Origin: an uncultured Oscillospiraceae bacterium
GTDB taxonomy: Bacteria; Bacillota; Clostridia; Oscillospirales; Oscillospiraceae
Assembly: GCA_947625355.1 (NCBI GenBank)
Contig: CANQOA010000001.1
Coordinates: forward strand, 1 to 64,000
Reading direction: 5' to 3'
Length of the DNA stretch: 64,000 nt
The position numbers and the translations under genes were made by a program. The notes under the pieces were generated by a model, which worked only from the letters and a program-made list of their open reading frames with translations, was not told the DNA's origin and did not search any database. Below are positions 1 to 64,000 of the stretch, piece after piece (positions within the stretch are counted from its first letter, which is position 1; every line of letters begins with the position of its first letter).

Positions 1-52
1 CCCCGACCTGCTGATTACAAATCAGCTGCTCTACCGACTGAGCTATACCAGC
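1..52 (-). tRNA. tRNA-Thr (UGU), 3' part cut by window edge
   Basis: The minus strand gives a 7-nt acceptor arm GCTGGTA, a D arm opening GCTC, and an anticodon stem GCTGA/TCAGC around the loop TTTGTAA, so the anticodon is UGU (Thr, ACA codons). The variable region and T arm are cut off at the edge, leaving 52 of about 76 nt. Confidence 0.93.
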
Positions 53-71
53 CAATCTTGCCAGCCGTTGA

Positions 72-100
72 ACTATAGCATAAAAAGCCGCGCTTGTCAA
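72..100 (-). promoter_or_regulatory. Promoter of tRNA-Thr
   Basis: On the minus strand TTGACA (95-100) and TATAGT (72-77) are separated by 17 nt, about 20 nt upstream of the tRNA 5' end. Confidence 0.8.
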
Positions 101-187
101 CAGTGAAATGAAAAAATCCCCGCGGGCATAGGACCGCCGGCTGCCGCATAGGATACCGGAGACTGCGAACCGGAAAGGAGGCGGCAC

Positions 188-1501
188 ATGACGGAGCACC
201 CCTATCTCCGCCGGGCCTATGCCGCGGCGGCGGCCCGGGATCCGAACCAGACCGTTTTTCTGCAGGCACTGGAGCAGCTGTATGAAGGGCTGGAGCCCTG
301 TCTGGAAGAGCGGCCCGCCTGGATGACGGCGGGGCTGGCGGAGCGGCTCGGCGAGCCGGAACGGGCCGTGCAGTTCCCCGTGACATGGACCGACGACCAG
401 GGCGCGCCCCGCATCACCCGCGGCTTTTTCGTCCGCCATACCGCCATACACGGCGCCTGCCGGTACGGGCTGCTGTTCCGGCCGGAGCTGGACCTGGACG
501 AGGTGAAAGCGCAGGCCCTGGCCGCGTCGCTGACCGCCGCCCTGGCGGGGCTGCCATGGGACGGCGGCATGGCGGGCGCGGACGCGGCTCCGGGAGAAAT
601 GACGGACAGCGAGAGCCGGCGGTTCTGCCAAGCGTTCATGGCCGGGCTGCTGCCCCACCTGGGCCGGGACTTCTCCCCCGCCCAGTGGGCGGGCATGGCG
701 GCCCGCCGGGAGCTGGACTACCTGACCGGCCGATATGAGCGTCTGGCGGCCATCGCGGAGCGTTTGCTGTCCGCACCGACGGCGGAGCAGCCTCTCTCCC
801 GGGCACAGGCCCAGGGCTACGGGCTGTGCCGCTTCGCCCAAGCTGCCCTCCGGCGGCTGACGGGCCAGCGTCTGGAGGGACAGTCGGTGCTGATCTCCGG
901 CACCGGCGCGCTGGCCGCCTGGTCTGGGGAGATGGCCGTCCGGCTGGGGGCAAAGGCTGCGGCGCTGGGGGACATGACCGGGTGTCTCTCCTGCCCGGCC
1001 GGACTGCCCCTGCGGCTGCTGCAGGACATGGCCAGGGAGCCGGGGCTGCCGCTGCTGCTATGGGCCGTCCGCACGCCGGGCGTGGAATACCGGCCCGGTC
1101 CGGCGCTGTGGGACATCCCGGCGGACGTGGTGTTTTTGTGCGACGGCGTCCGTTTGGGGTCCGCCGGGGCCAGGCGCATCGCCGCCCACCGGCCGGCGGC
1201 GGTGTTCGAGGGGATGCCCCTGGCCGCCACGGTCCCGGCCGGGCGCATTCTGGGCCGATGCGGGCTCTACAGTCCCGGTATCGCCTCCGGCGCCGGCGGG
1301 GACATCATGGCCCGCGCCGCGGCGGGATGCCGGCCAGATCGGTGGGAGGCGGAGCGGCAGCTGCGCGCCGCCATGGAGGCCGTTTTCGAGACTGTCCGGG
1401 CCGAGGCCGAACGGGCGGAGCGGCCCGGCGATCTGACCATGGGAGCGTACGCCGCGGCCTTCCGCGCCATCGCCGACGCCGCGGCGCGCAAGGGGCTGTA
1501 A
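188..1501 (+). CDS. Glutamate dehydrogenase-like protein lacking catalytic residues
   Basis: This 437-residue protein has the length and order of hexameric glutamate dehydrogenases. The N-terminal substrate half contains RGFFVRHTAIHG, and the dinucleotide fold starts at VLISGTGALAAW; a GIASGAGGDIMA segment matches the usual GKAANAGG region. The active site is not conserved: the GPYKGG lysine is Arg92, the catalytic lysine of GGGKGG is Met128, the helix lysine before it is about Ala112, and the catalytic aspartate of PAGDIG aligns with Ala168. The frame is intact and a strong ribosome site (GGAAAGGAGG) precedes the ATG. It is probably a non-catalytic paralogue, perhaps regulatory; another reaction with a rebuilt site is possible. 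It is flanked by a tRNA gene and a convergent CarD gene, so context gives no role. Confidence 0.75.
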   Translation: MTEHPYLRRAYAAAAARDPNQTVFLQALEQLYEGLEPCLEERPAWMTAGLAERLGEPERAVQFPVTWTDDQGAPRITRGFFVRHTAIHGACRYGLLFRPELDLDEVKAQALAASLTAALAGLPWDGGMAGADAAPGEMTDSESRRFCQAFMAGLLPHLGRDFSPAQWAGMAARRELDYLTGRYERLAAIAERLLSAPTAEQPLSRAQAQGYGLCRFAQAALRRLTGQRLEGQSVLISGTGALAAWSGEMAVRLGAKAAALGDMTGCLSCPAGLPLRLLQDMAREPGLPLLLWAVRTPGVEYRPGPALWDIPADVVFLCDGVRLGSAGARRIAAHRPAAVFEGMPLAATVPAGRILGRCGLYSPGIASGAGGDIMARAAAGCRPDRWEAERQLRAAMEAVFETVRAEAERAERPGDLTMGAYAAAFRAIADAAARKGL

Positions 1502-1509
1502 ACAAAAAG

Positions 1510-1534
1510 GCCGCCGCGGATTTCCCGCGGCGGC
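1510..1534 (-). terminator. Terminator of the CarD-like gene
   Basis: A 10-bp perfect GC stem (1510-1519 with 1525-1534) is followed on the minus strand by TTTTTGTT. It may also stop the convergent plus-strand gene, but the T run on that side is weaker. Confidence 0.75.
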
Positions 1535-1550
1535 GATCCGGTTTTGTCCC

Positions 1551-2087
1551 TCAAGTCGTCTCCGGCACAGCGGCCAGGGCCCGGAGCCTCTGGGCGATGA
1601 ACTGCTGTACGCTGTCCTTTTCGATGCCCAGCGCCACAGCCAGTTCACCATACAGCAGGTTTTCCGCCCGCTCCATATAGCGGCGGTCCACCGCGCCGAA
1701 CTTCAGCTTCTTTTCCTCCCGCTCCACCTTTTTCCGGTAGGTGGACATGGTCAGCCGCAGCAGGCTCAGACAGTCATGGTCCTCCATTTTCGCCCGGTAG
1801 TGGTTCTCCAGCTGCTGGAGATTTTGGTTATAATAGACCTCCGGCACGATGGTAGGGATCTGATCGATGAGCTCCATCGCCTCGTCCCGGGAGATCACCG
1901 GCCGGGTGAACACCTTGTCGTTGTCCACCGGCGTGGTGATGGTGCCCGTCTGATACAGAGGCTCCAGCACATAATACTGCCGCTCCGGCTCCGTCCGTCC
2001 CGTTTTCTTCGTCACGATCTCCGTGACCCGGCACACGCCCGTGCCGCCATACAAAATCAGGTCTCCCGTCTGGTACAAAAACGCCAC
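1551..2087 (-). CDS. CarD/CdnL-family transcriptional regulator
   Basis: The N-terminus YQTGDLILYGGTGVCRV is the Tudor-like RNA polymerase-interacting domain of CarD/CdnL/TRCF-RID proteins, followed by a basic helical C-terminal region (KKVEREEKKLKFG) typical of the family's DNA-binding half. Such proteins bind the RNA polymerase beta subunit and stabilise open promoter complexes. The longer open frame begins at 2162, but family members start just before YQTGD, so I chose the GTG at 2087. A TTG at 2078, with AAGGAG about 10 nt upstream, is an equally good start. Length is about 178 residues. Target genes cannot be deduced from the window. Confidence 0.8.
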   Translation of the reverse strand: MAFLYQTGDLILYGGTGVCRVTEIVTKKTGRTEPERQYYVLEPLYQTGTITTPVDNDKVFTRPVISRDEAMELIDQIPTIVPEVYYNQNLQQLENHYRAKMEDHDCLSLLRLTMSTYRKKVEREEKKLKFGAVDRRYMERAENLLYGELAVALGIEKDSVQQFIAQRLRALAAVPETT

Positions 2088-2141
2088 GCTCCTTGATCCT
2101 GGCCGATCGCCGGCCTTCCGAAAAAACCGCATACTTCCCGT

Positions 2142-2156
2142 CACTATAATATAGTG
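2142..2156. promoter_or_regulatory. 15-bp palindrome over the CarD promoter
   Basis: CACTATAATATAGTG is a perfect palindrome. On the minus strand it contains TATATT, which with TTTCAG upstream (16-nt spacer) could be the -10 of the CarD-like gene, so it may be an operator or simply a symmetric -10. Confidence 0.45.
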
Positions 2157-2224
2157 TACCACTGATTTCCTGAAAATGTAAGCGAATTTTGCCGCGCGGC
2201 GTCGATTCTAAAATCAGGATAACG

Positions 2225-2248
2225 ACGCCCCCTCTTTCGAGGGGGCGT
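2225..2248. terminator. Hairpin between galE and the CarD-like gene
   Basis: A perfect 10-bp stem (ACGCCCCCTC / GAGGGGGCGT) with a TTTC loop. The T run (TTTT) is on the plus-strand side, but both neighbours are on the minus strand; it probably ends galE transcription inefficiently. Confidence 0.5.
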
Positions 2249-2284
2249 TTTGTCAAGAATTGCCAGCTTGTAGTCAAGAATACC

Positions 2285-3295
2285 TCAGTAACCGTTCGGG
2301 TTATTGCTCTGCCAGCGCCAGGAGTCGGCGCACATATCCTCCACCGATCTGGTCGCCTTCCAGCCCAGGACCCGCTCCGCCTTGGAGCAGTCGGCATACA
2401 CGCTGGCCAGGTCGCCGGGGCGGCGGGGCGCGATCACATAGGGCACCTTCACGCCGGTGGCGGCCTCAAAGGCGTGCACCAGCTCCAGCACGCTCACGCC
2501 GTGGCCGGTGCCCAGATTGAACACCTCCGCGCCGGTATGGCTCAGGGCGTACTCCAGGGCCTTCACATGGCCCGCGGCCAGGTCCATCACATGGATATAG
2601 TCCCGCACGCCGGTGCCGTCGGGCGTGTCATAGTCGTCGCCGAACACGTTCAGATGGGGCAGCCGGCCCACCGCGACCTGGGTGATATAGGGCATCAGAT
2701 TGTTGGGGATGCCGGAGGGGTTCTCCCCGATGCGGCCGCTGGGATGGGCGCCCACGGGGTTGAAGTACCGCAGCAGCACCACGCTCATGGCGGGGTCAGC
2801 CTTCGCCACGCCCCCGGCGATCTGCTCGATCATGAACTTGGTCCAGCCGTACGGGTTGGTGCAGCCGCCGGTCTCGCTCTCCTCCGTATAGGGCACGGCG
2901 GCCTTCGCGCCGTAGACCGTGGCGGAGGAGGAGAAGATGAACCGCTTGCAGCCGGCGTCGGCCATGCACTCCAGCAGGCTCAGGGTAGTGTCCAGGTTGT
3001 TGCGGTAGTACTTGAGGGGCTTGGCCACGCTCTCCCCCACCGCCTTGAAGCCGGCGAAGTGGATGACGGCGGCGGGCTTTGTCTCGGCGAAGATACGCGC
3101 CATGGCGGTCTTGTCCGCCACATCCGCTTCATAGAGGGGCATCTTCTTGCCCGTCAGGGCCTCGCAGCGGCGCACCGCCTCGGGGCTGGAATTGGAAAAG
3201 TCATCCACGATGGCCACATCGTATCCGGCCTCCGCCAGGGCGATGGCCGTATGGGAGCCGATATAGCCGGCCGCGCCGGTGAGTAAGATGGTCAT
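2285..3295 (-). CDS. galE: UDP-glucose 4-epimerase
   Basis: GalE interconverts UDP-glucose and UDP-galactose with a bound NAD. The protein starts MTILLTGAAGYIGSH with the GxxGxxG Rossmann motif; the catalytic pair is visible as SSSATVYG and the tyrosine of NPYGWTKFM (YxxxK). Length is 336 residues, normal for the family. The open frame extends upstream to 3379, but the ATG at 3295 has GAGGAGG at the right spacing and begins exactly at the Rossmann strand. It lies just downstream of ilvE on the same strand with a 13-nt gap, so the two are probably co-transcribed, although their pathways are unrelated. Confidence 0.96.
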   Translation of the reverse strand: MTILLTGAAGYIGSHTAIALAEAGYDVAIVDDFSNSSPEAVRRCEALTGKKMPLYEADVADKTAMARIFAETKPAAVIHFAGFKAVGESVAKPLKYYRNNLDTTLSLLECMADAGCKRFIFSSSATVYGAKAAVPYTEESETGGCTNPYGWTKFMIEQIAGGVAKADPAMSVVLLRYFNPVGAHPSGRIGENPSGIPNNLMPYITQVAVGRLPHLNVFGDDYDTPDGTGVRDYIHVMDLAAGHVKALEYALSHTGAEVFNLGTGHGVSVLELVHAFEAATGVKVPYVIAPRRPGDLASVYADCSKAERVLGWKATRSVEDMCADSWRWQSNNPNGY

Positions 3296-3308
3296 AGTAT
3301 GAGCCTCC

Positions 3309-4376
3309 TCAGCAGACGGGCACGATCCAGCCGTGGGTATCCTCGGTCTTGCCCCACTGGATGCCGGTGATTGCCTCATAGAGCTTATGGGTCACCGGGC
3401 CGATCTCGAAGTTGTTGACAGTGTGGTCCTCGCCCTGGTAGTAGATCTCGCCGATGGGGGACACCACGGCGGCGGTGCCGGTGCCCCAGGCCTCCTCCAG
3501 GGTGCCTTCCTTGGCGGCGGCGATCAGCTCGTCGATGGAGATGTCCCGCTCCTGGACCTCATAGCCCCACTCGCCCAGCAGCTGGATGGCGCTCTTGCGG
3601 GTGATGCCGGGCAGGACGGAGTCCTTCTCCAGAGAGGGGGTGACCACCTTGCCGGCGATCTTGAACATGACGTTCATGGAGCCCACCTCTTCGATGTACT
3701 TCTGCTCCACGCCGTCCAGCCACAGCACCTGGGAGAAGCCCTTCTTCTCCGCCAGCTCGCTGGCGTGGAGGCTGGCGGCGTAGTTGCCGCCGCACTTGGC
3801 AAAGCCGGTGCCGCCCCGGACGGCCCGGACCTCGCGGCTCTCGATGGCGATGCGCACCGGGTTCAGCCCCTCGGGATAATAGCTGCCCACGGGGCAGGTG
3901 ATGATGCAGAAGATGTAGGTCCCGGAGGCGTGCACGCCCAGCTTCGGGTCCGTGGCGATGACGAACGGGCGGATGTACAGGCTGGTATCCGGCGCGGAGG
4001 GGACCCAGTCCTGATCCACCGTGACCAGCTCCTTCAGCGCCTGCAGATAGACATCCTCCGGCACGGGCGGGATGCACAGCTTCTCGCAGGAACGGGCCAT
4101 GCGGGCGATGTTCTCCGTGGGCCGGAACAGCTGGATCTTTCCCTCGGCGGTGCGGTAGGCCTTCATGCCCTCGAACGCCTCCTGGGCATAGTGCAGCACC
4201 ATGGCCGACGGCTCCAGGGACAGAGGCCCGTAGGGGACGATGCGCGCGTCGTGCCAGCCCTTGTCCTTCGAGTAGTCCAAAAGGAACATGTGGTCGGAGA
4301 AGTAGGTGCCAAAGGGGATGCCGTTCACATCCGGTTTTTCCCGCGGGGTAGTGGTCTTTACGATCTTGATTTCCAT
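3309..4376 (-). CDS. ilvE: Branched-chain amino acid aminotransferase
   Basis: This fold-type IV PLP enzyme transfers amino groups between glutamate and Leu, Ile or Val. The PLP lysine is Lys194 in GGTGFAKCGGNYAAS, and the family segment SQVLWLDGVEQKYIEEVGS follows. Length is 355 residues, typical of class II IlvE. The open frame runs upstream to 4586; the ATG at 4376 was chosen because GGAGGAAG precedes it and family members start close to MEIKIVKT. A good promoter lies about 70 bp upstream. galE follows directly. Confidence 0.96.
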   Translation of the reverse strand: MEIKIVKTTTPREKPDVNGIPFGTYFSDHMFLLDYSKDKGWHDARIVPYGPLSLEPSAMVLHYAQEAFEGMKAYRTAEGKIQLFRPTENIARMARSCEKLCIPPVPEDVYLQALKELVTVDQDWVPSAPDTSLYIRPFVIATDPKLGVHASGTYIFCIITCPVGSYYPEGLNPVRIAIESREVRAVRGGTGFAKCGGNYAASLHASELAEKKGFSQVLWLDGVEQKYIEEVGSMNVMFKIAGKVVTPSLEKDSVLPGITRKSAIQLLGEWGYEVQERDISIDELIAAAKEGTLEEAWGTGTAAVVSPIGEIYYQGEDHTVNNFEIGPVTHKLYEAITGIQWGKTEDTHGWIVPVC

Positions 4377-4443
4377 GGTAAAATAACTTCCTCCTGCCGT
4401 TTCTGGCTGCCGTTCTCTATGCGGTGCGCCAATAAATTGATTT

Positions 4444-4472
4444 ATTATAATCCCATTTTTCCCGCTCTGCAA
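4444..4472 (-). promoter_or_regulatory. Promoter of ilvE-galE
   Basis: On the minus strand TTGCAG (4467-4472) and a consensus TATAAT (4444-4449) are 17 nt apart. No T-box or leader peptide is evident in the roughly 60-nt leader. Confidence 0.75.
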
Positions 4473-4572
4473 GCCCTTCTCCGCCGGAATGGCAAATCTT
4501 CCCCTCCCGGCCGCCCGCAAAAAAGTTCCTCCCATCTTTTGTAACTTTTCTCTAGGCATTCCGTAACATATG

Positions 4573-4581
4573 TGATATAAT
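4573..4581 (+). promoter_or_regulatory. Extended -10 promoter of the lipoprotein-TCS operon
   Basis: TGATATAAT is an extended -10 with a consensus TATAAT 39 nt before the ATG. The -35 region (TAGGCA, 4553-4558) is weak. Confidence 0.65.
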
Positions 4582-4620
4582 GTCATAGATAAAGAAAAAA
4601 GTTACAGACGGGGTGATGGC

Positions 4621-5904
4621 ATGACGGACACACGGCGGCGCGCGGCGGCGCTGATACTGGCGCTGACGCTGGCCCTTGCCTGCGCCGGATGCATGAGCGC
4701 CAACGTGGAGGACCTGTACTCCCTGCCCCAGATGAGCGAAGAATATGTCCAGCTCCAGGAGCTGGTGGGCCAGGTCATCGCCGCCGGCGGCTCCTACGCC
4801 GCTCCCACCGGCGGCAGCAACCGCCAGACCATCCAGCTGCGGGACCTGGACGGAGACGGCACCCCCGAGGCGCTGGCCTTCCTGGCGGACGAGAACCACA
4901 CCCCCATGGTGTGCGTCTACCGCCAGGACGCGCATGGGGACTACTATCACTATATCGTCCTTCCCGGGGACGGGACCGCCGTGGCCGGGGTGGATTACGC
5001 CGATCTGAACGGCGACGGGGCCTCGGAGCTGATCCTCGTCTGGCAGGGCGGCGGCTCGCTGAAGATGCTGAGCGTATACTCCCTCGGCAGCGCCGACCAG
5101 TCGGAGCAGGAGTGCCTTTTCAGCGCGGACTGCTCGGAGTTCGTGGTATGCGACCTGGACGGGGACGGCGTGGAGGACCTGCTCAACCTGCAGATGGACG
5201 CCGGCGCCGGCACGCTGGTGATGTACCAGCTGGAGGGCAGCCAGATGACCGCCTCGGAAGCGGCGCTGTCCACCGGCGTCACCGCCATGCGGCGGGCCGT
5301 GGCCGGCACGCTCGCCGACGGCGCGGCGGCGCTGTTCGTGGAGAGCGATCTGGGCGGGAGCGGTCTTGTGACCGACGTGTTCACCGCCGCCGACGGCCGT
5401 GTGAAGAACATCACCATGTCCGTGCTGGGCCGCAGCGACACCCTCCGTCCCGACGGGCTGTTCGCCGCGGACATCAACGGCGACCGGGCCATGGAGGTCC
5501 CCGCCGGCAGCGGCGACATCCTCACCTGGTACGGTCTGAGCGCCGACGGGGCCCGGTCCCCCGCCGCCGCCACCTACTATGACGCCGTGGGCGGGTGGTA
5601 TTTCGTGCTGCCGGAGCCGCTGTCGAACGGCGTCTCCACCGAGGAACACGGTGCCGGCGGGCCCGAGCGGGCCATCGTGTTCACCATCTCCGGCGGCACC
5701 ACCCCTCAGAGGAACGTGCTGGTCATCTACGCGCTGACCGGGGACAACCGTCTGGACCGGGCGGCGGTGGACGGACGGTTCATCCTCCGGCAGGAGGACC
5801 GGGTGATCTACGCGGCGCAGCTGCTGACGGACGAGCTGACCGAAGAGGATATCCAGGATAATTTCTACATCATATATGACCAATGGCAGGCGGGAGACCT
5901 GTAA
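4621..5904 (+). CDS. Predicted lipoprotein with DxDGDG loops
   Basis: A 427-residue exported protein. The N-terminus is basic then hydrophobic and ends LACAGC, a slightly non-standard lipobox with Cys24 as lipid site. Three loops of FG-GAP/EF-hand type (DLDGDGTPEAL at 75, DLNGDGASEL at 128, DLDGDGVEDLL at 178) and a degenerate fourth (DINGDRAMEV at 284) suggest calcium-binding beta-propeller-like repeats. I recognise no enzyme motif. It is the first gene before a two-component pair, 15 bp from the response regulator, so it could be a sensor accessory or an output. Two other secreted proteins in this window (38314 and 40127) carry the same kind of loop. Confidence 0.7.
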   Translation: MTDTRRRAAALILALTLALACAGCMSANVEDLYSLPQMSEEYVQLQELVGQVIAAGGSYAAPTGGSNRQTIQLRDLDGDGTPEALAFLADENHTPMVCVYRQDAHGDYYHYIVLPGDGTAVAGVDYADLNGDGASELILVWQGGGSLKMLSVYSLGSADQSEQECLFSADCSEFVVCDLDGDGVEDLLNLQMDAGAGTLVMYQLEGSQMTASEAALSTGVTAMRRAVAGTLADGAAALFVESDLGGSGLVTDVFTAADGRVKNITMSVLGRSDTLRPDGLFAADINGDRAMEVPAGSGDILTWYGLSADGARSPAAATYYDAVGGWYFVLPEPLSNGVSTEEHGAGGPERAIVFTISGGTTPQRNVLVIYALTGDNRLDRAAVDGRFILRQEDRVIYAAQLLTDELTEEDIQDNFYIIYDQWQAGDL

Positions 5905-5919
5905 CAAGGAGGCAGAGGA

Positions 5920-6609
5920 ATGAAAAAGGTATTGGTATTGGAGGACGAGTCCAGTATCCGCAGCTTTGTGGTGATCAACCTCAAGCGCTCCGGCTATGAG
6001 CCCATCGAGGCGGAGACCGGCGAACAGGCCCTGGAGCAGCTCAAGCAGAACCCGGACGTCAAGGTGGCGCTGCTGGACGTGATGCTGCCGGACATCGACG
6101 GCTTTGAGGTCTGCCGCCGCATCCGCGCCTCCGATTCAAAGATCGGCATCATCATGCTCACCGCCAAGAGCCAGGAGATGGACAAGGTGACGGGGCTGAT
6201 GACCGGCGCGGACGACTACGTGACCAAGCCCTTCTCCCCCGCGGAGCTGACCGCCCGCATCGACGCGCTGTTCCGGCGCACCGGCGCGGAGGAGCCCGAG
6301 GCCGACCGGGGCGAGCTGCATCACGGCCCCTTCCGGCTGAACACCCGCAACCGCACCCTGGAGAAGAACGGCGAGCGCATCAAGCTCACCCAGATCGAGT
6401 ACTCCATCATGAAGCTGTTCATGGACAATCCCGGCCGGGCGCTGAGCCGGGAGGACATCCTCAACGCCGTCTGGGGCCGGGACTACTTCGGCGAGCTGAA
6501 GATCGTGGACGTGAACATCCGCCGGCTGCGCATCAAGATCGAGGACAACAGCACCATCCCCACCTATATCACCACCGTGTGGGGCTATGGCTACAAGTGG
6601 GGATTCTGA
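5920..6609 (+). CDS. OmpR/PhoB-family response regulator
   Basis: The receiver domain (1-120) has the acidic pair Glu8-Asp9, phosphoacceptor Asp53 in LLDVMLPDIDGF, and the lysine of TKPFSPAEL. The C-terminal winged helix (about 135-229) ends TYITTVWGYGYKWGF, characteristic of the OmpR family. Length (229) is typical. It sits between the lipoprotein and the histidine kinase at 6678 and is expected to be phosphorylated by that kinase. Target genes are unknown; the resemblance is to WalR/ResD-type regulators, but that does not fix a regulon. Confidence 0.93.
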   Translation: MKKVLVLEDESSIRSFVVINLKRSGYEPIEAETGEQALEQLKQNPDVKVALLDVMLPDIDGFEVCRRIRASDSKIGIIMLTAKSQEMDKVTGLMTGADDYVTKPFSPAELTARIDALFRRTGAEEPEADRGELHHGPFRLNTRNRTLEKNGERIKLTQIEYSIMKLFMDNPGRALSREDILNAVWGRDYFGELKIVDVNIRRLRIKIEDNSTIPTYITTVWGYGYKWGF

Positions 6610-6613
6610 CAGT

Positions 6614-6645
6614 CGTTTGAAAGGAGCGGGCTCCTTGAAAAAACG
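6614..6645. repeat. Palindromic element between regulator and kinase genes
   Basis: A 7-bp core AAGGAGC / GCTCCTT with a GG loop is enclosed by CGTTT / AAACG. The core TTTGAAAGGAGC recurs in the hairpin at 9145, in the same gene run. Confidence 0.7.
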
Positions 6646-6677
6646 ATCCTATGAGGCAATGAGGCTGACATATACGT

Positions 6678-8132
6678 ATGGGTAAGAAACTTCTGGGAAA
6701 AACGCATCTGCGGGGGTTGAAGAACCGCTGGCTCAAGACCGGCGTGCTCATGACCCTCGTCATCATGGTGCTGTTCATCCTGGTATTCTCCCTGGGCGTG
6801 CGCAGCTTCTACTATAACGCCGTCCGCACCGGTCTGGCCGCCAAGGCCCAGTCCGCCTCGTCCTTCTTCACCGGCTATGTGTCCCGGACCTACAGCCAGT
6901 ACTATCAAAGCGCCTACCGCTACACCGAGAGCTTTGAGGACAAGGACGTGCTGGAGCTGCAGTTCGTGAACACCCGGGGCGTGGTGGAGGTCTCCAGCTA
7001 CGGCATCTCCGCCGGCACCGTGCCCGGCACCAAGGACGTGCGCACCGCCCTGGAGGACCGGCAGATCGGCGCCTGGCACGGCCGCCGTAGCGGCACCGGC
7101 GAGCGCATCATGGCCGTCACCGCCCCCCTGCTGAGCCAGGACGGCTCTGTGGTGGGCGCCATGCGGTATGTGACCAGCCTGCGGCTGGTGGACCGCCAGA
7201 TCGGGCGCATGTCCGCCCTGGCGGCGGGCATAGGGCTGTTGGTGATGCTGGCGGTGCTGCTGTCGAACCTCTACTTCATCCGCACCTTCACCGAGCCTTT
7301 GGAGGAGCTGACGGCCCTGGCCAGGCGCATCGCCGAGGGCAGCTACGGCATCCAGGCCCAGAAAAAATACGACGACGAGATCGGCGACCTGACCGACGCC
7401 ATCAACGAGATGAGCGCCAAGATCGGCGAGTCGGAAAAGGTCCAGACCGAATTCATCTCCTCCGTCTCCCATGAGCTGCGCACGCCCCTGACCGCCATCA
7501 CCGGCTGGGCGGAGACCCTGGCCTATGACGAGACCATCTCCGACGACGCCCAGCGGGGCATCGCCATCATCTCCAAGGAATCCGGACGGCTCACCAAGAT
7601 GGTGGAATCCCTTCTGGAATTCACCCGCATCCAGGACGGCCGGTTCAACCTCAACGTGGAGACCCTGGACGTGGCCGGGGAGCTGGAGGAGGCCATCTAT
7701 ACATACGGCAAGCTCCTGGAGCACGACGGCATGACCGTGGAGTACGATCCCCCCGACGAGGACATCCCCTTCGTGCTGGGCGACGGCGAGCGTCTCAAGC
7801 AGGTGTTCCTGAACATCATGGACAACGCCGCCAAGTACGGCCGCTCCGCCGGGCGCATCCAGGTGACCGTCGGCGCGGCCGGCGGCTGGGTGATCATCCG
7901 GTTCCGGGACTTCGGCCCCGGCATCCCGCCGGAGGAGCTGCCCTTCGTGAAGAAAAAGTTCTACAAGGGCAGCGGCAAGGAGCGGGGCAGCGGCATCGGC
8001 CTGTCCGTGTGCGAGGAGATCGTCACCCGCCACAAGGGCAAGCTGGAGCTGGAGAACGCCGCCGACGGCCGCACGGGCCTGATCGTGACGGTCATGCTCC
8101 CGGTGATCAAGGAAGAGGACCTGAAAATATAA
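6678..8132 (+). CDS. Membrane sensor histidine kinase
   Basis: A 484-residue kinase with transmembrane helices at about 21-43 and 180-202 flanking an extracellular sensing domain of roughly 135 residues, a HAMP linker, a HisKA domain with phosphoacceptor His265 in SHELRTPLTA, and a HATPase domain with DNAAKYG (N box), DFGPGIP (G1) and GSGIGLSV (G2). It is the partner of the preceding OmpR-type regulator. The ribosome site is weak: GAGG lies 13 nt before the ATG, and a palindrome carrying AAGGAG sits about 50 nt upstream. No alternative in-frame start is obvious. Confidence 0.92.
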   Translation: MGKKLLGKTHLRGLKNRWLKTGVLMTLVIMVLFILVFSLGVRSFYYNAVRTGLAAKAQSASSFFTGYVSRTYSQYYQSAYRYTESFEDKDVLELQFVNTRGVVEVSSYGISAGTVPGTKDVRTALEDRQIGAWHGRRSGTGERIMAVTAPLLSQDGSVVGAMRYVTSLRLVDRQIGRMSALAAGIGLLVMLAVLLSNLYFIRTFTEPLEELTALARRIAEGSYGIQAQKKYDDEIGDLTDAINEMSAKIGESEKVQTEFISSVSHELRTPLTAITGWAETLAYDETISDDAQRGIAIISKESGRLTKMVESLLEFTRIQDGRFNLNVETLDVAGELEEAIYTYGKLLEHDGMTVEYDPPDEDIPFVLGDGERLKQVFLNIMDNAAKYGRSAGRIQVTVGAAGGWVIIRFRDFGPGIPPEELPFVKKKFYKGSGKERGSGIGLSVCEEIVTRHKGKLELENAADGRTGLIVTVMLPVIKEEDLKI

Positions 8133-8165
8133 GAACATCGCATCGACCTACAGAAAGGCGGAAAA

Positions 8166-9143
8166 ATGTCAAATAAAGCACAAGACAATCCCAGCTGCGG
8201 CTTCCGCACATCCATCGGCGGGCAGGCGCTCATCGAGGGCATCCTCATGCGGGGCGTGGACAAGCAGTCCGTCGTCATCCGCTCCCAGACCGGGGAGCTG
8301 GTCACCAAGGTGGAGCCGCTGCGCCTGCTCAAGGAAAAGCATCCCTTCCTGGGCTGGCCGCTGATCCGGGGCGTGGTGAACTTCCTGGACAGCATGGCCC
8401 ACGGCATGAAGGCCATCACCTACTCCGCCCAGTTCCTGCCCGACGAGGAACAGGAGGAGCCCAGCAAGCTGGACAAGTGGATCGAGGCCCATTTCAGCTC
8501 CGAAAAGGCGGAGAAGCTCATCATCGCCATCGCGGTGGTGCTGGGGCTGGGCCTGGCGGTGGGGCTGTTCATCTTCCTGCCCACGGCGCTGGTGGGGCTG
8601 ATCCCCGGCCTGCGCCACGGCCATGACGGCGTCCGCACCCTGCTGGAGGGCATCCTGAAGCTGGTCATCTTCCTGGGCTACATGGCGGCGGTCAGCCACA
8701 TGAAGGAGATGAGCCGCATGTGGGCCTACCACGGCGCGGAGCACAAGACCATCTACTGCTACGAGCACGGCAAGGAGCTGACGGTGGACAACGTGCGCAC
8801 CGAGAGCCGTTTCCACCCCCGCTGCGGCACCAGCTTCCTGCTGGTGGTCATCATCCTGAGCGTGCTGGTGTTCATCATCGCCAACGCCTTCCTGCATGTG
8901 GACAACGTGTTCCTGCGGATATTGGTGAAGCTGCTGCTGCTGCCCATCGTGGTGAGCCTGAGCTATGAGCTCAACCGCTGGATCGGCCGGCACGACGAGC
9001 TGGCCATCGCCAAGGTCCTCTCCTGGCCCGGCCGGATGCTGCAGCATCTGACCACCCGGGAGCCGGACGAGGGCATGATGGAGGTGGCCATCACCGCCCT
9101 GAAGCTGGTCATCCCGGACCAGAAGGGCGCGGACCAATGGTAA
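8166..9143 (+). CDS. DUF1385 membrane protein
   Basis: The 325-residue protein matches the DUF1385 family found across Firmicutes. It contains GGQALIEGILMRG near the start, the conserved YHGAEHKTIYCYE and the FHPRCGTSFL signature, and four to five hydrophobic segments (about 118-140, 155-175, 222-245, 250-270). Conserved His, Glu and Cys residues suggest metal binding, but the family function is not established. It precedes prmC, its usual neighbour in Firmicutes, where prfA often follows; here prfA is absent. Confidence 0.88.
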   Translation: MSNKAQDNPSCGFRTSIGGQALIEGILMRGVDKQSVVIRSQTGELVTKVEPLRLLKEKHPFLGWPLIRGVVNFLDSMAHGMKAITYSAQFLPDEEQEEPSKLDKWIEAHFSSEKAEKLIIAIAVVLGLGLAVGLFIFLPTALVGLIPGLRHGHDGVRTLLEGILKLVIFLGYMAAVSHMKEMSRMWAYHGAEHKTIYCYEHGKELTVDNVRTESRFHPRCGTSFLLVVIILSVLVFIIANAFLHVDNVFLRILVKLLLLPIVVSLSYELNRWIGRHDELAIAKVLSWPGRMLQHLTTREPDEGMMEVAITALKLVIPDQKGADQW

Positions 9144-9144
9144 G

Positions 9145-9300
9145 TCATTTGAAAGGAGCAAGCTCCTTTCAAATGAGAAGGCTACGGCCTGCTGCAGCGC
9201 ACGCGCAAAGCGCGCACGTTTGCAGGCCGAGAAGGATTTTTTCCGAGGTACACGCCCCCGGAAAAAATGATCCCATTTTCTTTGCGCCTGCGGGCGCAAA
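9145..9300. repeat. Array of four hairpins between DUF1385 and prmC
   Basis: Four successive inverted repeats fill the gap: a perfect 15-bp stem with a 2-nt loop (9145-9159 with 9162-9176); GGCCTGC/GCAGGCC (9186-9228) enclosing CGCGC-AAA-GCGCG; an imperfect stem from about 9235 to 9272; and TTTGCGCC/GGCGCAAA (9281-9300). The first begins 2 nt after the DUF1385 stop. Confidence 0.8.
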
Positions 9301-9347
9301 CTCTGCGAGGCTATCCCCTATCTGACAACAGAGAGAAGATATGAGTC

Positions 9348-10214
9348 ATGGCTAAAACTTACAACGACATCTATATCCGGGCGCGTAAGCGCCTGAAGGA
9401 GGCGGGCATCGACGCCTATGGCCTGGAGGCCCGGCTGATCGTCTCCCAGGCGGCCGGCAAGACCATGGAGAAGCTGATGCAGGACTTGAATCTGTACGCC
9501 TCCGACGAGTTTGCCGACGACGTGCAGGCCATGGTGGAGCGGCGGATCACCGGCGAGCCGGTGGCCTATATCACCGGCCAGTGGGAGTTCTACGGCGTTC
9601 CGCTGGAGATCACCCGCGACAGCCTGATCCCCCGCGCGGACACGGAGGTGCTGGTAAAAGCGGCCATCACCCTGTTCGAGGGACGCAACGGCACGCCGCG
9701 CATCCTGGACCTCTGCGCCGGGTCCGGCTGTGTGGGCGTGGCCATGGGCGTGCACATGCCGGGCGCGCGCATCGTCATGGTGGACAACAGCCGCCGGGCC
9801 CTCAGCCTGTGCCGGCGGAACATCAGCCGGAACAACCTGGACATCCGGGTCATGTGCGTGGAGGCGGACGTGACCGAGACGCCGCCCCTGCTCCTGGGGG
9901 ATTTTGACCTGATCACCTGCAACGCCCCCTATATCCCCACGGCGGAGCTGGAGACCCTGGACAGCTCCGTGAAGGACTATGAGCCCATCCAGGCCCTGGA
10001 CGGCGGCCCGGACGGGCTGGATATCATCCGGCCGGTGATCCGGCTGTGGAAGGGCGTGCTGCGGGACAACGGCGTCATGATGCTGGAGATCGGCGAGGGT
10101 CAGGCCCCGGCCGTGGCCCAGCTGCTGGAGCAGGCCGGCTTCACCGGCATCCGGGCCCTGCAGGATACCGCCGGTACCGACCGGGTCATGGTGGCCCGCC
10201 TGAAGAGATCGTAA
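9348..10214 (+). CDS. prmC: Release factor glutamine methyltransferase (PrmC/HemK)
   Basis: PrmC methylates the GGQ glutamine of peptide release factors using SAM. The 288-residue protein has an N-terminal helical domain and a SAM fold (ILDLCAGSGCVGVAMG, near 120-135). The catalytic motif is NAPYIPT rather than the family's NPPY; this single Pro to Ala change is unusual, but the asparagine and tyrosine are retained. It follows DUF1385, as commonly seen in Firmicutes, and precedes recA. The assignment as PrmC rather than another N5-glutamine methyltransferase rests on length and neighbours. Confidence 0.87.
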   Translation: MAKTYNDIYIRARKRLKEAGIDAYGLEARLIVSQAAGKTMEKLMQDLNLYASDEFADDVQAMVERRITGEPVAYITGQWEFYGVPLEITRDSLIPRADTEVLVKAAITLFEGRNGTPRILDLCAGSGCVGVAMGVHMPGARIVMVDNSRRALSLCRRNISRNNLDIRVMCVEADVTETPPLLLGDFDLITCNAPYIPTAELETLDSSVKDYEPIQALDGGPDGLDIIRPVIRLWKGVLRDNGVMMLEIGEGQAPAVAQLLEQAGFTGIRALQDTAGTDRVMVARLKRS

Positions 10215-10253
10215 ATTGTCCCTCCCCGTCATCCGGGGAGAAAGGAGAGAGAT

Positions 10254-11366
10254 ATGGCAGCGAAAAAGACGGCGCCCCCGCCCACCGTGGGACAGGCGGC
10301 GGACAAGAAAAAGGCTCTGGAGACCGCGCTGGCCCAGATCGAGAAGAGCTACGGCAAGGGCGCGATCATGCGCCTGGGCGAGGATATCCCCGTGAACGTG
10401 GAGAGCATCTCCACCGGTTCGCTGGGCCTGGACCTGGCTCTGGGCATCGGCGGCGTCCCCCGGGGACGCATCGTGGAGATCTACGGCCCCGAGGCCAGCG
10501 GCAAGACCACTCTGGCCCTGCACCTGGTGGCCTCCGCCCAGAAGGGCGGCGGCGAGGTGGCCTATATCGACGTGGAGCACGCGCTGGAGCCGGCCTATGC
10601 CCGGGCCCTGGGCGTGGACATCGACAACCTGCTCATCTCCCAGCCAGACACCGCCGAGCAGGCTTTGCAGATCACCGAGGCCCTGGTCCGTTCCGGCGCC
10701 ATCGACGTGATCGTGGTGGACTCGGTGGCGGCGCTGCTGCCCCGCAGCGAGCTGGAGGGCGAGATGGGCGACTCCACCGTGGGCGTGCTGGCCCGGCTCA
10801 TGAGCCAGGCGCTGCGCAAGCTGGCGGGCATCGTCTCCAAGACCAACTGCATCGTGGTGTTCATCAACCAGCTGCGGGAAAAGATCGGCGTGATGTACGG
10901 CAACCCGGAGACCACCCCCGGCGGCCGGGCCCTGAAATATTACGCCAGCGTGCGTCTGGACGTGCGCCGGGTGGAGACCCTCAAGTCCGGCGACGAGATG
11001 ATCGGCAACCGCACCCGGGTCAAGATCGTCAAGAACAAGGTGGCGCCCCCCTTCAAGGAGGCCCAGTTCGACATCATCTACGGCGAAGGCATCTCCAAGA
11101 TCGGCGAGATCATCGACCTGGGCGTGAAGCTGGACATCATCGAGAAGGCCGGCGCCTGGTTCACCTGCTGCGGCGAGCGCATCCAGGGCCGGGACGGCGT
11201 GAAGGAATACCTCCAGGAGAACCCCGACAAGGCCGACGAGATCGAGGCGCAGATCCGCGCCAACGCCCACAAGCTCATGAGCCCCCAGGCCCTCAAGGCC
11301 GCCAAAGCCGCCGGCCGGGCCGTGGACGTGTCCGCGGAGGACTTTGACGACGGCGCGGACGAATAA
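10254..11366 (+). CDS. recA: Recombinase RecA
   Basis: RecA forms ATP-dependent filaments on single-stranded DNA, drives strand exchange and triggers LexA cleavage. It shows Walker [10 protein letters not shown], Walker [13 protein letters not shown], and the loop-2 stretch around [18 protein letters not shown]. The length of 370 residues includes the usual acidic tail. AAGGAGAGA gives a good ribosome site. No LexA box is evident in the short 5' gap, so expression probably comes from upstream in the run. The stop overlaps the recX start by 1 nt. Confidence 0.98.
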
Positions 11367-11905
11367 TGCCCGCTGACGAACAGAAAAAATACACCGTCCG
11401 ATCGGTGATGAACGATCCGGCGGGGGAGCTGGAGCCGCCCAAAAAGAAGCCCCAGTCCCCCCTGGAGCAGGCCAAAAAATGGGCTCTGGATTATCTCAAG
11501 CGCCCCCATTCGGAGAAGGAGCTGCGCCAAAAGCTGGCCCAAAAGGGCGTCGCGGAGGCAGACATCGACAGGGTGACCGCCCTGTGCGTGGACTACGGCT
11601 TCGTGAACGATGCCGAATACGCGGGCATGATCGCGCGCCACTATGCCGCCGCCGGCTACGGTCCGGGGCGGGTGCGCGCGGAACTGAACCGACGGGGCGT
11701 GCCCAAGGAGCTTTGGGACGACGCCCTGGCGGAGCTGGGCGGGCAGGACGACACCATCGACCGGCTGCTGGCGGCAAGGCTGCGGGGCCGGGACCCCGCC
11801 GACCGGAAGGAACGGGACAAGGCCGCGGCGGCGCTGTTCCGCAAGGGCTATTCCTGGGATGACATCCGCGCCGCGCTGCGCCGGTATGGGGCGGAGGATG
11901 AGTAA
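11366..11905 (+). CDS. recX: Regulatory protein RecX
   Basis: RecX proteins are small three-helix repeat proteins that cap and modulate RecA filaments. The 179-residue product contains the family signature around KWALDYLKRPHSEKELRQKL, then GFVNDAEYAGMIARH and GYGPGRVRAELNRRGV. Its ATG overlaps the recA TAA (TAATG), so translation is coupled. There is a proline/lysine-rich N-terminal extension of about 30 residues before the first repeat. Confidence 0.93.
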   Translation: MPADEQKKYTVRSVMNDPAGELEPPKKKPQSPLEQAKKWALDYLKRPHSEKELRQKLAQKGVAEADIDRVTALCVDYGFVNDAEYAGMIARHYAAAGYGPGRVRAELNRRGVPKELWDDALAELGGQDDTIDRLLAARLRGRDPADRKERDKAAAALFRKGYSWDDIRAALRRYGAEDE

Positions 11906-11949
11906 AGCCAGCAAAGGGCGGCCTCACCCGTCGGGTCACAGGTAACTAT

Positions 11950-13296
11950 ATGAACGTACATTTCACTGCACTTGGATGTGCGAAAAATCTCATTGATTCT
12001 GAGCAGATGCTGGCCCTGATCCGGGCCGCCGGCCACCAGATCACCGCGGACCCCGCCCAGGCGGACGCCGCGGTGGTCAATACCTGCGCCTTCATCGAGG
12101 CGGCCCAGCAGGAGGCCATCGACGCCATATTGGAGCTGGCCGAGCTGAAAAAGACCGGCAGTCTGAAGCGCCTGGTGGTCACCGGGTGCCTGCCCCAGCG
12201 CTACCAGGGCGACATCCTCCGGGAGATCCCGGAGATCGACGCGGTGCTGGGCGTGGGCAGCTTTCCCGACATCGTGGCCGCGCTGGAGACGCCGGAGCGC
12301 CACTACGCCCGCTTCGCGGACAAGAACGCCCCCCTGCCGGAGCTGGACCGGACCGTGACCACCGGGCCGGGCTGGGCCTATATCAAGATCGCGGACGGCT
12401 GCGACAATCGCTGCGCCTACTGCGTGATCCCCTCCATCCGGGGACAGTACCGCTCCCGCCCCATGGACGCCGTCCTGGCGGAGGCCCGTGCCCTGGCCGC
12501 CCAGGGGGTGAAGGAGCTGATCCTGGTGGCTCAGGACGTGACGGCCTACGGCCGGGACTTCCGGGACGGCACCACCCTTTGTACCCTGCTGCGGGAACTG
12601 GTGAAGGTGGACGGCATAGAATGGATACGGCTGCACTACCTCTATCCCCACGAGATCACGACCGAGCTCATCGACCTGATCGCCGCCGAGCCGAAGATCG
12701 TGAAGTACCTGGACATCCCCATCCAGCATGTGAACGACGCCATCCTGCGCCGGATGCGCCGGCCGGAGAAGCGCGCCTCCATCGAGGCGCTGTTCGCGAA
12801 GCTCCGCCAGCGCATCCCGGACGTGGTGATCCGTACCAGCCTGATCGTGGGCCTGCCCGGCGAGGGGGAGGCGGAATTTCAGGAACTCATGGACTTCCTC
12901 CGGGAGCAGCAGCTGCAGCGGGTAGGGGTATTCGTTTTTTCGCCCCAGGAGGGCACCGCGGCGGCCCAGATGCCCGACCGATGCAGCCAGGAGGAAGCGG
13001 AAGCTCGCCGGGACGCGGCCATGGCGCTGCAGGAGCAGATCATGCGGGCGTACAACGACCGGCACATAGGCATGACGTTCAAGGTCTTGTGCGAGGGTCA
13101 GGACGAGGACGGCCGCTGGGTCGGCCGCAGCTGGGCCGACTCGCCGGAGGTGGACGGCCAGGTCCTCTTCACCGGCGACGGCGCCCCGGGGCAGTTTTCC
13201 TGGGTGCGCATCGACGGCCAGGAGGACGGCTTCCTCACCGGGCATACCGTAAAAATAAACGATAAAGGATCAAGGGATCGTTTCCTATATGTTTGA
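11950..13296 (+). CDS. rimO: Ribosomal protein S12 methylthiotransferase RimO
   Basis: RimO adds a methylthio group to an aspartate of ribosomal protein S12. The N-terminal UPF0004 domain has the cysteines of LGCAKN, NTCAFI and VTGCLPQ; the radical SAM cluster is GCDNRCAYCVIPS (CX3CX2C), and a C-terminal TRAM domain ends the 448-residue protein. GCAKNLID and SIRGQYRSRP distinguish RimO from MiaB. It follows recX and overlaps the cysE start by 8 nt, so it is part of the same transcript. Confidence 0.95.
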   Translation: MNVHFTALGCAKNLIDSEQMLALIRAAGHQITADPAQADAAVVNTCAFIEAAQQEAIDAILELAELKKTGSLKRLVVTGCLPQRYQGDILREIPEIDAVLGVGSFPDIVAALETPERHYARFADKNAPLPELDRTVTTGPGWAYIKIADGCDNRCAYCVIPSIRGQYRSRPMDAVLAEARALAAQGVKELILVAQDVTAYGRDFRDGTTLCTLLRELVKVDGIEWIRLHYLYPHEITTELIDLIAAEPKIVKYLDIPIQHVNDAILRRMRRPEKRASIEALFAKLRQRIPDVVIRTSLIVGLPGEGEAEFQELMDFLREQQLQRVGVFVFSPQEGTAAAQMPDRCSQEEAEARRDAAMALQEQIMRAYNDRHIGMTFKVLCEGQDEDGRWVGRSWADSPEVDGQVLFTGDGAPGQFSWVRIDGQEDGFLTGHTVKINDKGSRDRFLYV

Positions 13297-13933
13297 CTAT
13301 CTGCGAGAGACCATACGCGCCTACCAGGCCCGGGACCCGGCGGCCCGCAGCGCCCTGGAGATATACCTTTTGTATCCCGGCGTGAGGGCGGTGATGCGCC
13401 ACCGCCGGGCCCACTGGTGCTGGACCCACGGGCTGAAGTTCCTGGGCCGGGCCATCTCCCAGCGTACCCGGAAAAAGACCGGCATCGAGATCCATCCCGG
13501 CGCCACCATCGGCCGGCGGCTGGTGATCGACCACGGCATGGGCGTGGTCATCGGCGAGACCGCCGAGGTAGGGGACGACGTGCTCCTGTACCAGTGCGTG
13601 ACCCTGGGCGGCACCGGCAAGGACCAGGGCAAGCGCCATCCCACCATCGGCAACAACGTGCTGATCGGCTCCGGCGCCAAGGTGCTGGGCCCCTTCAAGG
13701 TGGGGGACAACAGCCGCATCGCCTCCAACGCGGTGGTGCTCAGCGAGGTCCCGGCCAACTCCACCGCCGTGGGCGTGCCCGCCCATATCGCCCGCATCGC
13801 CGGCGAGCGCACCGACTTTGCCTCCCGGGTGGACCAGATCAGCGTGTCCGATCCGGTGGCCCAGGAACTGTGCGCCCTGCGCGGCCGCGTCATCCAGCTG
13901 GAACAGCAACTTGCAAAGGAGAAGGAGAACTGA
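13289..13933 (+). CDS. cysE: Serine O-acetyltransferase
   Basis: CysE makes O-acetylserine from serine and acetyl-CoA, the first step of cysteine synthesis. The 214-residue protein has an N-terminal helical part and the left-handed beta-helix with HPGATIGRRLVIDHG, the active-site histidines, and GGTGKDQGKRHPTIGNNV. It has the short form typical of Gram-positive EpsC-like enzymes. It overlaps rimO and is 3 bp from cysS, so cysteine synthesis and charging are coupled. No T-box is visible immediately upstream because the start lies inside rimO. Confidence 0.95.
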   Translation: MFDYLRETIRAYQARDPAARSALEIYLLYPGVRAVMRHRRAHWCWTHGLKFLGRAISQRTRKKTGIEIHPGATIGRRLVIDHGMGVVIGETAEVGDDVLLYQCVTLGGTGKDQGKRHPTIGNNVLIGSGAKVLGPFKVGDNSRIASNAVVLSEVPANSTAVGVPAHIARIAGERTDFASRVDQISVSDPVAQELCALRGRVIQLEQQLAKEKEN

Positions 13934-13936
13934 CCT

Positions 13937-15337
13937 ATGCGTTTTTATAACGATCTGACCATGCAAAAGGAGGACTTCGTCCCCATCGAGGAGGGCAAGG
14001 TCCGCATGTACTGCTGCGGCCCCACGGTGTATAACCTCATCCACGTGGGCAACGCCCGGCCCATCATCATGTTCGACGTGCTGCGCCGTTACCTGGAATA
14101 CCGGGGCTATGAGGTGAACTTCGTCCAGAACTTCACCGATGTGGACGACAAGATCATCAAGCGGGCCAACGAGGAGGGCATCAGCGCCGCCCAGGTGGCG
14201 GAAAAATACATCGCCGAGTACTGGAAGGACGTGCAGGGCCTGGGCGTCCGAGCTGCCACCGTCCATCCCAAGGCCACGGAGAACATCCCCCAGATCATCG
14301 GGCTCGTCCAGACCCTCATGGACAAGGGCTACGCCTACGAGGCGAATGGGGACGTATATTACCGCACCGCCAAGTTCCGGGATTACGGCAAGCTCAGCCA
14401 CCAGAATCTGGACGATCTGATGCACGGGGCCCGCGTGGAGGTCAACGATGTCAAGGAGGACCCCATGGATTTCGCCCTGTGGAAGGCCGCCAAGCCCGGC
14501 GAGCCCGCCTGGGAGTCCCCCTGGGGCATGGGCCGCCCCGGCTGGCACATCGAGTGCTCGGCCATGTCCAACCGCTATCTGGGCAAGACCATCGACATCC
14601 ACACCGGCGGCAAGGACCTGATCTTCCCCCACCATGAGAACGAGATCGCCCAGTCCGAGGCCGCCAACGGCGTGCCCTTCGTCCACTACTGGCTGCATAA
14701 CGGCTTCATCAACGTGGACAACCAGAAGATGTCCAAATCCCTGGGCAACTTCTTCACCGTCCGGGACGCCGCCGCGGCCTATGGCTACGACTGCATCCGC
14801 ATGTTCATGCTCATGAGCCATTACCGCTCCCCGCTGAACTACTCCACCGACGTCCTGACCCAGACCCAGGCCGCCCTGGAGCGGCTCAAGACCGCCAAAG
14901 ACAACCTGGACTTCTTCGCGGAAAACGGCAGGGACGGGGACATGTCCCCGGAGGAAGCCGCTTTCGCCGCCGGGCTGAAAAAATACCGCCAGCGGTTCAT
15001 CGACGTCATGGACGACGACTTCAACACCGCCGACGCGGTGAGCGTGATCTTTGAGCTGGTCCGGGAGATCAACGCCGCCGTCTCCCCCGCCGCCGACCCG
15101 TCCAAGGCCCTGGCGGCCGCGTGCCGGGATCTGTTTCTGGAGCTGTGCGGCGTGCTGGGCATCCCCTTCGGCGCCGCCGAGAACCTGGACAGCGAGATCG
15201 AACAGAAGATCGCCGCCCGGCAGGCCGCCCGCAAGGCCAAGAATTGGGCCGAGGCCGACCGCATCCGGGACGAGCTGAAGGCCGCCGGCATCATCCTGGA
15301 GGATACCCCCCAGGGCGTAAAATGGCACCGGGCGTGA
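13937..15337 (+). CDS. cysS: Cysteinyl-tRNA synthetase
   Basis: A class I aminoacyl-tRNA synthetase of 466 residues that charges tRNA-Cys. It has the zinc-ligand start CCGPTVYNLIHVGN (HIGH motif as HVGN), DVDDKIIKRA, the GWHIECSAM zinc region and KMSKSLGN. Its C-terminal DALR-like helical domain is complete. It is the last gene of the plus-strand run and is followed by a strong hairpin. Confidence 0.97.
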   Translation: MRFYNDLTMQKEDFVPIEEGKVRMYCCGPTVYNLIHVGNARPIIMFDVLRRYLEYRGYEVNFVQNFTDVDDKIIKRANEEGISAAQVAEKYIAEYWKDVQGLGVRAATVHPKATENIPQIIGLVQTLMDKGYAYEANGDVYYRTAKFRDYGKLSHQNLDDLMHGARVEVNDVKEDPMDFALWKAAKPGEPAWESPWGMGRPGWHIECSAMSNRYLGKTIDIHTGGKDLIFPHHENEIAQSEAANGVPFVHYWLHNGFINVDNQKMSKSLGNFFTVRDAAAAYGYDCIRMFMLMSHYRSPLNYSTDVLTQTQAALERLKTAKDNLDFFAENGRDGDMSPEEAAFAAGLKKYRQRFIDVMDDDFNTADAVSVIFELVREINAAVSPAADPSKALAAACRDLFLELCGVLGIPFGAAENLDSEIEQKIAARQAARKAKNWAEADRIRDELKAAGIILEDTPQGVKWHRA

Positions 15338-15359
15338 CGCGCTCCCGACCACATCAGCT

Positions 15360-15385
15360 ATCCCCCGCCGATCTCGGCGGGGGAT
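15360..15385 (+). terminator. Terminator after cysS
   Basis: A perfect 12-bp stem (15360-15371 with 15374-15385) with a TC loop, followed by a weak T tract. Confidence 0.7.
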
Positions 15386-15420
15386 TTCCGCATCTTTCCC
15401 CATTTTTCGACGATATGGGG

Positions 15421-15449
15421 TTGACATCCCGGCAAAGGTGTGATAAATT
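15421..15449 (+). promoter_or_regulatory. Promoter of the pseudokinase gene
   Basis: Consensus TTGACA (15421-15426), 17-nt spacer, TAAATT (15444-15449); an AT-rich stretch leads to the ATG at 15501. Confidence 0.75.
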
Positions 15450-15500
15450 TGTTTTAAATCGTAACCAAATTGTAACTTTTTTCAGTTCGGCGGTGATTAC

Positions 15501-17774
15501 ATGTCTGATACAGAGATGGATCCGATGTCCTCCTTGGCGGGATACCTGCGGGAGTCCGGCCCGGAGCAGGCGGTAAAGCTGGCGCGGGAGCTGTGCGGGC
15601 AGCTGGAAGGCGAACCGGAGAGCTTCCACGGCGGCATATGGCCGGGGAACGTGACGCTGGATGTGGACGGCCGTGCCGTGCTCGGCAAGCCCTCCTCCGC
15701 GCCTGCCCGGAACCGGCCGGCCAGCCAGGTGGAGTATACCTCGCCGGAGTTTTTCTGGGACGGGGACCGCTCCGCCGCCGCGGACGTATACGCTGTGGCG
15801 CTGATGCTCTATGCCGGGTGCCAGGAGGGTTACCTGCCCTTCCAGCCCCACGTCCCCGACCTGGCGGCCAAGGACCGGGCGGAGGCGCTGCGCCGGCGGA
15901 TGAAGGGCCAGCGCGTGACCGCCCCGGACAACGTCAGCGAACAGCTGAAAAAGGTGCTGGAAAAGGCCCTCTCCTTTGATCCGGAGGGCCGGTATATCAC
16001 CGCGCGCGAGTTTCTCTCCGCCCTGAACACCGTCCCCGAGGCGGCCGAAGAGGCGGATATCGCCGCGCCCCTCGGGGCCATGGCCGCCGCCGCGGCAGCG
16101 GCCGCCGCGGAGATGGGCCTGGAGCCCGAGCCCGAGGAAGAAGCCCCCGCCCCGGAGCCGGAGGTGGACCCCGAAGAGCTCCTCCGGGCGGAGAAGGCCC
16201 GGGAGGCCGAGGATGCGGCCGCCGCAGCCCTGGCCGCCGCGGTCCTGGCGGACGAGAGGGCTCTCGCCGCGAGGAAGGCCGAGCTCGACGCCGCTCCCGA
16301 AGCCGACACCGCACCTGAGCCTGATGCTGCTCCCGAACCCGAGCCTGCGTCTGACGCCGCGCCAGAGCCAGAGGCGGTGCCCGAGACAGGATCCGCGCCC
16401 GACGCCGAAGCCGCGCCCGGACCGGACGCTGAGCCCGAGCCCGACGCGGCAGCCGCGCCCGATGCCGCTTCCGGGACGGAAGAGGGCGCGCCCGAGACAG
16501 GGCCCGAGGCCGACGTCCCGCCCGCACAGACGCCCCCGGAGCCGGTCATCGAGACGGCCTCCATGTCCACCGCCGACGGCGAAGCCGCCGCCAAGCGGGA
16601 TTATAAAGTACAAAAGAACTTCGAGCGGACCCGCGTGCCCCGCCCGGAGCCGGTCAAGCGCCGGCGCTCTCTTGCCGCGCCCATCCTGTGCGGGTTGGCG
16701 GCCGTGCTGATCATCGGCGGGGTGGGCTGGGTTCTGTTCAGCGGCGGCAGTCAGCCGGAGCTCTCCAGTCCCTTTTCCACCCAGGAGCCCCCTCCCCCGA
16801 CGGAGGAAGGCCCCTCGCCCACGCCGCTGAGGATCACCCCCGCGCCCACCAAGACCCCGGCGCCCACCAGGACGCCCGCCCCTACTCCCGACGCCACCCA
16901 GCCCTTGCCTACCCCCATCGTCCCTGTCGCGCCGCTGTACGGCGCTGACGGCGGAAACGGCGGCGGTACTGCCGCCAACCTTGGCGCCGGCGGCAGCGGC
17001 AGCAGCGGCGGCACTGGCGGCAGCCCCTCCGGCGGTAGCAGCGGCGGCGGTACTGGCGGCTATGCTCCTTCCGGCGGCGGTTCTTCCGGGACCGGCTCCT
17101 CCGGCGGCGGCAGCAGCTTCACCGTGTCCCCCGCCAGCGGCACGGTCTATCTCACCGGCGACCAGGTCCGGGTCCGTTCCGGCCCCGGCACCGGCTATCG
17201 CATCCTGGGCTCCCTGAACAAGGGCGATCCCATCGTCCGCACCGGCACCGTGGCCAACGGCTGGACCCAGGTGACCTATGGCGGCCAGACCGGTTACATC
17301 TACACGCAATATCTGACCGAGACCACGCCGGCCACCCCGGAGCCCACCCCCGGCATCCCCGTCACCCCCGAGCCGTCGCCTGTCCCCGCGCCGACCTACT
17401 CCGTCAGCAAGCAGGACGTGACCTATGCCGAGGCCAAGGAGGCCGCGGCGGCGGACGGCGGGCTGGCCATCGCCCCCGACGAGACGGCGTTCAACGCCCT
17501 GACGGACGCCCTGCGCGGCAATGGCGAAGGTCTGGAGTTTGCCTGGCTGGGCGCGGAATACGACGCCGTGAACGGCGCCTGGTACTGGTCCAACGGCTCG
17601 CTCCTGCCCCTCGGCGACCCCCACTGGGCCGATGGCTTCCCCGTTCAGGGCCACGACGTGGTGATGCTGTCCCTGATAGACGATGAATGGAAGTTCGTCT
17701 CTCTGTCCTCCGCCGACTTCGACCCGGCCTCCGACACCTATGCCGGAAAGCTGGGATACGTGACCGCCGGCTGA
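15501..17774 (+). CDS. Pseudokinase-SH3-lectin-like membrane protein
   Basis: A 757-residue mosaic. Residues 15-175 resemble only the C lobe of a Ser/Thr kinase: HGGIWPGNV stands where HRDIKPEN is expected (Asp to Gly45), the DFG is gone, yet VEYTSPEF, the AADVYAVAL aspartate and the EGRYITAREFL arginine remain. There is no P-loop or VAIK lysine. Next come an Ala/Pro/Glu-rich linker (180-385), a transmembrane helix (about 391-412), a Pro/Thr then Gly/Ser-rich stalk, a bacterial SH3 domain (about 548-605), and a C-terminal domain (632-745) like a cysteine-free C-type lectin fold (WLGAEYDAVNGAWYWSNGS). It is predicted to bind cell wall or glycan outside with a non-catalytic kinase remnant inside. 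It is monocistronic. Confidence 0.7.
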   Translation: MSDTEMDPMSSLAGYLRESGPEQAVKLARELCGQLEGEPESFHGGIWPGNVTLDVDGRAVLGKPSSAPARNRPASQVEYTSPEFFWDGDRSAAADVYAVALMLYAGCQEGYLPFQPHVPDLAAKDRAEALRRRMKGQRVTAPDNVSEQLKKVLEKALSFDPEGRYITAREFLSALNTVPEAAEEADIAAPLGAMAAAAAAAAAEMGLEPEPEEEAPAPEPEVDPEELLRAEKAREAEDAAAAALAAAVLADERALAARKAELDAAPEADTAPEPDAAPEPEPASDAAPEPEAVPETGSAPDAEAAPGPDAEPEPDAAAAPDAASGTEEGAPETGPEADVPPAQTPPEPVIETASMSTADGEAAAKRDYKVQKNFERTRVPRPEPVKRRRSLAAPILCGLAAVLIIGGVGWVLFSGGSQPELSSPFSTQEPPPPTEEGPSPTPLRITPAPTKTPAPTRTPAPTPDATQPLPTPIVPVAPLYGADGGNGGGTAANLGAGGSGSSGGTGGSPSGGSSGGGTGGYAPSGGGSSGTGSSGGGSSFTVSPASGTVYLTGDQVRVRSGPGTGYRILGSLNKGDPIVRTGTVANGWTQVTYGGQTGYIYTQYLTETTPATPEPTPGIPVTPEPSPVPAPTYSVSKQDVTYAEAKEAAAADGGLAIAPDETAFNALTDALRGNGEGLEFAWLGAEYDAVNGAWYWSNGSLLPLGDPHWADGFPVQGHDVVMLSLIDDEWKFVSLSSADFDPASDTYAGKLGYVTAG

Positions 17775-17788
17775 GACGAACAAAAAGG

Positions 17789-17819
17789 CGGCGCCTGAGC
17801 CAGCTCAGGCGCCGTTTTT
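17789..17819 (+). terminator. Terminator of the pseudokinase gene
   Basis: A perfect 12-bp stem (17789-17800 with 17803-17814), CA loop, then TTTTT. Between here and 17984 I see no gene or clear signal. Confidence 0.92.
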
Positions 17820-17984
17820 CTGTCCTCTGTACCAAAGCGCTCCCCCTCCCGACGGCCACAAGATACTGCCCATACTCTGTTTTCAGGCGCTCCGGAAAGG
17901 CGCAGCCCTGAAGCGGGGCCGCGCATGCGCTCTGATGAAATATCCGCCGCCCCTTTTGGCGCCTGTTTTTGTGCAAAAACGCCT

Positions 17985-18013
17985 TTGACGGAGGCCCGGC
18001 CGGCGGGTATAAT
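17985..18013 (+). promoter_or_regulatory. Promoter of the MATE gene
   Basis: TTGACG (17985-17990) and consensus TATAAT (18008-18013) are spaced by 17 nt, predicting a start near 18020. Confidence 0.88.
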
Positions 18014-18019
18014 AACGAT

Positions 18020-18074
18020 ACAACGTGTAGCACCCAATGCGTAAATCCGGTTGGGGGCCGCGCGTTGTCTTTTT
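18020..18074 (+). promoter_or_regulatory. Structured leader/attenuator, candidate guanidine-IV (mepA) riboswitch
   Basis: The predicted transcript starts inside a two-tier stem: outer ACAACG (18020-18025) pairs with CGTTGT (18063-18068), inner CCCAA (18033-18037) pairs with TTGGG (18051-18055). CTTTTT follows, ending 20 nt before the MATE start codon. This is terminator-like and lies in front of the gene, as expected for attenuation. Guanidine-IV (mepA motif) riboswitches are short Clostridial RNAs in front of MATE genes; I could not check the consensus, so the class is an inference. Confidence 0.55.
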
Positions 18075-18094
18075 ATGTGTGAAAGGAAGTCAAA

Positions 18095-19534
18095 ATGGAA
18101 AAAGAACCGAACCGTTTCCTGGGCGACGCGCCCATCGGAAAGCTCATGGGAAAGTACGCCGTGCCCTGCATCATCTCGCTGCTGGTGGGTGCGCTCTATA
18201 ACATCGTGGACCAGATCTTCATCGCCAACGCCGCCTATCTCGGCTCCTACGGCAACGCCGCCAACACGGCGGTGTTCCCCCTGACGGTCATCGCCCTGGC
18301 CGTGGCTGTCATGATCGGGGACGGCTGCTGCGCCTTCGTGAGCCTGAGCCTGGGCAAAGGCGACGCGTCAGACGCCAGAAAGAGCGTAGGCAATGCGGTG
18401 GTCATGACCGTGGCGAGCGGCATAGTCCTGTGCGCCATATACCTCGTTTTCGCCGACCGGCTCATCGCCCTATTCGGCGGCACGGTCAACGACGAGACCT
18501 TCCGGTACTCCCAGGAGTACTTCTTCTGGATCACCCTGGGCGTTCCTTTTTATATGTTCGGCCAGGCCATGAACCCCATCATCCGGGCGGACGGCTCCCC
18601 CCGGTTCGCCATGGCGTCCACCCTGGCCGGGGCAATAGTTAACATAATCCTCGACCCAGTATTCATCTTCGCCTTCCGCTGGGGCATGATGGGCGCGGCA
18701 GTAGCCACGGTGCTGGGCCAGGTGGTGACGGCGGCGCTGGCGGTGTGGTATCTGGCCCGGATGCGGCTGGTCCGGCCGGCCAAGGGCAACTATCGCGTGG
18801 ACGGGCACATCGCCGGGCACACCCTGCTTCTGGGCGTCACCAGCTTCCTGTCCCAGATCTCCCTAGTGGCATCCATGGCCGCCGTCAACAACATGCTGCG
18901 CCAGTACGGGGCCCTGGACCCGGTGTTCGGCCTGGCCCAGTACGCCCAGATCCCCATAGCGGTGGTGGGCATCGTGATGAAGTTCTTCCAGATCGTCATC
19001 TCCATCGTGGTGGGCATGGCGGCGGGGTGCATCCCCATCGCGGGGTACAACATGGGCGCGGGCCTCACCGGCCGGGTGCGGAGCCTCTTCACCCGCCTGC
19101 TGGCGGCCGAGGCCGCTGTGGGCGCGGCGGCGCTCATCATCGTGGAGTGCTTCCCCTCCCAGCTCATCGCCATCTTCGGCGCGGCCAACGAGAGCGCCTA
19201 TTACACCCAGTTTGCCCTGCGGTCCTTCCGCGTCTATCTGTGCATGGTGATCTTCGCCTGCGTGAACAAGGCCTGCTTCATTTTCCTGCAGGCCATGGGC
19301 AAGGCGCTGGCGTCCACGGTGCTCTCCATGGTGCGGGAGATCCTGTTCGGCGTGGGGCTTGCCCTGCTGCTGCCCCGGTTCTTCGGGCTGGACGGGGTGC
19401 TTTATTCCATGCCCGCGTCCGACGCGCTCACCTTCCTCATCGCCGCATGGCTCATCATAAGGACCTATCGGGAGCTGCGCGGCGAGGCCAAGTCCCGTGC
19501 CCATCGCGGAGCCCGGATGCTCTCCAAAGCCTGA
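18095..19534 (+). CDS. MATE-family multidrug/cation exporter
   Basis: This 479-residue protein has about 12 hydrophobic helices and starts with the typical MATE opening GKLMGKYAVPCIISLLVGAL and FIGQxxNP-like FGQAMNPIIRADGS. MATE proteins export organic cations using sodium or proton gradients; the MepA subfamily is the closest by pattern. The ribosome site GAAAGGAAG is good. It is single, with its own promoter, a terminator-like leader and a terminator. The substrate is unknown; if the leader is a guanidine sensor, guanidinium or a derivative would be expected. Confidence 0.92.
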   Translation: MEKEPNRFLGDAPIGKLMGKYAVPCIISLLVGALYNIVDQIFIANAAYLGSYGNAANTAVFPLTVIALAVAVMIGDGCCAFVSLSLGKGDASDARKSVGNAVVMTVASGIVLCAIYLVFADRLIALFGGTVNDETFRYSQEYFFWITLGVPFYMFGQAMNPIIRADGSPRFAMASTLAGAIVNIILDPVFIFAFRWGMMGAAVATVLGQVVTAALAVWYLARMRLVRPAKGNYRVDGHIAGHTLLLGVTSFLSQISLVASMAAVNNMLRQYGALDPVFGLAQYAQIPIAVVGIVMKFFQIVISIVVGMAAGCIPIAGYNMGAGLTGRVRSLFTRLLAAEAAVGAAALIIVECFPSQLIAIFGAANESAYYTQFALRSFRVYLCMVIFACVNKACFIFLQAMGKALASTVLSMVREILFGVGLALLLPRFFGLDGVLYSMPASDALTFLIAAWLIIRTYRELRGEAKSRAHRGARMLSKA

Positions 19535-19561
19535 GAGGGAGCCCGCCCCGACGGACAAAAG

Positions 19562-19591
19562 GAACGACGGCATTTTGCCGCCGTTCTTTTT
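19562..19591 (+). terminator. Terminator of the MATE gene
   Basis: GAACGACGGC (19562-19571) pairs with GCCGCCGTTC (19577-19586) with one mismatch, followed by TTTTTATTT. It lies between convergent MATE and tpiA. Confidence 0.85.
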
Positions 19592-19651
19592 ATTTGCCGC
19601 TTCCATGTGTTGCACCTCGGCATAGATGGAAAACCGCCGGATGACCCTTTT

Positions 19652-20488
19652 TCAGGCCCCCAAATAGAGCCGGATGATCTCCAGATATTCCTCGGGGTAG
19701 AAGCCGATCTCGCCCTGGAAGCGGGTCAGGGCGATGAGCCCGCCGTCGATTTCGTCGATGGAGGCCAGCATGGCGGCGTTGTCGGCCTTGAGGCCGCCGC
19801 CGTAGACCACGTCCATGCCGCCCGTGCGCTCCTTCACGAACCGGGCGATCTTCGTGATATAGGGCTTGTCGGCGGGCGTCTTGCCCGGGCCGATGGACCA
19901 CACCGGCTCATAGCCGATGACCACCTTGGACTTGTCCACGCCGGCCAGGCCCACGTCCAGCTGCCGGCCCAGCACGTTCTCCCAGTCGGCCTGCTCCTCG
20001 CTGGTCTCCCCGATGCAATAGAGGACCGTGAGGCCCGCGGCCTGGGCGCACCGGATCTCCTGGTTCAGGAGCCGGTCCACCGCGGCCGTGTCCGCGCTGC
20101 CGCCCTCGGCCAGGACGCCTTTTTTATCGCTGCGCTCCTCGCAGTGGCCGATGAGGGTGCTCTCGCAGCCCATGGCCTTCACGATGGAGGCCGGCCGGTT
20201 GCTGGTCAGCGCGCCGAAGTTGCCGCCGGGGGCGGTGTTGATCCGGTACACGCTCTGGCTGCCCAGCTTCACGGGGCTGCCCTGGCACCGGGCCGCCGCG
20301 GCGGAGAGCAGGTGGGCTTCCGGCAGGTACTGCACGAATTCCACCTCGGCCGGGTCGTATTTTTTCAGTCCCTCCTGGGTGTCGCTCACCACCGCCGCGC
20401 CCCAGTCCTTCACCGCCGCCAGCCGGTTCACGCCGCCCAACTCCACGGGCACGTCGAACCGCTTCAGATTCAGATAGATATGTTTCAT
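19652..20488 (-). CDS. tpiA: Divergent triosephosphate isomerase
   Basis: The 278-residue protein keeps the three catalytic residues: a lysine near the start (Lys9 in LNLKRF, where NWKMN is usual), His115 in LIGHCEER, and Glu194 in GYEPVWSIGPGKTP; the C-terminal VVYGGGLKADN is the phosphate site. It is about 25 residues longer than standard TpiA and diverges at the first strand, so it may be an operon-specific paralogue, possibly acting on a modified triose. It is the last gene of the nagB-nagA-fba-pfp-tpiA operon, 4 bp after pfp. The normal reaction is interconversion of dihydroxyacetone phosphate and glyceraldehyde 3-phosphate. Confidence 0.85.
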   Translation of the reverse strand: MKHIYLNLKRFDVPVELGGVNRLAAVKDWGAAVVSDTQEGLKKYDPAEVEFVQYLPEAHLLSAAAARCQGSPVKLGSQSVYRINTAPGGNFGALTSNRPASIVKAMGCESTLIGHCEERSDKKGVLAEGGSADTAAVDRLLNQEIRCAQAAGLTVLYCIGETSEEQADWENVLGRQLDVGLAGVDKSKVVIGYEPVWSIGPGKTPADKPYITKIARFVKERTGGMDVVYGGGLKADNAAMLASIDEIDGGLIALTRFQGEIGFYPEEYLEIIRLYLGA

Positions 20489-20492
20489 GCGC

Positions 20493-21653
20493 TCACCTCA
20501 ATATGGCATACTCCGGCCAGTCCCCGCCCATGAGGGGCAGGGCATAGTCGAAAAATTCGTCCGCAACGGCATTCCCGCCGGCGATCCACTCCAGGGGGAA
20601 GGTCTTTTCCGCGTTGGCCACGTCCGCCAGGGGCACCAGCTCCATGGAGCTGGCATAGACGGGAGCCCGGACGGCCTGGATGGAGACCATATAGCCGCTC
20701 TTTCCGGCCAGCGCCGCCTTCACGGCCGCCCGGCCCACGGCGTACGCCTCCTCCCGGTCCACCGCCGAGACATAGGGCATGGCCGCCCGGCCCAGCAAGC
20801 CCGGCTTCTCCGCCCGGGACTTGAGGCCCAGCTTTTGGATGATGGCGTCCGTCACATGCTGGGCGGTGCCGCCGGGGATGACGTGGCCGAAGCCGTCCAC
20901 GATGCCCGTGTCCGCCAGGGGCTTGCCGTCGGCACCACGCAGTCCCTCGCTGACCGTCACCAGCAGGCCCCGGCCCTGGGCCCAGGCGCGCTCGATGTCC
21001 GCGAGCATCCTGTCCTCGTCCACCGCCACCTCCGGCAGGTAGGTGAGCACCGGGCAGTTGGTCAGCCGCGCCGCCATGGCGCTGGCCGCCGTGACCCAGC
21101 CGGCGTTGCGGCCCATGTACTCGGCCACCACCACATGGATGGGCAGGGCCGAGGCGTCCAGCGCCAGCTCCGAGGCGCTGAGGGCGGCGAACCGGGCCGC
21201 CGAGCCGAAGCCGGGGCAGTGGTCCGTGCACGTGAGGTCGTTGTCCATGGTCTTGGGGATGCCGATGACCCGCAGGTCTAGCCCCTCGGCCTTGGCCAGC
21301 TCGTTCACCTTGTGGCAGGTGTCCATGGAGTCGTTGCCGCCGTTATAGAAAAACGCGCCGATGTCAAACTTTTTCAAGGTCTCCAGCACGGTGGGATAGT
21401 CCGCGTCGGTGAGCTTGCGCCGGCAGGAGCCGATGGCGGAGGCGGGGGTCTGGCCCAGCCGGGCGATGAGCTCGGCGCTCGCGCCTGTCAGGTCGATCAG
21501 GTCCCCGGCCAAAATGCCCTCCGCGCCAAAGCGGGCCGCGTAGATCCTGCCCACCCGGCCGTCGTCCCGGGCCGCCTCCACCGCCCCCTGCAGAGAGCGG
21601 TTGATGACCGCCGTAGGACCGCCGCCGTGGGCGATGAGGATGTTCATACCCAT
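20493..21653 (-). CDS. pfp: Pyrophosphate-dependent 6-phosphofructokinase
   Basis: This 386-residue PfkA-superfamily protein converts fructose 6-phosphate to the 1,6-bisphosphate. AHGGGPTAVIN replaces the ATP-enzyme GGDAPGMN loop, and NGGNDSMDT has the acidic residue typical of PPi-dependent enzymes; PKTMDNDL and EYMGRNAGWV are the sugar-phosphate site. PPi use saves ATP, which fits anaerobic energy economy. It lies 2 bp from fba and 4 bp from tpiA. PPi specificity is inferred from the motifs. Confidence 0.88.
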   Translation of the reverse strand: MGMNILIAHGGGPTAVINRSLQGAVEAARDDGRVGRIYAARFGAEGILAGDLIDLTGASAELIARLGQTPASAIGSCRRKLTDADYPTVLETLKKFDIGAFFYNGGNDSMDTCHKVNELAKAEGLDLRVIGIPKTMDNDLTCTDHCPGFGSAARFAALSASELALDASALPIHVVVAEYMGRNAGWVTAASAMAARLTNCPVLTYLPEVAVDEDRMLADIERAWAQGRGLLVTVSEGLRGADGKPLADTGIVDGFGHVIPGGTAQHVTDAIIQKLGLKSRAEKPGLLGRAAMPYVSAVDREEAYAVGRAAVKAALAGKSGYMVSIQAVRAPVYASSMELVPLADVANAEKTFPLEWIAGGNAVADEFFDYALPLMGGDWPEYAILR

Positions 21654-21655
21654 GG

Positions 21656-22813
21656 TCAGATGCCCCTTTTCCGGTAGTACTCCGCCATCTCGTCCAAGCT
21701 GACGGGCTGGATGAGGGGGGCCTTGCCCACAGAGTCGAACTCCACGATCAGGGTGCCCACCACTTCCTTCACGCCCCGCTCGATGCAGTCCACGATCCGG
21801 GCCACGTCGCCGTCGGGCACATTGCCGTACATGACCGTGTCCATGATGGGCGGGAAGAACACCCGGGGATCGAAGGCGGCGGGATTGGCCCGCAGCAGCT
21901 CATAGATGGGCCCGATGGAGGCGCTCTGGCGCAGTGCCGGCTCGTCCCGGAACAGCTCCCGCAGGTTTCTCGTCACCGCCAGGCGGATGTCCGTGTCCAC
22001 GTTGATCTTGCGGATGCCCAGTTTGGAGACCTCCTTCAGCTGCTCCTTCTTGATGCCGTAGGCGTCGTGGATGTCGCCGCCCAGGGCGTTGATCTCGGCG
22101 ACGATGTACTGGGGTACGGTGGAAGAGCCATGGCTGACCAGGGTTCCCTCGATGCCGGCGTGCATCATGCACTCCTTGGTGGCGATGGCGATCTCCTTGC
22201 GGATGACCGTGTCCTTTCCCTTGTTGGCACCGTGCTTGGTGCCGTAGCTGATGGCCAGCGCGTCCACCCCGGTCTTACGGAAGAACTCCACCGCGTCCAT
22301 GGGGTTGGTATAGGTGCTGGTGGCGGCGAACACGTGGTCCTCCACCCCCGCCAGGACTCCCAGCTCGCCCTCCACGGTGACGCCCCGCTCGTGGGCGTAC
22401 TTGACCACCTCGCGGGTCAGCTCCACGTTCTCGTCGAAGGGCAGGCTGGACCCGTCGATCATCACGGAGGTGTAGCCCCCGGCGATGGCCGCCTCGCAGG
22501 CCTCGAAGCTCTTGCCGTGGTCCAGGTGCAGTGCCACAGGGATGGGGCTGTGTTCGGCGTATTTCTTCACCGCGTTGGCGATGTTCAGCGCGCCCTTTTT
22601 CTTGTCCTCCAGGGTGCCGTTGGCGAAGTCCGTCCGGCCGCCCATGAAGGCGTTGGCCAGGTCCGCCCCCTGCAATATGGCGGCGGCGCGGAACATCTCG
22701 TGCACCTCGATCACCGCCTTGGCCTGGCAGACGGCGTTGACGTTGAACGCCCCCTGGGCGTAGTTATACTTCTCGGTGGCGTCCAATATGGCTTTCATTG
22801 GGACCAGTGGCAT
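21656..22813 (-). CDS. fba: Class II fructose-bisphosphate aldolase
   Basis: A zinc-dependent aldolase cleaving fructose 1,6-bisphosphate to two trioses. HLDHGKSFEACEAAI carries the first zinc histidine and catalytic region, and YGTKHGANKG and SHGSSTVPQ hold further metal and phosphate residues. At 385 residues it is longer than the 285-residue KbaY/GatY group and resembles the longer class II aldolases. The position between nagA and pfp indicates a role in breaking down sugar phosphate made from amino sugars. A tagatose-bisphosphate specificity cannot be excluded. Confidence 0.88.
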   Translation of the reverse strand: MPLVPMKAILDATEKYNYAQGAFNVNAVCQAKAVIEVHEMFRAAAILQGADLANAFMGGRTDFANGTLEDKKKGALNIANAVKKYAEHSPIPVALHLDHGKSFEACEAAIAGGYTSVMIDGSSLPFDENVELTREVVKYAHERGVTVEGELGVLAGVEDHVFAATSTYTNPMDAVEFFRKTGVDALAISYGTKHGANKGKDTVIRKEIAIATKECMMHAGIEGTLVSHGSSTVPQYIVAEINALGGDIHDAYGIKKEQLKEVSKLGIRKINVDTDIRLAVTRNLRELFRDEPALRQSASIGPIYELLRANPAAFDPRVFFPPIMDTVMYGNVPDGDVARIVDCIERGVKEVVGTLIVEFDSVGKAPLIQPVSLDEMAEYYRKRGI

Positions 22814-22855
22814 GGTTTTTTCCTCCTTATCAAGATCACGGCCTTTCGGTCGTTT

Positions 22856-23998
22856 TTACGCCTCATATACGCGTGCGCCGGCCACGTATGTGGCGCGCAC
22901 AGTGAGCCCATCGTCCAGCACCGCCAGGTCCGCGTCCATGCCGGGCCCGATGGTCCCCTTTCCCGCCAGGCCCACCAGCCTGGCGGGCGTTTCCGTCAGC
23001 AGCGGCAGCACCCGCTCCACGCTCTGGCCGGTGAATCGCACCAGGTTTCTCAGCGCCTGGCCGGTGGTGAGGGTGGACCCGGCCCGCACGCCGGTATCCG
23101 CCAGCACCGCGTCCCCGTCCCGGACCACCACGTCGTTGACCCCCAGCTTATAGTTGCCGTCCGGCAGGCCGGCGGCCTGGATGGAGTCGGTGATCGCGGC
23201 CACCCTGTCCCAGCCCTTGCAGGCAAGGAGCATCCGCACCGTGCCGGGATGCAGGTGCCGGCCGTCGCAGATGGCCTCGCACACCACGTCCCGCTCCAGC
23301 ACCGCCCCCATGATGGCCGGCCGGTGCTGGTGGAAAAGGCCCATGGCGTTGAAGGTGTGGGTGGCAGCCCGTGCGCCCGCGTCGATGGCGGCAATGGCCG
23401 TCTCATAATCCGCGCCGGAGTGGCCGATGGCCACGGTCACGTCCCCGGCGATGGCCCGGATCATGTCCACCACGCCGGGCACCTCCGGGGCCACGGTGAT
23501 GTACTTCACCGCGCCGTCCGCCGCGCTCTGATACTTATAAAAGAGGTCCGCGTCCCCCTCCCGCAGCAGGTATTCCGGCATGGCGCCCTTATAGGCCGGG
23601 GCCAGGAAGGGCCCCTCCAGGTGGATGCCTAAAAGCCGCGCGCCCGTGACGGGCCCGGCCATGGCCGCCCTGGCACAGCCGATGGAGCGCAGGGTGGCCT
23701 CCTCCGTGTCCGTGAGGATGCTGCACAGCCATCCGGTGGTGCCCTGGGAGGCGAAGAACCGGGAGATCTTCTCAAAGCCCGCCTCATCGGCGGCGTTCAC
23801 GTCCACTCCGCCGCCCCCATGGGTATGGATGTCGATGAAACCGGGGACCAGCATGTTCCCCGCCAGGTCCACCCGCTCACAGTCCGGGGGCACCGGCGCG
23901 CCTTCCGGCGCGATGACGCCGTCCACCGCCAGCAGGTCCCGGCGCACGAACCGGCCGCCCTCATAGACCCGGCCGTTCTGGAAAAGCACCGCGCCCAT
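22856..23998 (-). CDS. nagA: N-acetylglucosamine-6-phosphate deacetylase
   Basis: NagA removes acetate from GlcNAc-6-phosphate. This amidohydrolase of 380 residues shows GFIDIHTHGGGGVDVN (metal histidines), GIHLEGPFLAPAYKGAM, AIGHSGADYE and the catalytic aspartate region ITDSIQAAGLPDG. It is 4 bp downstream of nagB, and fba follows after 42 bp, so product flows directly to the next enzymes. Free-standing GlcNAc uptake genes are not in the operon. Confidence 0.94.
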   Translation of the reverse strand: MGAVLFQNGRVYEGGRFVRRDLLAVDGVIAPEGAPVPPDCERVDLAGNMLVPGFIDIHTHGGGGVDVNAADEAGFEKISRFFASQGTTGWLCSILTDTEEATLRSIGCARAAMAGPVTGARLLGIHLEGPFLAPAYKGAMPEYLLREGDADLFYKYQSAADGAVKYITVAPEVPGVVDMIRAIAGDVTVAIGHSGADYETAIAAIDAGARAATHTFNAMGLFHQHRPAIMGAVLERDVVCEAICDGRHLHPGTVRMLLACKGWDRVAAITDSIQAAGLPDGNYKLGVNDVVVRDGDAVLADTGVRAGSTLTTGQALRNLVRFTGQSVERVLPLLTETPARLVGLAGKGTIGPGMDADLAVLDDGLTVRATYVAGARVYEA

Positions 23999-24002
23999 GC
24001 CG

Positions 24003-24818
24003 TCAGAAGGGCCGGCCCGCGGCCAGGCTGTTGGTGTAGATGACCGCGTCCGGGTGGTCTTGCAGAAGGCTGGCCGGGAAATGGGCCGTCACGGGGCCGT
24101 AGGCCGCCTGGCGCACCACCGCCCGGTGCCAGTCCCGGAACACCCCCAGGCGCACCTTTTTCGCCGAGAGGATCTGGCGCATGCCGATGGTGACGGCCTT
24201 TTTCGGCATGGCGTCGATGGCGCCGCCCCGGTCGCCGATGGCGTTGGCCGTGCGGGTCTCCGGGGTGAGGGCCACCACCCGGGTGCCCAGAGCGGCGAAC
24301 TCCGCCGCCGTCAGGTCCTCCCGGGCCTCGTTGAAGGCCAGATGGCCGTTGATGCCGATGCCGCCGAAGCAGATGTCCGGCCCGCCCAAGCTCTCCAGGA
24401 GCTTATCCCCCTTCTCCGGGTCCGCCGGGTCCGGGAACACCCGCTGGCTCTCGGGCATGAGAAGGTCCGCATCGATCTGGCCGTATACGTTCCGGGCCAT
24501 GAAGCCCCGGAAGGACAGGGGGCTGGCCGCGTCGATCCAGGTCCCGTCGTCGCCCAGATACTCGTCCATATTGAAAAACCAGCAGTTATGAAGGTCCAGC
24601 CGCTCCCGGTTCACCAGCCGCACGAAGATGGGATACTGGCCCACCGGCCCCACCGGGCAGATGAACACCGTCCGCCTGCCGGCGGCGTTATTGGCCCGGA
24701 TGGCGTTCACCATCTCCAGCGCCAGCTCATAAAACACCTCGCCGGAGTCCCCCAGAGGATATACCGGTATCTTCGCGTCCCTGCCCAGCTCGCCGGCGGG
24801 AATAGAAAAATAGTCCAT
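24003..24818 (-). CDS. nagB: Glucosamine-6-phosphate deaminase
   Basis: NagB converts glucosamine 6-phosphate to fructose 6-phosphate and ammonia. The 271-residue protein carries FNMDEYLG (the catalytic Asp region) and FGGIGINGHLAFNEA (catalytic His and Glu), both diagnostic. It differs from classical NagB at the N-terminus, where the usual VSKxAA segment is replaced, so some change of substrate is possible. It is the first gene of the operon; AAAGGAG precedes the ATG. Confidence 0.9.
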   Translation of the reverse strand: MDYFSIPAGELGRDAKIPVYPLGDSGEVFYELALEMVNAIRANNAAGRRTVFICPVGPVGQYPIFVRLVNRERLDLHNCWFFNMDEYLGDDGTWIDAASPLSFRGFMARNVYGQIDADLLMPESQRVFPDPADPEKGDKLLESLGGPDICFGGIGINGHLAFNEAREDLTAAEFAALGTRVVALTPETRTANAIGDRGGAIDAMPKKAVTIGMRQILSAKKVRLGVFRDWHRAVVRQAAYGPVTAHFPASLLQDHPDAVIYTNSLAAGRPF

Positions 24819-24847
24819 GCGAAACGCTCCTTTGCGCCGTTTTTTTC

Positions 24848-24877
24848 ATTCTAGCAACAGCCATGGCAGATTGTCAA
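24848..24877 (-). promoter_or_regulatory. Promoter of the nagB-nagA-fba-pfp-tpiA operon
   Basis: On the minus strand TTGACA (24872-24877), 18-nt spacer, TAGAAT (24848-24853). Confidence 0.75.
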
Positions 24878-24946
24878 GGACCGCCAATCCCGGAAGACAA
24901 TTTTTAGATGAAACTGTGCACTATTTTGAAAATAATTTGCCATTTA

Positions 24947-24959
24947 GAGCATTTTGCTC
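24947..24959. promoter_or_regulatory. AT-rich divergent intergenic hairpin
   Basis: GAGCA-TTT-TGCTC is a perfect small hairpin in a markedly AT-rich stretch (about 24900-25000) between the divergent nag and ABC promoters; it could be an operator or part of an upstream AT-rich promoter element. Confidence 0.35.
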
Positions 24960-24979
24960 AAAAATCTCCGAATTCCTTC

Positions 24980-25008
24980 TTGCGTGTTTGGTGCAATCAT
25001 GCTATCAT
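24980..25008 (+). promoter_or_regulatory. Promoter of the first ABC importer operon
   Basis: TTGCGT (24980-24985), 17-nt spacer, TATCAT (25003-25008). Confidence 0.6.
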
Positions 25009-25066
25009 ATCGGTGACAATACAGCCCCGCGCGGCCGTAAATCTGAATGGAAAAGAGTGATGCGAC

Positions 25067-25864
25067 TTGAATGAGAAAAAGCCCGAGAAGATCAAGAAAA
25101 AGCCTCTGAGCAACAAGGTCTGGCTCCTGATCTCCCTGGCGGTGGCCCTCGTGGTGTGGTACCTGCTCAGTCTGGGCAAGTCCACGGGCCGCAGCTTTCC
25201 TTTCATCGGCAAGACCTTCATCGAGTCCTTCCCCAAAATGGCGGTGGAGCGGAAGGTGCTGTGGAAGGACTTCTGCAGCAGCATGATCTGCGTGGCGGCC
25301 GGCTTCGGCCTGGGTTTCGTCACCGCCATCCCGGTGGCGTTCCTCATGGCCTGGTACACCCCGGTGCAGAAGATCCTCATGCCCTGGATCAACTTCATCC
25401 GGAACATCCCCGCCCTGGCCTACGCGCCCCTGATCGTCATCATGGTGGGCGTGGGCAAGACCCCCGCCATCATCCTGATCTGGATCTGCACCTTCATGAC
25501 CATGTGCGTGACCATCTACGGCGGCATCGCCAACATCGACACCACGCTGGTGAAGGCGGCGCGGGTGCTGGGCGCCAAGGACATGGACATCTTCTTCCGC
25601 ATCACCCTTCCCGCCACGGTGCCCTTCATCATCACCGCCGTGCGCCTGGGCCTGGGCGCGGGCCTGACCACCCTGCTGGCCGCCGAATCCACCGGCGCGC
25701 AGGCCGGTCTCGGCATGCGCATCCGGGCTCTGTCCGGTACCTTTGAATCGGCGCCCATGCTGATGTACATCATCATCATCGGCATCATCGGCATGCTTTT
25801 GAACATGCTCGTCAACTTCATCGAAAGGAGGCTCACGTCATGGCAGGAGAAGATCGAGCAGTAA
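25067..25864 (+). CDS. ABC importer permease (SsuC/TauC/ThiX type)
   Basis: A 265-residue membrane protein with about six helices and the EAA-type cytoplasmic loop (AARVLGAKDMDIFFRITLPA), matching BPD_transp_1 permeases of the nitrate/sulfonate/taurine family. The start is read as TTG at 25067, because an in-frame stop lies two codons upstream; the ATG at 25071 is in another frame. The gene overlaps the ATPase gene by 25 nt. The substrate is not predictable; family members carry sulfonates, taurine, nitrate or thiamin precursors. Confidence 0.88.
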   Translation: MNEKKPEKIKKKPLSNKVWLLISLAVALVVWYLLSLGKSTGRSFPFIGKTFIESFPKMAVERKVLWKDFCSSMICVAAGFGLGFVTAIPVAFLMAWYTPVQKILMPWINFIRNIPALAYAPLIVIMVGVGKTPAIILIWICTFMTMCVTIYGGIANIDTTLVKAARVLGAKDMDIFFRITLPATVPFIITAVRLGLGAGLTTLLAAESTGAQAGLGMRIRALSGTFESAPMLMYIIIIGIIGMLLNMLVNFIERRLTSWQEKIEQ

Positions 25865-26631
25865 AGCTCCACATCGAAAACGTCTATAAGGAATACAAGG
25901 GCGAGCACGGCACCACCGTGGCCCTCAACGGCGTGGACCTGGACATCATGGAGAACGAGTTCGTGTGCGTGGTGGGCCCCTCCGGCTGCGGCAAGAGCAC
26001 GCTCCTGAACATCATCGCGGGGCTCCACGAGGCCACCAGCGGCACCTGCTACCTGGACGGCAAGCCCATCACCGACGTGGGCGTGGAGCGGGGCGTGGTG
26101 TTCCAGCAGTACGCGCTGTTCCCCTGGCAGACGGTGCTGAAAAACGTCATGTTCGGCCCCCAGATGAAGCGCCTGCCCAAGGCCGAGTGCGAGGCCATCG
26201 CCCGCAAGTACATCAAGCTCGTCGGCTTGGAGGGCTTTGAGAACTCCTATCCCAAGGAGCTGTCCGGCGGCATGAAGCAGCGGGTGGCCATCGCCCGGGC
26301 CTATGCCAACAACCCCGAGGTGCTGCTGATGGACGAGCCCTTCGGCGCCCTGGACGCCCAGACCCGCGCCCAGCTGCAGACCGAGCTTCTCAAGACCTGG
26401 GAGGAGGAGCAAAAGACCTGCTTCTTCATCACCCACGACGTGGACGAGGCCATCCTGTTGGCCCAGCGGGTGGTCATCATGTCCGCCCGGCCCGGCCGTA
26501 TCAAGCGCATCGTGGACGTGGACATCCCCTATCCCCGGGACCAGGCCACCAAGAACGACCCCCGCTTCCTGGAGCTTAAGACCGAGGTCTGGAACGAGGT
26601 CTACCAGGAATACCTGGAGGTCCGCAAGTAA
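25840..26631 (+). CDS. ABC importer ATPase (SsuB/TauB type)
   Basis: A 263-residue ATPase with Walker A GPSGCGKST, signature LSGGMKQR, Walker B VLLMDEPFGALD and switch histidine ITHDVDEA. AAGGAGG precedes the ATG inside the end of the permease gene, so translation is coupled. With the permease and the binding protein at 26692 it forms a complete importer. Confidence 0.94.
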   Translation: MAGEDRAVKLHIENVYKEYKGEHGTTVALNGVDLDIMENEFVCVVGPSGCGKSTLLNIIAGLHEATSGTCYLDGKPITDVGVERGVVFQQYALFPWQTVLKNVMFGPQMKRLPKAECEAIARKYIKLVGLEGFENSYPKELSGGMKQRVAIARAYANNPEVLLMDEPFGALDAQTRAQLQTELLKTWEEEQKTCFFITHDVDEAILLAQRVVIMSARPGRIKRIVDVDIPYPRDQATKNDPRFLELKTEVWNEVYQEYLEVRK

Positions 26632-26691
26632 CCGTACCTGACCGGCAAGGCCGGAAAACATAAGGTAATCATTATTTTTAGGAGGATAATC

Positions 26692-27705
26692 ATGAAAAAG
26701 TTTCTCGCACTTGTTCTGGCTCTGGCACTGGTCCTGAGCCTGGGCGCCGTGGCCTTCGCCGCTGAAGAGGCGCAGGAGCCCATCACTCTGCGCGTCGGCT
26801 ACATGGCCAACTACGCCTCCCTGTGGGCCGTCATGACCGGCATCAAGGGCGGCTTCTTCGAGGAAGAGGGCATCACCATCGAGCTGACCGAGTTCGGCGA
26901 CGGCCCCTCTGAGATCGCGGCCATGGAGGGCGGCTCCATCGACCTGGCCTACATCGGCAAGGGCGCCCATCGGCTCTGCATCCTGGGCAACGCCATCATC
27001 TTCGCCCCCAGCTCCGTGCACACCACCGACAAGCTGGTCTGCTCCGCCGAATCCGGCATCGAGACCGTGGAAGACCTGGCCGGGAAGAAGATCGGCTACA
27101 GCGCCGGCTCCTCCTCCGAGACCACCCTGGACAACGCCCTGAAGGTGGCGGGCCTGACCCGTGACGACGTGACCCTCAACGCCCTGGACCCCGGCTATAT
27201 CGTGCCCGCCATGATCTCCGGCGACATCGATGTGGCCGTGACCTGGAACCCCTACACCACCATGTGCCTGGAGCAGAGCGAGGGCTCCTATGAGATCGAG
27301 TTCGCCGACGGCTCCACCAACATGTCCAGCTGGATCTGCCTGCCCGGCTACGCCGAGGAGAACCATGACACCCTGGTCCGCTTCAGCCGTGCCCTGTTCA
27401 AGGCCATGGATTACGGCGCCGATCCCGAGCACGCCGACGAAGTGGCCGGCTGGTGCGCCGAGCAGACCGCGACCGACAAGGACATCAACCTGCTGCAGTG
27501 GGGCGACGCCCACTGGTTCAACATCGCCGACATGGTCGCCGCCATGGAGGACGGCACCATGAAGGGCTACTATGAAGGCGTGCAGAACGATATGCTCGCC
27601 GGCGGCAACATCACCGAGGAAGAGGCCCATGAGGATGTGGGCGACTGGGTGCTGTTCGACGTGATGCAGGAGGCCCTGGACGCGGTGGCCGAGCCCGCCG
27701 AATAA
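26692..27705 (+). CDS. Secreted substrate-binding protein (NMT1/SsuA family)
   Basis: A 337-residue periplasmic-binding fold: a Sec signal ending AVAFA at about residue 23, then LRVGYMANYASLWAVMTGIKG, DLAGKKIGYSAGSSSETTL and a C-terminal helical lobe, as in SsuA/NMT1-type proteins. There is no lipobox cysteine, unusual for a Gram-positive importer; anchoring must be by another means or the protein is free. AGGAGG lies before the ATG, and a terminator follows. Confidence 0.88.
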   Translation: MKKFLALVLALALVLSLGAVAFAAEEAQEPITLRVGYMANYASLWAVMTGIKGGFFEEEGITIELTEFGDGPSEIAAMEGGSIDLAYIGKGAHRLCILGNAIIFAPSSVHTTDKLVCSAESGIETVEDLAGKKIGYSAGSSSETTLDNALKVAGLTRDDVTLNALDPGYIVPAMISGDIDVAVTWNPYTTMCLEQSEGSYEIEFADGSTNMSSWICLPGYAEENHDTLVRFSRALFKAMDYGADPEHADEVAGWCAEQTATDKDINLLQWGDAHWFNIADMVAAMEDGTMKGYYEGVQNDMLAGGNITEEEAHEDVGDWVLFDVMQEALDAVAEPAE

Positions 27706-27742
27706 GCTTGACGGACGGACCGCCATCCTTATAAAATAGCGA

Positions 27743-27770
27743 GGGCCCTGGGTATCCCAGGGCCCCATTT
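27743..27770 (+). terminator. Terminator of the first ABC operon
   Basis: GGGCCCTGGG (27743-27752) with CCCAGGGCCC (27756-27765), TAT loop, then CATTTATT. Confidence 0.85.
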
Positions 27771-27776
27771 ATTAAA

Positions 27777-27984
27777 TGACGCCGGTACTTTTGCAGAGCA
27801 AAAGTTCTCGCTGCGCTCGCCGCGCAAGCGCGGGGCGTCAGTTCCCATTCGAGGCGGGGCTCCCGCCCCCCTCGAGCATTTAATGACGCCGGTACTTTTG
27901 CGGAGCAAAAGTCCTCGCTGTGCTCGCCGCGCAAGCGCGGGGCGTCAGTTCCCATTCGAGGCGGGGCTCCCGCCCCCCTCGAGC
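27777..27984. repeat. Two tandem copies of a 107-bp multi-hairpin unit
   Basis: Copies at 27777-27877 and 27884-27984 differ at only about three bases. Each has an outer pair TGACGCC/GGCGTCA enclosing ACTTTTGC/GCAAAAGT and CGCGCAAGCGCG, then a separate hairpin built on CGAGGCGGG/CCCCCCTCG, so one unit can fold as a branched structure. A pyrimidine-rich tract of about 35 nt follows before the next gene. No coding frame fits. Confidence 0.9.
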
Positions 27985-28042
27985 TCCCCCCTATCTTCCT
28001 ATCTTCATTTCCTCTCTTTGATAACTGTGAGGCTTGTATCCT

Positions 28043-29881
28043 ATGAACATCACCGTTGAACACGCCCAAAACGACACGCTCATTTTCGCCGCCGACGAGC
28101 TGCGCTCCTACCTGAGCCGGATGCTGCCGCCCGACACAGCGCTCTCCGTCGCGCTGCGGGTGGATCCCGCGCCGGGCAGCGACCGCTTTGCCGTGGACCT
28201 CTCCCCCACCGGCGGGACCATTACTGGCAATTCCGGCCGGGCGGTGCTGCTGGGGGCATACGACGCGCTGCGCCGTCTGGGCTGCCGGTTCTTGGCCCCC
28301 GGCCGGGACAACGAGCTCGTGCCCCGGATCGGGCCGGAGGCGCTTCGCCTGCGCTATGAGAAGACCGCGGCCTTCTATCATCGGGGCGTGTGCATCGAGG
28401 GGGCCGACAGCCGGGAGAACATCCTGGACTTCATCGATTGGCTGCCCAAGGCGGGCTATAACGCCTTTTTCCTCCAGTTCAAGAGCCCCTCCGTCTTTCT
28501 GGCGCGCTGGTACCGCCACCTGAACAACCCCGCTCTTCCCCCGGAGCCCATGCCCGCGCCGGAGGCGGTCATGGCCGAGGCGGAGGCGGCCGTCGCCCGC
28601 CGGGGCCTGATGCTGCACAAGGTGGGCCACGGCTGGACCGGCCAGGCGCTGGGCTACGACGCCAACTCCTGGGACGCGGACAGCCGCCCTCTGGCGGAGG
28701 ACAAGCGGGCTATGGCGGCGGAGATCGGCGGCGTGCGGGGTCTCTTCGGCGGCGTGCCCGCCAACACAAACCTGTGCCTTTCCGCCCCCGACGCCCGGGA
28801 GCGTTTCGCCGCACTGGTGACGGATTACGCCCGGGAAAATCCCGGCGTGGACTATCTTCACATCTGGCTGGCGGACGCCTTCAACAACATCTGCGAGTGT
28901 CCGGCCTGCCGCCGGACCACCCTCTCCGACCAATATGTGGCGCTGCTGAACGACATCGACCGGCGGCTCACGGCGGAGGGACTGGACACAAAGCTGGTGT
29001 TCCTGCTCTACCAGGAGCTGCTGTGGCCGCCCGTGAAAGCGCGTCTGGAGCACCCGGACCGGTTCGTGCTCATGTTCGCGCCCATCAGCCGCACCTTTGC
29101 CCGCTCCTACGACACCGCCCAAGTGCCGCCCATCCCGCCCTACGTGCGCAACCGGATCACCCTGCCCGGCGACCTGGGGGAGAATCTGGCTTTCCTCCGG
29201 GGCTGGCAGGCCATCTTTGGCGGGGACAGCTTCGTCTATGACTACCCTCTGGGCCGGGCCCACTACGGGGACCTGGGCTACGTGCACATGGCCCGGATCA
29301 TCCACGGGGACGTCCAACGGCTGCGCGAGCTGGGTCTGAACGGCACCGTGAGCTGCCAGGAGCTGCGCGCCGGGATGCCCAACTTCCTGCCCAACTACGT
29401 GATGGGCCGGACCCTCTTTGACCCGGAGGAGGACCTGGACGGGCTGCTGGAGGAATACTTCTCCGCCGCCTATGGCGCCGGCGCGCCCCGGGCGCTCTCG
29501 TTCCTTTCCGAGCTCTCGGAACTGAGCGACTGCGACTACGTGAACGGCAAGGGCCCCCGCCGGGACCCGGCTTTGGCCGGCCGGATGGAGCGTGCCGCCG
29601 CCCTGTGCCGGGCCTTTGCCGCCGCGCCGCCCGACGGGTGCGGGCCGGTGCAGGCGGGCTTCTGGGACCGGCTGGGCTACCACGCCCGCTACGCCGGCCG
29701 TCTGGCCGCCGCTCTGGCCGCCCTGGCCCGGGGCGATACGGACGCCGCCGTCCGTCTGTGGCGGGACCTGGCAGTTTTCATTGGCGCCAACGAGACCCGG
29801 TATCAGCCCTGGCTGGACGTCTACCGGGCGCTGGATGTGACGGGCAATTATACCGGCTTTTTGAAAATCGCCGCCTCCTAA
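28043..29881 (+). CDS. DUF4838 protein, glycosidase-like
   Basis: A 612-residue protein resembling DUF4838 proteins, which sit in sugar-degradation loci and have a GH67/GH20-like N-terminal domain with a TIM-barrel-like core. Visible segments are ELRSYLSRMLP and AYDALRRLGCRFLAPG (N-terminal domain), FYHRGVCIEGADSRENILDF (barrel start), and IWLADAFNNICECPACR, with a CxxC. No signal peptide is seen, so it should act in the cytoplasm. I chose ATG 28043 (GAGG 10 nt upstream) over TTG 28034. It stands alone, 3 kb from the nag operon; a role in amino-sugar or uronic-acid oligosaccharide breakdown is only a guess. Confidence 0.7.
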   Translation: MNITVEHAQNDTLIFAADELRSYLSRMLPPDTALSVALRVDPAPGSDRFAVDLSPTGGTITGNSGRAVLLGAYDALRRLGCRFLAPGRDNELVPRIGPEALRLRYEKTAAFYHRGVCIEGADSRENILDFIDWLPKAGYNAFFLQFKSPSVFLARWYRHLNNPALPPEPMPAPEAVMAEAEAAVARRGLMLHKVGHGWTGQALGYDANSWDADSRPLAEDKRAMAAEIGGVRGLFGGVPANTNLCLSAPDARERFAALVTDYARENPGVDYLHIWLADAFNNICECPACRRTTLSDQYVALLNDIDRRLTAEGLDTKLVFLLYQELLWPPVKARLEHPDRFVLMFAPISRTFARSYDTAQVPPIPPYVRNRITLPGDLGENLAFLRGWQAIFGGDSFVYDYPLGRAHYGDLGYVHMARIIHGDVQRLRELGLNGTVSCQELRAGMPNFLPNYVMGRTLFDPEEDLDGLLEEYFSAAYGAGAPRALSFLSELSELSDCDYVNGKGPRRDPALAGRMERAAALCRAFAAAPPDGCGPVQAGFWDRLGYHARYAGRLAAALAALARGDTDAAVRLWRDLAVFIGANETRYQPWLDVYRALDVTGNYTGFLKIAAS

Positions 29882-29910
29882 GACGGCCCAAGGCCATGCA
29901 GGAAGAAGGA

Positions 29911-29943
29911 AAACCGCTCCCGACCGACGGTCGGGAGCGGTTT
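29911..29943. terminator. Bidirectional terminator between DUF4838 gene and divIC
   Basis: A perfect 15-bp stem (29911-29925 with 29929-29943), GAC loop, with A/T-rich flanks on both sides; it can serve both convergent genes. Confidence 0.8.
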
Positions 29944-29955
29944 GACGTCATTTTG

Positions 29956-30234
29956 TTATTGTCCGCTGTCGTAGAAGATCTTTTCATCCGGCAGGACCAG
30001 GCCCAGCTTATCCCGGGCGATGTCCTCGATGGTCTTGTCGTCGTAGCGGTTGTCGATGGCGTATTGCAGGGCGGCGTTTTCCTCCTGGATCTGCTCCACC
30101 TGACGGCGCAGCTCCGACTCCATCTCCGTGGCCGCGGCTACTTTTGTCCGCATATTCATCAGGGCGATAACGGCGTAGGCGATCAGTCCCATCACCACGA
30201 TCATTGTCAGCCAGCTTGCCCGGCGCAGTTTCAC
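29956..30234 (-). CDS. divIC: Cell-division protein DivIC/FtsB family
   Basis: A 92-residue bitopic protein: short basic N-terminus, one helix (about 8-26), then a coiled coil (MESELRRQVEQIQEENAALQ) and the conserved end IARDKLGLVLPDEKIFY. DivIC works with FtsL and DivIB in septal wall synthesis. The start is GTG at 30234 with AAAGGAG 9 nt upstream. The yabP-yabQ-divIC order matches other endospore formers. Confidence 0.92.
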   Translation of the reverse strand: MKLRRASWLTMIVVMGLIAYAVIALMNMRTKVAAATEMESELRRQVEQIQEENAALQYAIDNRYDDKTIEDIARDKLGLVLPDEKIFYDSGQ

Positions 30235-30694
30235 GGCTTCTCGCTCCTTTCCGTTCCCGGCGGGTCTGTTTCCAATGTGTAACCATTATTGTAAACCATT
30301 TCCGGCCATTTGAAAAGAGTTTTTTTGCCTGCGCGCGCAAAAAAACCGCCGCTTTCCGCACAGGAGCCGTCAAAAACGCCGCCGTCCGGGCCGCCGCGCC
30401 CCACAGCCGCCCCCACAGGGGCCGGGTCACCGGGCTCACGGCCCCCAGCCACAGGGCCAGCCCTCCCGCGCCGAACAGGGTCATATAGAGCCTGGGGCGC
30501 CCTTCACGGGCCGCCAGTCCTCCCACGAACAGCGCCGCCGCGGCCGCCAGCGCGAACAGTCCGTCCGCCGCCCAAGCGGGCAGGCGGGCCCTCTCCCTGG
30601 CCCCGCCCAGCAGATCGTAGAGAAAGCCCAGGCCCGCCCCCAGCAGGACAGACCATCCCGCCTGGAGCAGCTGATCCGTCACCGGCAGCTCCAT
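30008..30694 (-). CDS. yabQ: Spore cortex biosynthesis protein YabQ
   Basis: YabQ is a sporulation membrane protein needed for cortex formation. Four to five helices occupy roughly the first 110 residues (QLLQAGWSVLLGAGLGFLYDLL is the hallmark start, split here as QLLQAGWSVLL and GAGLGFLYDLL). The typical YabQ ending, around KKLFSNGRKWFTIM, is reached by residue 140, but the frame stays open for another 90 residues of Arg/Gly/Asp-rich sequence lying over divIC in a different frame. The true protein may be shorter through a frameshift or may have read-through extension. It starts in a TGATG overlap with yabP. Confidence 0.8.
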   Translation of the reverse strand: MELPVTDQLLQAGWSVLLGAGLGFLYDLLGGARERARLPAWAADGLFALAAAAALFVGGLAAREGRPRLYMTLFGAGGLALWLGAVSPVTRPLWGRLWGAAARTAAFLTAPVRKAAVFLRAQAKKLFSNGRKWFTIMVTHWKQTRRERKGARSRETAPGKLADNDRGDGTDRLRRYRPDEYADKSSRGHGDGVGAAPSGGADPGGKRRPAIRHRQPLRRQDHRGHRPG

Positions 30695-30978
30695 CACCGG
30701 AACAGCCGGGCCAAAAATCCCGTCCGGGGCCCCGTCTCGGCATAATCCAGGCTGCTCACCTGGCCGGAGATATGCAGCTCCCCGCTGGCCTTTTCCAGCT
30801 TATCCACCTTCAGGCCCTCGCCCCGCACATACAGCACCCCGCGGGCGGTACGCACGGCCACCTCCCCCTCGTCGAAGCTCTCCACCTCCTCCACGCCGGT
30901 CATCCACAGCTCCCGGCAGTCCTCCATGGTCAGCTTGTGGGGCGGCAGGCTCCTGCCATTGTTTTCCTCATAGCCCAT
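30694..30978 (-). CDS. yabP: Sporulation protein YabP
   Basis: A 94-residue soluble protein with the YabP pattern: HKLTMEDCRELWMTGVEEVESF, shown here as HKLTMEDCREL and GVEEVESFDEGEV, then GVLYVRGEGLKVDKL and GELHISGQVSSLDY. It is required for spore cortex assembly in Bacillus. The longer frame starts at 30993, but GGGAGGG is correctly spaced for the ATG at 30978. That site lies in a hairpin (30985-31020). Confidence 0.92.
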   Translation of the reverse strand: MGYEENNGRSLPPHKLTMEDCRELWMTGVEEVESFDEGEVAVRTARGVLYVRGEGLKVDKLEKASGELHISGQVSSLDYAETGPRTGFLARLFR

Positions 30979-30984
30979 AAAGAA

Positions 30985-31020
30985 CCCTCCCATACTCTTT
31001 GCTACAAGAATATGGGAGGG
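30985..31020 (-). promoter_or_regulatory. Hairpin covering the yabP ribosome site
   Basis: On the minus strand CCCTCCCATA (31020-31011) pairs perfectly with TATGGGAGGG (30994-30985), which holds the yabP Shine-Dalgarno sequence; TTCTTT follows. It may be a metG terminator, a translational block, or both. Confidence 0.65.
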
Positions 31021-31073
31021 TCCGTCACATTATGCCAGCCTCGCAGCGCTCGCGCCCGCAGACCCCGGCGGCG

Positions 31074-33053
31074 TCAGCACATCTTCGCGCCGGCGGGGAT
31101 GGCGTCGTCCACCATGAGAAGGTTCAGCTTCTCCTCGCCGTGCTCCTTGTGCACGGCGGAGATGAGCATGCCATTGGAGGCCAGGCCCATCATCTTCCGG
31201 GGCGGCAGGTTCACGATGGCCACCAGGGTCTTGCCCACGAGCTGCTCCGGCTCATACCACTTGGCGATGCCGGAGAGGATCTGCCGGTCGGCGCCGGTGC
31301 CGTCGTCCAGGGTGAAGCACAAAAGCTTGTCGCTCTTTTTCACATGGGTGCAGGCCTTCACCTTCACCGCCCGGAAATCGCTCTTGCAGAAGGTCTCGAA
31401 GTCCACATACTCCGTCGCCTGGGGCTCCAGCTCCACGGCGGGCAGGGCGGCCTTCCTGGCCTCGGCGGCAGCGGCCTCCAGCTCCTTGATGGCCGCGTCC
31501 ATGTCGATGCGGGGGAACAGGTTCTCGCCCTTCTGGGGGGCGGCAGTGTCGGCCAGGGAGCCCCAGACAGCCGCGCTGTCCCAGGTCCGGACCGCCTCGG
31601 GCGCGCCGATCTGGGCGAAGAGCTTGGCCATGCTGTCCGGCATGAAAGGCGTCAGCAGCACGCCGCAGATGCGGGTGGTCTCCAAGAGGTTATAGAGCAC
31701 GTGGGCCAGCCGGGCGCCGTTGGCCGGCATGTCCTTGGCCAGGGCCCAGGGGGCGTTCTCGTCGATGTACTTATTGGCCCGCTGGATGACCTTGAATACC
31801 TCCTCCAGGGCGTTCTGGAACTGGAAGCGCTCCATCTGAACCTCATAGCGGTCCCGGAGAGAGGAAGCCAGCTCCTTCAGCTCGCCGTCGGCGGGAGTGG
31901 GCTCAGCCCAGGTCCCGCAGCCGGCGGGCAGCGCGCCGCCGAAGTACTTGCCCACCATGGCGGTGGTGCGGGATACCAGATTGCCCAGATCGTTGGCAAG
32001 GTCCGTGTTGATGGTCTGGATCAGAAGTTCGTTGGTGAAGTTGCCGTCGGAGCCGAAGGGGAAGGTGCGCAGCATGAAAAACCGCAGCGCGTCCACGCCG
32101 AATCTCTCCGCCAGGATATAGGGGTCCACCACGTTGCCCCGGCTCTTGCTCATCTTCTCCCCGCCGAAGTTCAGCCAGCCGTGGCCGTAGACCTTCTTGG
32201 GCAGGGGCAGGCCCATGCTCATGAGCATGGCCGGCCAGATGATGGAGTGGAAGCGGACGATCTCCTTGCCCACGAAGTGCACATCGGCGGGCCAGAACTT
32301 TTCAAGATCGTGGTGGGCGTCGTTCTCCAGGCCCAGGGCGGTCATGTAGTTGAACAGCGCGTCCACCCACACATAGACCACATGGCCGGGGTCGAAGTCC
32401 ACGGGGATGCCCCAGGTGAAGCTGGTGCGGGAAACGCACAGGTCCTCCAGGCCGGGCTTGATGAAGTTATTGACCATCTCATTGACACGGCTGCGGGGCT
32501 CCAGGAAATCGGTGTTCTCCAACAGGTCCTGCACCCGGTCGGCATACTTGCTGAGCCGGAAGAAGTACGCCTCTTCCTCCGCGTCCACCACGTCCCGGCC
32601 GCAGTCGGGGCACTTACCGTCCTTGAGCTGGCTCTCGGTCCAGAAGCTCTCGCAGGGCTTGCAGTACTTGCCCTTATAGGTCCCCTTGTAGATGTCGCCG
32701 TTGTCGTGCATCTTCTTAAAGACGCGCTGGATGGCGGTCACATGGTAATCGTCGGTGGTGCGGATGAACCGGTCATAGGAGATGTTCATCAGCTTCCACA
32801 GGTCCTTGACGCCCCGGGGCCCCTCCACGATGTTGTCCACGAACTGCTTGGGGGTGACGCCGGCCTCCTTGGCCTTGTCCTCGATCTTCATGCCGTGCTC
32901 GTCCGTGCCGGTGAGGAACATCACGTCGCAGCCGCAAAGGCGCTTATACCGGGCCATGGCGTCGGTGGCCACGGTGCAGTAGGCATGGCCGATGTGCAGC
33001 CGGTCGGACGGATAATAGATGGGCGTGGTGATGTAAAATTTCCCGTTACTCAA
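31074..33053 (-). CDS. metG: Methionyl-tRNA synthetase
   Basis: A class I synthetase of 659 residues. It has HIGH (DRLHIGHAY), one CxxC zinc knuckle (YCKPCESFW ... CPDCG), KMSKS in FGGEKMSKSRGN, the helical anticodon domain, and a C-terminal tRNA-binding EMAP/Arc1p-like domain (from about residue 555: FETFCKSDFRAVKVKACTHV). It lies downstream of the VanW gene with a 27-bp gap. No S-box or T-box leader is visible, since the upstream gene abuts it. Confidence 0.97.
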   Translation of the reverse strand: MSNGKFYITTPIYYPSDRLHIGHAYCTVATDAMARYKRLCGCDVMFLTGTDEHGMKIEDKAKEAGVTPKQFVDNIVEGPRGVKDLWKLMNISYDRFIRTTDDYHVTAIQRVFKKMHDNGDIYKGTYKGKYCKPCESFWTESQLKDGKCPDCGRDVVDAEEEAYFFRLSKYADRVQDLLENTDFLEPRSRVNEMVNNFIKPGLEDLCVSRTSFTWGIPVDFDPGHVVYVWVDALFNYMTALGLENDAHHDLEKFWPADVHFVGKEIVRFHSIIWPAMLMSMGLPLPKKVYGHGWLNFGGEKMSKSRGNVVDPYILAERFGVDALRFFMLRTFPFGSDGNFTNELLIQTINTDLANDLGNLVSRTTAMVGKYFGGALPAGCGTWAEPTPADGELKELASSLRDRYEVQMERFQFQNALEEVFKVIQRANKYIDENAPWALAKDMPANGARLAHVLYNLLETTRICGVLLTPFMPDSMAKLFAQIGAPEAVRTWDSAAVWGSLADTAAPQKGENLFPRIDMDAAIKELEAAAAEARKAALPAVELEPQATEYVDFETFCKSDFRAVKVKACTHVKKSDKLLCFTLDDGTGADRQILSGIAKWYEPEQLVGKTLVAIVNLPPRKMMGLASNGMLISAVHKEHGEEKLNLLMVDDAIPAGAKMC

Positions 33054-33080
33054 AGTCGGTATCCTCCGTTCATCGAATGG

Positions 33081-35387
33081 TCAGTATGATCCGCCGTCCC
33101 CTTCCGGCGCGGCGGGGGGTTCGGTCACGTTCTCGGCGGGCGGGGCCTCCGGCGCGGGCACCTCGATGGGGGGCTGCTCCGGCTGGACAGGCGGGGGCTC
33201 CGGCGTGGGCACCACCGGTTCCGGCGTAGGCACCGCCGGTTCCGGTGTGGGCACCACCGGCTCCGGCGTGGTCACCTCGACGGGCGGCTGCTCGACGGGG
33301 GGCGCGGGAGGTTCGGCGGGCGGCGCGGTGGGCGCGGCGGTAGGCGCCGCGGTAGCGGTGACGGCCTCCGCTTTGTGGTAACGGCTGGATGCCTCCTTCA
33401 CGGAGCTGATCAGCGCGCCGTTTTTGTCATACACGTTCCGATAGGTCTGGGCGTAGTAGAACTGAGAGTCCTCCCAGGTGTCGGAGGTGATCTTCACATA
33501 GCTGCCGTCCGTGTCGGTGCCCAGGATGCGCACGGTCAGATAGCCGTTGGAGACCCACGCCTCGATCTTGATGGGGAAGTCCCGGTTGTTGCGGAAGGTG
33601 AAGTCCGGGCCGCCCCAGCTGACGGTAGCGTCCATGCCCAGAGGCAGGTAGTTGACGGTGAAATAGTGGTCGTAGCGCACCAGGATCTCCAGGTTGGCGT
33701 ACAGCGTGCAGTAGTACAGCGTGGAGCTGCCCTGGCAGATGCCGCCGCCGATGGCGGTGGTATGCTGGCCGTTCTCATAGGCGCCGGCGGACTGATAGCC
33801 CTTGGCGGTGGTCCGCTCGCCCAGGCATGTATTGTAATCGAACTTCTCCCCCGGCTGGATGACCGTGCCGTTCATGGCCTTGGCGGCCAGGGTTATGTTG
33901 TTGATGCGGGCGTAGCTGGACCCGGCCAGGGTGGTGCTCTTCTCGGCCAGCACGTCGGAGAAAAGCTCGCCGCTGAGCTGGTCGGCGGTGATCTCCGGGT
34001 CCTCCCGGATCAGGGGGATGGTGACGGTCTCGCCCTCGGCCGTCTGCTCCCAGAGGCGCCTGGCCTCGTCCATGTCAAAACGGACGCCCTGGACGGCCTG
34101 AGTGACGCCGCCGGTGGCCGGATCGTAGGCCGCGTTCACCGGCGCCACGTATACCTCGTCATACAGCTGCCGCAGCAGCGCCCCGACGTCCACCGCGCCG
34201 GTCTGGTCCGGCTGCGTCTGGGAAGACGGGTCCGGCATCTGGTAATCGATGGGGTCGTACTTCTCCTGCTCGAACGCCTCCAGGATCACGGCGCACACAT
34301 CCGCCGCGTCCGCCCGGATCAGGCCGCTGTTTTTCACGATGGTGATCGCGTCCTCGCCGACGTTCACCTCCGTGGTGCCCAGACTCTCGTTGACCCGCTG
34401 GACCACCGGCGTCACCAGTTCGCTGAGCAAGCGGGTGTCCGGCTCGCTGGTCTGGTCCATCTCCGCCTTCAGGTCCACCGGCTGTTTCTGACAGGACCGA
34501 TAGGCCTGCCAGTTGGCGAGCATGCTGCCGCCGCGGCCGTAGCTATAGGCCAGCTGGGCAAAGCCCGTGCCGTCCAGCGGCTTCAGTCCCAGGTCCTGGG
34601 CCGTGACGGTGACGGCGTCCCCCGTAGGAAAGTTTACCGTCACCGAGGCGTTTTCATACCGGTCGGCGGGATCGCCCAGGGCCTGGGCGGCCTCCTCCAC
34701 CGTCATGCCCCCCACGGTCACGCCGTTGACGGACACGTTGGGATAGATGGTGGTCAGCTTGGCCACCCGGCCCGCCAGGGAGACGCACACCGCCAGGGAC
34801 GCCACCAGCACCACCAGCGCCGCCGCCACCGGGATCAGCCAGCGCAGGATGCTGCCGCGGCGGCGGGGAGGCTCCTCCCATCGCGCGTCCCACTGGGGCG
34901 GCGCGGGCGGCTCCCGGCGCGGGGGCTGGGGGGCGCGCTGCGGCTGCGCCGGCCGACGGGGCTCCCGGGGCTGCTCCCGCTCCTGTTCAAAGGACGGTCC
35001 CGGCCGCCGTGCGGTGCTCTGGGGATGGGGGATGTCGTCGGGCAGGATCGCCGTGGTCTGGGGCCGCACGGGCGGCTCCTCCGGCGCGGGCACCTCCTCC
35101 GCCTGGGCAAAGGCGGGCTCCGCGAACGGGGCCTCCGCCGTCTCCGGCTCCTTTTCAGCCTCCGGCGCGGGTCCCTCGACCGCGTCCAGCAGCGTCTCCG
35201 GTCCTTTTTCCGGCGCCGAGGCCCCGGCCGCCGGGGCGCTCTCCCCGCTCACGGCCGCCGCGGGCGGCCGCTTCGCCTCCGCGGCGGGGGCGGACGGGCC
35301 CGCCGGGCCCTCTTCCGCCAAAACGTTCATGGCCTGGCTCTCTTTCTCCAGCCAGTCCTCAAAATCCAGATCGTTCAGAGTCGTCAT
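33081..35387 (-). CDS. VanW-family membrane protein
   Basis: A 768-residue protein with a long Pro/Ala/Glu-rich cytoplasmic N-terminus (1-175), one transmembrane helix (about 183-206), two PG_binding_4-like segments, a VanW domain (about 470-620, with YNTCLGERTTAKGYQSAGAY, GGGICQGSSTLYY and RNNRDFPIKIEAWV) and a Pro-rich tail of PTPEPVV repeats. VanW proteins are linked to wall and glycopeptide-resistance loci, but their reaction is unknown. No vancomycin-resistance genes are nearby, so a housekeeping envelope role is likelier. hemW lies upstream with a 23-bp gap. Confidence 0.88.
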   Translation of the reverse strand: MTTLNDLDFEDWLEKESQAMNVLAEEGPAGPSAPAAEAKRPPAAAVSGESAPAAGASAPEKGPETLLDAVEGPAPEAEKEPETAEAPFAEPAFAQAEEVPAPEEPPVRPQTTAILPDDIPHPQSTARRPGPSFEQEREQPREPRRPAQPQRAPQPPRREPPAPPQWDARWEEPPRRRGSILRWLIPVAAALVVLVASLAVCVSLAGRVAKLTTIYPNVSVNGVTVGGMTVEEAAQALGDPADRYENASVTVNFPTGDAVTVTAQDLGLKPLDGTGFAQLAYSYGRGGSMLANWQAYRSCQKQPVDLKAEMDQTSEPDTRLLSELVTPVVQRVNESLGTTEVNVGEDAITIVKNSGLIRADAADVCAVILEAFEQEKYDPIDYQMPDPSSQTQPDQTGAVDVGALLRQLYDEVYVAPVNAAYDPATGGVTQAVQGVRFDMDEARRLWEQTAEGETVTIPLIREDPEITADQLSGELFSDVLAEKSTTLAGSSYARINNITLAAKAMNGTVIQPGEKFDYNTCLGERTTAKGYQSAGAYENGQHTTAIGGGICQGSSTLYYCTLYANLEILVRYDHYFTVNYLPLGMDATVSWGGPDFTFRNNRDFPIKIEAWVSNGYLTVRILGTDTDGSYVKITSDTWEDSQFYYAQTYRNVYDKNGALISSVKEASSRYHKAEAVTATAAPTAAPTAPPAEPPAPPVEQPPVEVTTPEPVVPTPEPAVPTPEPVVPTPEPPPVQPEQPPIEVPAPEAPPAENVTEPPAAPEGDGGSY
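33200..33283. repeat. 21-bp tandem repeat in the VanW gene tail
   Basis: About four copies of a 21-bp unit (starts 33200, 33221, 33242, 33263) encode the PTPEPVV/PTPEPAV heptapeptides; copies differ by a few bases. Confidence 0.85.
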
Positions 35388-35410
35388 TTCCGTTTTGACC
35401 TCCTCTCAGA

Positions 35411-36643
35411 TCAGATGCGCAGCTCTCCCGCGCCGGTGAGCTCTCCCACGCCCACGTCCATGTTTTCCTCGATCCAGGGATTGCCGCTGATGCGGTACTC
35501 CGCCTGGGCCTCCCAGAGGGAGCTGATGAGGATATTGCTGAGCAAAAATCCCTGGGGGGTGAAGCACCAGCGGCCGTCGAACTTTTTCGTCCAGCCGTCC
35601 TTCTCATATTCCTGCAGCAGCGCCTCGATGGGGGCGAAATCGCTGCGGTATACTCTGTGATACTCCTCCGCGGAGATGCCCCGGCTGCGGCGCATGCCCA
35701 GCATCAGGTACTCCGAGGCCCGGTCCAGCTCGTCCAGCTGCTCATACTCGTCCAGGATGTCGCCCCCCTGGACGACGCCCCGGATATAGGCGTCCAGATC
35801 CCGCACGAAGCTGTAGCGGGTATTGCCGATGCAGGAGTGGGCGCCGGGGCCGAAGCCCAGATAGTCGTCCATGTCCCAGTATTTCATATTGTGCCGGGAC
35901 GCCTTGCCCCGGCGGGCGAAGTTGGACACCTCGTACTGCTGGTAGCCATAGTGGGTCAGGGTCTCCACGGTGTAGAGGTACATATCCGCCTGCTCGTCGT
36001 CGGAGGGGACGACGGGGCTGTCCTTATAGGAGGCGTACATGGGCGTGCCCTCCTCCAGCTTCAGCCCGTAGCAGCTCAAGTGGTCCGGCTCCAGGTCCAG
36101 CACCTTTGCCAGGGTCTCGGCCCAATCGCCCTTGGTCTGGTTGGGCAGGCCGTAGATCAGGTCGATGCTCAGATTGTCGAACCCCGCCCCCCGGATGAGC
36201 TTCACCGCCTTTTTCACCTGGGTGAAGTTGTGGCGCCGGCCGATGATCTTCAAAAGATCGTCGCTGGCCGACTGGACCCCCAGGGAGATGCGGTTGACGC
36301 CCTCCTTCCGCATCAGATGCAGATCGTGGCTCTTGACGCTGTCCGGGTTGCACTCCACGGTGACCTCGGCGCTCTTGAGCACCTTTGCGGACCGCTTGAG
36401 GGCGTTGAACAGCTCTGTCAGCCGCTTGCCCCCGTAGTAGCTGGGGGTGCCGCCGCCGAAATAGACCGTGTCGATATAATAGGGGGCCATGGTGTTCTCG
36501 GCCTCCTTGATGTGCCGCAGCAGGGCGTCCTGATACTTGCCCATGCTCTTGTCACAGTGGGCCAGGGAATAGAAATCGCAGTAGCCGCACTTGGAGGCGC
36601 AGAAAGGTATGTGGATATATACTCCCAGGTGCTTATCTTCCAT
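35411..36643 (-). CDS. hemW: Radical SAM heme chaperone HemW
   Basis: Formerly annotated as oxygen-independent coproporphyrinogen oxidase, HemW binds heme and a 4Fe-4S cluster. The start VYIHIPFCASKCGYCDFYS, quoted as VYIHIPFCASKC and GYCDFYS, carries CX3CX2C with the extra HemW cysteine position replaced. Then come VYFGGGTPSYYG, EVTVECNPDSV and the C-terminal HemN_C winged region. Length is 410 residues. It lies between the AAA ATPase and VanW genes, 7 bp from the former. Confidence 0.93.
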   Translation of the reverse strand: MEDKHLGVYIHIPFCASKCGYCDFYSLAHCDKSMGKYQDALLRHIKEAENTMAPYYIDTVYFGGGTPSYYGGKRLTELFNALKRSAKVLKSAEVTVECNPDSVKSHDLHLMRKEGVNRISLGVQSASDDLLKIIGRRHNFTQVKKAVKLIRGAGFDNLSIDLIYGLPNQTKGDWAETLAKVLDLEPDHLSCYGLKLEEGTPMYASYKDSPVVPSDDEQADMYLYTVETLTHYGYQQYEVSNFARRGKASRHNMKYWDMDDYLGFGPGAHSCIGNTRYSFVRDLDAYIRGVVQGGDILDEYEQLDELDRASEYLMLGMRRSRGISAEEYHRVYRSDFAPIEALLQEYEKDGWTKKFDGRWCFTPQGFLLSNILISSLWEAQAEYRISGNPWIEENMDVGVGELTGAGELRI

Positions 36644-36649
36644 AGACGT

Positions 36650-38107
36650 TCATTCCAAACTCTCTGTTTCCGTCTGCGCCTGCTCCGGCAAAAAATCCGC
36701 CTTCGTGAACCGGATCAGGTCCTCTTTGGTCGGGGCCTCCATGGCCGCCAGCCGGTCGGCCTGGCGGACCACCATGTCCTCGAACTGGTTGCGCACGTCC
36801 CGGCCGTTGCCGAAGTTCTCGTCCCGCCCCTCGTAAAGGGCGTCGAAAAACTCCTTGGAATAGGCCTCCGCTTCCTCGTCCAGCTCATAGCCGTTCTTGC
36901 GGCACTGGCCGTGGAAGATGGCGTTGAGCTCGTCGCCGTTATAATCGCTGAAGAAAATATACTTATTGAACCGGCTCTCCAGGCCGGGGTTGGAGCTGAG
37001 GAACTTCTCCATGGGCCCGGTGTAGCCCGCCACGATCACCACCAGGTCCTCCCGGTGATCCTCCATGGCCTTCAGGACCGTCTCGATTGCCTCCCGGCCG
37101 AAGTCGTTTTCCCCGCCGCTGGCCAGGGAATAGGCCTCGTCGATGAACAGCACGCCCCCCAGGGCGGAGGCGATCACCTCCTGGGTCTTGATGGCCGTCT
37201 GGCCCACGTAGCCCGCCACCAGGCCGGACCGGTCCACCTCGACGAGCTGGCCCTTGCTGAGGGCCCCGATGGCGGCGTACAGCCCGCCGATGAGCCGGGC
37301 CACCGTGGTCTTGCCGGTGCCGGGGTTGCCCATGAACACCATGTGCAGGCTCATGGGCGGCACGGGCAGGCCGTTTTCCTTGCGCAGCTGCCGGACCTTC
37401 ACCAGGTTCATCATGCTCTTGACGTCCTTTTTCACCGCCTCCAGGCCCACAAGACCGTCCAGCTCCGCCATCAGCGCGTCCAGATCCGGCTTCTCCGGCG
37501 CCGCCTCTTCGGCCGCGCCAGTCTGCGTCTGGCCCTGGGCGGGGCCGTTGGACGCCGCCGCCTGGGGCGGATTCTTCTCCAGGAAGGAGGGCTGGGCGCT
37601 GGTGACGAAGTCCGCCGCCCGCAGACCGGGCTTGCCCTTCTTCACCCCCGCCCCGTCGCACAGGGCCGAGAGCTTGTCCGCGCACTCGGTGATGTACTCC
37701 GCCTCGGCATAGGTCACGTCGTCATCCACCGCCGCCAGGCACAGCAAAATATTGGTCAGCATCCGGATGAACACACGGGAGCAGTCGGTGCCCCGGCGGG
37801 CGTCCTGCTCCGTCAGGGACCAGAAAAACAGCGGCGGCAGGAACTCTCCGCTCCGGCCCACCTCGCCGGTCAGCGCCCACAGGAGCCACGACGGCTTGGG
37901 CCGGCCCTTGGAATACAGGGCGTTCATGGCCTCGGCGTGCTCCTCGGTCAGACTGGCGCTGCGGGCAAAAAGCTGCAGCGCGCAGGAGGTGCAGAACTCG
38001 TCCATCTGCGCCGCCAGGCCCCGGCCCGCCGTGCGGTAAAAGGCCTCCGTATTGGCGATATAGGTCTTGTGCAGCTCCTCCGGCGAGCGCTTCCACTGGG
38101 TGGGCAT
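36650..38107 (-). CDS. CbbX/SpoVK-type AAA ATPase with TerB-like N-terminus
   Basis: A 485-residue protein. The N-terminal part (about 70-150) has acidic helices AAVDDDVTYAEAEYITECAD resembling TerB-like domains. The AAA domain starts at GLVGLEAVKKDVKSMMN, with Walker A GNPGTGKTT, Walker B GVLFIDEAYSL and a pore segment GYVGQTAIKT, matching the CbbX/SpoVK group of protein-remodelling ATPases. The open frame reaches 38146, but ATG 38107 has AAAGGGGGC at the right distance. SpoVK acts in Bacillus sporulation; a sporulation role here is likely but not shown. It is the first gene of the run into hemW. Confidence 0.85.
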   Translation of the reverse strand: MPTQWKRSPEELHKTYIANTEAFYRTAGRGLAAQMDEFCTSCALQLFARSASLTEEHAEAMNALYSKGRPKPSWLLWALTGEVGRSGEFLPPLFFWSLTEQDARRGTDCSRVFIRMLTNILLCLAAVDDDVTYAEAEYITECADKLSALCDGAGVKKGKPGLRAADFVTSAQPSFLEKNPPQAAASNGPAQGQTQTGAAEEAAPEKPDLDALMAELDGLVGLEAVKKDVKSMMNLVKVRQLRKENGLPVPPMSLHMVFMGNPGTGKTTVARLIGGLYAAIGALSKGQLVEVDRSGLVAGYVGQTAIKTQEVIASALGGVLFIDEAYSLASGGENDFGREAIETVLKAMEDHREDLVVIVAGYTGPMEKFLSSNPGLESRFNKYIFFSDYNGDELNAIFHGQCRKNGYELDEEAEAYSKEFFDALYEGRDENFGNGRDVRNQFEDMVVRQADRLAAMEAPTKEDLIRFTKADFLPEQAQTETESLE

Positions 38108-38313
38108 AGGCCGCCCCCTTTCTGTGCCCGGGGCACAATACGACATCTTATGAGATATTATATTACAAAAATTACAAAAAACAAGAGGAATCGTAACCTT
38201 TTATAAAAATTATGAGCAAAGACGCGGCCGTCCGCAGGCAGCAGACACCGTTGACGGCGTATCGGGGGCTGTGCTATGATGAGATCAGATCTTACAAAGG
38301 ACGGTGACGCTCC

Positions 38314-40071
38314 ATGTTCACACACGGAAAGCAGGTCACGGCGGCGCTCCTGGCGGCGATGATGCTCCTCGCCATGGCCCTGACGGCCGGCTCGGCGCGG
38401 GTCTCCCTGTCCGCGGACGACGGGGTGGAATACGAGACCTACACCAACGAAATGACCCGTTTCTCCCTCTCCTATCCCGCCGGCAGCCAGGTGTCGGAGC
38501 CCTATGACAACCTGGTCATGTTCACCGTCTCCGACAGCTTCCGGGTGACGGCGGAATATGCCTATTACACCGTCGGCACGGAGCGGTTCGTCTACTCCGC
38601 CGCGGACTTTACCGCCATGATCGCCGACGACGCCCAGGTCCTGGCGGACTGGGTAGGCGTCGACGCCGTGACCGTCGCCGCCATCGTGCGGGACGAGGCG
38701 TTCTTCCGGGTGGACTACGCCACCCAGATCAGCGGTGAGGACTGGGACGGCCGCCTTTACATCTTCGACGGCCAGGGGGAGTTCGGCTGCTACGTCCTGC
38801 AGGGCATCATCCGGGACGGTGCCGACAGCGCCTGCTGGGATCAGCTGTTCCGGATCGCCGCCTCCTTCCAGGTGCTGGAGCCCTACGAGGCGGAGGACAT
38901 GACCATCTATGAGATCGCCGACTGGGACATGGAGGTCATGCTCCAAAACGGGAACGTGGGCGACATCCGCTTTGAGAACAGCGGCGGCATGAAGGCGCTT
39001 ACCGTCGTCCCCGGCGGGTGCTCCGAGTCCGACGCCGGGCTGGTCATGGACCAGCTCATCTATGACAGCTCCTATTCCATGGAGCAGATCATGAACGAGT
39101 CGGCGGACTTCATCCTCTCCAAGCCGGACGCCCAGATGATCTCCGCGCCCAGCACCGAGGCCGCTCCCATCGGCCGCTACACCTCCGGCATGTATATGGC
39201 CTCCTACACCGACAACGGCGGCACCGTCATCGCCCTGCGGGTCTTTATCCCCCACGGGGACGACTGGTGGAGCATCAGCGCCCGGAGCACCGAGGACGCG
39301 CTGGAGCCCGTGATGGCGGCGGTCAGCGACATGCTGTTCTCCCTGCGCTTCGGCGGGGAGCCCACCGTCGGCGCGGCCGAGTCCATGTCCTCGGCCGGCG
39401 GGACGGCGGACATCAACAAGAGCCTGCCCCAGATCCTGGACTGGATCGAAAGCCAGGATAACTTCTATGGCGGCCAGTATACCAGCCCCATCGGCTGCGT
39501 CAGCGACGTGAACGGCGACGGCAACTATGAATTTTTGGCCCTGTACGAGACCACCGAGGGCGCCGGCGCCTACAATGTGATGTACGAGGTCTGGACCATC
39601 CGCCCGGAGGGGGCCGGCCAGCTGGATCAGGGCGTGCTGTTCATGGAGGTGGGCGGCAACGACGGCTTTGTCGGCCTCGCCGAGAAGGACGGCGTCTATT
39701 ATCTGCTGAAGAGCTCCTCCGGCTGGGACGGGGACGTGGGGACGGACGTCCGCCAGCTCATCCCCCTGAGCGGGGATGAGACCGCGCTGCTCTACGATCA
39801 GGCCCTCGAATACTCCTACATCACCCAGCTCATCGAGTCGGACGGCGGCGTGGGCACCACCACGACGCTGTACGCGGGCGGGGAGCCGGTCCCGGACAGC
39901 GAACTGGGCCGGTATTCCGCCAGCGTCAAGCCGGTGCTGCACGCCGGTCTGATGGGCGACAGCACCCGCTCGGACCTGACCGGTACCTCCCGCGACCTGT
40001 ACGGTCTGGGCGAGGCCGTCAGCTTCGACGAGCTGCGCCAGCACGACTTCAACGCCGATTTCGGTCTCTGA
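38314..40071 (+). CDS. Secreted protein of unknown function
   Basis: I do not recognise this 585-residue protein. It has a Sec signal (hydrophobic 9-25, cleavage near AGSARVSLSA), a PsbP/DUF1795-like N-terminal half (FSLSYPAGSQVSEPYDN; TRFSLSYPA is typical of such lipid-binding folds), a second similar segment from about 215 to 350, and a C-terminal half with one calcium-type loop (SDVNGDGNYEFLALYE at 398-412). There is no lipobox or wall anchor. It is convergent with the gene at 40127, which has a similar loop, and the two share a terminator. Confidence 0.6.
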   Translation: MFTHGKQVTAALLAAMMLLAMALTAGSARVSLSADDGVEYETYTNEMTRFSLSYPAGSQVSEPYDNLVMFTVSDSFRVTAEYAYYTVGTERFVYSAADFTAMIADDAQVLADWVGVDAVTVAAIVRDEAFFRVDYATQISGEDWDGRLYIFDGQGEFGCYVLQGIIRDGADSACWDQLFRIAASFQVLEPYEAEDMTIYEIADWDMEVMLQNGNVGDIRFENSGGMKALTVVPGGCSESDAGLVMDQLIYDSSYSMEQIMNESADFILSKPDAQMISAPSTEAAPIGRYTSGMYMASYTDNGGTVIALRVFIPHGDDWWSISARSTEDALEPVMAAVSDMLFSLRFGGEPTVGAAESMSSAGGTADINKSLPQILDWIESQDNFYGGQYTSPIGCVSDVNGDGNYEFLALYETTEGAGAYNVMYEVWTIRPEGAGQLDQGVLFMEVGGNDGFVGLAEKDGVYYLLKSSSGWDGDVGTDVRQLIPLSGDETALLYDQALEYSYITQLIESDGGVGTTTTLYAGGEPVPDSELGRYSASVKPVLHAGLMGDSTRSDLTGTSRDLYGLGEAVSFDELRQHDFNADFGL

Positions 40072-40080
40072 GGCCCAGAC

Positions 40081-40118
40081 AAAAACAAAGACCCGGCTGC
40101 GGCCGGGTCTTTGTTTTT
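40081..40118. terminator. Bidirectional terminator
   Basis: A perfect 17-bp stem with AAAAA on one side and TTTTT on the other (40081-40097 with 40102-40118, TGCG loop), serving both convergent genes. Confidence 0.95.
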
Positions 40119-40126
40119 GCGCATTA

Positions 40127-41008
40127 TCACTCTGCCTGGCTCACCAAAGTGGTCATCTCGGTGATGGGCATATAGGCGTCCGCTGCCGCCTCGGCCATGG
40201 CCACGAACCCATCGTAGGGCGCGGAATAGGTGTCCAGATCGTTCCACAGGAACACGCCCCGGGCCTCATAGCCCACGTCCGCGCCTTCCATCAGGCGGTC
40301 GGCCACGGTCTCATAGGCGTCCCGGTCGGCGCTCTCGCCGTCCACGGTGTATTCCTCCGCCTCCACCAGGCCCGTCTCCGCGTCGTTCTCCAGATACCGG
40401 CTGCACACCGCGCGGGGCGCCAGCACCCCGCCGTCGCTGTCAAAGCGGATGAACTCGTCCCAAGCCGTCTCGGCGGTGCCGTTGGCGCTGTCCACCCAGA
40501 AGCACCAGCCGTCCTCGGTCCGGCTCAGCCGGAAGGACTGGAAAAAGCTGGCGCAGATGCCCACGGGATGGAAATACGTTTCCCCAAAAGCGCCCGCGGC
40601 GCTGTCCAGGTCGCTCGCCACGCAGTACACCACCCCGTCCACCAGGTCGAACAGATGGGCCCCCAGCGTGGCGGACGCCCCCTGGTCGAACACCACCAGC
40701 TCCGGCGTGCCGTCCAGGTCCAGGTCGATGAAGCCCAGACCGCTGACGCCCTCCGGCCACAGGGCCGCGAAGATGTCGTAATTCTCGTCCAAAAACGCCA
40801 GATACGCCTCCCGCCAGCCCTCTTCCTCCGCCGGAAGGATCAGGGTCTCCGGCACCTGGGCAGTGGGCGGCGCCTCCGGCGCTGCGGTCGCGTCCGGCGC
40901 CGGCGGACGCTCGCCCTCCGCGGCCTGCGCCGGGACGGCGGCAGCCCCCGTGAACAAAAAGACGCAGGCCATCAGCGCCGCCAAAATACAACTGTGCAGA
41001 CGACCCAT
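40127..41008 (-). CDS. Secreted protein with a DLDLDG loop
   Basis: A 293-residue exported protein. The signal peptide (MGRLHSC then a hydrophobic stretch) is cleaved near AQAAEG; a Pro/Ala linker follows. Residues about 85-110 hold GFIDLDLDGTPELVVFDQG, an FG-GAP/EF-hand-like loop typical of proteins annotated as VCBS or EF-hand-like hypotheticals in gut Clostridia. I see no catalytic motif. GAGGTGG precedes the ATG. It may be functionally linked with its convergent neighbour at 38314. Confidence 0.6.
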   Translation of the reverse strand: MGRLHSCILAALMACVFLFTGAAAVPAQAAEGERPPAPDATAAPEAPPTAQVPETLILPAEEEGWREAYLAFLDENYDIFAALWPEGVSGLGFIDLDLDGTPELVVFDQGASATLGAHLFDLVDGVVYCVASDLDSAAGAFGETYFHPVGICASFFQSFRLSRTEDGWCFWVDSANGTAETAWDEFIRFDSDGGVLAPRAVCSRYLENDAETGLVEAEEYTVDGESADRDAYETVADRLMEGADVGYEARGVFLWNDLDTYSAPYDGFVAMAEAAADAYMPITEMTTLVSQAE

Positions 41009-41128
41009 GGCCCACCTCGATACTTCATATTATGTAAATCTCTTATCTGTCATTATAGCCGAGGCCCTGCGCAAAAGTAAAGGGATGCGGGCAAACTGTA
41101 ATAACTTGTAATTTGCCTGCGGAGAGGC

Positions 41129-41157
41129 TTGACATACAGCGGAAAACGTGGTAAATT
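41129..41157 (+). promoter_or_regulatory. Promoter of htpG
   Basis: TTGACA (41129-41134), 17-nt spacer, TAAATT (41152-41157), overlapping the first bases of the CIRCE operator. Confidence 0.85.
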
Positions 41158-41182
41158 AGCACTCGTACGAAAAGAGTGCTAA
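41156..41182 (+). promoter_or_regulatory. CIRCE operator (HrcA site)
   Basis: TTAGCACTC, 9-nt spacer, GAGTGCTAA: an exact match to the HrcA operator, placed from the -10 into the transcript start of htpG. Confidence 0.97.
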
Positions 41183-41207
41183 TCGCCTGGAAAGGAAGCG
41201 TATCGAT

Positions 41208-43115
41208 ATGGCGAAAAAACAGTTCAAGGCCGAGTCCAAGCGGCTGCTCGACCTGATGATCAACTCCATCTACACCCACAAGGAGATCTTCCTGCGGGAG
41301 ATCATCTCCAACGCCTCCGACGCCATCGACAAGCTGTGCTACCGGTCCCTGACGGACGAGAGCGTGGGCATGGCCCGGGAGGACTTCCGCATCTGCCTGG
41401 ACGTGGACAAGGACGCGCGGACGCTGACCGTGCGGGACAACGGCATCGGTATGACGAAGGAGGAGCTGGACAGCAATCTGGGCGTCATCGCCTCCAGCGG
41501 CACCCGGCTGTTCCGGGACAACCTCCCGGAGGGCGAGGCGGCTGCGGACGTGGACGTGATCGGCCAGTTCGGCGTGGGCTTTTATTCTGCCTTCATGGTC
41601 TCCGACAAGGTGACCGTGATCACGAAGGCCTTCGGCGAGGAACAGGCCTGGAAGTGGGAGTCCGCCGGCGCGGACGGCTACACCATCACCCCCTTCGAGA
41701 AACCGGATGTGGGCACGGACGTGATCATGCACCTCAAGGCCGACTCCGACCAGGAGGACTACAGCGCCTATCTGGAGAGCTGGAAGCTGAAGGACCTGGT
41801 GAAGAAATACTCCGACTATGTCCGCTGGCCCATCCACATGACCGTGGAGCGCCGGGAGTGGGACGAAAAGGGCGGCGAGGACGGCAAGGGCGCCTACAAC
41901 ACCATCAGCGAGGACCAGGTGGTCAACACCATGGTGCCCATCTGGCAGCGGCCCAAGAGCGAGGTCAGCGACGACGACTGCAAGGCGTATTACAAGGAGC
42001 ATTTCCACGACAGCACCGATCCCGTGGGCGTGATCCGGGTCAACGCCGAGGGTCTGACCAGCTATAAGGCCATGCTGTTCATCCCCGCCCAGGCCCCCTA
42101 TGACTACTACACCCGGGACTATCAGCCGGGCCTGCAGCTCTATTCCTCCGGCGTGATGATCATGGACAAGTGCGCGGACCTGGTGCCGGAGCACTTCCGG
42201 TTCGTCCGGGGCGTGGTAGACTCTCCCGACCTGAGTCTGAACATCTCCAGGGAGCTGCTGCAGCACGACCGGCAGCTGAAGATCATCGCCGGCAACCTGG
42301 AGAAGAAGATCCAGAGCGAGCTGACCCGCCTGATGGCGGAGGACCGGGAACACTATCTGACCTTCTATAACGCCTTCGCGCCCCAGTTGAAATACGGCGT
42401 GGTAGGCGATTACGGCATGCACAAGGACCAGCTGAAGGACCTGCTGCTGTTCTACAGCGTCAGTCAGGACAAGCTCATCAGCCTCAAGGAATACGTGGCC
42501 GCCATGCCCGAGAGCCAGAAGAAGATCTACTATGCCTGCGCCGAGACCGCCAAGCGGGCCGCCGCTCTGCCCCAGGCGGAGACTGTGAAGGCCGCCGGCT
42601 GCGACATGCTGTGCCTGACAGACAGCGTGGACGAGTTCGTGATGCAGATGCTGGGCAAATACGAGGAGAAGGACTTCTGCAACGTCACCAACGATGATCT
42701 GGGTCTGGAGAGCGAGGACGAGAAAAAGCAGGCCGAGGAAAAGGCCGAGCAGTCCAAGGAGCTGCTGGACTTCGTGAAGGAGAGCCTGGGCGGCGCGGTG
42801 GAATCGGTGCGCATCAGCCACAAGCTCAAGAGCCAGCCGGTGTTTCTGACCACCGACGGCGAGGTGACCCTGGAGATGGAGAAGTACTTCCAGAGCCTGC
42901 CCGGCGTGCCCGAGGCCGAGCGCATCAAGGCCAAGCGGGTCCTGGAGCTAAACGGCGCCCACCCCGCCTTCGCCGCCCTGCAAAAAGCATACGAGGAGGA
43001 CAAGCCCCGGGCCGCGCGTCTTTCCATGGTCCTGCTGGCCCAGGCCCAGCTGATCGCGGGCCTGCCGCTGGACGACCCCGCGGCGTACACCGAGCTGGTG
43101 TGCGGCCTGTTCTGA
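41208..43115 (+). CDS. htpG: Chaperone HtpG (Hsp90)
   Basis: A 635-residue Hsp90. The ATPase domain shows ELISNASDAIDKL-like EIISNASDAIDKLCY, RDNGIGMTKEEL and GQFGVGFYSAFMV; the middle domain has SPDLSLNISRELLQ. It is full length compared with bacterial HtpG. The gene has its own consensus promoter with a perfect CIRCE element, so it should be HrcA-repressed and heat-induced. GGAAAGGAAG is the ribosome site, and a terminator follows. Confidence 0.97.
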   Translation: MAKKQFKAESKRLLDLMINSIYTHKEIFLREIISNASDAIDKLCYRSLTDESVGMAREDFRICLDVDKDARTLTVRDNGIGMTKEELDSNLGVIASSGTRLFRDNLPEGEAAADVDVIGQFGVGFYSAFMVSDKVTVITKAFGEEQAWKWESAGADGYTITPFEKPDVGTDVIMHLKADSDQEDYSAYLESWKLKDLVKKYSDYVRWPIHMTVERREWDEKGGEDGKGAYNTISEDQVVNTMVPIWQRPKSEVSDDDCKAYYKEHFHDSTDPVGVIRVNAEGLTSYKAMLFIPAQAPYDYYTRDYQPGLQLYSSGVMIMDKCADLVPEHFRFVRGVVDSPDLSLNISRELLQHDRQLKIIAGNLEKKIQSELTRLMAEDREHYLTFYNAFAPQLKYGVVGDYGMHKDQLKDLLLFYSVSQDKLISLKEYVAAMPESQKKIYYACAETAKRAAALPQAETVKAAGCDMLCLTDSVDEFVMQMLGKYEEKDFCNVTNDDLGLESEDEKKQAEEKAEQSKELLDFVKESLGGAVESVRISHKLKSQPVFLTTDGEVTLEMEKYFQSLPGVPEAERIKAKRVLELNGAHPAFAALQKAYEEDKPRAARLSMVLLAQAQLIAGLPLDDPAAYTELVCGLF

Positions 43116-43133
43116 GCCACAACGGGATAACAG

Positions 43134-43160
43134 CGCCCTCCGGCAAAATGCCGGAGGGCG
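43134..43160 (+). terminator. Terminator of htpG
   Basis: CGCCCTCCGGC (43134-43144) with GCCGGAGGGCG (43150-43160), then TCTCTTTC. Confidence 0.85.
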
Positions 43161-43185
43161 TCTCTTTCTTGCTTGGGGGCCGCGC

Positions 43186-44418
43186 TCACACGGTGATCAG
43201 ATAGGGGTGCTCCAGCAGGTACTGCAGATCCCGGAACACATTGCCCACCGCCTGGCCGTCCACCACCTGGTGGTCGAAGGTCAGATACATATGCATCATG
43301 TCCCGCGGCGCCAGGGTCCCGTCCGGCATATACCGGGGCTTTCTCACCGTCCGGCCGAAACCGAAGATCGTCACCTCCGGCGCGTTCAGGATGGGGGTGG
43401 AGATGTCGATCGGGAACATGCCCACATTGGACACCGTGACGGTGCCGCAGCCCTGTTCGCCGGCCTGCAGGCGTTTCTCCCTGGCGCGGGCGCTCAGCTC
43501 CTTGGCCGCCATGCTCAGCTGGGTGAGGGACAGGGTGTCGGCGTTTTTGATCACCGGGACCATCAGCCCGCCCTCCGTGGCCACGGCCAGCGACAGCTGC
43601 ACATGGGAGTGGGAGTAGAAGGTCTTTCCGTCGAAGGTGCCGTTGAGCAGCGGATATTTCTTCATCACCTTGCACACCGCGGCGCAGAGCAGATCGTTCA
43701 CTGTCACCCGGCAGCCCAGATACTCCTGGCTCTCCACCAGCTCCTGCCGCAGGGCCAGCAGGTCCGTCACGTCCACCTCGCACACCGCCGAGCACTGGGC
43801 GGTCTGCTGGAGGCTTTGGAACATGTTTCTGGCGATGGTCTTGCGCACGCCGGTCCAGGGGATGGCGGTGACCTCGTCCGCCGCGGGGGCGGCAGCCTCC
43901 GCCGGTGCGGGCGCGGCCTTGCGCGCGTCCAGGTACGCGGTCACGTCCTTGGCGGTGATGCGCCGTCCGTCGGGCCCGCCGCTGGCCGTCACCTCCGCCA
44001 GATCGATCCCCGCCTGGCGGGCCATCTTCCGGGCCAGGCCCGTGGCGCGAAAGTGCCGTCCGCCGATGCGGCCGGGCATCTCCGGCACTGCCGCCGCTAC
44101 GTCGGGCGCGGCGCCGGCAGCCGGGGCAGGTCCCCCGGCCGGGGTAGCAGGCGCGCCGCTCACCAGCGCGTCGTATTCCTCTTTCGTGTCGGTGACCACG
44201 GCGATGGGCGCGCCCACGGCCACCGTGTCGCCCACAGCGGCCAGGATGTGCAGATATCCCCCGTGGACGGCCTCGTATTCGATGGTGTTCTTCTCGTTTT
44301 CGTATTCCATGATGGCCTGGCCCTTTTGGACCAGGTCCCCCTCGGCGGCCAGCCACTGGCCGATGGTGCCCTCGATCATGGTCAGGCCGGCCTTGGGCAT
44401 AACGATCTCAGTACGCAT
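43186..44418 (-). CDS. 2-oxo acid dehydrogenase E2 (dihydrolipoyl acyltransferase)
   Basis: A 410-residue E2 with one lipoyl domain (1-80, lipoyl Lys43 in YENEKNTIEYEA), a flexible Ala/Pro linker, an E3/E1-binding domain (about 113-165, ATGLARKMARQAGIDL) and the catalytic acyltransferase domain with His383 and Asp387 in FDHQVVDGQA. It moves acyl groups from E1 to CoA. It is the last gene of the tdh-like/E1 alpha/E1 beta/E2 run. Whether the complex uses pyruvate, acetoin or a branched 2-oxo acid cannot be settled from sequence by eye. Confidence 0.92.
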   Translation of the reverse strand: MRTEIVMPKAGLTMIEGTIGQWLAAEGDLVQKGQAIMEYENEKNTIEYEAVHGGYLHILAAVGDTVAVGAPIAVVTDTKEEYDALVSGAPATPAGGPAPAAGAAPDVAAAVPEMPGRIGGRHFRATGLARKMARQAGIDLAEVTASGGPDGRRITAKDVTAYLDARKAAPAPAEAAAPAADEVTAIPWTGVRKTIARNMFQSLQQTAQCSAVCEVDVTDLLALRQELVESQEYLGCRVTVNDLLCAAVCKVMKKYPLLNGTFDGKTFYSHSHVQLSLAVATEGGLMVPVIKNADTLSLTQLSMAAKELSARAREKRLQAGEQGCGTVTVSNVGMFPIDISTPILNAPEVTIFGFGRTVRKPRYMPDGTLAPRDMMHMYLTFDHQVVDGQAVGNVFRDLQYLLEHPYLITV

Positions 44419-44438
44419 GGGTCCGTCTCCTTTCCCGC

Positions 44439-45419
44439 TCAGAGCGCGGCGCGGATGGCCGCGCAGATGCGCTCCACGGAGGGGACGGCGGTCTTTTCCA
44501 TGGGGATGTTGTAGGGCATGGGCACGTCCAGCGCCGCCACCCGCAGGATGGGGCCGTCCAGCTCGTCATACTGCTCCTCCTGGAACCGGGCGGCCAGCTC
44601 CGCGCCCACGCCGGAGGTCTTGTTGCCCTCCTCCACGATGGCGGCGCGGTGGGTCTTGGCCAGGGACGCGTAGATGGTCTCGGTGTCCAGCGGGGCGAGG
44701 GTGCGCGGGTCGATGACCTCCAGCTCGATGCCCTCCCGGGAGAGGATCTCCGCCGCCTCCAGCGCCCGGGGCACCATCAGGCCGATGGCCACCACGGTCA
44801 TGTCCCGGCCGGGGCGCTTCACGTCCGCCTTACCGATGGGGATGGTGTAATCGCTCTCATAGAGCGCGTCATCGATCTCCTGCTTGACCTGGTAGAGCTG
44901 CTTGGGCTCGCAAAACAGCACCGGGTTATCGGAGCGGATGGCGCTCTTGAGAAGCCCCTTGGCGTCATAGGCGCAGCTGGGGGTGATGATGGTGAGGCCG
45001 GGCGCGTGCATGAACAGGCTCTCCGTCACGTTGGAGTGCTCCGCGCCGGCGCCGTTGGCGCAGCCCTCGGCGCAGCGGATGACCAGAGGCAGCTTGTACT
45101 CCGGCCCGTGCATATAGCGCCACTTGCTGACCACATGGAAGATCTCCGTGAACGCCACCATGGTGAAGTCGGCGTACATCAGCTCCACGCAGGGGCGCAG
45201 CCCAGTCATGGCCGCGCCGGCGGCGGTGGCCACGATGGCGGTCTCCGCGATGGGGGTGTTGCGCACCCGCTTGGGGCCGAATTCCTCCAGCATCCCCCGG
45301 GTGATCCCGAAGATGTTGCCGAACTGGGCCACGTCCTCGCCGTAGATCAGCACCTTCTCATCCCGGCGCATCTCCTCCTTGAGGGCGTCGCCGATGGCCT
45401 TGGCATAGGTAACTTTCAT
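44439..45419 (-). CDS. 2-oxo acid dehydrogenase E1 beta
   Basis: A 326-residue transketolase-like beta subunit: VLIYGEDVAQFGNIFG, NTPIAETAIVATAAGAAMTG and HAPGLTIITPSCAYDAKGLL are typical of E1 beta of acetoin, pyruvate and branched-chain complexes. Together with E1 alpha it decarboxylates the substrate using thiamin diphosphate. It is complete, unlike the truncated paralogue at 48908-49702. E1 alpha is 19 bp upstream and E2 20 bp downstream. Confidence 0.94.
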   Translation of the reverse strand: MKVTYAKAIGDALKEEMRRDEKVLIYGEDVAQFGNIFGITRGMLEEFGPKRVRNTPIAETAIVATAAGAAMTGLRPCVELMYADFTMVAFTEIFHVVSKWRYMHGPEYKLPLVIRCAEGCANGAGAEHSNVTESLFMHAPGLTIITPSCAYDAKGLLKSAIRSDNPVLFCEPKQLYQVKQEIDDALYESDYTIPIGKADVKRPGRDMTVVAIGLMVPRALEAAEILSREGIELEVIDPRTLAPLDTETIYASLAKTHRAAIVEEGNKTSGVGAELAARFQEEQYDELDGPILRVAALDVPMPYNIPMEKTAVPSVERICAAIRAAL

Positions 45420-45438
45420 CGTCTTGCCTCCTTCCCGC

Positions 45439-46404
45439 TCACGCGTACAGCCCGTCGAAGATCTCCTCCGCCGTCATGGCGGGGGCGGCCTCCGCATGGG
45501 CGATGGCGGTCTCCATCTGTTCGTCGAACCCGGCGCGCATGGCGGCCAGCTCCGCCTCCGTGACCACGCCCTCCTTCAGGAGCATCGCCTCCAGGTTCTT
45601 CACGCAGTCGTGGTTCTCCACCCAGTCCTTGGTGACCTCGGCGTCCCGGTAGGCGCACTGGTCGCCCTCAAAGTGGCCGCGCCAGCGGTAGTCCTTGCAT
45701 TCCAGCACCGCCGGGCCATTGCCGGCGCGCACGTAGTCGCTCATCTTCTTCGCCGCCCGGTAAACGTCCAGCACGTCCGTGCCGTCGGCCACCTCCGAGG
45801 GCATGCCGTAGCCCGCGGCCCGGTCCGCCAGCGCATTGGGCACGGGGATGGTGCTGCTGGCGGGGGTGGAGATGGCGAAGCCGTTGTTCTCGCAGATGAA
45901 CAGCACTGGCAACTTCCAGGCCGCCGCCAGGTTCATGGCCTCATACACGGGGCCCCGGCTGGAGGTGCCGTCGCCCATGAACATATAGGAGACGTTGGGC
46001 CGCTGCTCATAGTCGATGGTCAGCGCCGCGCCCACGGCCACGCCGGTATCGCAGCCCAGGGTCCCGGACATGCCCAGCACGCCCGTGCGCAGCTCGCCGA
46101 TGTGCAGACTGCCGCCCCGGCCGCCGGAGTTGCCGGTCTTTTTGGCCAGCAGCTCGCCGAAGAACATGTCCAGGTCCGTGCCCAGCATCCAGGGCATGGA
46201 GATGGGCCGGTGGGTCAGCTTGAAGTAATCCCCCGGCTGGCGGGTGGACAGCACGCCCACATAGGTGGCCTCCTGGCCCACGCCGCTGTGCACATGGCCG
46301 GGGACGCGCCCCTGGGCGTACAGGTCGCAGAGCTTCTCCTCCAGCAGGCGGGTCTCCAGCAGGTCCTTGTGGATCTGCCTCAAAAATCGCGCTTCATATT
46401 GCAT
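45439..46404 (-). CDS. 2-oxo acid dehydrogenase E1 alpha
   Basis: A 321-residue thiamin-diphosphate subunit. GHVHSGVGQEATYVGV and the TPP/Mg motif GDGTSSRGPVYEAMNLAAAW ending in ICENNGFA are diagnostic. Its short length and the GHVHSGVGQEA start resemble acetoin dehydrogenase AcoA more than pyruvate E1 alpha, but this is a weak discriminator. It is 32 bp from the upstream tdh-like gene. Confidence 0.93.
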   Translation of the reverse strand: MQYEARFLRQIHKDLLETRLLEEKLCDLYAQGRVPGHVHSGVGQEATYVGVLSTRQPGDYFKLTHRPISMPWMLGTDLDMFFGELLAKKTGNSGGRGGSLHIGELRTGVLGMSGTLGCDTGVAVGAALTIDYEQRPNVSYMFMGDGTSSRGPVYEAMNLAAAWKLPVLFICENNGFAISTPASSTIPVPNALADRAAGYGMPSEVADGTDVLDVYRAAKKMSDYVRAGNGPAVLECKDYRWRGHFEGDQCAYRDAEVTKDWVENHDCVKNLEAMLLKEGVVTEAELAAMRAGFDEQMETAIAHAEAAPAMTAEEIFDGLYA

Positions 46405-46436
46405 GATTGGCTCCTTCCAATATCGTTCCCGTGTGG

Positions 46437-47483
46437 TCAGGGCACCAGGATCATCTTGCCCGGCGCGCCGGATCGGATGGCCCCGATGGCCGTGTCGAAG
46501 TCCTCCAGGGGGTATACGCCCCCGATCACCGGCTCCAGGGAGAAGCCGGGAGCTCGCAGGATGTCCATGCAGTCGTCCCAGGTCTCGAACATCCGTCGGC
46601 CGGAGATGCCCGTATAGGTGATCTCCCGATAGATGATGTCCTCTGTCAGGTCGATGGGGATCTCCCCGTTGGGCAGCCCCACGGACACCAGGATGCCGCC
46701 CTTGCGCAGGCTCCGCAGACCGGAGACGATGGCCCGGCCGCTGCCGCTGATGTCGATGGCGGCGTCCGCGCCGCGGCCCTCCGTGGCCGCCAGCACGGCC
46801 TTTACGACGTCCTCTTTCCCGCTGTTGACGGTGATGTCCGCGCCCATGGTCCTGGCCAGGGCCAGCTTTTCGTCAAAGAGGTCGCAGGCGACGATCTTCG
46901 CCGCCCCGTGGACCCGGCAGGCGCCGATGGCCATCAGGCCGATGGGACCACAGCCGCTGACCAGGACGGTCTTGCCCTTCACGTCCGCCCGCTCCACCCC
47001 GTGCACGCCCGCGCCCATGGCCTCCAGCATGGCGCCCATCTCATAGCTGACGCCCTCCGCCAGCGGCACGGCGCAGCCGGCCGGCACCGGGGCGTACTCA
47101 GCGAAGGCCCCCGGCTCGGTGACGCCGAACAGCTTCATGTTCTCGCAGATATGCATGTTGCCCGTCCGGCAGGAAAAGCAATGCCCGCAGGGGATATGGG
47201 TCTCCACGCTGATGCGGTCGCCCACCTTCAAATTCGTAACGGCGGCGCCCACCCGCACGATCTCGCCGGCCGTCTCATGGCCGAACACGATGGGCAGGTT
47301 CTTCATCCGGTTTGCCGCCCACTCGTTCCAGGCAAGGATGTGCATATCCGTGCCGCACACGGCGGTGGCGCGCACCTTCATGAGCACCTCGTCGTCCTTT
47401 ATCTCCGGGATGGGCAGATCGGTGCGGTATTCATACCCGGGGCCGGCGCTCATCTTGCATATGCCGCGCATGGCAGCCTGCAT
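46437..47483 (-). CDS. tdh: Zn-dependent dehydrogenase, threonine 3-dehydrogenase-like
   Basis: A 348-residue medium-chain dehydrogenase. The catalytic zinc site is ATAVCGTDMHI, FGHE and the downstream Glu; structural zinc cysteines lie in PCGHCFSCRTGNMHIC; NAD fold is VLVSGCGPIGLMAIG. CGTDMHILAWNEWA and the C-terminal GRRMFETWDDCMDIL closely follow the E. coli Tdh pattern, which oxidises threonine to 2-amino-3-oxobutyrate. A butanediol or polyol dehydrogenase is the alternative, given the acetoin-dehydrogenase-like neighbours. It heads the E1/E2 run. Confidence 0.72.
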   Translation of the reverse strand: MQAAMRGICKMSAGPGYEYRTDLPIPEIKDDEVLMKVRATAVCGTDMHILAWNEWAANRMKNLPIVFGHETAGEIVRVGAAVTNLKVGDRISVETHIPCGHCFSCRTGNMHICENMKLFGVTEPGAFAEYAPVPAGCAVPLAEGVSYEMGAMLEAMGAGVHGVERADVKGKTVLVSGCGPIGLMAIGACRVHGAAKIVACDLFDEKLALARTMGADITVNSGKEDVVKAVLAATEGRGADAAIDISGSGRAIVSGLRSLRKGGILVSVGLPNGEIPIDLTEDIIYREITYTGISGRRMFETWDDCMDILRAPGFSLEPVIGGVYPLEDFDTAIGAIRSGAPGKMILVP

Positions 47484-47542
47484 GGTATCGCCCTCCTTTC
47501 TATGCTCTCAGCCTCTCGGCCGGAATGCTCCGAATTTAGAAT

Positions 47543-47574
47543 AAGGGCCCGAAGGTTTCGCGCTTCGGGCCCTT
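47543..47574 (-). terminator. Terminator between lpd and the tdh-like gene
   Basis: A perfect 12-bp stem (47543-47554 with 47563-47574) followed on the minus strand by TTATTCTAAATT; it suggests E3 is transcribed separately from the E1/E2 run. Confidence 0.8.
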
Positions 47575-47585
47575 CCGAATGGTGT

Positions 47586-49106
47586 TTACTTGTTGGGGGT
47601 GTGGATGGCGCGCTTTTCCGCGTGCAGCGCCGCCTCCCGCAGCGTCTCGGTGACGGTGGGGTGGCTGTGGATGGTGGCGATGATCTCGTCCAGGGTCATC
47701 TCCTCGCCGATGGCCAGCGCGCCCTCGGCGATCAGGTCCGTGGCCCGGGGTCCGATGATGTGCATGCCCAGGATCTCGCCGTATTCCTTGCCGGCGATGA
47801 TCTTCACCAGGCCCTCGCCGCCGTTGATGATCAGGGCCTTGCCGTTGGCGCTCATGGGGAACTTGCCGACCTTATAGTCCAGGCCCTTGGCCTTGCACTG
47901 CTCCTCGGTCAGGCCCACGGACGCCGCCTCCGGCTCGATGTACACGCAGGTGGGGTTGGTCTTTTCGTCGTACAGCGCGTCGATGCCCATGATGTTCTCG
48001 GCCGCCACCTCGCCCATGGCGGAGGCGGTGTGGGCCAGCTGGGCGTGCCCCAGCACGCAGTCGCCGATGGCGTACACGCCCGGCACGCTGGTCTGCATCC
48101 GGTCGTTGACCACGATGCGGCCCCGGTCGTTTTCGATCTTGCCGGCCTCAAGGTCCAGGCTCGCGGTATTGGCCCGGCGGCCGATGGCCACCAGCACCTT
48201 CTCCGCCTCGAAGGAGACGGTCTCGCCGGCCTTATTTTTGCAGACCACCTTGGCGCCCACGGGGGAGGGCTCCACGGACTGCACCGGGCACTCCAGGTTG
48301 AACTCCATGCCCATCTTCTTCATATGCTGCACGCCGATCTTGGTCAGGTCGCCGTCCAGCATGGGCAGCATGTGGTCCAGCGCCTCCACCACCGTGATCT
48401 TGGTGCCGAAGGCCGCGTAGGCGCAGGCAAGCTCCAGGCCGATGACGCCGCCGCCGATGACCACCATGCTCTTGGGCAGCTTCTCCAGGCTCAGGGCCCC
48501 GGTGGAGTCGATGCAGTTGGGGTTCTCCTTCAGGCCGGGGATGGGAGGCGTGGCGTTGACGGAACCCGTCGCCACGATGATGCCGTCGGCGGTCATGGTC
48601 TCGGTGGCGCCGTCCGCCTTTTTGACAGACAGCTTGCCGGGGCCCACGAACTTGGCCTCGCCGTCCACGACCTTGACCTTGTTCATCTTCAGAAGGCCGG
48701 CCACGCCGCCGGTGAGCTTCTTGGAGATGTCGTTTTTATGCTTGATGATCTGGGGGAAGTTGATGCTGACGCCGGATACCTCGACGCCGATCTCCTTGCC
48801 CTGGTTTTTGATGTCCTCCACCAGCTCCGCGCTGTGCAGCAGGCACTTGGTGGGGATGCAGCCGATGTTCAGGCAGGTGCCGCCCAGGTGCTCGCGCTCG
48901 ATGAGCGTCACCTTCGCGCCCAGCTGGGCCGCCCGGATGGCGGCCACATAGCCGCCGGGGCCGCCGCCCACCACGATGACGGTGGCGCCGTCCTTGGGCT
49001 TTGCCGGGGCGGGGGGCACGGGGGCCGCCGCCTTGGGAGCGGGGGCCGGCGCGGGCGCAGGAGCTTTGGGAGCCGGAGCCGGCGCGGGGGCGGCGGTGCC
49101 GCCCAC
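47586..49106 (-). CDS. lpdA: Dihydrolipoamide dehydrogenase (E3), N-terminally truncated
   Basis: A complete FAD enzyme core: VIVVGGGPGGYVAAIRAAQL, redox pair in GGTCLNIGCIPTK, NAD site VVIGGGVIGLELACAYA and the C-terminal HSHPTVTETLREAALH. It reoxidises E2 lipoyl groups. In the same frame, upstream of the GTG at 49106, the codons read VLAYIGQPGEK, the last strand of a lipoyl domain followed by an Ala/Pro linker. The gene once had an N-terminal lipoyl domain now lost to a deletion. The start is uncertain: GTG 49106 has only a poor ribosome site and may depend on translation from the overlapping truncated E1 beta frame. Confidence 0.85.
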   Translation of the reverse strand: MGGTAAPAPAPAPKAPAPAPAPAPKAAAPVPPAPAKPKDGATVIVVGGGPGGYVAAIRAAQLGAKVTLIEREHLGGTCLNIGCIPTKCLLHSAELVEDIKNQGKEIGVEVSGVSINFPQIIKHKNDISKKLTGGVAGLLKMNKVKVVDGEAKFVGPGKLSVKKADGATETMTADGIIVATGSVNATPPIPGLKENPNCIDSTGALSLEKLPKSMVVIGGGVIGLELACAYAAFGTKITVVEALDHMLPMLDGDLTKIGVQHMKKMGMEFNLECPVQSVEPSPVGAKVVCKNKAGETVSFEAEKVLVAIGRRANTASLDLEAGKIENDRGRIVVNDRMQTSVPGVYAIGDCVLGHAQLAHTASAMGEVAAENIMGIDALYDEKTNPTCVYIEPEAASVGLTEEQCKAKGLDYKVGKFPMSANGKALIINGGEGLVKIIAGKEYGEILGMHIIGPRATDLIAEGALAIGEEMTLDEIIATIHSHPTVTETLREAALHAEKRAIHTPNK

Positions 49107-49702
49107 CTTCTCGCCGGGCTGGCCGATGTAGGCCAGTACTCCTCCTCGGGGATCTCCTCTTTCTTGGCATAGAGGAGCTTGTTCTCCAGGCTGACGACAG
49201 GGTCGTCGTCCCGGATGGCGCTCTTGATCAGGCCCTTGGCGTCCTCAGCGCAGCTGGGGGCGATCACTTTCAGGCCGGGGAAGTGGCAGAACAGCGCTTC
49301 CAGGGACTGGGAGTGGTGGCCGGCGTTGCGGCGGCCGGCGCCCATGGGGCAGCGCAGCACCATGGGAACGGTGGCCTGGCCGCCGGTCATATAACGGGTC
49401 TTGGCGGCCTGGTTGAAGATGGGGTCGGCGGCCACGGTGATGAAGTCGTTGTACATCAGCTCCACCACGGGACGCAGCCCGCGCATGGCCGCACCCACGG
49501 CCATGCCGCAGAAGCCCTCCTCGGAGATCGGGGTGTCGATCACCCGGTTGGGGCCGAACTCATCCAGAAAGCCGGTGGTAACGCCGAACACGTTGCCCAT
49601 CACGGCCATGTCCTCACCGATGATGAAGACGTTCTCATCGCGAACCATTTCCTCATGCAGGCCCTCGCGCAGAGCCTTGCTGAAGGTGATCTTCTTGCTC
49701 AT
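48908..49702 (-). pseudogene. Truncated second E1 beta, fused out of frame to lpd
   Basis: Residues 1-189 are a good E1 beta (VFIIGEDMAVMGNVFG, DTPISEEGFCGMAVG, HFPGLKVIAPSCAEDAKGL) up to EEIPEEEY. There the sequence leaves the family, and the frame enters the lipoyl-tail/linker DNA of lpd in the wrong frame, giving about 75 residues of Pro/Arg-rich nonsense. About 130 C-terminal E1 beta residues are missing. The junction is at about 49131-49142. The remaining part includes the TPP-side domain but cannot form the normal heterotetramer interface. Confidence 0.82.
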
Positions 49703-49829
49703 CTCTCCACACACCTTTGCGCACTACGACGTTGACGAAGGTGATCACGGTGACGAACACCAGAACGAGGCTCATGACGATCTTCTCGATCTCGGCGATC
49801 ACATCCATGATCTTTTTGTAGACTTTCAT
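49653..49829 (-). pseudogene. TRAP transporter small permease (DctQ) 5' fragment
   Basis: Reading from ATG 49829, the first 38 residues (MKVYKKIMDVIAEIEKIVMS, then LVLVFVTVITFVNVVVRK) look like the first helix of a DctQ-type small TRAP permease. At about 49715 the frame leaves that pattern and runs 20 further codons across the truncated E1 beta start before a stop at 49653. The family match is by eye and moderate. Confidence 0.5.
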
Positions 49830-49890
49830 GCGATCAATCCCTTCATGTAGACTATCTCCACAGAGCCGCTGCTCTGAATGTGGACAGTGC

Positions 49891-49918
49891 TTGCGTTTTC
49901 ACGCGGATATGCTATAAT
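49891..49918 (+). promoter_or_regulatory. Promoter of the MBL-fold hydrolase gene
   Basis: TTGCGT (49891-49896), 16-nt spacer, extended -10 TGC-TATAAT (TATAAT at 49913-49918). Confidence 0.75.
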
Positions 49919-49953
49919 GACCGGCAACATCGACTTCGTAAGGAGGCCGCGCC

Positions 49954-50667
49954 ATGGCTCGCTGTGAGCTCACCCTCGTCGCCAACGCCGGACTTCTGAT
50001 CCGCCTGGGCCCCGCCGTCATCCTGGCCGACGCACTCCATGACAGACAGGTGGAGAGCTGGTCCACCGTCACCGAGGACCGCTGGCGGACGCTGCAGACG
50101 CTGCTGCCCGCGGCGGGCCCGGATCTCATCCTGTTCACCCACTGCCACCCGGACCACTTCTCCCCCAGGCTCGCCGCCCGGGCCATGGAGCGCTGGCCGG
50201 GGGCCAAGCTCGTTCTGCCGGAGCAGCGGCTGGCGGGCCAGCGGCTGATAGACGCCCAGCGGGAGACGGTGTCTCTGCCAGGGGGCACGGTCCGGCTGGC
50301 GCGGCTGCCCCATGAGGGGGCGGCATTCGCCAAGGTGCGCCACTATGGCTGCGTGCTGGAGCACGGAGACTTTCGGCTGCTTCTGACAGGGGACTGCGCG
50401 TTGTGCGCCGAGGCCCTGGCATCCTTCGCCGGGGACTGCGGGCCCATCGACGCGGCCGTGGCGCCCTTTCCCTGGCTCACCCTCCGCCGGGGACGGGAAT
50501 TTCTTCAGGAACGCATCCGGCCGGGACAGCTCGTCATCTGCCATCTGCCCTTCGCCGGAGAGGATATGTACGGCTACCGGACGGCGGCGCAAAAGGCCGC
50601 GCCCTTGTGGCAGGCCTCCCCGCTCACGCTCCTGACCGAGCCATTCCAGCGGATCATCATCGACTGA
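49954..50667 (+). CDS. MBL-fold metallohydrolase
   Basis: A 237-residue metallo-beta-lactamase-fold protein with the metal motif FTHCHPDHFSP (HxHxDH) and a later GDC metal aspartate. It resembles the UlaG-like/RomA group of metal-dependent hydrolases. The substrate is not predictable; a role in lipoate or keto-acid metabolism is not supported by anything but proximity. AAGGAGG precedes the ATG. It is transcribed alone and divergently from the scarred E1 beta/lpd locus. Confidence 0.85.
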   Translation: MARCELTLVANAGLLIRLGPAVILADALHDRQVESWSTVTEDRWRTLQTLLPAAGPDLILFTHCHPDHFSPRLAARAMERWPGAKLVLPEQRLAGQRLIDAQRETVSLPGGTVRLARLPHEGAAFAKVRHYGCVLEHGDFRLLLTGDCALCAEALASFAGDCGPIDAAVAPFPWLTLRRGREFLQERIRPGQLVICHLPFAGEDMYGYRTAAQKAAPLWQASPLTLLTEPFQRIIID

Positions 50668-50668
50668 C

Positions 50669-50693
50669 AGGACGCGCTTCGGCGCGTCCTTTT
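50669..50693 (+). terminator. Terminator of the MBL-fold gene
   Basis: AGGACGCGC (50669-50677), TTCG tetraloop, GCGCGTCCT (50682-50690), then TTT. Confidence 0.85.
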
Positions 50694-50710
50694 GCCGTTC
50701 AAGGTCTCTT

Positions 50711-50760
50711 TATGGGATAGCTCCTATCCCATACAAAAGCGGGTACCCGCTTTTTCTTTT
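50711..50760. terminator. Double hairpin between convergent MBL and lplA genes
   Basis: A perfect 10-bp stem TATGGGATAG/CTATCCCATA (50711-50733) is followed by AAAAGCGGGT/ACCCGCTTTT (50735-50754) with a strong plus-side T tract; the minus side can end lplA. Confidence 0.75.
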
Positions 50761-50768
50761 TATTTTGA

Positions 50769-51764
50769 TCAGATATCGCCCGAGGCGAAGAGGGTGTCCA
50801 TCACCTGGTCCGCACGGATGGCGCCGAACAGCTCCCCCACGGGGAACCGCTCCAAAACGGCCCGCACGTCCTCCCGCCGGAAGGGACATCCCTTCAACGC
50901 CCGGCACAGACCGTCCAGCGGCGACACGGCCAGAAAATCGCCGTAAAAGACGATGTCCGTGATGAGCCCCTGCTCCACGTTGACCCGGGTCTCCAGGGTC
51001 CCGCCCTCGAACCGGCGGCGGTCTTTTCTCGTATACTTGGGCGAGCGGCCGTAATTCCAGGCCCAGGTGTCGTATTTCTCCGTTTTCAGCGCCTGCACCG
51101 CGGCCATCTCTTCCTCCGTCAGGGAGGTCTCCGTGAGGCCGCCGGCGGCCAGCGATGTCTTGAGGTAAGCCCAAAACTCCGGCAGGGTCATGTCCTCCTG
51201 CAGGAAGGCACGGATGTTCCCCACCCGGCTGCGGACGGACTTGGTGCTCTTGGAGGAGAATTTCTCCGGGTCCGCCCGGAGCGCCCCCGCCACCATGGCC
51301 GGGTCCGCGTCGAACAGCAGGCATCCGTGGTAGAGGATCCGTCCGCCCACCAGCCGCTGGGCCGTGCCGGACACCTTCCGTCCCCGGACCAGGATGTCGT
51401 TCCTGCCGGAGGCCTCCGCCTCCAGCCCCAGGCCCCGCAGCGCCTCCACCACCGGGCGGGTGAACCGCTCCAGCGTGAGGGCGCCGGCGTCGCCGGCATC
51501 GGTGATGAAGGAGTAATTCAGGTTCCCCAGGTCGTGGTAGACCGCCCCGCCGCCGGTCATCCGGCGGACCACGTCGATGCCGTGGGCGTCCACGAAGTCC
51601 CGGTCGATCTCCTCCTCGGTGTTCTGGTTCTGGCCGATCACGACGGTGCTGCGGTTCTGCCACAGCATGAGATAGTCGCCCTCCCGGCGGCGCTCCAGAA
51701 CGACCTCCTCAAAGGCCAGGTTATAATGGGGATCAAGACTGTGGGTCTCGAGATAATAGGTCAT
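50769..51764 (-). CDS. lplA: Lipoate-protein ligase A
   Basis: LplA activates free lipoate with ATP and attaches it to E2 and other lipoyl domains. The 331-residue protein has NLAFEEVVL, the RRMTGGGAVYHDLGNLNYSF signature (lipoyl-AMP site), KVSGTAQR and the C-terminal accessory domain. The frame opens at 51842, but ATG 51764 follows GGAGAGG and starts at the conserved region. It supports the E2 protein nearby, indicating reliance on scavenged lipoate. The promoter carries a palindromic operator. Confidence 0.94.
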   Translation of the reverse strand: MTYYLETHSLDPHYNLAFEEVVLERRREGDYLMLWQNRSTVVIGQNQNTEEEIDRDFVDAHGIDVVRRMTGGGAVYHDLGNLNYSFITDAGDAGALTLERFTRPVVEALRGLGLEAEASGRNDILVRGRKVSGTAQRLVGGRILYHGCLLFDADPAMVAGALRADPEKFSSKSTKSVRSRVGNIRAFLQEDMTLPEFWAYLKTSLAAGGLTETSLTEEEMAAVQALKTEKYDTWAWNYGRSPKYTRKDRRRFEGGTLETRVNVEQGLITDIVFYGDFLAVSPLDGLCRALKGCPFRREDVRAVLERFPVGELFGAIRADQVMDTLFASGDI

Positions 51765-51797
51765 AGCGCCTCTCCGTATGGGCCGCGGGCCGCGCAG

Positions 51798-51828
51798 TTT
51801 GGTCCGTTGGTCATACCAACCGACCAAA
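51798..51828. promoter_or_regulatory. 31-bp palindromic operator at the lplA start site
   Basis: Two 14-nt arms around CAT match with one mismatch; the core TTGGT-CAT-ACCAA (51807-51819) is the PdhR/LldR-type GntR operator pattern. It lies just downstream of the -10, a repressing position. Confidence 0.85.
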
Positions 51829-51832
51829 TTAA

Positions 51833-51861
51833 AAACTATCACACGCGCGGCGGAGTGTCAA
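51833..51861 (-). promoter_or_regulatory. Promoter of lplA
   Basis: On the minus strand TTGACA (51856-51861), 17-nt spacer, TAGTTT (51833-51838). Confidence 0.75.
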
Positions 51862-51942
51862 GCGGGAACAAAAAGGGCCAGCCCAGAAATTCACCGGCGA
51901 AATTTGCGCAGTTTGCACAAAATAATAGCACAACAGGCAAAA

Positions 51943-52632
51943 TCAGTCCAGATCCGGGTATTCCTGGGAGAATTTCCGGACGATCTGGAGGTGATTTTCC
52001 ATCTCCTGCCGAGCCCGCTCCGGGTCACGATCCTTCACCGCGTCATAGATCAGCACATGGGACTCATAGGCGATGCGGGGATAATCCGGGCGCTCGAAAA
52101 ACCGATCCCGGATGCCGGCGATCATGCTGTTGACCAGGTGGATGGCGGCGGCCAGAAGTGCGTTGTGGCTGGCGACGGCCAGCGCCTCATGAAAGCCCAC
52201 GTCGGTCATGGGGTCCTCGGGGTGGGCCTTCATCCGCTGCAGGCAGTTGGCCAGCGCGGCCAGGTCCTCCTTCGTGGCGCGCTGGGAGGCCAGCTCCGCG
52301 ATGGCGCACTCGTTGATGCGCCGAAATTCCAAAAACTCCTCCTGGATGTCATCCCGGTTGGAGACCCGCACGAAGGAGATAGAGTTGCGGATGAAATCCG
52401 CGTCCCGGATGACCATCTTCCGGTTGCCCCGGGACTCGATGGCACCCAAAAACTCCAGCACCGCCAGGCACTCCCGCAAAGAGCCCCTGCCGATGCCCAG
52501 CTTTTCCGCCAGGTCCCGCTCAGATGGCAGCTCGTCTCCCACCTGGATGGTGCCCCGCTCCAGGGCGGAGATCAGCGACTGCATCACCAGCTCCGGGACC
52601 TTGGGCGATGTCTGAATCCGTTCCAGCGTCAT
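51943..52632 (-). CDS. FadR/PdhR-like GntR transcriptional regulator
   Basis: A 229-residue regulator: a GntR winged helix (about 15-75; VGDELPSERDLAEKLGIGRG) and an all-helical FCD domain with metal-ligand-like residues (FHEALAVASHN, HVLIYDAV). The FCD class binds small carboxylic acids. The longer frame begins at 52701; ATG 52632 has AAGGAGG. The operator pattern in its own promoter and at lplA matches the PdhR/LldR type, so it probably represses lplA and itself. The effector may be pyruvate, lactate or a related 2-oxo acid, which is inference. Confidence 0.9.
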   Translation of the reverse strand: MTLERIQTSPKVPELVMQSLISALERGTIQVGDELPSERDLAEKLGIGRGSLRECLAVLEFLGAIESRGNRKMVIRDADFIRNSISFVRVSNRDDIQEEFLEFRRINECAIAELASQRATKEDLAALANCLQRMKAHPEDPMTDVGFHEALAVASHNALLAAAIHLVNSMIAGIRDRFFERPDYPRIAYESHVLIYDAVKDRDPERARQEMENHLQIVRKFSQEYPDLD

Positions 52633-52646
52633 AAAGCCCCTCCTTC

Positions 52647-52686
52647 TTGGTATTACCACCATACCATCGTACCGTGGCAATGTCAA
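52647..52686 (-). promoter_or_regulatory. Promoter and operator of the GntR regulator
   Basis: Minus strand TTGACA (52681-52686), 17-nt spacer, TATGGT (52658-52663). TTGGT-ATT-ACCAC (52647-52659) is one base off the operator seen at lplA and covers the region just after the -10. Confidence 0.75.
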
Positions 52687-52754
52687 GCGGGAGGGGCTCA
52701 CCCTGCGGGATGAAAATCAAACCCGGTTTTTGTGGAATCTGACAGAAGTTTTTC

Positions 52755-53474
52755 TTATTTCAACCGCGGACGCCGGAGGGCCCCATAGGCGAAGGGCACC
52801 GCCAGCGCCAGCACGATGACCGCCGCCGCGGCGAGATCGGACGTGCCGGTGTACATGGTCCAGCCCAGCACCGCCAGTCCGGCGGTCAGCCACGTCCACC
52901 CGGCAAAGCGGTGGACCGCCTGCCAGCTGTCGCCCCGCTGGGTGAAGGCAAAGCGCAGGGCCAGACGGGCGTCCTTGGGGCAGTCCCACATATGGGCCCC
53001 CAGCATCAGCAGCGCCAGCGCCAGCACGCAGGGCGTGACGAACAGCGCCGAGTAGGGCAGGTCCGCCGCCTGGAACATCATGCCCCCGCAGAAGAGCACG
53101 CTCAGCACCGGGAAGCCCCACCGGCCCACCAGCCGCACCGGCGTCTTGGGCACGGTCACGCGCTTTTGGTTGATCCAAAGCTGGGCGTGGCAGATCCCGT
53201 TCAGCACGCACATCAGCCCCGGCAGCCCAAAGACCACCATATATCGGGGCAGGGAGTCGTCCCGCCCGTCGGACAGGATCAGCCCCGTGGGCACGATGGG
53301 CGGCATCTGCTCCCACAGACGCAGGCCCAGCACGGCGGGCAGCGCGCAGGCGACGGTGGTGACCACGGCCAGAAGGATGGCCTTGTCGCGGGTGACATGC
53401 TTGCCGAACAGACGCGCGGCCTCCATCTCCGCCTGGCGATCCATGGCCTGCCGCTTTTTTGTCTTGCTGCTCAT
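52755..53474 (-). CDS. SdpI-family (DUF1648) membrane protein
   Basis: A 239-residue protein with about six to seven helices. An early EQMPPIVPTG segment fits DUF1648, and the CPKDARLALRFAFTQRGDSW / AVHRFAGWTW region fits SdpI, the immunity and signal protein against the SdpC toxin. No toxin gene or ArsR regulator is adjacent, so an immunity role is unproven. I chose ATG 53474 over 53495 because GGGAGGC precedes it. Confidence 0.7.
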   Translation of the reverse strand: MSSKTKKRQAMDRQAEMEAARLFGKHVTRDKAILLAVVTTVACALPAVLGLRLWEQMPPIVPTGLILSDGRDDSLPRYMVVFGLPGLMCVLNGICHAQLWINQKRVTVPKTPVRLVGRWGFPVLSVLFCGGMMFQAADLPYSALFVTPCVLALALLMLGAHMWDCPKDARLALRFAFTQRGDSWQAVHRFAGWTWLTAGLAVLGWTMYTGTSDLAAAAVIVLALAVPFAYGALRRPRLK

Positions 53475-53533
53475 AAGCCTGCCTCCCGGGAGCACCCGGC
53501 ACGGCCGCCTGCGGCCCTCCGGGCATTGAAAAA

Positions 53534-53563
53534 TACGCGGCGAGCCGTGGAGCCAGCCGCGTA
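53534..53563 (-). terminator. Terminator after wecB
   Basis: Minus strand TACGCGGC (53541-53534 pairing with 53563-53556) followed by TTTTTC. It overlaps a promoter-like pair just upstream, so it may alternatively act in the SdpI-gene leader. Confidence 0.65.
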
Positions 53564-53566
53564 CAT

Positions 53567-53596
53567 ATTAAATCACAGAGGTTCTGACCGTGTCAA
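53567..53596 (-). promoter_or_regulatory. Promoter of the SdpI-family gene
   Basis: TTGACA (53591-53596), 18-nt spacer, TTTAAT (53567-53572) on the minus strand. Confidence 0.6.
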
Positions 53597-53650
53597 GTGG
53601 GGCGCCTGCCGCGCCCGGCGGCCCCGCGGATACGCCCGGCGCCAAAGGGT

Positions 53651-54751
53651 TCAGAGAAGGTCTCGCTCGATGATGTCGGCGATCTTTTTGCTGGCGGTCC
53701 CGCTGCCGTAGGGATTGCGGGCCCGGCTCATCCGCTCGTACCGGTCCTTGTCCTCCAGCAGCCGCCGGCAGGCGCGGTAGATGATCTCCTCATCCGTCCC
53801 CACCAGCTGGAGCGTTCCCGCCTCCAGGCCCTCCGGCCGTTCGGTGATGTCCCGCATCACCAGCACCGGTTTGCCCATCGCCGGCGCCTCCTCCTGCACG
53901 CCGCCGCTGTCCGAGAGGATGAAATAGGCGTGGTTCATCAGGTTGTGGAAATCGAAGGCGTCCAGCGGCTCAATCAGCCGGATGCGGCCGTTCCCTCCCA
54001 GCAGCTCATACGCCTCCTGCCGGACGGCCGGATTGGGGTGCATGGGGTATATCACCTTCACGTCCGGGAAATCGTCCGCCATCCGCCGGATGGCCCGGAA
54101 CATGCGGCGCATGGGCTCGCCCAGGTTCTCCCGCCGGTGGGCCGTCACGACGATCAGACGGCTGCCTTTCGCCCACTCCGTGAGCTCGCTTTTGTAATCC
54201 TCCCGTACCGTCGTTTTCAGCGCGTCGATGACAGTGTTGCCCGTCACATAGATGCTTTCGGGGTCCCTCCCCTCCAGCCGCAGGTTGTACCGGGCCAGCT
54301 GTGTAGGCGCAAAGTGGTACTTCGCCGCCAGGCTGATGGCCTGGCGGTTGTACTCCTCCGGGAAGGGGGTATAGATATCGCGGGTCCGCAGCCCCGCCTC
54401 CACATGGGCCACGGGGATCTGCTCATACAGGCACGCCAGAGACGCGGCAAAGGCGGTGGTGGTGTCACCGTGGACAAAGACCAGGTCCGGCCCATATTCC
54501 TCCAGGACACCCTTCATGCCATAGAGGACGCGCGAGGTGATATCGAACAGGGTCTGGTCCTCCTGCATGACCTTCAGATCGTAATCGGGCGTCACCCCGA
54601 AGAGCGCCAGCACCTGGTCGAGCATCTCCCGGTGCTGCCCCGTCACGCACACCCGGACCTCCATCCTCCCCCGCCGGCGAAATTCCCTGACCAGCGGGCA
54701 CATCTTGATTGCCTCCGGCCGGGTGCCGAAAACGACCAACAGCTTTACCAT
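53651..54751 (-). CDS. wecB: UDP-N-acetylglucosamine 2-epimerase
   Basis: The 366-residue enzyme interconverts UDP-GlcNAc and UDP-ManNAc for wall polymers. MVKLLVVFGTRPEAIKM, FVHGDTTTAF, HVEAGLRTRD and the catalytic C-terminal region DSGGVQEEAP are diagnostic of non-hydrolysing epimerases. The long frame to 55858 is not used; ATG 54751 has GGAGGGCGG. Neighbouring ManNAc transferase genes are absent from the window. Confidence 0.96.
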   Translation of the reverse strand: MVKLLVVFGTRPEAIKMCPLVREFRRRGRMEVRVCVTGQHREMLDQVLALFGVTPDYDLKVMQEDQTLFDITSRVLYGMKGVLEEYGPDLVFVHGDTTTAFAASLACLYEQIPVAHVEAGLRTRDIYTPFPEEYNRQAISLAAKYHFAPTQLARYNLRLEGRDPESIYVTGNTVIDALKTTVREDYKSELTEWAKGSRLIVVTAHRRENLGEPMRRMFRAIRRMADDFPDVKVIYPMHPNPAVRQEAYELLGGNGRIRLIEPLDAFDFHNLMNHAYFILSDSGGVQEEAPAMGKPVLVMRDITERPEGLEAGTLQLVGTDEEIIYRACRRLLEDKDRYERMSRARNPYGSGTASKKIADIIERDLL

Positions 54752-54924
54752 ATCCCCCGCCCTCCGCAAACGGCAAAAAATACGACACGGTCTCCTGCCC
54801 GCCCGCCCAAAAGATCCGCATATGATCCCATGGACTTTTTCAATTGTAGCACAGGCGCCGGCGGTTTGCAAACCTCCCCGCCGCAGACCTCGATCCGGAT
54901 GCCCCCATGTCGGCAGCCGGGACA

Positions 54925-54953
54925 TTGAAAGATGCGGCCGCTTCCGGTATAAT
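54925..54953 (+). promoter_or_regulatory. Promoter of the radical SAM gene
   Basis: TTGAAA (54925-54930), 17-nt spacer, consensus TATAAT (54948-54953). Confidence 0.85.
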
Positions 54954-54994
54954 ATAAGAAAAAGAGCCCGCGCGGGGCCCAATGGAGGACGCCT

Positions 54995-55867
54995 ATGACA
55001 CGGGAAGAGCTCTATCGGTCCATTTACAGCCATGACACGATCTACATCCCCCCTCATGAGGAGGGCAGCGCGGCGCTGGAGGTGTCGCTGGGATGCAGCT
55101 GGCGCCGGTGCGCCTTCTGCGACTTTGCCAGGGACGATTTCCGCCTCATCCCGCTGGACGAGGTGGAGCGGAGGCTGCGCGTGCTGGCCGTGCTCCAGCC
55201 GGAGCAGACCCGGCTGTTCCTCCTGGGAGAGAACCCCTTCATGATGGAGCCGGAGCGGCTGCTGCGGATCATCGCCATGGGCAGACACTATCTGCCCCGG
55301 CTGGAACGCGTGGCCATGTACGCCCGGGTGGACGACGTCCTGCGCCGGACGGACGGAGAGCTGGCCGCCCTGCGTCGGGCGGGGCTGGCGGCGCTGCACA
55401 TCGGCGTGGAGAGCGGCTGCGACAGCATCCTTCTGCAAATGGACAAGGGCATCACCGCCGCCCAGACCGTGGAGGCGCTGAACCGGCTGAGCGGCGCCGG
55501 CATCGACTATTACCTCACCGTCATCCCCGGCCTGGGCGGGCGGGACCACTCCCGGATGCACGCCATCGAGACGGCCAGGATGCTCAACCGCACCCGGCCG
55601 AAGGACATCTGGTGTCTGAAGCTGCACCTGTATGAGGGCACTCCCCTCTGGCGGGAGGCCAGGGCCGGACGCTTCGCCATGATGGAGCCCGCGGAGATCC
55701 TGCGGGAGGAGCGGCTGATGCTCCAGGAGCTCACTGTGACGGACTGCCTCTTCGAGGACACGACCGTGCTGGACCGCTATACCATCCGGGGCATGCTGCC
55801 GGAGCAAAAGCCGCAGCTTCTCAGCGCCATCGATTACCTGCTTCTGACCGAGGCCCACGGCGGCTGA
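54995..55867 (+). CDS. Radical SAM protein, CX4CX2C type
   Basis: A 290-residue radical SAM enzyme. The cluster cysteines are in LGCSWRRCAFCDFA (CX4CX2C), a spacing seen in a group of Elp3/HemN-like proteins with GC-PYNKC-TFC patterns. Further conserved parts are GENPFMM, VAMYARVDDVLR and HIGVESGCDSILLQM (the GxIxGxxE-like strand). No auxiliary cluster is visible. The substrate is unknown. It is transcribed alone from a consensus promoter and lies beside wecB and the hairpin array. Confidence 0.85.
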   Translation: MTREELYRSIYSHDTIYIPPHEEGSAALEVSLGCSWRRCAFCDFARDDFRLIPLDEVERRLRVLAVLQPEQTRLFLLGENPFMMEPERLLRIIAMGRHYLPRLERVAMYARVDDVLRRTDGELAALRRAGLAALHIGVESGCDSILLQMDKGITAAQTVEALNRLSGAGIDYYLTVIPGLGGRDHSRMHAIETARMLNRTRPKDIWCLKLHLYEGTPLWREARAGRFAMMEPAEILREERLMLQELTVTDCLFEDTTVLDRYTIRGMLPEQKPQLLSAIDYLLLTEAHGG

Positions 55868-55970
55868 GCGCGGCGCGCCGTTGATAGAAAAAGCAAAAGC
55901 AGGCCGGGATCTATCAGCCCCTTCGATTGGACAGAGCTCCTCCGGCGGATTATAATAATGACTATCTGAT

Positions 55971-56127
55971 GGCGAAACGCCGTAAGGCGTTGCGCCGAGC
56001 CGCTTTGCGGCTCAGCAAACAGCGGCGCTGTTTGCCAGACACTCATTGCAATGAACATTGCGCAAATGATCCTTGGATCATTTGCTGCCAAACGGATCGT
56101 TTGGCGGCGAAAACTTTCGTTTTCGCC
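55971..56127. repeat. Array of seven contiguous hairpins
   Basis: Seven inverted repeats are packed almost without gaps: 55971-55996 (11-nt arms, one mismatch), 55997-56013 (7), 56015-56035 (9), 56048-56061 (6), 56062-56085 (11, TT loop), 56087-56105 (8) and 56106-56127 (9). All but the first are perfect. A small frame crosses the block, but its composition is explained by the palindromes. The activase gene starts 57 bp after the array. Confidence 0.93.
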
Positions 56128-56183
56128 TTGCGATGATCATTATGAAATATCGGGAACACAAACGACGGAAGTGAGGCGGCCCT

Positions 56184-56951
56184 ATGACCTACATCGGCAT
56201 CGACATCGGCTCCACCTGCTCCAAGACGGCGGTCCTGAACGGCAGCGGGGAGACGGAGGGCCTCTTCGTGCTGCCCACGGGCTGGAGCAGCCTGCAGGCG
56301 CTGGAGGACATCCGCCGGGAGCTGGCCCGCCGGGGCGTGGACCCGGACGGAGCGGAATGCGTCTCCACCGGCTATGGGCGCAAGGCGGTGCCCTTCGCCG
56401 CCCGGCAGGTGACGGAGATCAGCTGCCACGCCAAGGGGGCTGCGGCGCTGTTCTCCCATGGGGCGATCAACGTCATCGACGTGGGCGGCCAGGACACCAA
56501 GGTCATCAGCTGCCGGGACGGCCGGGTGGAGGAGTTCTATATGAACGACAAGTGCTCCGCCGGCACGGGCAAGTTCGTGGAGATCATGGCCAACCGCCTG
56601 AACGTGCCCATCGGGCAGTTGGACGAGCTGGCCCGGGCGCGGACCGAGCAGATCGAGATCAGCTCCCTCTGCACCGTGTTCGCCGAGACGGAGATCGTGG
56701 CCCTGGCGGGGCAGGGCGTGGCCCGGGAGAACATCGCCTGGGGCGTGCTCAACTCCGTGGCGAAGAAGGTGGCCCAGGAATACGCCAAGCTGCGGGACGC
56801 CGACCGGCCGGTCTATCTGACCGGCGGGCTGTGCCAGTGCGGGTATTTCCTGGAGCTGGTTGGCCAGCGGCTGGGCCGGCCCATAGGCTCCGTACCGGAG
56901 GCGCGTTATGCCGGCGCCCTGGGCGCCGCCCTTCTGGCGGCGGGAAGATGA
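56184..56951 (+). CDS. ATP-dependent activase of the 2-hydroxyacyl-CoA dehydratase/DCCP family
   Basis: A 255-residue ASKHA ATPase (HgdC/BadF-type). MTYIGIDIGSTCSKTAV and NVIDVGGQDTKVI form the nucleotide site; Cys124 in NDKCSAGTGKF and Cys163 in SSLCTVFAETE bind the 4Fe-4S cluster shared by the dimer. Such activases inject one very low-potential electron per ATP hydrolysis into a partner iron-sulfur enzyme. The likely partner is the convergent gene at 56994-58145. The gene is monocistronic and ends in a terminator shared with its partner. Confidence 0.93.
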   Translation: MTYIGIDIGSTCSKTAVLNGSGETEGLFVLPTGWSSLQALEDIRRELARRGVDPDGAECVSTGYGRKAVPFAARQVTEISCHAKGAAALFSHGAINVIDVGGQDTKVISCRDGRVEEFYMNDKCSAGTGKFVEIMANRLNVPIGQLDELARARTEQIEISSLCTVFAETEIVALAGQGVARENIAWGVLNSVAKKVAQEYAKLRDADRPVYLTGGLCQCGYFLELVGQRLGRPIGSVPEARYAGALGAALLAAGR

Positions 56952-56984
56952 AAAGAAGGACCTGCTCTGGCAGGTCCTTCTTTT
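56952..56984. terminator. Bidirectional terminator between activase and reductase genes
   Basis: A 14- to 15-bp perfect stem (around AAGGACCTGC/GCAGGTCCTT, TCTG loop) with A and T tracts on opposite sides, between convergent genes. Confidence 0.93.
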
Positions 56985-56993
56985 TTCGATGGA

Positions 56994-58145
56994 TCACAGC
57001 ATCTCCAAAAACGCGGCGATGCGGGTGTTGAGCTGGCCCACGTCGATCTGGGAATAATCCGTCTCCACATTGATATAGGGCAGGTGCTTCTGGTCGCTGA
57101 CGAAGCGGTGGATGGCCAGAGACTCCACATTATAAGTATGGCATGCCTGGAGGGTCATCTCCAGCACCCCGTCCACCCGGAACTCGTCGATGAGCCGGCC
57201 CAGCAGCTCCAGCCGGTTGGGGTTGGGCGTCATCACCGAGCAGCCGATGGCCAGATACCGGCGGGCGATGGCGTCGTAGATGTCCGGCGCGTCCTCGTCG
57301 ATCATCTGATCGTGGGCCTTAGCGCCGGTGCAGTTCTCGTAGGCCACTACCACGCCGCCGTTGTCCTCCACCGCCCGGATGACCTTCTCCGTGGCGCCGC
57401 CGATGGGGCAGCCGGTGATGAGGATGCGGGGCCGCCTGGTCAGCATCTTCCCCTGGGCGTACTCTGCCTCGATCTTGGCCGTCAGCGCGTCCACCTCCGG
57501 GGGGATGGCGGACTTGTCGAACTTAAAGCCGCTGCCATAGAGGACCTTGAAGAGGTCATATCCCGTGATGGGGGCGGGGTCATGGCGCATCACGTCATAC
57601 AGCCCCTTCAGCGACCGGCGCACCCGGTTGTTGAGCTTCACCGCCTCCCGCACGGCCTCGTCGGTGATGGTAACGCCGAATTTTTGCTCCAGATACGCCT
57701 TGAGGCGCAGGATCTCGCCCTTCCACAGGGTCAGCGCCGCCTCGCTCTGGGAGTTGGGCAGTTCCATGACGAACACGTCCTTGAACTGGGCCATGTACTC
57801 GTACATCTTTTTCTTTCCGTCGCAGGTGGTCTCGCCCACCACCACGTCCGAAAAGTAGAAATACGGGCATTTATCGGTCTTGGCGAAGCCATAGCTGGAT
57901 TTGATGAGCGGGCAGAGGTTCTTGGGCAGGTCCTTTTCCGCCTCCAGGATGGTCTCGTCTGAGGTGGAGCACAGGCTCACCGTGGCCGCGCCCATGGCCA
58001 TGGCGATCTCCTGGGGGAAATAGGTGCAGTAGGAGCCCACCACGGGCACGCCTCTGTCCTTCAGCTCCTTCACGGCCAGGAAGGAATTCTTCCGCTGCTC
58101 GGCAAAGTCCTCAAAGACCTCCGGCAGGTCCTTTACGATCTCCAT
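56994..58145 (-). CDS. Double-cubane-cluster-type reductase (HgdB/YjiM family)
   Basis: A 383-residue member of the HgdB superfamily, single-gene form. Cysteines are at 40 (GSYCTYFP), 59, 78 (NLCPLIKSSYGFA), 93 (DKCPYF) and 108 in the first half, and 246 (ITGCPIGG), 272 (YENCTG), 302 (IGCSVMTP) and 335 (LQACHTYNVES) in the second. This pattern, the size and the lack of a second dehydratase subunit fit the double-cubane-cluster proteins, which reduce small substrates using a cognate activase. A 2-hydroxyacyl-CoA dehydratase subunit is the alternative. It is the last gene of the permease-ATPase-binding protein run, which is unusual and suggests the imported compound is its substrate. Confidence 0.85.
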   Translation of the reverse strand: MEIVKDLPEVFEDFAEQRKNSFLAVKELKDRGVPVVGSYCTYFPQEIAMAMGAATVSLCSTSDETILEAEKDLPKNLCPLIKSSYGFAKTDKCPYFYFSDVVVGETTCDGKKKMYEYMAQFKDVFVMELPNSQSEAALTLWKGEILRLKAYLEQKFGVTITDEAVREAVKLNNRVRRSLKGLYDVMRHDPAPITGYDLFKVLYGSGFKFDKSAIPPEVDALTAKIEAEYAQGKMLTRRPRILITGCPIGGATEKVIRAVEDNGGVVVAYENCTGAKAHDQMIDEDAPDIYDAIARRYLAIGCSVMTPNPNRLELLGRLIDEFRVDGVLEMTLQACHTYNVESLAIHRFVSDQKHLPYINVETDYSQIDVGQLNTRIAAFLEML

Positions 58146-58169
58146 TTTGTCTCTCCTTTCCGGACGTCG

Positions 58170-58201
58170 GCAAAGAGACAGGCGGATGCCTGCCTCTTTG
58201 C
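58170..58201 (-). terminator. Intercistronic hairpin after the binding-protein gene
   Basis: A 14-bp stem with one mismatch (58170-58183 with 58188-58201), no T run. It probably stabilises the binding-protein mRNA or attenuates reductase expression rather than terminating fully. Confidence 0.65.
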
Positions 58202-58221
58202 GCGATCAGAGGTATCGTTGT

Positions 58222-59334
58222 TTACAGGACCGGCGTCCAGGCCAGCGCCATGACCTCGTCCACGTCGTCCATCTTCTCGATCAGACCCAGGCGGATGTAC
58301 TTCTCCACGACCTTATGCAGGCTCTCGCCGGTGAACTCCTGATCCAGACCGAACTGCAGGGCGTTGAACACCTTCACGTTCATCTCATAGTTGTCGCCCA
58401 GCAGCTCCAGCTCCATCAGCTTCTTCGCGGCGTCCTCGATGTTGTTGCGCATCCAGCTGTGGGCCTTCTGCACAGCCTGGACGATCTTCTTGGAGATGGT
58501 GGGGTTCTCCTGCACGAAGGTGCGGTTCATGGCGATGATGCAGCAGTTATCGCCGGCGAAATCCTCGTCCAGCAGGGAGCGGATGCACTTGAGCTTGCCC
58601 TCCTGCACCATCTTGTAGGCGAAGGTGTCGCTGAGCAGGGCGGCGGAGATCTCGCCGCGCTCCATGGCGGCCACGCAGGCGTCGGTGGACACCGGGGTCA
58701 GCTCCACGTCGTTGCGGGGGTCGATGCCGTCGGCGTCCAGCAGCAGGGCGGTGATGTTGTAGTCGGACGCGCCGATGCCGTTGGGCACGGAGATGGCGGT
58801 GCCCTTCAGGTCCTCGGTGGTGTTATAGTCGCTGTCGGCCAGCACATAAATGGATTTGCAGCCGATGTGGGCGCCGCCCACGAAGGTCAGGTCCACGCCG
58901 TTGGTGATGGGCACCAGCATGGTGGCGATGTGGCCCACGGCGACGGTGGCCTGTCGGGTGCCGAGCGCCTCGGTATAGGAGCTGCCCTTCACGCCCTCCG
59001 CCTCCAGGCCGGCCTCCGCAAAGTAGCCCAGCTCATCGGCGATGGTCGGGCCGGAGTTGCAGGCGTCCATCATGTAGTACAGCACGGGCTCGCCATAGGC
59101 GGGCTCTTCCTTCATGGCGGCCAGCTCCTCCTCGGTGGGGGTCAGGTCCAGATCGCTCAGATCGATGGCGCGGCCCTCCATGTCGATGGGGACGAACATG
59201 GCCTCCCAGTTGCCGGTAGTGGAAGCCTCATAGGAATCCAGGTGCTCCTCCTCGGCGTCGGCAAGGGCGCAGGGGGCCATGACCAGGATCATGACCAGCG
59301 CCAGGACCAGGGACAGGTACTTCTTCATGTTCAT
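58222..59334 (-). CDS. Secreted substrate-binding protein linked to the reductase
   Basis: A 370-residue NMT1/SsuA-like binding protein: Sec signal cleaved near ALADA (about residue 26), an acidic linker of some 50 residues, then the binding fold (PVLYYMMDACNSGPTIADEL, DLKGTAISVPNGIGASDYNI, ISAALLSDTFAYKMV). There is no lipobox; the MAPC cysteine context does not fit one. The DACNSGP segment places a cysteine in the likely ligand pocket. It sits between the ATPase and reductase genes. Confidence 0.86.
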   Translation of the reverse strand: MNMKKYLSLVLALVMILVMAPCALADAEEEHLDSYEASTTGNWEAMFVPIDMEGRAIDLSDLDLTPTEEELAAMKEEPAYGEPVLYYMMDACNSGPTIADELGYFAEAGLEAEGVKGSSYTEALGTRQATVAVGHIATMLVPITNGVDLTFVGGAHIGCKSIYVLADSDYNTTEDLKGTAISVPNGIGASDYNITALLLDADGIDPRNDVELTPVSTDACVAAMERGEISAALLSDTFAYKMVQEGKLKCIRSLLDEDFAGDNCCIIAMNRTFVQENPTISKKIVQAVQKAHSWMRNNIEDAAKKLMELELLGDNYEMNVKVFNALQFGLDQEFTGESLHKVVEKYIRLGLIEKMDDVDEVMALAWTPVL

Positions 59335-59395
59335 GCTCTTTTCTCCTTCATATAATATTCCAAGACCGGCGGAGCCGGTATGATGGACAGTTGGG

Positions 59396-60172
59396 TCAGC
59401 TCTTGTGCCCGGCGTAATGCAGCTGATTGAGGATATCGACCCGGTAGGCCAAAAACGCGGCGGAGGAGCGGTCCCGGGGGTAGTCGATGTGGATGGGCAC
59501 GTCCGCGATCACCCGGCCGGGGTTGGCCTCCATCACGATGACGCGGGTGCCCATATAGATGGCCTCGTCCACGTCGTGGGTGACCATGATGGCCAGCTGC
59601 CACCGCTCCCGCCATATTTTCAGGATCTCGTCCTGCATGTTCATGCGGGTGAAGGCGTCCAGCGCGCCCAGAGGCTCGTCCGGCAGCAGGATGTCTGGCT
59701 CGTCGATGATGGAGCGGGCCAGCGCCACCCGCTGGGCCATGCCGCCGGACAGCTGGCCGGGGTAGTCCTTGCGGAACGCCTCCAGGCCGATGACCTGGAG
59801 CATCCGCTCCACCTTCTCCTCATTGCCCTTGAGCTTGTGCTGCATCCGCAGGCTGAAAGAGATGTTCTTCTCCACGGTCAGCCATGGGAACAGCGTGGGC
59901 TTCTGGAACACCATGCCCCGCTGGGGGGACGGCGCCGTCACCGGCTTTCCGTCCACGGTGACCGTGCCAGTGGTGGGCAGGATCAGCCCCGCGATCAGCC
60001 GGAGGATGGTAGATTTGCCGCAGCCGGAGGGGCCCACCAGGCTGATGAACTCGCCGCTGGCCATGGTCAGGTCCACGGTGTTCAGGGCATGGGTGACCTC
60101 GTCGCTCTCCACCTTCGCGAATACTTTGGACACCCCATCCATGCGGAGGGTGACATGCTTCTGCTCGCCCAT
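59396..60172 (-). CDS. ABC importer ATPase (second SsuB-type)
   Basis: A 258-residue ATPase with Walker A GPSGCGKST, signature LSGGMAQR, Walker B ILLPDEPLGALD (Pro where Met or Leu is usual) and MVTHDVDEA. Its ATG overlaps the permease stop by one base (TAATG). With the permease and binding protein it makes a full importer, separate from the set at 25 kb. Confidence 0.94.
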   Translation of the reverse strand: MGEQKHVTLRMDGVSKVFAKVESDEVTHALNTVDLTMASGEFISLVGPSGCGKSTILRLIAGLILPTTGTVTVDGKPVTAPSPQRGMVFQKPTLFPWLTVEKNISFSLRMQHKLKGNEEKVERMLQVIGLEAFRKDYPGQLSGGMAQRVALARSIIDEPDILLPDEPLGALDAFTRMNMQDEILKIWRERWQLAIMVTHDVDEAIYMGTRVIVMEANPGRVIADVPIHIDYPRDRSSAAFLAYRVDILNQLHYAGHKS

Positions 60173-61242
60173 TATGCCGTCCTTCCGATCTGCCAGCGCA
60201 AAAGGCGCCGCTTGAGAAGCTCCACGCCCCTGGTGACCGCGGTGAAGATGAAGCAGATCACGAACAGGGCCGCGAACATCTTGTCATAGCTGGCCCAGGA
60301 TTTGGCCCAGGTCATATACCAGCCCAGGCCCGCCTTCACGCCCATCATCTCCGCCACCATGATGGCCACGCAGGCCGAGCTCATGGCCTGGGTGCAGCCC
60401 TGGAGGATGGAGGGCATGGCGTGGGGGATGGCCACCTGGAAGATCAGCTGCCGCTCGCTGGCGCCCAGGGTCCGGGCCGCCTCGAAATAGTCCTTGTCCA
60501 CGTTGGAGATGCCGGTCATGGAGGCCACCGTCACCGCGAACCAGGAGCCCAGCGCGATGACGAACACCGCCCCGGCGAACAGGGACGACACCACCACCAT
60601 GATGATGGGGATCCATGTGGCCGTGGGGATGGGGCCCAGGAATTTGATGATGGGATCGATCCAATAATGGGCCCGCTCCCAGTAGCCGCAGGTGATGCCG
60701 GTGACCAGGCCCACGGCCACGCCGATGAAGTAGCCCAAAAACAGCAGCCGCAGCGTGTGCAGCGTACATTCGATAAGGTACGCCCGGTCGGACCAGGCGA
60801 TGTTCAGGATCGAGTTCATGCAGGGGACGAACGGCTGGGTCAGCACGCCGGTCTTCAACGTCAGATAGTCATAAAACGCCAGCAGCAGGAACAGCGCCGC
60901 ATACAGCGGCGCCTTGTAGCGGACCTTCTCATAGACCGCCCGCTCCCCCCGCGGCAGCTTTCCGGCCGCGAACACGCAGTAGCACAGATAGGCGGCGGCG
61001 AGCACCAGCAGGAAGCCCACGTAGGTGTTCGGCTGGGGATTCATGCTGTTGTCCGGCACCAGCAGATACTCCAGCAAAGCAATGCCGCCACAGAAAAGCG
61101 GCAGCAGAACGATCACGACATCCAGCAGCTTTTGTGCGCCGGTCTTTTCCTTTTTTTCCAGATCCTGCAGTTGCTGCCGGGTCAAAGCCCCCAGCTGCCC
61201 GCCGGATCCGCCCGCCGGATACCGCTCCCCTTGTGTCGGCAT
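60172..61242 (-). CDS. ABC importer permease with extended N-terminus
   Basis: A 356-residue permease. The C-terminal 240 residues are a standard SsuC-type domain with the EAA loop AARTLGASERQLIFQVAIPHA. The first 110 residues add a coiled stretch (LTRQQLQDLEKKEKTG) and about two extra helices (LLDVVIVLLPLFCGGIALL, FLLVLAAAYLCYCVFAA), an uncommon extension. I chose ATG 61242 over 61281 because GGAGAGAGG precedes it. It is the first gene of the importer-reductase operon. Confidence 0.88.
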   Translation of the reverse strand: MPTQGERYPAGGSGGQLGALTRQQLQDLEKKEKTGAQKLLDVVIVLLPLFCGGIALLEYLLVPDNSMNPQPNTYVGFLLVLAAAYLCYCVFAAGKLPRGERAVYEKVRYKAPLYAALFLLLAFYDYLTLKTGVLTQPFVPCMNSILNIAWSDRAYLIECTLHTLRLLFLGYFIGVAVGLVTGITCGYWERAHYWIDPIIKFLGPIPTATWIPIIMVVVSSLFAGAVFVIALGSWFAVTVASMTGISNVDKDYFEAARTLGASERQLIFQVAIPHAMPSILQGCTQAMSSACVAIMVAEMMGVKAGLGWYMTWAKSWASYDKMFAALFVICFIFTAVTRGVELLKRRLLRWQIGRTA

Positions 61243-61294
61243 ACGTCCACGCCTCTCTCCGCGATCCCAGACCGCTGGCAATTCAGATAAATTT

Positions 61295-61323
61295 AGTATA
61301 CGGCGCGGCCAAAATCATGTCAA
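61295..61323 (-). promoter_or_regulatory. Promoter of the importer-reductase operon
   Basis: Minus strand TTGACA (61318-61323), 17-nt spacer, TATACT (61295-61300). Confidence 0.88.
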
Positions 61324-61337
61324 ATTGTATAATTTGA
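61320..61337. promoter_or_regulatory. 18-bp palindrome over the -35
   Basis: TCAAATT-GTAT-AATTTGA is a perfect inverted repeat overlapping the -35 of the importer-reductase operon; it is a candidate operator for an unlinked regulator. Confidence 0.65.
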
Positions 61338-61392
61338 TAACCTTATGGCATAGATTTGACTTTTCTATAAGCCCGCGGGAAATGGGTGCGGC

Positions 61393-61420
61393 AATGCCCG
61401 GCTCATCTGAGCCGGGCATT
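61393..61420. terminator. Hairpin after a detached gene end
   Basis: A perfect 12-bp stem AATGCCCGGCTC/GAGCCGGGCATT with ATCT loop, lying right after the TAG of the minus-strand fragment at 61422-61508; the T tract is poor. Confidence 0.6.
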
Positions 61421-61421
61421 C

Positions 61422-61508
61422 CTATGCCGCCGCGTCCAGCATGGTGTCGATGAAGATCCCATACCCCCTGGTGGGGTCGTTCACCAGCACGTGTGTAACC
61501 ACGATCAT
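61422..61508 (-). pseudogene. Detached 3' end of a gene, probable integration scar
   Basis: From 61508 the minus strand reads 28 protein-like residues (MIVVTHVLVNDPTRGYG, then IFIDTMLDAAA) and a TAG, followed by a hairpin. Upstream codons do not continue a recognisable protein. Integrases often use the 3' end of a gene as attachment site, so this may be the displaced end whose complete copy lies at the far side of the element. I do not recognise the gene. Confidence 0.45.
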
Positions 61509-61594
61509 GCCCACACACCGCCAGCTACATAGTGTTTCCTCACACTGAACAGCATACGACAAGCAGGTTTTCGCCCGGCAGCACACGCCGGAAC

Positions 61595-61630
61595 AGCAAA
61601 AGGCACACCCGTGGAGGTGTGTCTTTTGCT
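61595..61630. terminator. Inverted repeat near the integrase
   Basis: A 15-bp stem with one mismatch (61595-61609 with 61616-61630), with A-rich and T-rich ends; a bidirectional terminator or an element-end structure. Between 61509 and 61594, and 61631-61805, I see no gene. Confidence 0.6.
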
Positions 61631-61805
61631 ACGCCGCCTCTCCTATCGTGAGCGGCTCAATTCGGCGAGTTGGCCAAATTCCTTTCGGCGTGTTGGCCAG
61701 CCATGACCGAATTTTCTCGACTTTCTCGAAAATACGTTCTCGCGGCGCTCTTGAAATAAGTTCCATGATATGATTGACCAAACTTATCTTTTGGAGGGAC
61801 CATTC

Positions 61806-63026
61806 ATGGCATCTATCGTCAAGCGTGGCAAGAGCTACAGCGTTGTCTACAGCACATACATCAATGGCGCCCATAAGCAGAAATGGGAGACCTACCACTC
61901 CGAAGCCGAAGCGCTACGGCGTAAAGAAGTCGTCGAGTCCTGGCTGCGGGTCCGACAGAGGAAAACGACCGGCAAAATCGAAACGGTGGAGCAGCTCGTC
62001 TGGGCCTATGTCCGGCTTTACGGAAAGAGCCGATGGTCGCTGTCCATGTACGACTCCAGCCTGGGTTTGATCAACAACTACATTATCCCCTATTTCGGCA
62101 GCATCCGGCTGCACGAGCTGTCACCCAGGATGGTGGCATGGATGTACGGGGACCTTTTGGGACAGCAGCGCTATAACGGCAAATTCCATAAGCATCCGGG
62201 AGAGCGGTTATCGCCCCACACGTTGAAAAGCGTACACAAACTCCTACACAGCGTCTTTGAACAGGCCGTACTTTGGGAATATGTGCCCAGCAATCCCTTC
62301 CAGCGGGCGATCCTCCCCAAAATAAAATCTGCTCCGCAGCCATTTCTGACGCCGGAGCAGGTCCACATATTGCTGGCCAACTGCAAGGACTTGCAGTTGA
62401 AATTGGCCCTCGAACTGGCATTTGCCTGTACGCTGCGAGAGGGGGAATTGCTTGCTCTGACGTGGGACGACGTTGATTGGGATGAGCACACCCTCCGTGT
62501 GAACAAAACGCTCACACGGGCCAGCCGTGCCGCCATAACGGCCCTGGAGCAGCGGGACACCCTGTATATCTTCCCGTCTGTCCGCAAGAATGCCAGCACC
62601 GCTCTGGTGCTGAAAGCCCCAAAGACTGATGCCAGCAACCGGATCGTCTACCTGCCGCCCACCGTGATGGGGTCGCTCCTTTTGTGGAAGGGATCGTGCG
62701 GAACGCCGCCAGAAGAAGCGCCGAACTTGATCTTCACCTGCGACCGGGGACTCCCATTGCAGAACAGCTTTCTTTTGGAGCAGTTCCACGCGTTGCTAAC
62801 CTCCTGCAGTCTGCCGAAGGTCACCTTCCACAGTCTGCGGCATAGCAGCATCACCTATAAGCTCATCCTCACCCACGGCAACATCAAGGCGGTGCAGGGC
62901 GATTCCGGGCACGCCCAGGCAGATATGATCACCGAGGTCTACGGGCACATTCTCGACCAGCGGCGCCGCGCCAGTGCGGAGCTGTTTGAGGCGGATTTCT
63001 TTAAGGGGCAATTCCCAGTCAACTAA
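61806..63026 (+). CDS. Tyrosine recombinase/integrase
   Basis: A 406-residue site-specific integrase: an N-terminal AP2-like/SAM-like arm-binding region (IVKRGKSYSVVYSTY), a core-binding domain, and a catalytic domain with Arg in CTLREGELLALTW, His and Arg in FHSLRHSSITYK, and the Tyr of EVYGHI. The frame starts at 61770, but ATG 61806 follows TTGGAGGG by 7 nt. It has lower GC than its neighbours. No excisionase is seen beside it. It belongs to an element extending right of the window. Confidence 0.93.
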   Translation: MASIVKRGKSYSVVYSTYINGAHKQKWETYHSEAEALRRKEVVESWLRVRQRKTTGKIETVEQLVWAYVRLYGKSRWSLSMYDSSLGLINNYIIPYFGSIRLHELSPRMVAWMYGDLLGQQRYNGKFHKHPGERLSPHTLKSVHKLLHSVFEQAVLWEYVPSNPFQRAILPKIKSAPQPFLTPEQVHILLANCKDLQLKLALELAFACTLREGELLALTWDDVDWDEHTLRVNKTLTRASRAAITALEQRDTLYIFPSVRKNASTALVLKAPKTDASNRIVYLPPTVMGSLLLWKGSCGTPPEEAPNLIFTCDRGLPLQNSFLLEQFHALLTSCSLPKVTFHSLRHSSITYKLILTHGNIKAVQGDSGHAQADMITEVYGHILDQRRRASAELFEADFFKGQFPVN

Positions 63027-63080
63027 AAAAGTCTTGATTCTGCGGGCTTTTCACGCAAATATCAGCCCCTCAGTCAACTA
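63016..63080. repeat. 10-bp direct repeat after the integrase
   Basis: CAGTCAACTA occurs at 63016-63025 and 63071-63080, 55 bp apart, the first copy inside the integrase stop region. It could be arm-type integrase sites or chance. Confidence 0.35.
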
Positions 63081-63094
63081 TGGGTCAAGTAAAT

Positions 63095-64000
63095 CTAAGC
63101 CCAATACGGAAGGTAGCGTCTGTTTTTATCCGCTGTGGAATCCTCTGAGACCTTGATCAAGCCAACCGCACAGGTCTCGGTCAGCAGCCGGGAGATCATC
63201 GAACGGTTCTTTGCAGGTATCGCAAACCTCTCGCGCAGAGAAGAGTTAGTCATATATTCGCGATTCACCCGTTTCAGGCAGGCATGGAGATAGCAAGCAC
63301 GTACACGATCATCCTTTGTCATATCACCAAATGTCTGATAAGCGTAGAGGATAACCTTTGTATGATTGTCGTATATCTCGATCTCCGGAGCCGGGAGCTG
63401 ATAGAATTCTGTCTGTGCCACGACCTTGTCATATCCGCTGCCTCGCTCCTCACACACGCCCACACGACGCATAAAAGAAGCCAAGCTCTCGTTTCTGGAT
63501 ATAGGCGGATGATCTATAAATCGCTCCTTTTCGATAAGCGGCGTACCAGGATTTGTGATCTCCATCCGGTCGTCAAATATCTCCACCATCGGGCTCGTGC
63601 CTTGGGCAAAGAAATTCTGGTGGATGATTGCGTTTGCGACTAGCTCACGAACCGCCAACTCCGGGTACATCGGCACTGTCCGCCTCAGCGCCTGTCCCAT
63701 GATCTCATTTTCAGGAAGCAGACCGTTGATATAGCTGATCAGTCCCTCAAAGCCATTTGCGTATCCCCTTCCTCCAATCTGTTCTTTGCTCGCAGGGGTG
63801 ATACGGCTTTTGCCCTTGTATACGATAACACGAATCGCTTTTCGTTCCAACGACGGAAAATCACGTATTCGCCTGGCAAACAAAATTGCCCCTAAATTCG
63901 TGATGCTATAAGCGCCTGCATCGTTTTTTGTGATCATCCGATCTTGCAACAGCCGTTCGATGATTCGCTTTCTTCCGCTTGGCAACTCCAGAGAGAGCAT
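63095..64000 (-). CDS. ATP-binding/AlbA_2-type DNA-binding protein, partial
   Basis: The C-terminal 300 residues of a protein whose start is outside the window. ELVANAIIHQNFFAQGTSP, DRMEITNPGTPL and EERGSGYDKV correspond to the HATPase_c_4 region of proteins that begin with an AlbA_2 (formerly AAA_4) DNA-binding domain; a winged-helix tail follows (RERFAIPAKNRSMISRLL). Such proteins are common on mobile elements and are thought to be regulators. GC is visibly lower than in the core genes, consistent with transfer. Confidence 0.8.
   Translation of the reverse strand: MLSLELPSGRKRIIERLLQDRMITKNDAGAYSITNLGAILFARRIRDFPSLERKAIRVIVYKGKSRITPASKEQIGGRGYANGFEGLISYINGLLPENEIMGQALRRTVPMYPELAVRELVANAIIHQNFFAQGTSPMVEIFDDRMEITNPGTPLIEKERFIDHPPISRNESLASFMRRVGVCEERGSGYDKVVAQTEFYQLPAPEIEIYDNHTKVILYAYQTFGDMTKDDRVRACYLHACLKRVNREYMTNSSLRERFAIPAKNRSMISRLLTETCAVGLIKVSEDSTADKNRRYLPYWA

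Follow-up and report, generated by a model that had tools for sequence, protein, structure and literature searches.

The window, by which we mean the whole 64,000-nucleotide stretch of DNA analysed here from an uncultured Oscillospiraceae bacterium, encodes a protein of 757 amino acids at positions 15501–17774 of the forward strand in an uninterrupted reading frame. From the intact frame and its relatives, we describe the product as a half-kinase, receptor-like protein. The upstream gene cysS stops at position 15337, and the distance from this stop to the start of the half-kinase gene is 164 bases. This interval contains a terminator-like hairpin 3’ of cysS (15362–15383) and, just 5’ of the half-kinase gene, a sigma-70-type promoter-like site (TTGACA-17-TAAATT; 15421–15449, +), recognized by its match to the consensus; since the cysS stop, the hairpin and the promoter-like site occupy the upstream space, it is too small to hold the missing kinase N-lobe. 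We also considered an open reading frame of 809 codons on the opposite strand (15354–17783, −), and took it for a GC-rich shadow of the half-kinase gene. The neighbors tested in the window comprise prmC, recA, recX, rimO, cysE, cysS, a MATE transporter and glycolysis-type genes. Among the genes of the window, a triosephosphate isomerase-like frame (19652–20488, −), which scores well under the curated cut-offs, adjoins genes for a PPi-type phosphofructokinase and a class II aldolase.

The N-terminal part of the protein (residues ~10–180; 15528–16040, +), predicted to be cytoplasmic, is a pseudokinase C-lobe according to Pfam, an AF2 model and structural matches. The Pfam Pkinase match is confined to profile positions 154–257 of 263, and the N-lobe with its VAIK Lys is absent, the match beginning at profile position 154. 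A degenerate catalytic loop, HGGIWPGN (residues 43–50; 15627–15650, +), replaces HRDxKPxN and places Gly at the site of the HRD Asp, while KPS occupies the DFG position with Lys at the site of the DFG Asp. The APE-type motif is kept as SPEFFW (residues 81–86; 15741–15758, +), which includes the family-specific Trp86, and RRRMKG (residues 131–136; 15891–15908, +) lies at the end of helix αG, its Arg133 being invariant in related intact kinases too. The AF2 model of residues 1–185, for which 36 family members were aligned, reached a pLDDT of 91.8 and a pTM of 0.89. The top VIA-align matches of this model were PknB structures (Z 19.0, rmsd 3.4, 167 aligned), and the Foldseek matches listed for it were all kinase domains. 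Structure prediction confirms the kinase C-lobe fold of the window protein, and with it the proposal of the sequence-only reading that this is a pseudokinase consisting of the C-lobe only, devoid of the N-lobe, the HRD aspartate and DFG.

The C-lobe is followed by an Ala/Pro/Glu low-complexity linker that is probably disordered and carries a basic KRRR (residues 386–389) at its end (16041–16670, +), by a single membrane helix (residues ~391–413; 16671–16739, +), and by a stalk, Pro/Thr-rich and then Gly/Ser-rich, that is presumably extracellular (16752–17132, +); all three were read from the sequence. Because the basic KRRR precedes the membrane helix, an N-in topology is predicted.

Beyond the stalk, both Pfam and AF2 place an SH3b domain (residues ~547–605; 17133–17324, +), where the Pfam SH3_3 match covers residues 555–605 with an E-value of 1.9e-12 and 47.6 bits against a cut-off of 27. 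The C-terminus is formed by a C-type-lectin-like domain (residues 630–757; 17388–17771, +) that has lost the Ca2+-site residues and has no cysteine, as had been noticed for this protein from its sequence. The AF2 model of the SH3b and lectin-like part (pLDDT 93.0, pTM 0.62) aligned in its lectin-like domain with the C-type lectin TC14 (VIA Z 14.9, rmsd 2.2, 113 aligned), and Foldseek matched the ectodomain model to collectin-11 and the mannose receptor as well as to bacterial SH3 domains (9ovi). A phmmer search of the PDB with the window protein likewise finds C-type lectin domains, with a best E-value of 2.2e-5. Pfam reports no Lectin_C in the window protein, but does so in its relatives. The predicted order of membrane helix, SH3b and lectin-like domain therefore holds, with the helix read from sequence and the two domains identified by Pfam SH3_3 and by the AF2 model with its TC14 match. 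Structure prediction of both ends of the protein, set beforehand as a test, returned the kinase C-lobe and lectin-like folds; the outcome that would have refuted the reading, other folds, did not arise.

The finding is wider than first stated, as it concerns a family of half-kinase receptor-like proteins and not a single odd protein. At a threshold of at least 142 bits, the family profile matches 74 of 400 sampled genomes of the GTDB family; the next match below lies at 111.6 bits, where intact kinases start. By eye, the 74 genomes span 20 of the 106 sampled genera. Outside the GTDB family nothing scored above 112 bits, either in the order sample (394 genomes) or in the class sample (291 genomes). 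The N-terminal domain occurs in 33 of 35 genomes of the window’s genus, the window’s own genome counted; the matches listed for G003 and G012 are SH3 matches only. The proposed search for the same domain order showed that it recurs across the genus, and the order in the window protein is thus more than chance. The comparison that follows covers 94 proteins. Of these, 33 belong to the window’s genus; the other 61 come from further genera of its GTDB family and represent all but five of the 66 outside-genus genomes at 142 bits or more (G419, G201, G239, G291 and G289 were left out).

Across these 94 proteins the catalytic sites are degraded in a consistent way. The HRD-Asp site holds Asp in one protein and the catalytic-loop Lys site holds Lys in none; the DFG-Asp site holds Asp in five, and DFG itself occurs nowhere. 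The Mg-type Asn (N50) is retained in 87. Meanwhile, the APE Glu, the αF Asp, the αI Arg and Arg133 are each present in 94/94, and Trp86, also found in 94/94 family proteins, is found in 0/22 related intact kinases. In most members the C-lobe match begins close to the N-terminus. Longer N-terminal extensions were seen in 8 of 58 proteins, and in the six of these that were read the extra sequence is not an N-lobe but a low-complexity acidic stretch. From this pattern we infer that the half-kinase proteins would be unable to bind ATP or transfer phosphate.

The substitution rates point to purifying selection. Against the nearest relative, G029, the dN/dS values are 0.10 for the C-lobe, 0.27 for the linker, 0.46 for the helix and stalk, 0.54 for the SH3b domain and 0.67 for the lectin-like domain; against the more distant G001 they are 0.38, 0.38, 0.68, 0.74 and 0.87 in the same order. 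In neither comparison does any other part have a lower dN/dS than the C-lobe, which shares its value with the linker in the G001 pair and is set apart less there. Conservation gives no preference to a docking face: the kinase-consensus residue is kept at a rate of just 0.32 in the αG segment, no higher than in the αE segment.

The ectodomain varies between the window’s genus and the rest of the family. By our own profile, 85 of the 94 family proteins carry a lectin-like domain; the profile was built from proteins outside the genus, and counts made with it lean towards them. Pfam reports Lectin_C in 53 of the 58 outside-genus members scanned, and in L031, L032 and L034. Five of the nine misses lie at contig ends (L213, L215, L070, L078 and L079), and L240 likewise reaches a contig end. 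The other four (L039, L040, L045 and L046) are genus proteins with SH3b in which no lectin-like domain was found, three of them carrying three or four SH3b copies; the loss is unsure in L046 because of a run of unknown bases. Of the 33 genus proteins, 30 have SH3b and three are cut; none of the 61 from other genera has it. Among the 59 aligned lectin-like rows from outside the genus, Ca2+-site-like residues are conserved as N in 57, D in 58 and E in 58, and the Ser of EPS in 54, whereas the YND-type N and D are kept in 0 of 26 rows from the window’s genus. We take these EPS/YND residues to be equivalent to the EPN/WND-type Ca2+ ligands of C-type lectins. Cysteine is absent from the lectin-like domain in 4/59 rows outside the genus and 14/26 rows within it. 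Judged from these alignments, the Ca2+ site of the outside-genus domains looks intact, and the window protein lacks residues of the EPN/WND type; the gain of SH3b and the loss of the Ca2+ site are found only in the window’s genus. With SH3b added and its lectin-like domain altered, the window protein is a derived member of the family. The ancestral form likely comprised the C-lobe, the membrane helix and a lectin domain in which the Ca2+ site looks intact, since the lectin form is spread more widely.

In a tree of 77 C-lobes, 40 sampled pseudokinases (of the 94 family proteins) form one clade with an SH-aLRT of 99, and the PASTA kinases stand separately (9 rows, support 100). The pseudokinase clade adjoins a group of intact local Ser/Thr kinases, a group whose own support is 77. 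Descent from PASTA kinases was rejected on the position of the pseudokinases outside the PASTA clade, within the limits of a quick tree with long-branch warnings. Two of 48 related full-length kinases examined, L049 and L276 from the same bacterial family, also bear a C-terminal lectin-like domain. These local intact kinases resemble the half-kinase family in their C-lobe kinship and in joining a kinase to a C-terminal lectin-like domain, and differ from it in having a complete bilobal kinase, with a glycine loop, HRDIKPSN and DFG in L049. L049 (6409–8076, +) and L276, a frame of 1144 residues with its lectin-like part at 1006–1129, are candidates for the ancestral arrangement, and their existence makes it plausible that the ancestor was an intact kinase with a lectin-like ectodomain. 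In the window’s genome, PF00069 finds only a PASTA kinase (L085), an LRR kinase (L098) and the half-kinase protein, the first two lying on other contigs. Other kinase fusions were observed: a Ser/Thr kinase joined to a LytR-CpsA-Psr domain (L075:3403–5550, +), and RCC1-type repeats fused to Ser/Thr kinases at L043:338–3175 (+), L071:8372–11452 (+) and L074:6716–9868 (−), of which L074 has an additional SH3_3 and L071 a TctC domain.

No neighbor gene family is common across genera at the 94 loci, many of which are cut by contig ends. Within the window’s genus the commonest neighbor is cysS, upstream in 16 loci; in other genera an oxidoreductase-like gene (16 loci) and a metallo-beta-lactamase-like gene (14 loci), both named from their sequence starts, are the most frequent. 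An operon with a partner gene was rejected, as the commonest neighbors differ between the window’s genus and the other genera.

Several known systems resemble the half-kinase proteins in part. Like the PASTA kinases (PrkC/PknB/Stk1), the window protein is predicted to have a cytoplasmic kinase fold, one membrane helix and extracellular wall-facing modules, and the best solved-structure match of its C-lobe is PknB, itself a PASTA kinase. To this extent the described likeness to PASTA kinases stands; the idea that their architecture is turned inside out does not, as the predicted N-in topology equals theirs, and the C-lobe falls outside the PASTA clade. The window protein further differs from them in lacking the N-lobe, the catalytic residues and the PASTA repeats, for which there is no Pfam match in it, SH3_3 being found instead; a PASTA kinase is present separately in the window’s genome. 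The KIND domain (SPIRE, KNDC1, PTPN13), known from eukaryotic intracellular proteins, is a protein-interaction module. In the part of the KIND literature available to us, it is, like the half-kinase family, a C-lobe only and catalytically dead, and is the closest known half-kinase to the window protein. A curated KIND model gave no match in 36 members at E-values up to 10, with HMMER filters that drop weak matches, so the likeness would be one of principle and not of descent. Among firmicute membrane pseudokinases with a scaffold role, the closest described in the available part of a review is EssB/YukC of type VII secretion (PMC12599244). The same part lists the EssB pseudokinase with an ATP-binding motif region and a degraded glycine loop, from which EssB would have an N-lobe (PMC12599244); the half-kinase family differs in lacking the N-lobe and in carrying a lectin-like ectodomain, and no T7SS neighbor was seen among the window neighbors tested or the family loci compared. 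We set aside EntA/EntC/EntFM, MAD6 and PglW of NCBIfam, which gave weak matches far under their cut-offs in common SH3b or kinase parts. A search of the main text of the review cited above, which treats bacterial pseudokinase families and dates from 2025, turned up neither C-lobe nor lectin, SH3 or Oscillospir (PMC12599244). Our literature searches gave no description of the half-kinase family, in line with the sequence-only reading, which knew of no described protein with this domain order; its observation is confirmed and its interpretation is partly supported.

We consider it reasonably probable that the window protein, crossing the membrane once, works as a receptor-like pseudokinase whose cytoplasmic C-lobe is a module for docking or allostery, and the family as a whole probably relays outside signals without enzyme activity. 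The ligand of the outside domains would come from the envelope or the environment. For relatives outside the genus it would probably be a glycan, bound via the Ca2+ site; in the window’s genus it may be peptidoglycan or a protein, bound via SH3b and the lectin fold lacking the Ca2+ site. Ligand binding could cluster or position the receptor, and the C-lobe would then dock, most likely onto either an active Ser/Thr kinase or the substrate of a kinase, perhaps via its αEF/αG face. Such a mode of action would resemble that of the KIND domain or of the scaffolding pseudokinase EssB/YukC, but with half a kinase on a lectin-type receptor. According to the accessible part of one report, PknB-type kinases are able to dimerize front to front, one monomer acting as activator and the other as substrate (PMC7464533), making a kinase-docking role for the C-lobe conceivable. 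The broader proposal, that these proteins constitute a bacterial receptor class signaling via a half kinase, with the C-lobe coupling a lectin/SH3b sensor to active Ser/Thr kinases as an independently evolved counterpart of KIND, is a tentative one that we hold with more doubt than conviction.

Other explanations place the function elsewhere. The protein might mainly be an envelope anchor or adhesin whose function resides in SH3b and the lectin-like domain, with the C-lobe as a folded cytoplasmic anchor or localization tag that takes no part in signaling. The modular ectodomains, with SH3b gained in one genus and the lectin-like domain not found in four of its proteins, and the lack of a conserved neighbor or partner fit this idea; against it, constraint in the nearest pair is highest in the C-lobe, and an invariant family-specific Trp exceeds the needs of a passive plug, which leaves it unlikely in our view. 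Far less probable is a split or complemented kinase, whose catalysis or other transferase activity would be restored by an N-lobe from another protein or by unusual residues, as in SelO and SidJ. It could draw on the widely retained Mg-type Asn and on the pseudokinases with other activities that are treated in the available part of the review (PMC12599244), but the complete loss of the catalytic-loop Lys and of DFG opposes it. Moreover, the PF00069 search shows no free N-lobe in the window’s genome, which argues against a split kinase of this kind, with the proviso that a very divergent N-lobe could escape the search. The missing N-lobe and catalytic residues might also suggest a pseudogene in decay or an assembly error that left a fragment of an ordinary kinase gene, readings to which we give virtually no credence: the frame is intact and has its own promoter-like site, the N-terminal domain recurs in nearly all genomes of the genus and in 61 proteins of other genera, and the dN/dS values indicate purifying selection. 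A pseudogene or a wrong start is ruled out by the intact frame, the promoter-like site and the conserved form.

Bacterial pseudokinases are little studied. The invariant signature of the half-kinase receptor-like family, together with its presence in 20 genera of gut-type bacteria, lets one ask what a lone kinase C-lobe does, and the family gives candidates for the sensing of glycans or of their own wall by uncultured Oscillospiraceae-type bacteria.

Follow-up and report, generated by a model that had tools for sequence, protein, structure and literature searches.

What kind of sequence is a closely packed run of hairpins upstream of an activase gene? Such an array lies in the window, i.e. the whole 64 000-nt stretch of DNA from an uncultured Oscillospiraceae bacterium that was analysed, and a first-pass annotation had counted seven hairpins in 157 bp (55971–56127). 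Perfect arms were found at 55976–55991, 55997–56013, 56015–56035, 56043–56054, 56062–56085, 56087–56105 and 56106–56127. Arms of 6 bp or more hold 114 nt of the region, compared with 4.6 ± 7.4 nt (maximum 42) in 1000 shuffles of the intergenic region, which places the array far above chance and makes it the densest hairpin cluster of the window. Folding z-scores were −7.8 for the + strand and −8.9 for the − strand, and none of 200 shuffles folded equally well. The count itself drops to six true hairpins: the supposed seventh, TCATTGCAATGA (56043–56054), is loopless, and folds and covariation better describe it as the place where two closing stems meet. The hairpins lie where they had been placed, but the element is longer: with its closing stems it comprises 185 bases (55957–56141) with an AT dinucleotide on either side (Table 1). 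We agree with the annotation that the array is neither a terminator nor a CRISPR or tandem repeat: the hairpins are not followed by a proper T tract and gave a single weak terminator match, and each unit is a different palindrome. An Rfam scan of the window yielded a tRNA end only and no match for the element. The second densest hairpin cluster of the window, at 27740–27996, combines a terminator-like hairpin with two hairpin-rich units of ~105 bp that follow it in tandem (AATGACGCCGGTACTTTTGC...CCCCTCGAG).

Table 1. Features of the element and its surroundings (window positions)
Feature	Position	Strand	Basis
Promoter-like site TGGACA-17-TATAAT, final two bases (55955–55956) being the AT target	55928–55956	+	Consensus match 11/12
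Left AT of 2-bp target duplication	55955–55956	.	Ends of 64 copies; empty site of a relative's insertion
Whole mobile element	55957–56141	+	Copies in own genome and relatives, common end points, alignment
Unit A closing stem, left arm (AATGA, mismatch, TATCTG); left terminal inverted repeat	55957–55968	+	Fold; covariation helix 1
Hairpin H1, 11 bp, tetraloop	55971–55996	+	Arm search; covariation helix 2
Hairpin H2, 7 bp	55997–56013	+	Arm search; covariation helix 3
Hairpin H3, 9–10 bp	56015–56035	+	Arm search; covariation helices 4, 5
Unit A closing stem, right arm	56036–56047	+	Fold; covariation
2-bp spacer GC between units, same length as target duplication	56048–56049	.	Alignment; AT in copy L208 from another genus
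Unit B closing stem, left arm (AATGA, mismatch, CATTGC)	56050–56061	+	Fold; covariation helix 6
Hairpin H5, 11 bp	56062–56085	+	Arm search; covariation helix 7
Hairpin H6, 8–9 bp, loop in both orientations among copies	56087–56105	+	Arm search, covariation, loop test
Hairpin H7, 9 bp (about 13 bp at most in relatives)	56106–56127	+	Arm search, alignment, covariation
Unit B closing stem, right arm (GCGATG, mismatch, TCATT); right terminal inverted repeat	56130–56141	+	Inverted repeat; covariation
Right AT of 2-bp target duplication	56142–56143	.	Ends of 64 copies; empty site
BadF/BadG-type 2-hydroxyacyl-CoA dehydratase activase; downstream host gene outside the element	56184–56951	+	PF01869, 3.4e-51

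The element consists of two inverted units

The element is built from two inverted units of ~92 nt joined by a 2-bp spacer, and in each unit a closing stem surrounds three hairpins. Of the closing-stem pairs, 5 (AATGA/TCATT) hardly vary and 6 do vary, the two sets being separated by a single mismatch. Aligning unit B with the reverse complement of unit A gave a score of 35, whereas random hairpins given identical ends scored 11.1 ± 5.5, with 2 in 1000 as high; the units thus appear to be distantly homologous in inverted orientation, the homology being modest. Ordinary duplication had been held not to explain the array, and this is true of the single hairpins but not of the two halves, which resemble an old inverted duplication. 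The spacer is mostly GC and reads AT in the L208 copy. The simplest origin of the double unit would be that a ~92-nt unit inserted in opposite orientation next to an existing one, at the AT of the latter's target duplication, and left the 2-bp spacer behind.

Copies share sharp ends and occupy unrelated sites

The annotation had guessed at a transposon-like palindromic repeat, to be given up should other copies and covariation be lacking, and this guess proved right: many copies were found and covariation is strong. The window's own genome contains a copy of 98% identity that matches exactly 55955–56143, as well as three shorter derivatives. Matches were obtained in 25 of 99 relatives, mostly within the genus, and most genomes of the genus carry ~190-bp relatives of the element at unrelated sites. 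A set of 64 near full-length copies shows sharp common ends (ATAATGATYATC...GATGATCATTAT) with the terminal inverted repeats AATGAnnATC...GATnnTCATT, the flanks being unrelated except in two orthologous pairs. These orthologous insertions were seen in two species pairs (L023 and L066; L019 and L022). Some copies are reduced to a solo A or a solo B unit, and others carry internal deletions. No conserved open frame is apparent in an alignment of 77 copies of this short element (185-bp core).

With a covariance model, 12 of 250 family genomes and 12 of 394 order genomes proved to contain the element, with a patchy distribution over nine families of the order including the window's own. A pattern scan of GTDB contigs mainly returned rabbit-gut Oscillospiraceae bins and rumen Ruminococcaceae/Clostridiales bins, and the central motif had no exact counterpart in viral contigs. 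Hits in Spirochaetes, Bacillus and Sphingobacteriia were discarded as chance, with neither fold nor model match. One copy with most of the fold (L127) lies on a contig binned as Rikenella from rabbit gut; this contig is probably mis-binned, and a transfer between phyla is possible. Genome G260 contains at least 28 nearly identical copies resulting from a recent burst, and many of its contigs break inside copies. Because ~20 contig ends fall in the element (L189–L198, L214–L228), this assembly is limited by the repeat burst itself.

Insertion occurs at an AT dinucleotide

The L042 copy splits a flavin-reductase-like gene, and the site is empty in 10 of 11 relatives: ACCATGACC-AT-C-GGCTGG in the empty form versus ACCATGACC-AT[element]AT-TGGCTGG in the filled form. 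The codons of the empty site read ACC-ATC-GGC or ACC-ATC-AG(C/A) in 10 of 11 relatives and GTC in the eleventh, compared with ACC-AT[element]AT-TGGC at the filled site. The element thus inserts at AT and ends up with AT on either side; one AT has become AT[element]AT, and insertion therefore duplicates 2 bp, a duplication that in sequence would look identical to an insertion between A and T. The empty site was compared directly at this one insertion, and two others (L051, L054) were read from the codon frame. For a copy in G260 (L190), joining the flanks and comparing them with genome G200 revealed no intact empty site. Position −2 of the flanks is preferentially Y and position +2 preferentially R, which gives the context Y-N-AT-N-R. 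A TA target, the phase of IS630 elements, was dropped since the empty site shows AT.

Base pairing is kept while hairpin sequences change

In the 77-copy alignment 95.6% of cells are paired, compared with 31–47% when partners were slid. Changes on both sides were found in 38 of 78 pairs, with 181 such cells versus 25.8 in shuffled data and contributions from all nine helices; because the aligned copies are related, these counts, like the loop statistics below, do not represent independent events. Copies in G070, G307 and G244 and the L177 copy keep the same hairpin order with largely different stems, and in distant families entire hairpins have been exchanged with the layout intact. Base pairing is kept while the hairpin sequence changes, and this also holds after insertion, as one H1 pair differs on both sides between the orthologous copies L023 and L066 (C-G versus T-A).

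Is the pairing maintained in DNA or in RNA? On the + strand we counted 64–89 G·U cells versus 112–116 A·C cells (64 versus 112 without one outlying pair), and by pairs 38 G·U versus 39 A·C, so that G·U is not favoured on this strand. The H6 loops include 7 reverse-complement pairs versus 2.5 expected (p 0.0002), and 5 minority loops versus 0.66 expected were found for H5. Template switching between inverted repeats is known to equalise arms and to invert loops (PMC8604942). Since G·U does not exceed A·C and hairpin loops flip, pairing looks maintained at the DNA level; we favour this reading, while RNA of the minus strand may still play a role. The hairpins would be kept in DNA through folding of single-stranded or extruded DNA, with template switching partly equalising the arms and flipping the loops, and the folded form may be required for mobility.

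Search for a mobilising enzyme

A transposase or recombinase encoded elsewhere would move the element in trans via its ends. A search for an autonomous element with the terminal inverted repeat pattern in 35 genomes gave ~105 places, and those inspected were copies or remnants; two (L097, L109) look like chance matches. Nine further genomes yielded no autonomous partner with the same ends, two hits (L209, L210) being end-only remnants or chance. The IS630-type domain DDE_3 (PF13358) was absent from all 18 genomes searched; together with the AT rather than TA target this does not fit a RUP-like MITE mobilised by IS630/Tc1 enzymes. The domains rve (PF00665), Y1 (PF01797) and DDE_Tnp_1 (PF01609) do not track the element, and the G260 bin (~86% complete) contains no transposase with any of these domains or DDE_3. 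As bins are incomplete, the enzyme may be unbinned.

DISCUSSION

We consider the sequence very probably to be one copy of a miniature non-autonomous transposable element, of a new MITE-like family in Oscillospiraceae and related gut Clostridia that has an unusual, fixed fold. It is short and gene-free, has sharp ends with terminal inverted repeats and a target duplication of fixed length at AT, and occurs in many dispersed copies at unrelated sites, some of them recent, with an expansion in at least one species. A family of structured non-coding RNA genes that had spread by ordinary duplication without a transposon would account for the stable fold, the strong covariation and the H1 loops, which are mostly of GNRA type on the + strand. 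However, because of the empty site, with its single AT in place of AT at both ends, this explanation is extremely unlikely, and the inverted-repeat ends, the burst of near-identical copies and insertions within genes also argue against it. A discrete structured RNA, an RNase target or a nucleoid target, as the annotation had suggested, is disfavoured as primary identity by the missing Rfam match and the lack of a G·U preference, which count against the RNA gene family too. In a REPIN-like element, a hairpin-recognising Y1 transposase (IS200/IS605, RAYT) would mobilise an inverted palindromic doublet in single-stranded form. The inverted arrangement, compensatory changes and DNA folding described for REPINs (PMC3116915) resemble those seen here, and the same sequence would result if the element had entered between A and T with no target duplication. 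We nevertheless regard this model as very unlikely: Y1_Tnp is absent from G260, G200, G157, G038, G307 and the window's own genome (G000), and the symmetric target Y-N-AT-N-R suggests a two-sided cut.

The element could also be mobile and yet domesticated as an RNA leader. Selection would then act on the hairpins as RNA, mainly that of the minus strand, and the mRNA of the gene at the left end would be protected or regulated by them. The left end points at a gene start in 48–55 copies versus 16, compared with 25–28 versus 29–34 for the right end (Fisher 0.0002–0.002), counts that rely on heuristic gene calls. Between tandem gene pairs the minus strand is sense in 21–24 cases versus 5–6, the median distance to the start codon is ~39 nt, the excess of A·C over G·U cells on the + strand corresponds to G·U on the minus strand, and the orthologous L023/L066 insertions have kept their pairing. 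Yet G·U and A·C are equal by number of pairs, loop inversion is an event at the DNA level, the window's own copy is oriented oppositely and we noticed no common gene function at the sites, so that selection as an RNA leader seems improbable to us. On the minus strand, in the outward direction, the left end contains GATAAT, TATAAT or TGTAAT in different genera, a −10-like box that could explain the tendency to face gene starts; some right ends likewise read GATAAT.

For the miniature transposable element, one may speculate that the mobilising enzyme recognises the paired cloverleaf fold and not the sequence, i.e. that a transposase or recombinase acts on folded single-stranded or extruded DNA and inserts it at AT. 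We hold this to be unlikely; it would explain why whole hairpins are replaced across families with number, order and closing stems kept, and if true it would point to a hitherto undescribed mobilising enzyme.

At the activase locus the target AT is formed by the last two bases of a TATAAT box, and the activase mRNA therefore probably begins with a hairpin leader provided by the element, judging from the promoter consensus match. Insertion at this position would spare the activase promoter, and transcription would begin within the element, making the hairpin array the mRNA leader.

These results add a widespread mobile family of gut Clostridia that is described neither in Rfam nor in the literature we found. 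Host mRNAs acquire large and stable leaders from it, and the mRNA of the 2-hydroxyacyl-CoA dehydratase activase is possibly one of them. With many independent insertions, hypervariable flipping loops and pairing kept across families, it offers a natural test case for the maintenance of stems at the DNA level.

Among known systems, bacterial MITEs such as ERIC, Correia and RUP are also short, geneless, intergenic and base-paired, with inverted-repeat ends and a short target duplication (PMC10969869, PMC3049150). In contrast to these, the element has a duplicated AT, two inverted cloverleaf units and freely changing hairpin sequences, its GC content follows the host instead of being AT-rich, and we found no related insertion sequence. 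REPINs are likewise inverted palindromic doublets with compensatory changes that are mobile in trans (PMC3116915), whereas the element has three hairpins per unit, a target duplication, no conserved REP head and several carriers without Y1. The BOX elements of pneumococcus are similarly modular and tightly folded with their ends paired together (PMC3049150); they are composed of boxA, boxB and boxC modules, whereas the element, which differs in sequence and host, consists of two fixed inverted units and also occurs as solo units and internal deletions.

Follow-up and report, generated by a model that had tools for sequence, protein, structure and literature searches.

In vitro, the sole double-cubane-cluster protein (DCCP) tested so far reportedly acts as a reductase of acetylene, azide, and hydrazine. 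What DCCPs do biologically was stated to be unknown in 2025, in a paper that lists the six [8Fe-9S] cluster-ligating cysteines of BzdN (PMC11971306). A connection with selenium has already been proposed. Specifically, genes for HGD-D proteins and their activases were found as STRING neighbors of YedF, DUF3343, and a selenium LysR (Lin et al. 2015; PMC5322559), and DCCP and DCCPR were marked as putative selenium genes in a 2023 preprint (PMC10418091). Regarding uptake, a specific transporter with high affinity for selenium had yet to be identified in any prokaryote according to reviews from 2022 and 2026 (PMC9312934, PMC13188914). Here, we describe a locus that may bring the two subjects together, in a 64,000-nucleotide stretch of DNA from an uncultured Oscillospiraceae bacterium, hereafter the window. 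Our literature search, which did not reach the key Haft and Jeoung/Dobbek papers, found no paper tying its importer to DCCP or to selenium. It is likely that the importer link is new, while the link between DCCP and selenium is not.

The locus consists of five genes, all of whose open reading frames are borne out at the following coordinates. On the minus strand, the permease (61242-60172; 356 amino acids from ATG 61242), ATPase (60172-59396; 258 amino acids), and extracytoplasmic substrate-binding protein (59334-58222; 370 amino acids) of an ABC importer form one co-directional run with the gene for an HGD-D protein, a reductase of the DCCP/YjiM type (58145-56994; 383 amino acids). The permease and ATPase genes share 1 nt, and gaps of 61 nt and 76 nt separate the binding protein from the ATPase and the reductase, respectively. 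The gene for the ATP-driven activase, of the DCCP reductase/YjiL type (56184-56951, plus strand; 255 amino acids), is convergent with the reductase gene. Between the two, at 56952..56993, a bidirectional intrinsic terminator is predicted, with a 15-pair hairpin (z = -5.2 and -5.0 on the two strands) and U runs on each strand. A preliminary description of this DNA had reported the gene run, its overlap and short gaps, nine cysteines in the reductase, the convergent activase, and the shared terminator, all of which we verified from the sequence. It had also placed the permease start correctly at 61242: an in-frame TTG lies further 5', and relatives L099 and L103 carry stops there, so the ATG is taken as the start.

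Among the features that go beyond that description are two putative control elements. A strong stem-loop without a U-run (z = -4.3) occupies the spacer between binding protein and reductase (58146..58221, minus strand), and a sigma-70-like promoter-like site, TTGACA-17-TATACT, sits 53 nt 5' of the permease (61295..61323, minus strand), where it agrees with the consensus at 11 of 12 positions as a pattern match only. The spacer stem-loop and the terminator hairpin are both found in two congeners, L020 and L021, the latter with altered sequence. Because they persist despite this sequence change, we regard both hairpins as real elements, and the spacer stem-loop may allow the binding protein to be produced at a higher level than the reductase. 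The contigs of these two congeners, which are rabbit-gut MAGs (L104, L106), both break at binding-protein codon 138, at the end of L020 and the start of L021. Since both bins derive from one sample, the shared break is probably an assembly artifact of a common stretch.

Two described systems resemble the reductase and its activase. With DCCP/DCCP-R of Carboxydothermus hydrogenoformans (6ENO, 7YZM), the window protein shares 38% identity and membership in the curated double-cubane family (NF040772; 530.6 bits, cutoff 350). Its predicted structure matches DCCP (7yzm/6eno) at Z 48, compared with about 40 for BzdN and HadC and 30 for the catalytic subunits. Alignment with BzdN C36/73/100/263/293/327 predicts C40, C78, C108, C272, C302, and C335 as the [8Fe-9S] ligands, and all six are present in 18 of 18 relatives. 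Taken together, the sequence and the structural model identify the HGD-D protein as a double-cubane-cluster protein, as had been proposed. In contrast to the Carboxydothermus pair, whose activase belongs to the same family, the window gene follows the genes of an ABC importer on the same strand, the activase is convergent rather than co-directional, and the neighborhood of the family points to selenium. The second system is YjiM-YjiL-YtiA of Escherichia coli, where yjiM-yjiL is followed by the DUF3343 Se/S-carrier gene ytiA. YjiM and the window DCCP share about 61% identity, but the E. coli set has no importer.

A role as a 2-hydroxyacyl-CoA dehydratase or benzoyl-CoA reductase subunit was considered and rejected. 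HadC and BzdN belong to the same superfamily, yet the window protein falls far below the dehydratase and reductase models (NF052456, 77.6 bits against a cutoff of 700; TIGR03190, 58.9 against 453.8; TIGR02260, 37.3 against 486.6; TIGR02263, 29.3 against 421.2), which does not place it with true dehydratase subunits, and no second subunit gene lies beside it at the locus. In some relatives, there is a second HGD-D paralog, about 34% identical and on the DCCPCh side of the tree. It stands beside the first DCCP in L122 and L174, and paralogs of the same type stand beside the importer, within selenium-gene clusters, in L091 and L109.

The activase scored 214 bits against TIGR00241 (cutoff 125) and matched HgdC (1hux) and DCCP-R (7yyl_E) in the PDB. 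By these matches it is a true member of the BadF/BcrA/HgdC-type family, in line with its original assignment. Maximum-likelihood trees place the two partners differently. The window DCCP groups among YjiM-like lineages, outside a 23-row clade (94/99) that contains most importer-linked DCCPs. The window activase, by contrast, groups with the activases of that clade, and a branch with 100/100 support separates it from YjiL and from the activases paired with most YjiM-like DCCPs. The closest DCCP outside the genus (79% identical; L174) shows the same mixed combination. Because the tree positions are discordant and the convergent orientation is unusual, the trees suggest that the pair has been re-assembled and is a mosaic.

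The importer is less easily matched to a described family. Its permease (PF00528, 80.5 bits), ATPase (PF00005, 117 bits), and NMT1/SsuA-type binding protein (PF09084, 62 bits) form a stable cassette across relatives. In transporter type and binding-protein fold (Z 21-25), the cassette is like SsuABC, TauABC, NrtABCD, and CmpABCD, but identity is about 14-16%, and all curated SsuA, TauA, NrtB, and Sao cutoffs are missed. An AlphaFold2 model of the binding protein (mean pLDDT 93) was closest to SsuA (2x26) and CmpA (2i4b) at Z 25; superposition on 2x26 (Z 25.0, rmsd 2.9 A over 278 residues) indicates a type II SsuA-like fold. The earlier label of an SsuABC-type importer therefore holds for the fold but not for the family. 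Assignment as an SsuABC aliphatic sulfonate importer was rejected, with 79.9 bits against a cutoff of 163.5 for TIGR01728 and permease (SsuC/TauC) models far below cutoff. Models of the Sec-assisted organometallic (SAO) importer, another selenium-linked system, ranked first among NCBIfam models for the ATPase (SaoA, NF040729; 248 bits, cutoff 360) and permease (SaoP, NF040733; 113.8 bits, cutoff 295) and second for the binding protein (SaoX, NF040735; 62.5 bits, cutoff 300). However, all three scores are far below cutoff, the window importer proteins have no Sec codon, and this assignment was rejected as well. Likewise, no Sec codons were found when we looked for them in the importer and DCCP relatives.

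Five cysteines of the mature binding protein (C92, C159, C220, C264, and C265) also distinguish it from these described importers, being kept in 36 to 38 of 38 relatives. Such cysteines are unusual among proteins of this fold, and a soft, thiol-seeking ligand would suit them. The lipobox cysteine C22, in the N-terminal segment (59334-59268), occurs in 37 of 38 relatives; anchoring of the window protein is uncertain because its motif, VMAPC, is atypical. Several importer relatives carry tandem or fused double or triple binding proteins (L059:7559-9787, L096, L101, L107, L108, L111, and L127), which suggests ligand diversification. A search of a plasmid collection with the binding protein was uninformative, giving only 27-31% matches among the matches listed.

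Our results reveal a recurrent association between the importer and DCCP. We scanned 84,980 named genomes with a profile and obtained 46 importer loci, 44 of them outside the genus of the window. A DCCP and/or activase gene lies within 8 kb of the importer in 14 of these 44 loci, in many orders and orientations, compared with a chance expectation of about 0.5 loci (~1%). Furthermore, a DCCP is encoded in 40 of the 42 importer genomes searched. Of 394 genomes from the order, 10 have the importer and 17 have DCCP, with all 10 among the 17 (p ~9e-16; 3e-9 when collapsed by genus); these and the p values below are hypergeometric, and phylogeny is corrected for only by collapsing to genus and so not fully. 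On the trees, the linkage label needs at least seven changes for DCCP and at least six for the activase. The linkage was therefore, on this reconstruction, gained or lost repeatedly, as functional coupling predicts. Within the genus, this DCCP is found in only 3 of 35 genomes, always in the identical arrangement, where the link is indistinguishable from chance (3/3 in 16/35, p 0.09).

The view that the importer is functionally tied to the reductase is thus upheld by differently ordered adjacency that recurs across genomes and by near-obligate co-occurrence. The preliminary description had gone further and suggested an uptake-and-reduce pathway dedicated to a single compound. This exceeds the evidence, because importer and DCCP-activase are separate blocks in most genomes. 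About two thirds of importer loci have no DCCP within 8 kb, and the two lie apart in the other nine importer genomes of the order. Given that they are often unlinked and that DCCP is the commoner (17 versus 10 genomes), importer and DCCP need not share a molecule.

The setting in which the importer recurs is one of selenium handling, a feature that the preliminary description had not raised. Curated models typed its recurrent neighbors as YedF, the Se/S carrier Se_S_carrier (PF11823; DUF3343), a TIGR01977 desulfurase (second-best model, selenocysteine lyase), and a selenium LysR. YedF exceeded its cutoff near the importer in L091 and L126, as did the selenium LysR (NF040786) in L086, L087, L088, and L089; LysR genes near the importer in L118 and L119 were considered as well, but the curated model was unsupportive for L118 and neither was counted. 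Relatives with selenium genes inside the gene cluster include L086-L089, L091, L097, L121, L122, and L126. The window itself contains no linked selenium gene. Its genome (G000) encodes SelD with an in-frame TGA (Sec-SelD; 387.6 bits), YedF (219 bits), and, as named from sequence, SelA and GrdC/D-like proteins. Within the order, SelD passes its cutoff in 63 of 394 genomes, compared with 10 of 10 importer genomes and 17 of 17 DCCP genomes (p = 6e-9 and 4e-15; 1e-5 and 2e-8 by genus), and selD has an in-frame TGA in all 10 importer genomes. In the set of 42 importer genomes, SelD is present in 39 and YedF in 38. These patterns of gene content make it probable, and well supported, that importer and DCCP are both associated with selenium metabolism.

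How the two might act together is a further step, for which we infer both the substrate and the order of events. In our proposal, which we hold with roughly even confidence, the locus is a candidate module for acquiring selenium, in which a small chalcogen compound is imported, reduced at the double cubane, and used to feed SelD. The ABC importer would capture a small selenium compound, or possibly a sulfur/selenium compound, and bring it into the cell. Using ATP, the activase would drive electrons of very low potential into the double-cubane protein, which would then reduce the imported compound, either free or bound to a carrier, to the level of selenide. YedF, the DUF3343 carrier, and SelD would pass this selenium on for the synthesis of selenophosphate and selenocysteine and hence of selenoproteins, glycine reductase among them. 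It is plausible, and about as likely as not, that DCCP has the imported compound as its own substrate.

The chief rival, possible but only about half as probable as our proposal, keeps both systems within selenium metabolism and assigns them different molecules. The importer would supply a selenium source, and DCCP-activase would be a general low-potential reductase that acts on per-selenide or persulfide carriers, namely YedF and DUF3343, or that serves to recycle selenium. This would fit a DCCP-activase block that is usually separate and more widespread than the importer. It would also fit cases in which that block keeps company with selenium genes and no importer: in two isolates (L172 and L173), DCCP-activase-YedF adjoins selD; in L174, which holds the nearest DCCP outside the genus, that DCCP has as neighbors an activase, a desulfurase, a Se/S carrier, and a further HGD-D protein; and E. 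coli has yjiML-ytiA. Conversely, the importer is found with selenium genes and without DCCP in L086 and L097. Direct coupling is favored, however, by the repeated independent adjacency and by the operon-like run in the window. The families of YedF, DUF3343, and class V desulfurases can act in sulfur handling too. Next in rank, and unlikely, is a sulfur pathway, in which an organosulfur (sulfonate-like) compound is imported and DCCP/activase with YedF/desulfurase frees its sulfur. The SsuA/NrtA/TauA fold of the binding protein agrees with this reading, as do the families of its neighbors, YedF being TusA-type. Moreover, two of the three importer genomes without a SelD match (G433 and G461) have YedF, carrier, and desulfurase beside the importer; the SelD-less genomes may be incomplete MAGs or carry sulfur-only systems. 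Yet a sulfur pathway sits poorly with the SelD counts (39 of 42 importer genomes, and 10 of 10 within the order, where 63 of 394 genomes have it) and with the selenium-specific LysR that adjoins four importers.

A still less probable reading has the importer bring in a Stickland substrate (glycine, betaine, or creatine-like) for selenium-dependent reductases, which would make the selenium link indirect. The GrdC/D-like genes named in the window's genome are compatible with this, and a GrdB-family match occurs in 33 of 42 importer genomes (27 over cutoff). The reading is weakened by the other nine, eight of which have SelD, and by the identity of the importer's neighbors, which are selenium-handling genes rather than grd genes. 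Finally, importer and reductase could be unrelated and neighbors by chance. Upstream of the importer, at a distance of 0.5 kb, a phage-type tyrosine integrase (61770-63026) may mark a mobile or insertion-prone region, and the two systems are separate in most genomes; nevertheless, adjacency in 14 of 44 independent loci against the ~1% expected, and co-occurrence in 40 of 42 genomes, contradict this explanation and make it highly improbable.

A selenium-acquisition module would make two questions testable together, the role of DCCP and the uptake of selenium by bacteria. The importer is a concrete candidate for a selenium transporter, and DCCP gains a linked candidate role. More tentatively, and with the odds somewhat against it, this could be the first dedicated high-affinity importer of a selenium compound in bacteria and the first physiological role for a DCCP, the ATP-driven reduction of an imported compound to selenide. 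Gut anaerobes of this kind may compete with their host for selenium.

Two further observations concern the surroundings of the importer and of the window locus. In about seven loci, an FtsX/MacB-type ABC exporter and a DUF4418 membrane protein lie divergent or adjacent to the importer (L089:3365-5625, L098:809-4348, L090, L092, L093, L094, and L095). A related exporter accompanies a DUF4418 protein in L099, which L111 and L116 resemble by clustering. In the window, several perfect palindromes occur in a run at 55980-56130, between a radical SAM gene and the activase, and are possibly repeat elements or a structured leader.
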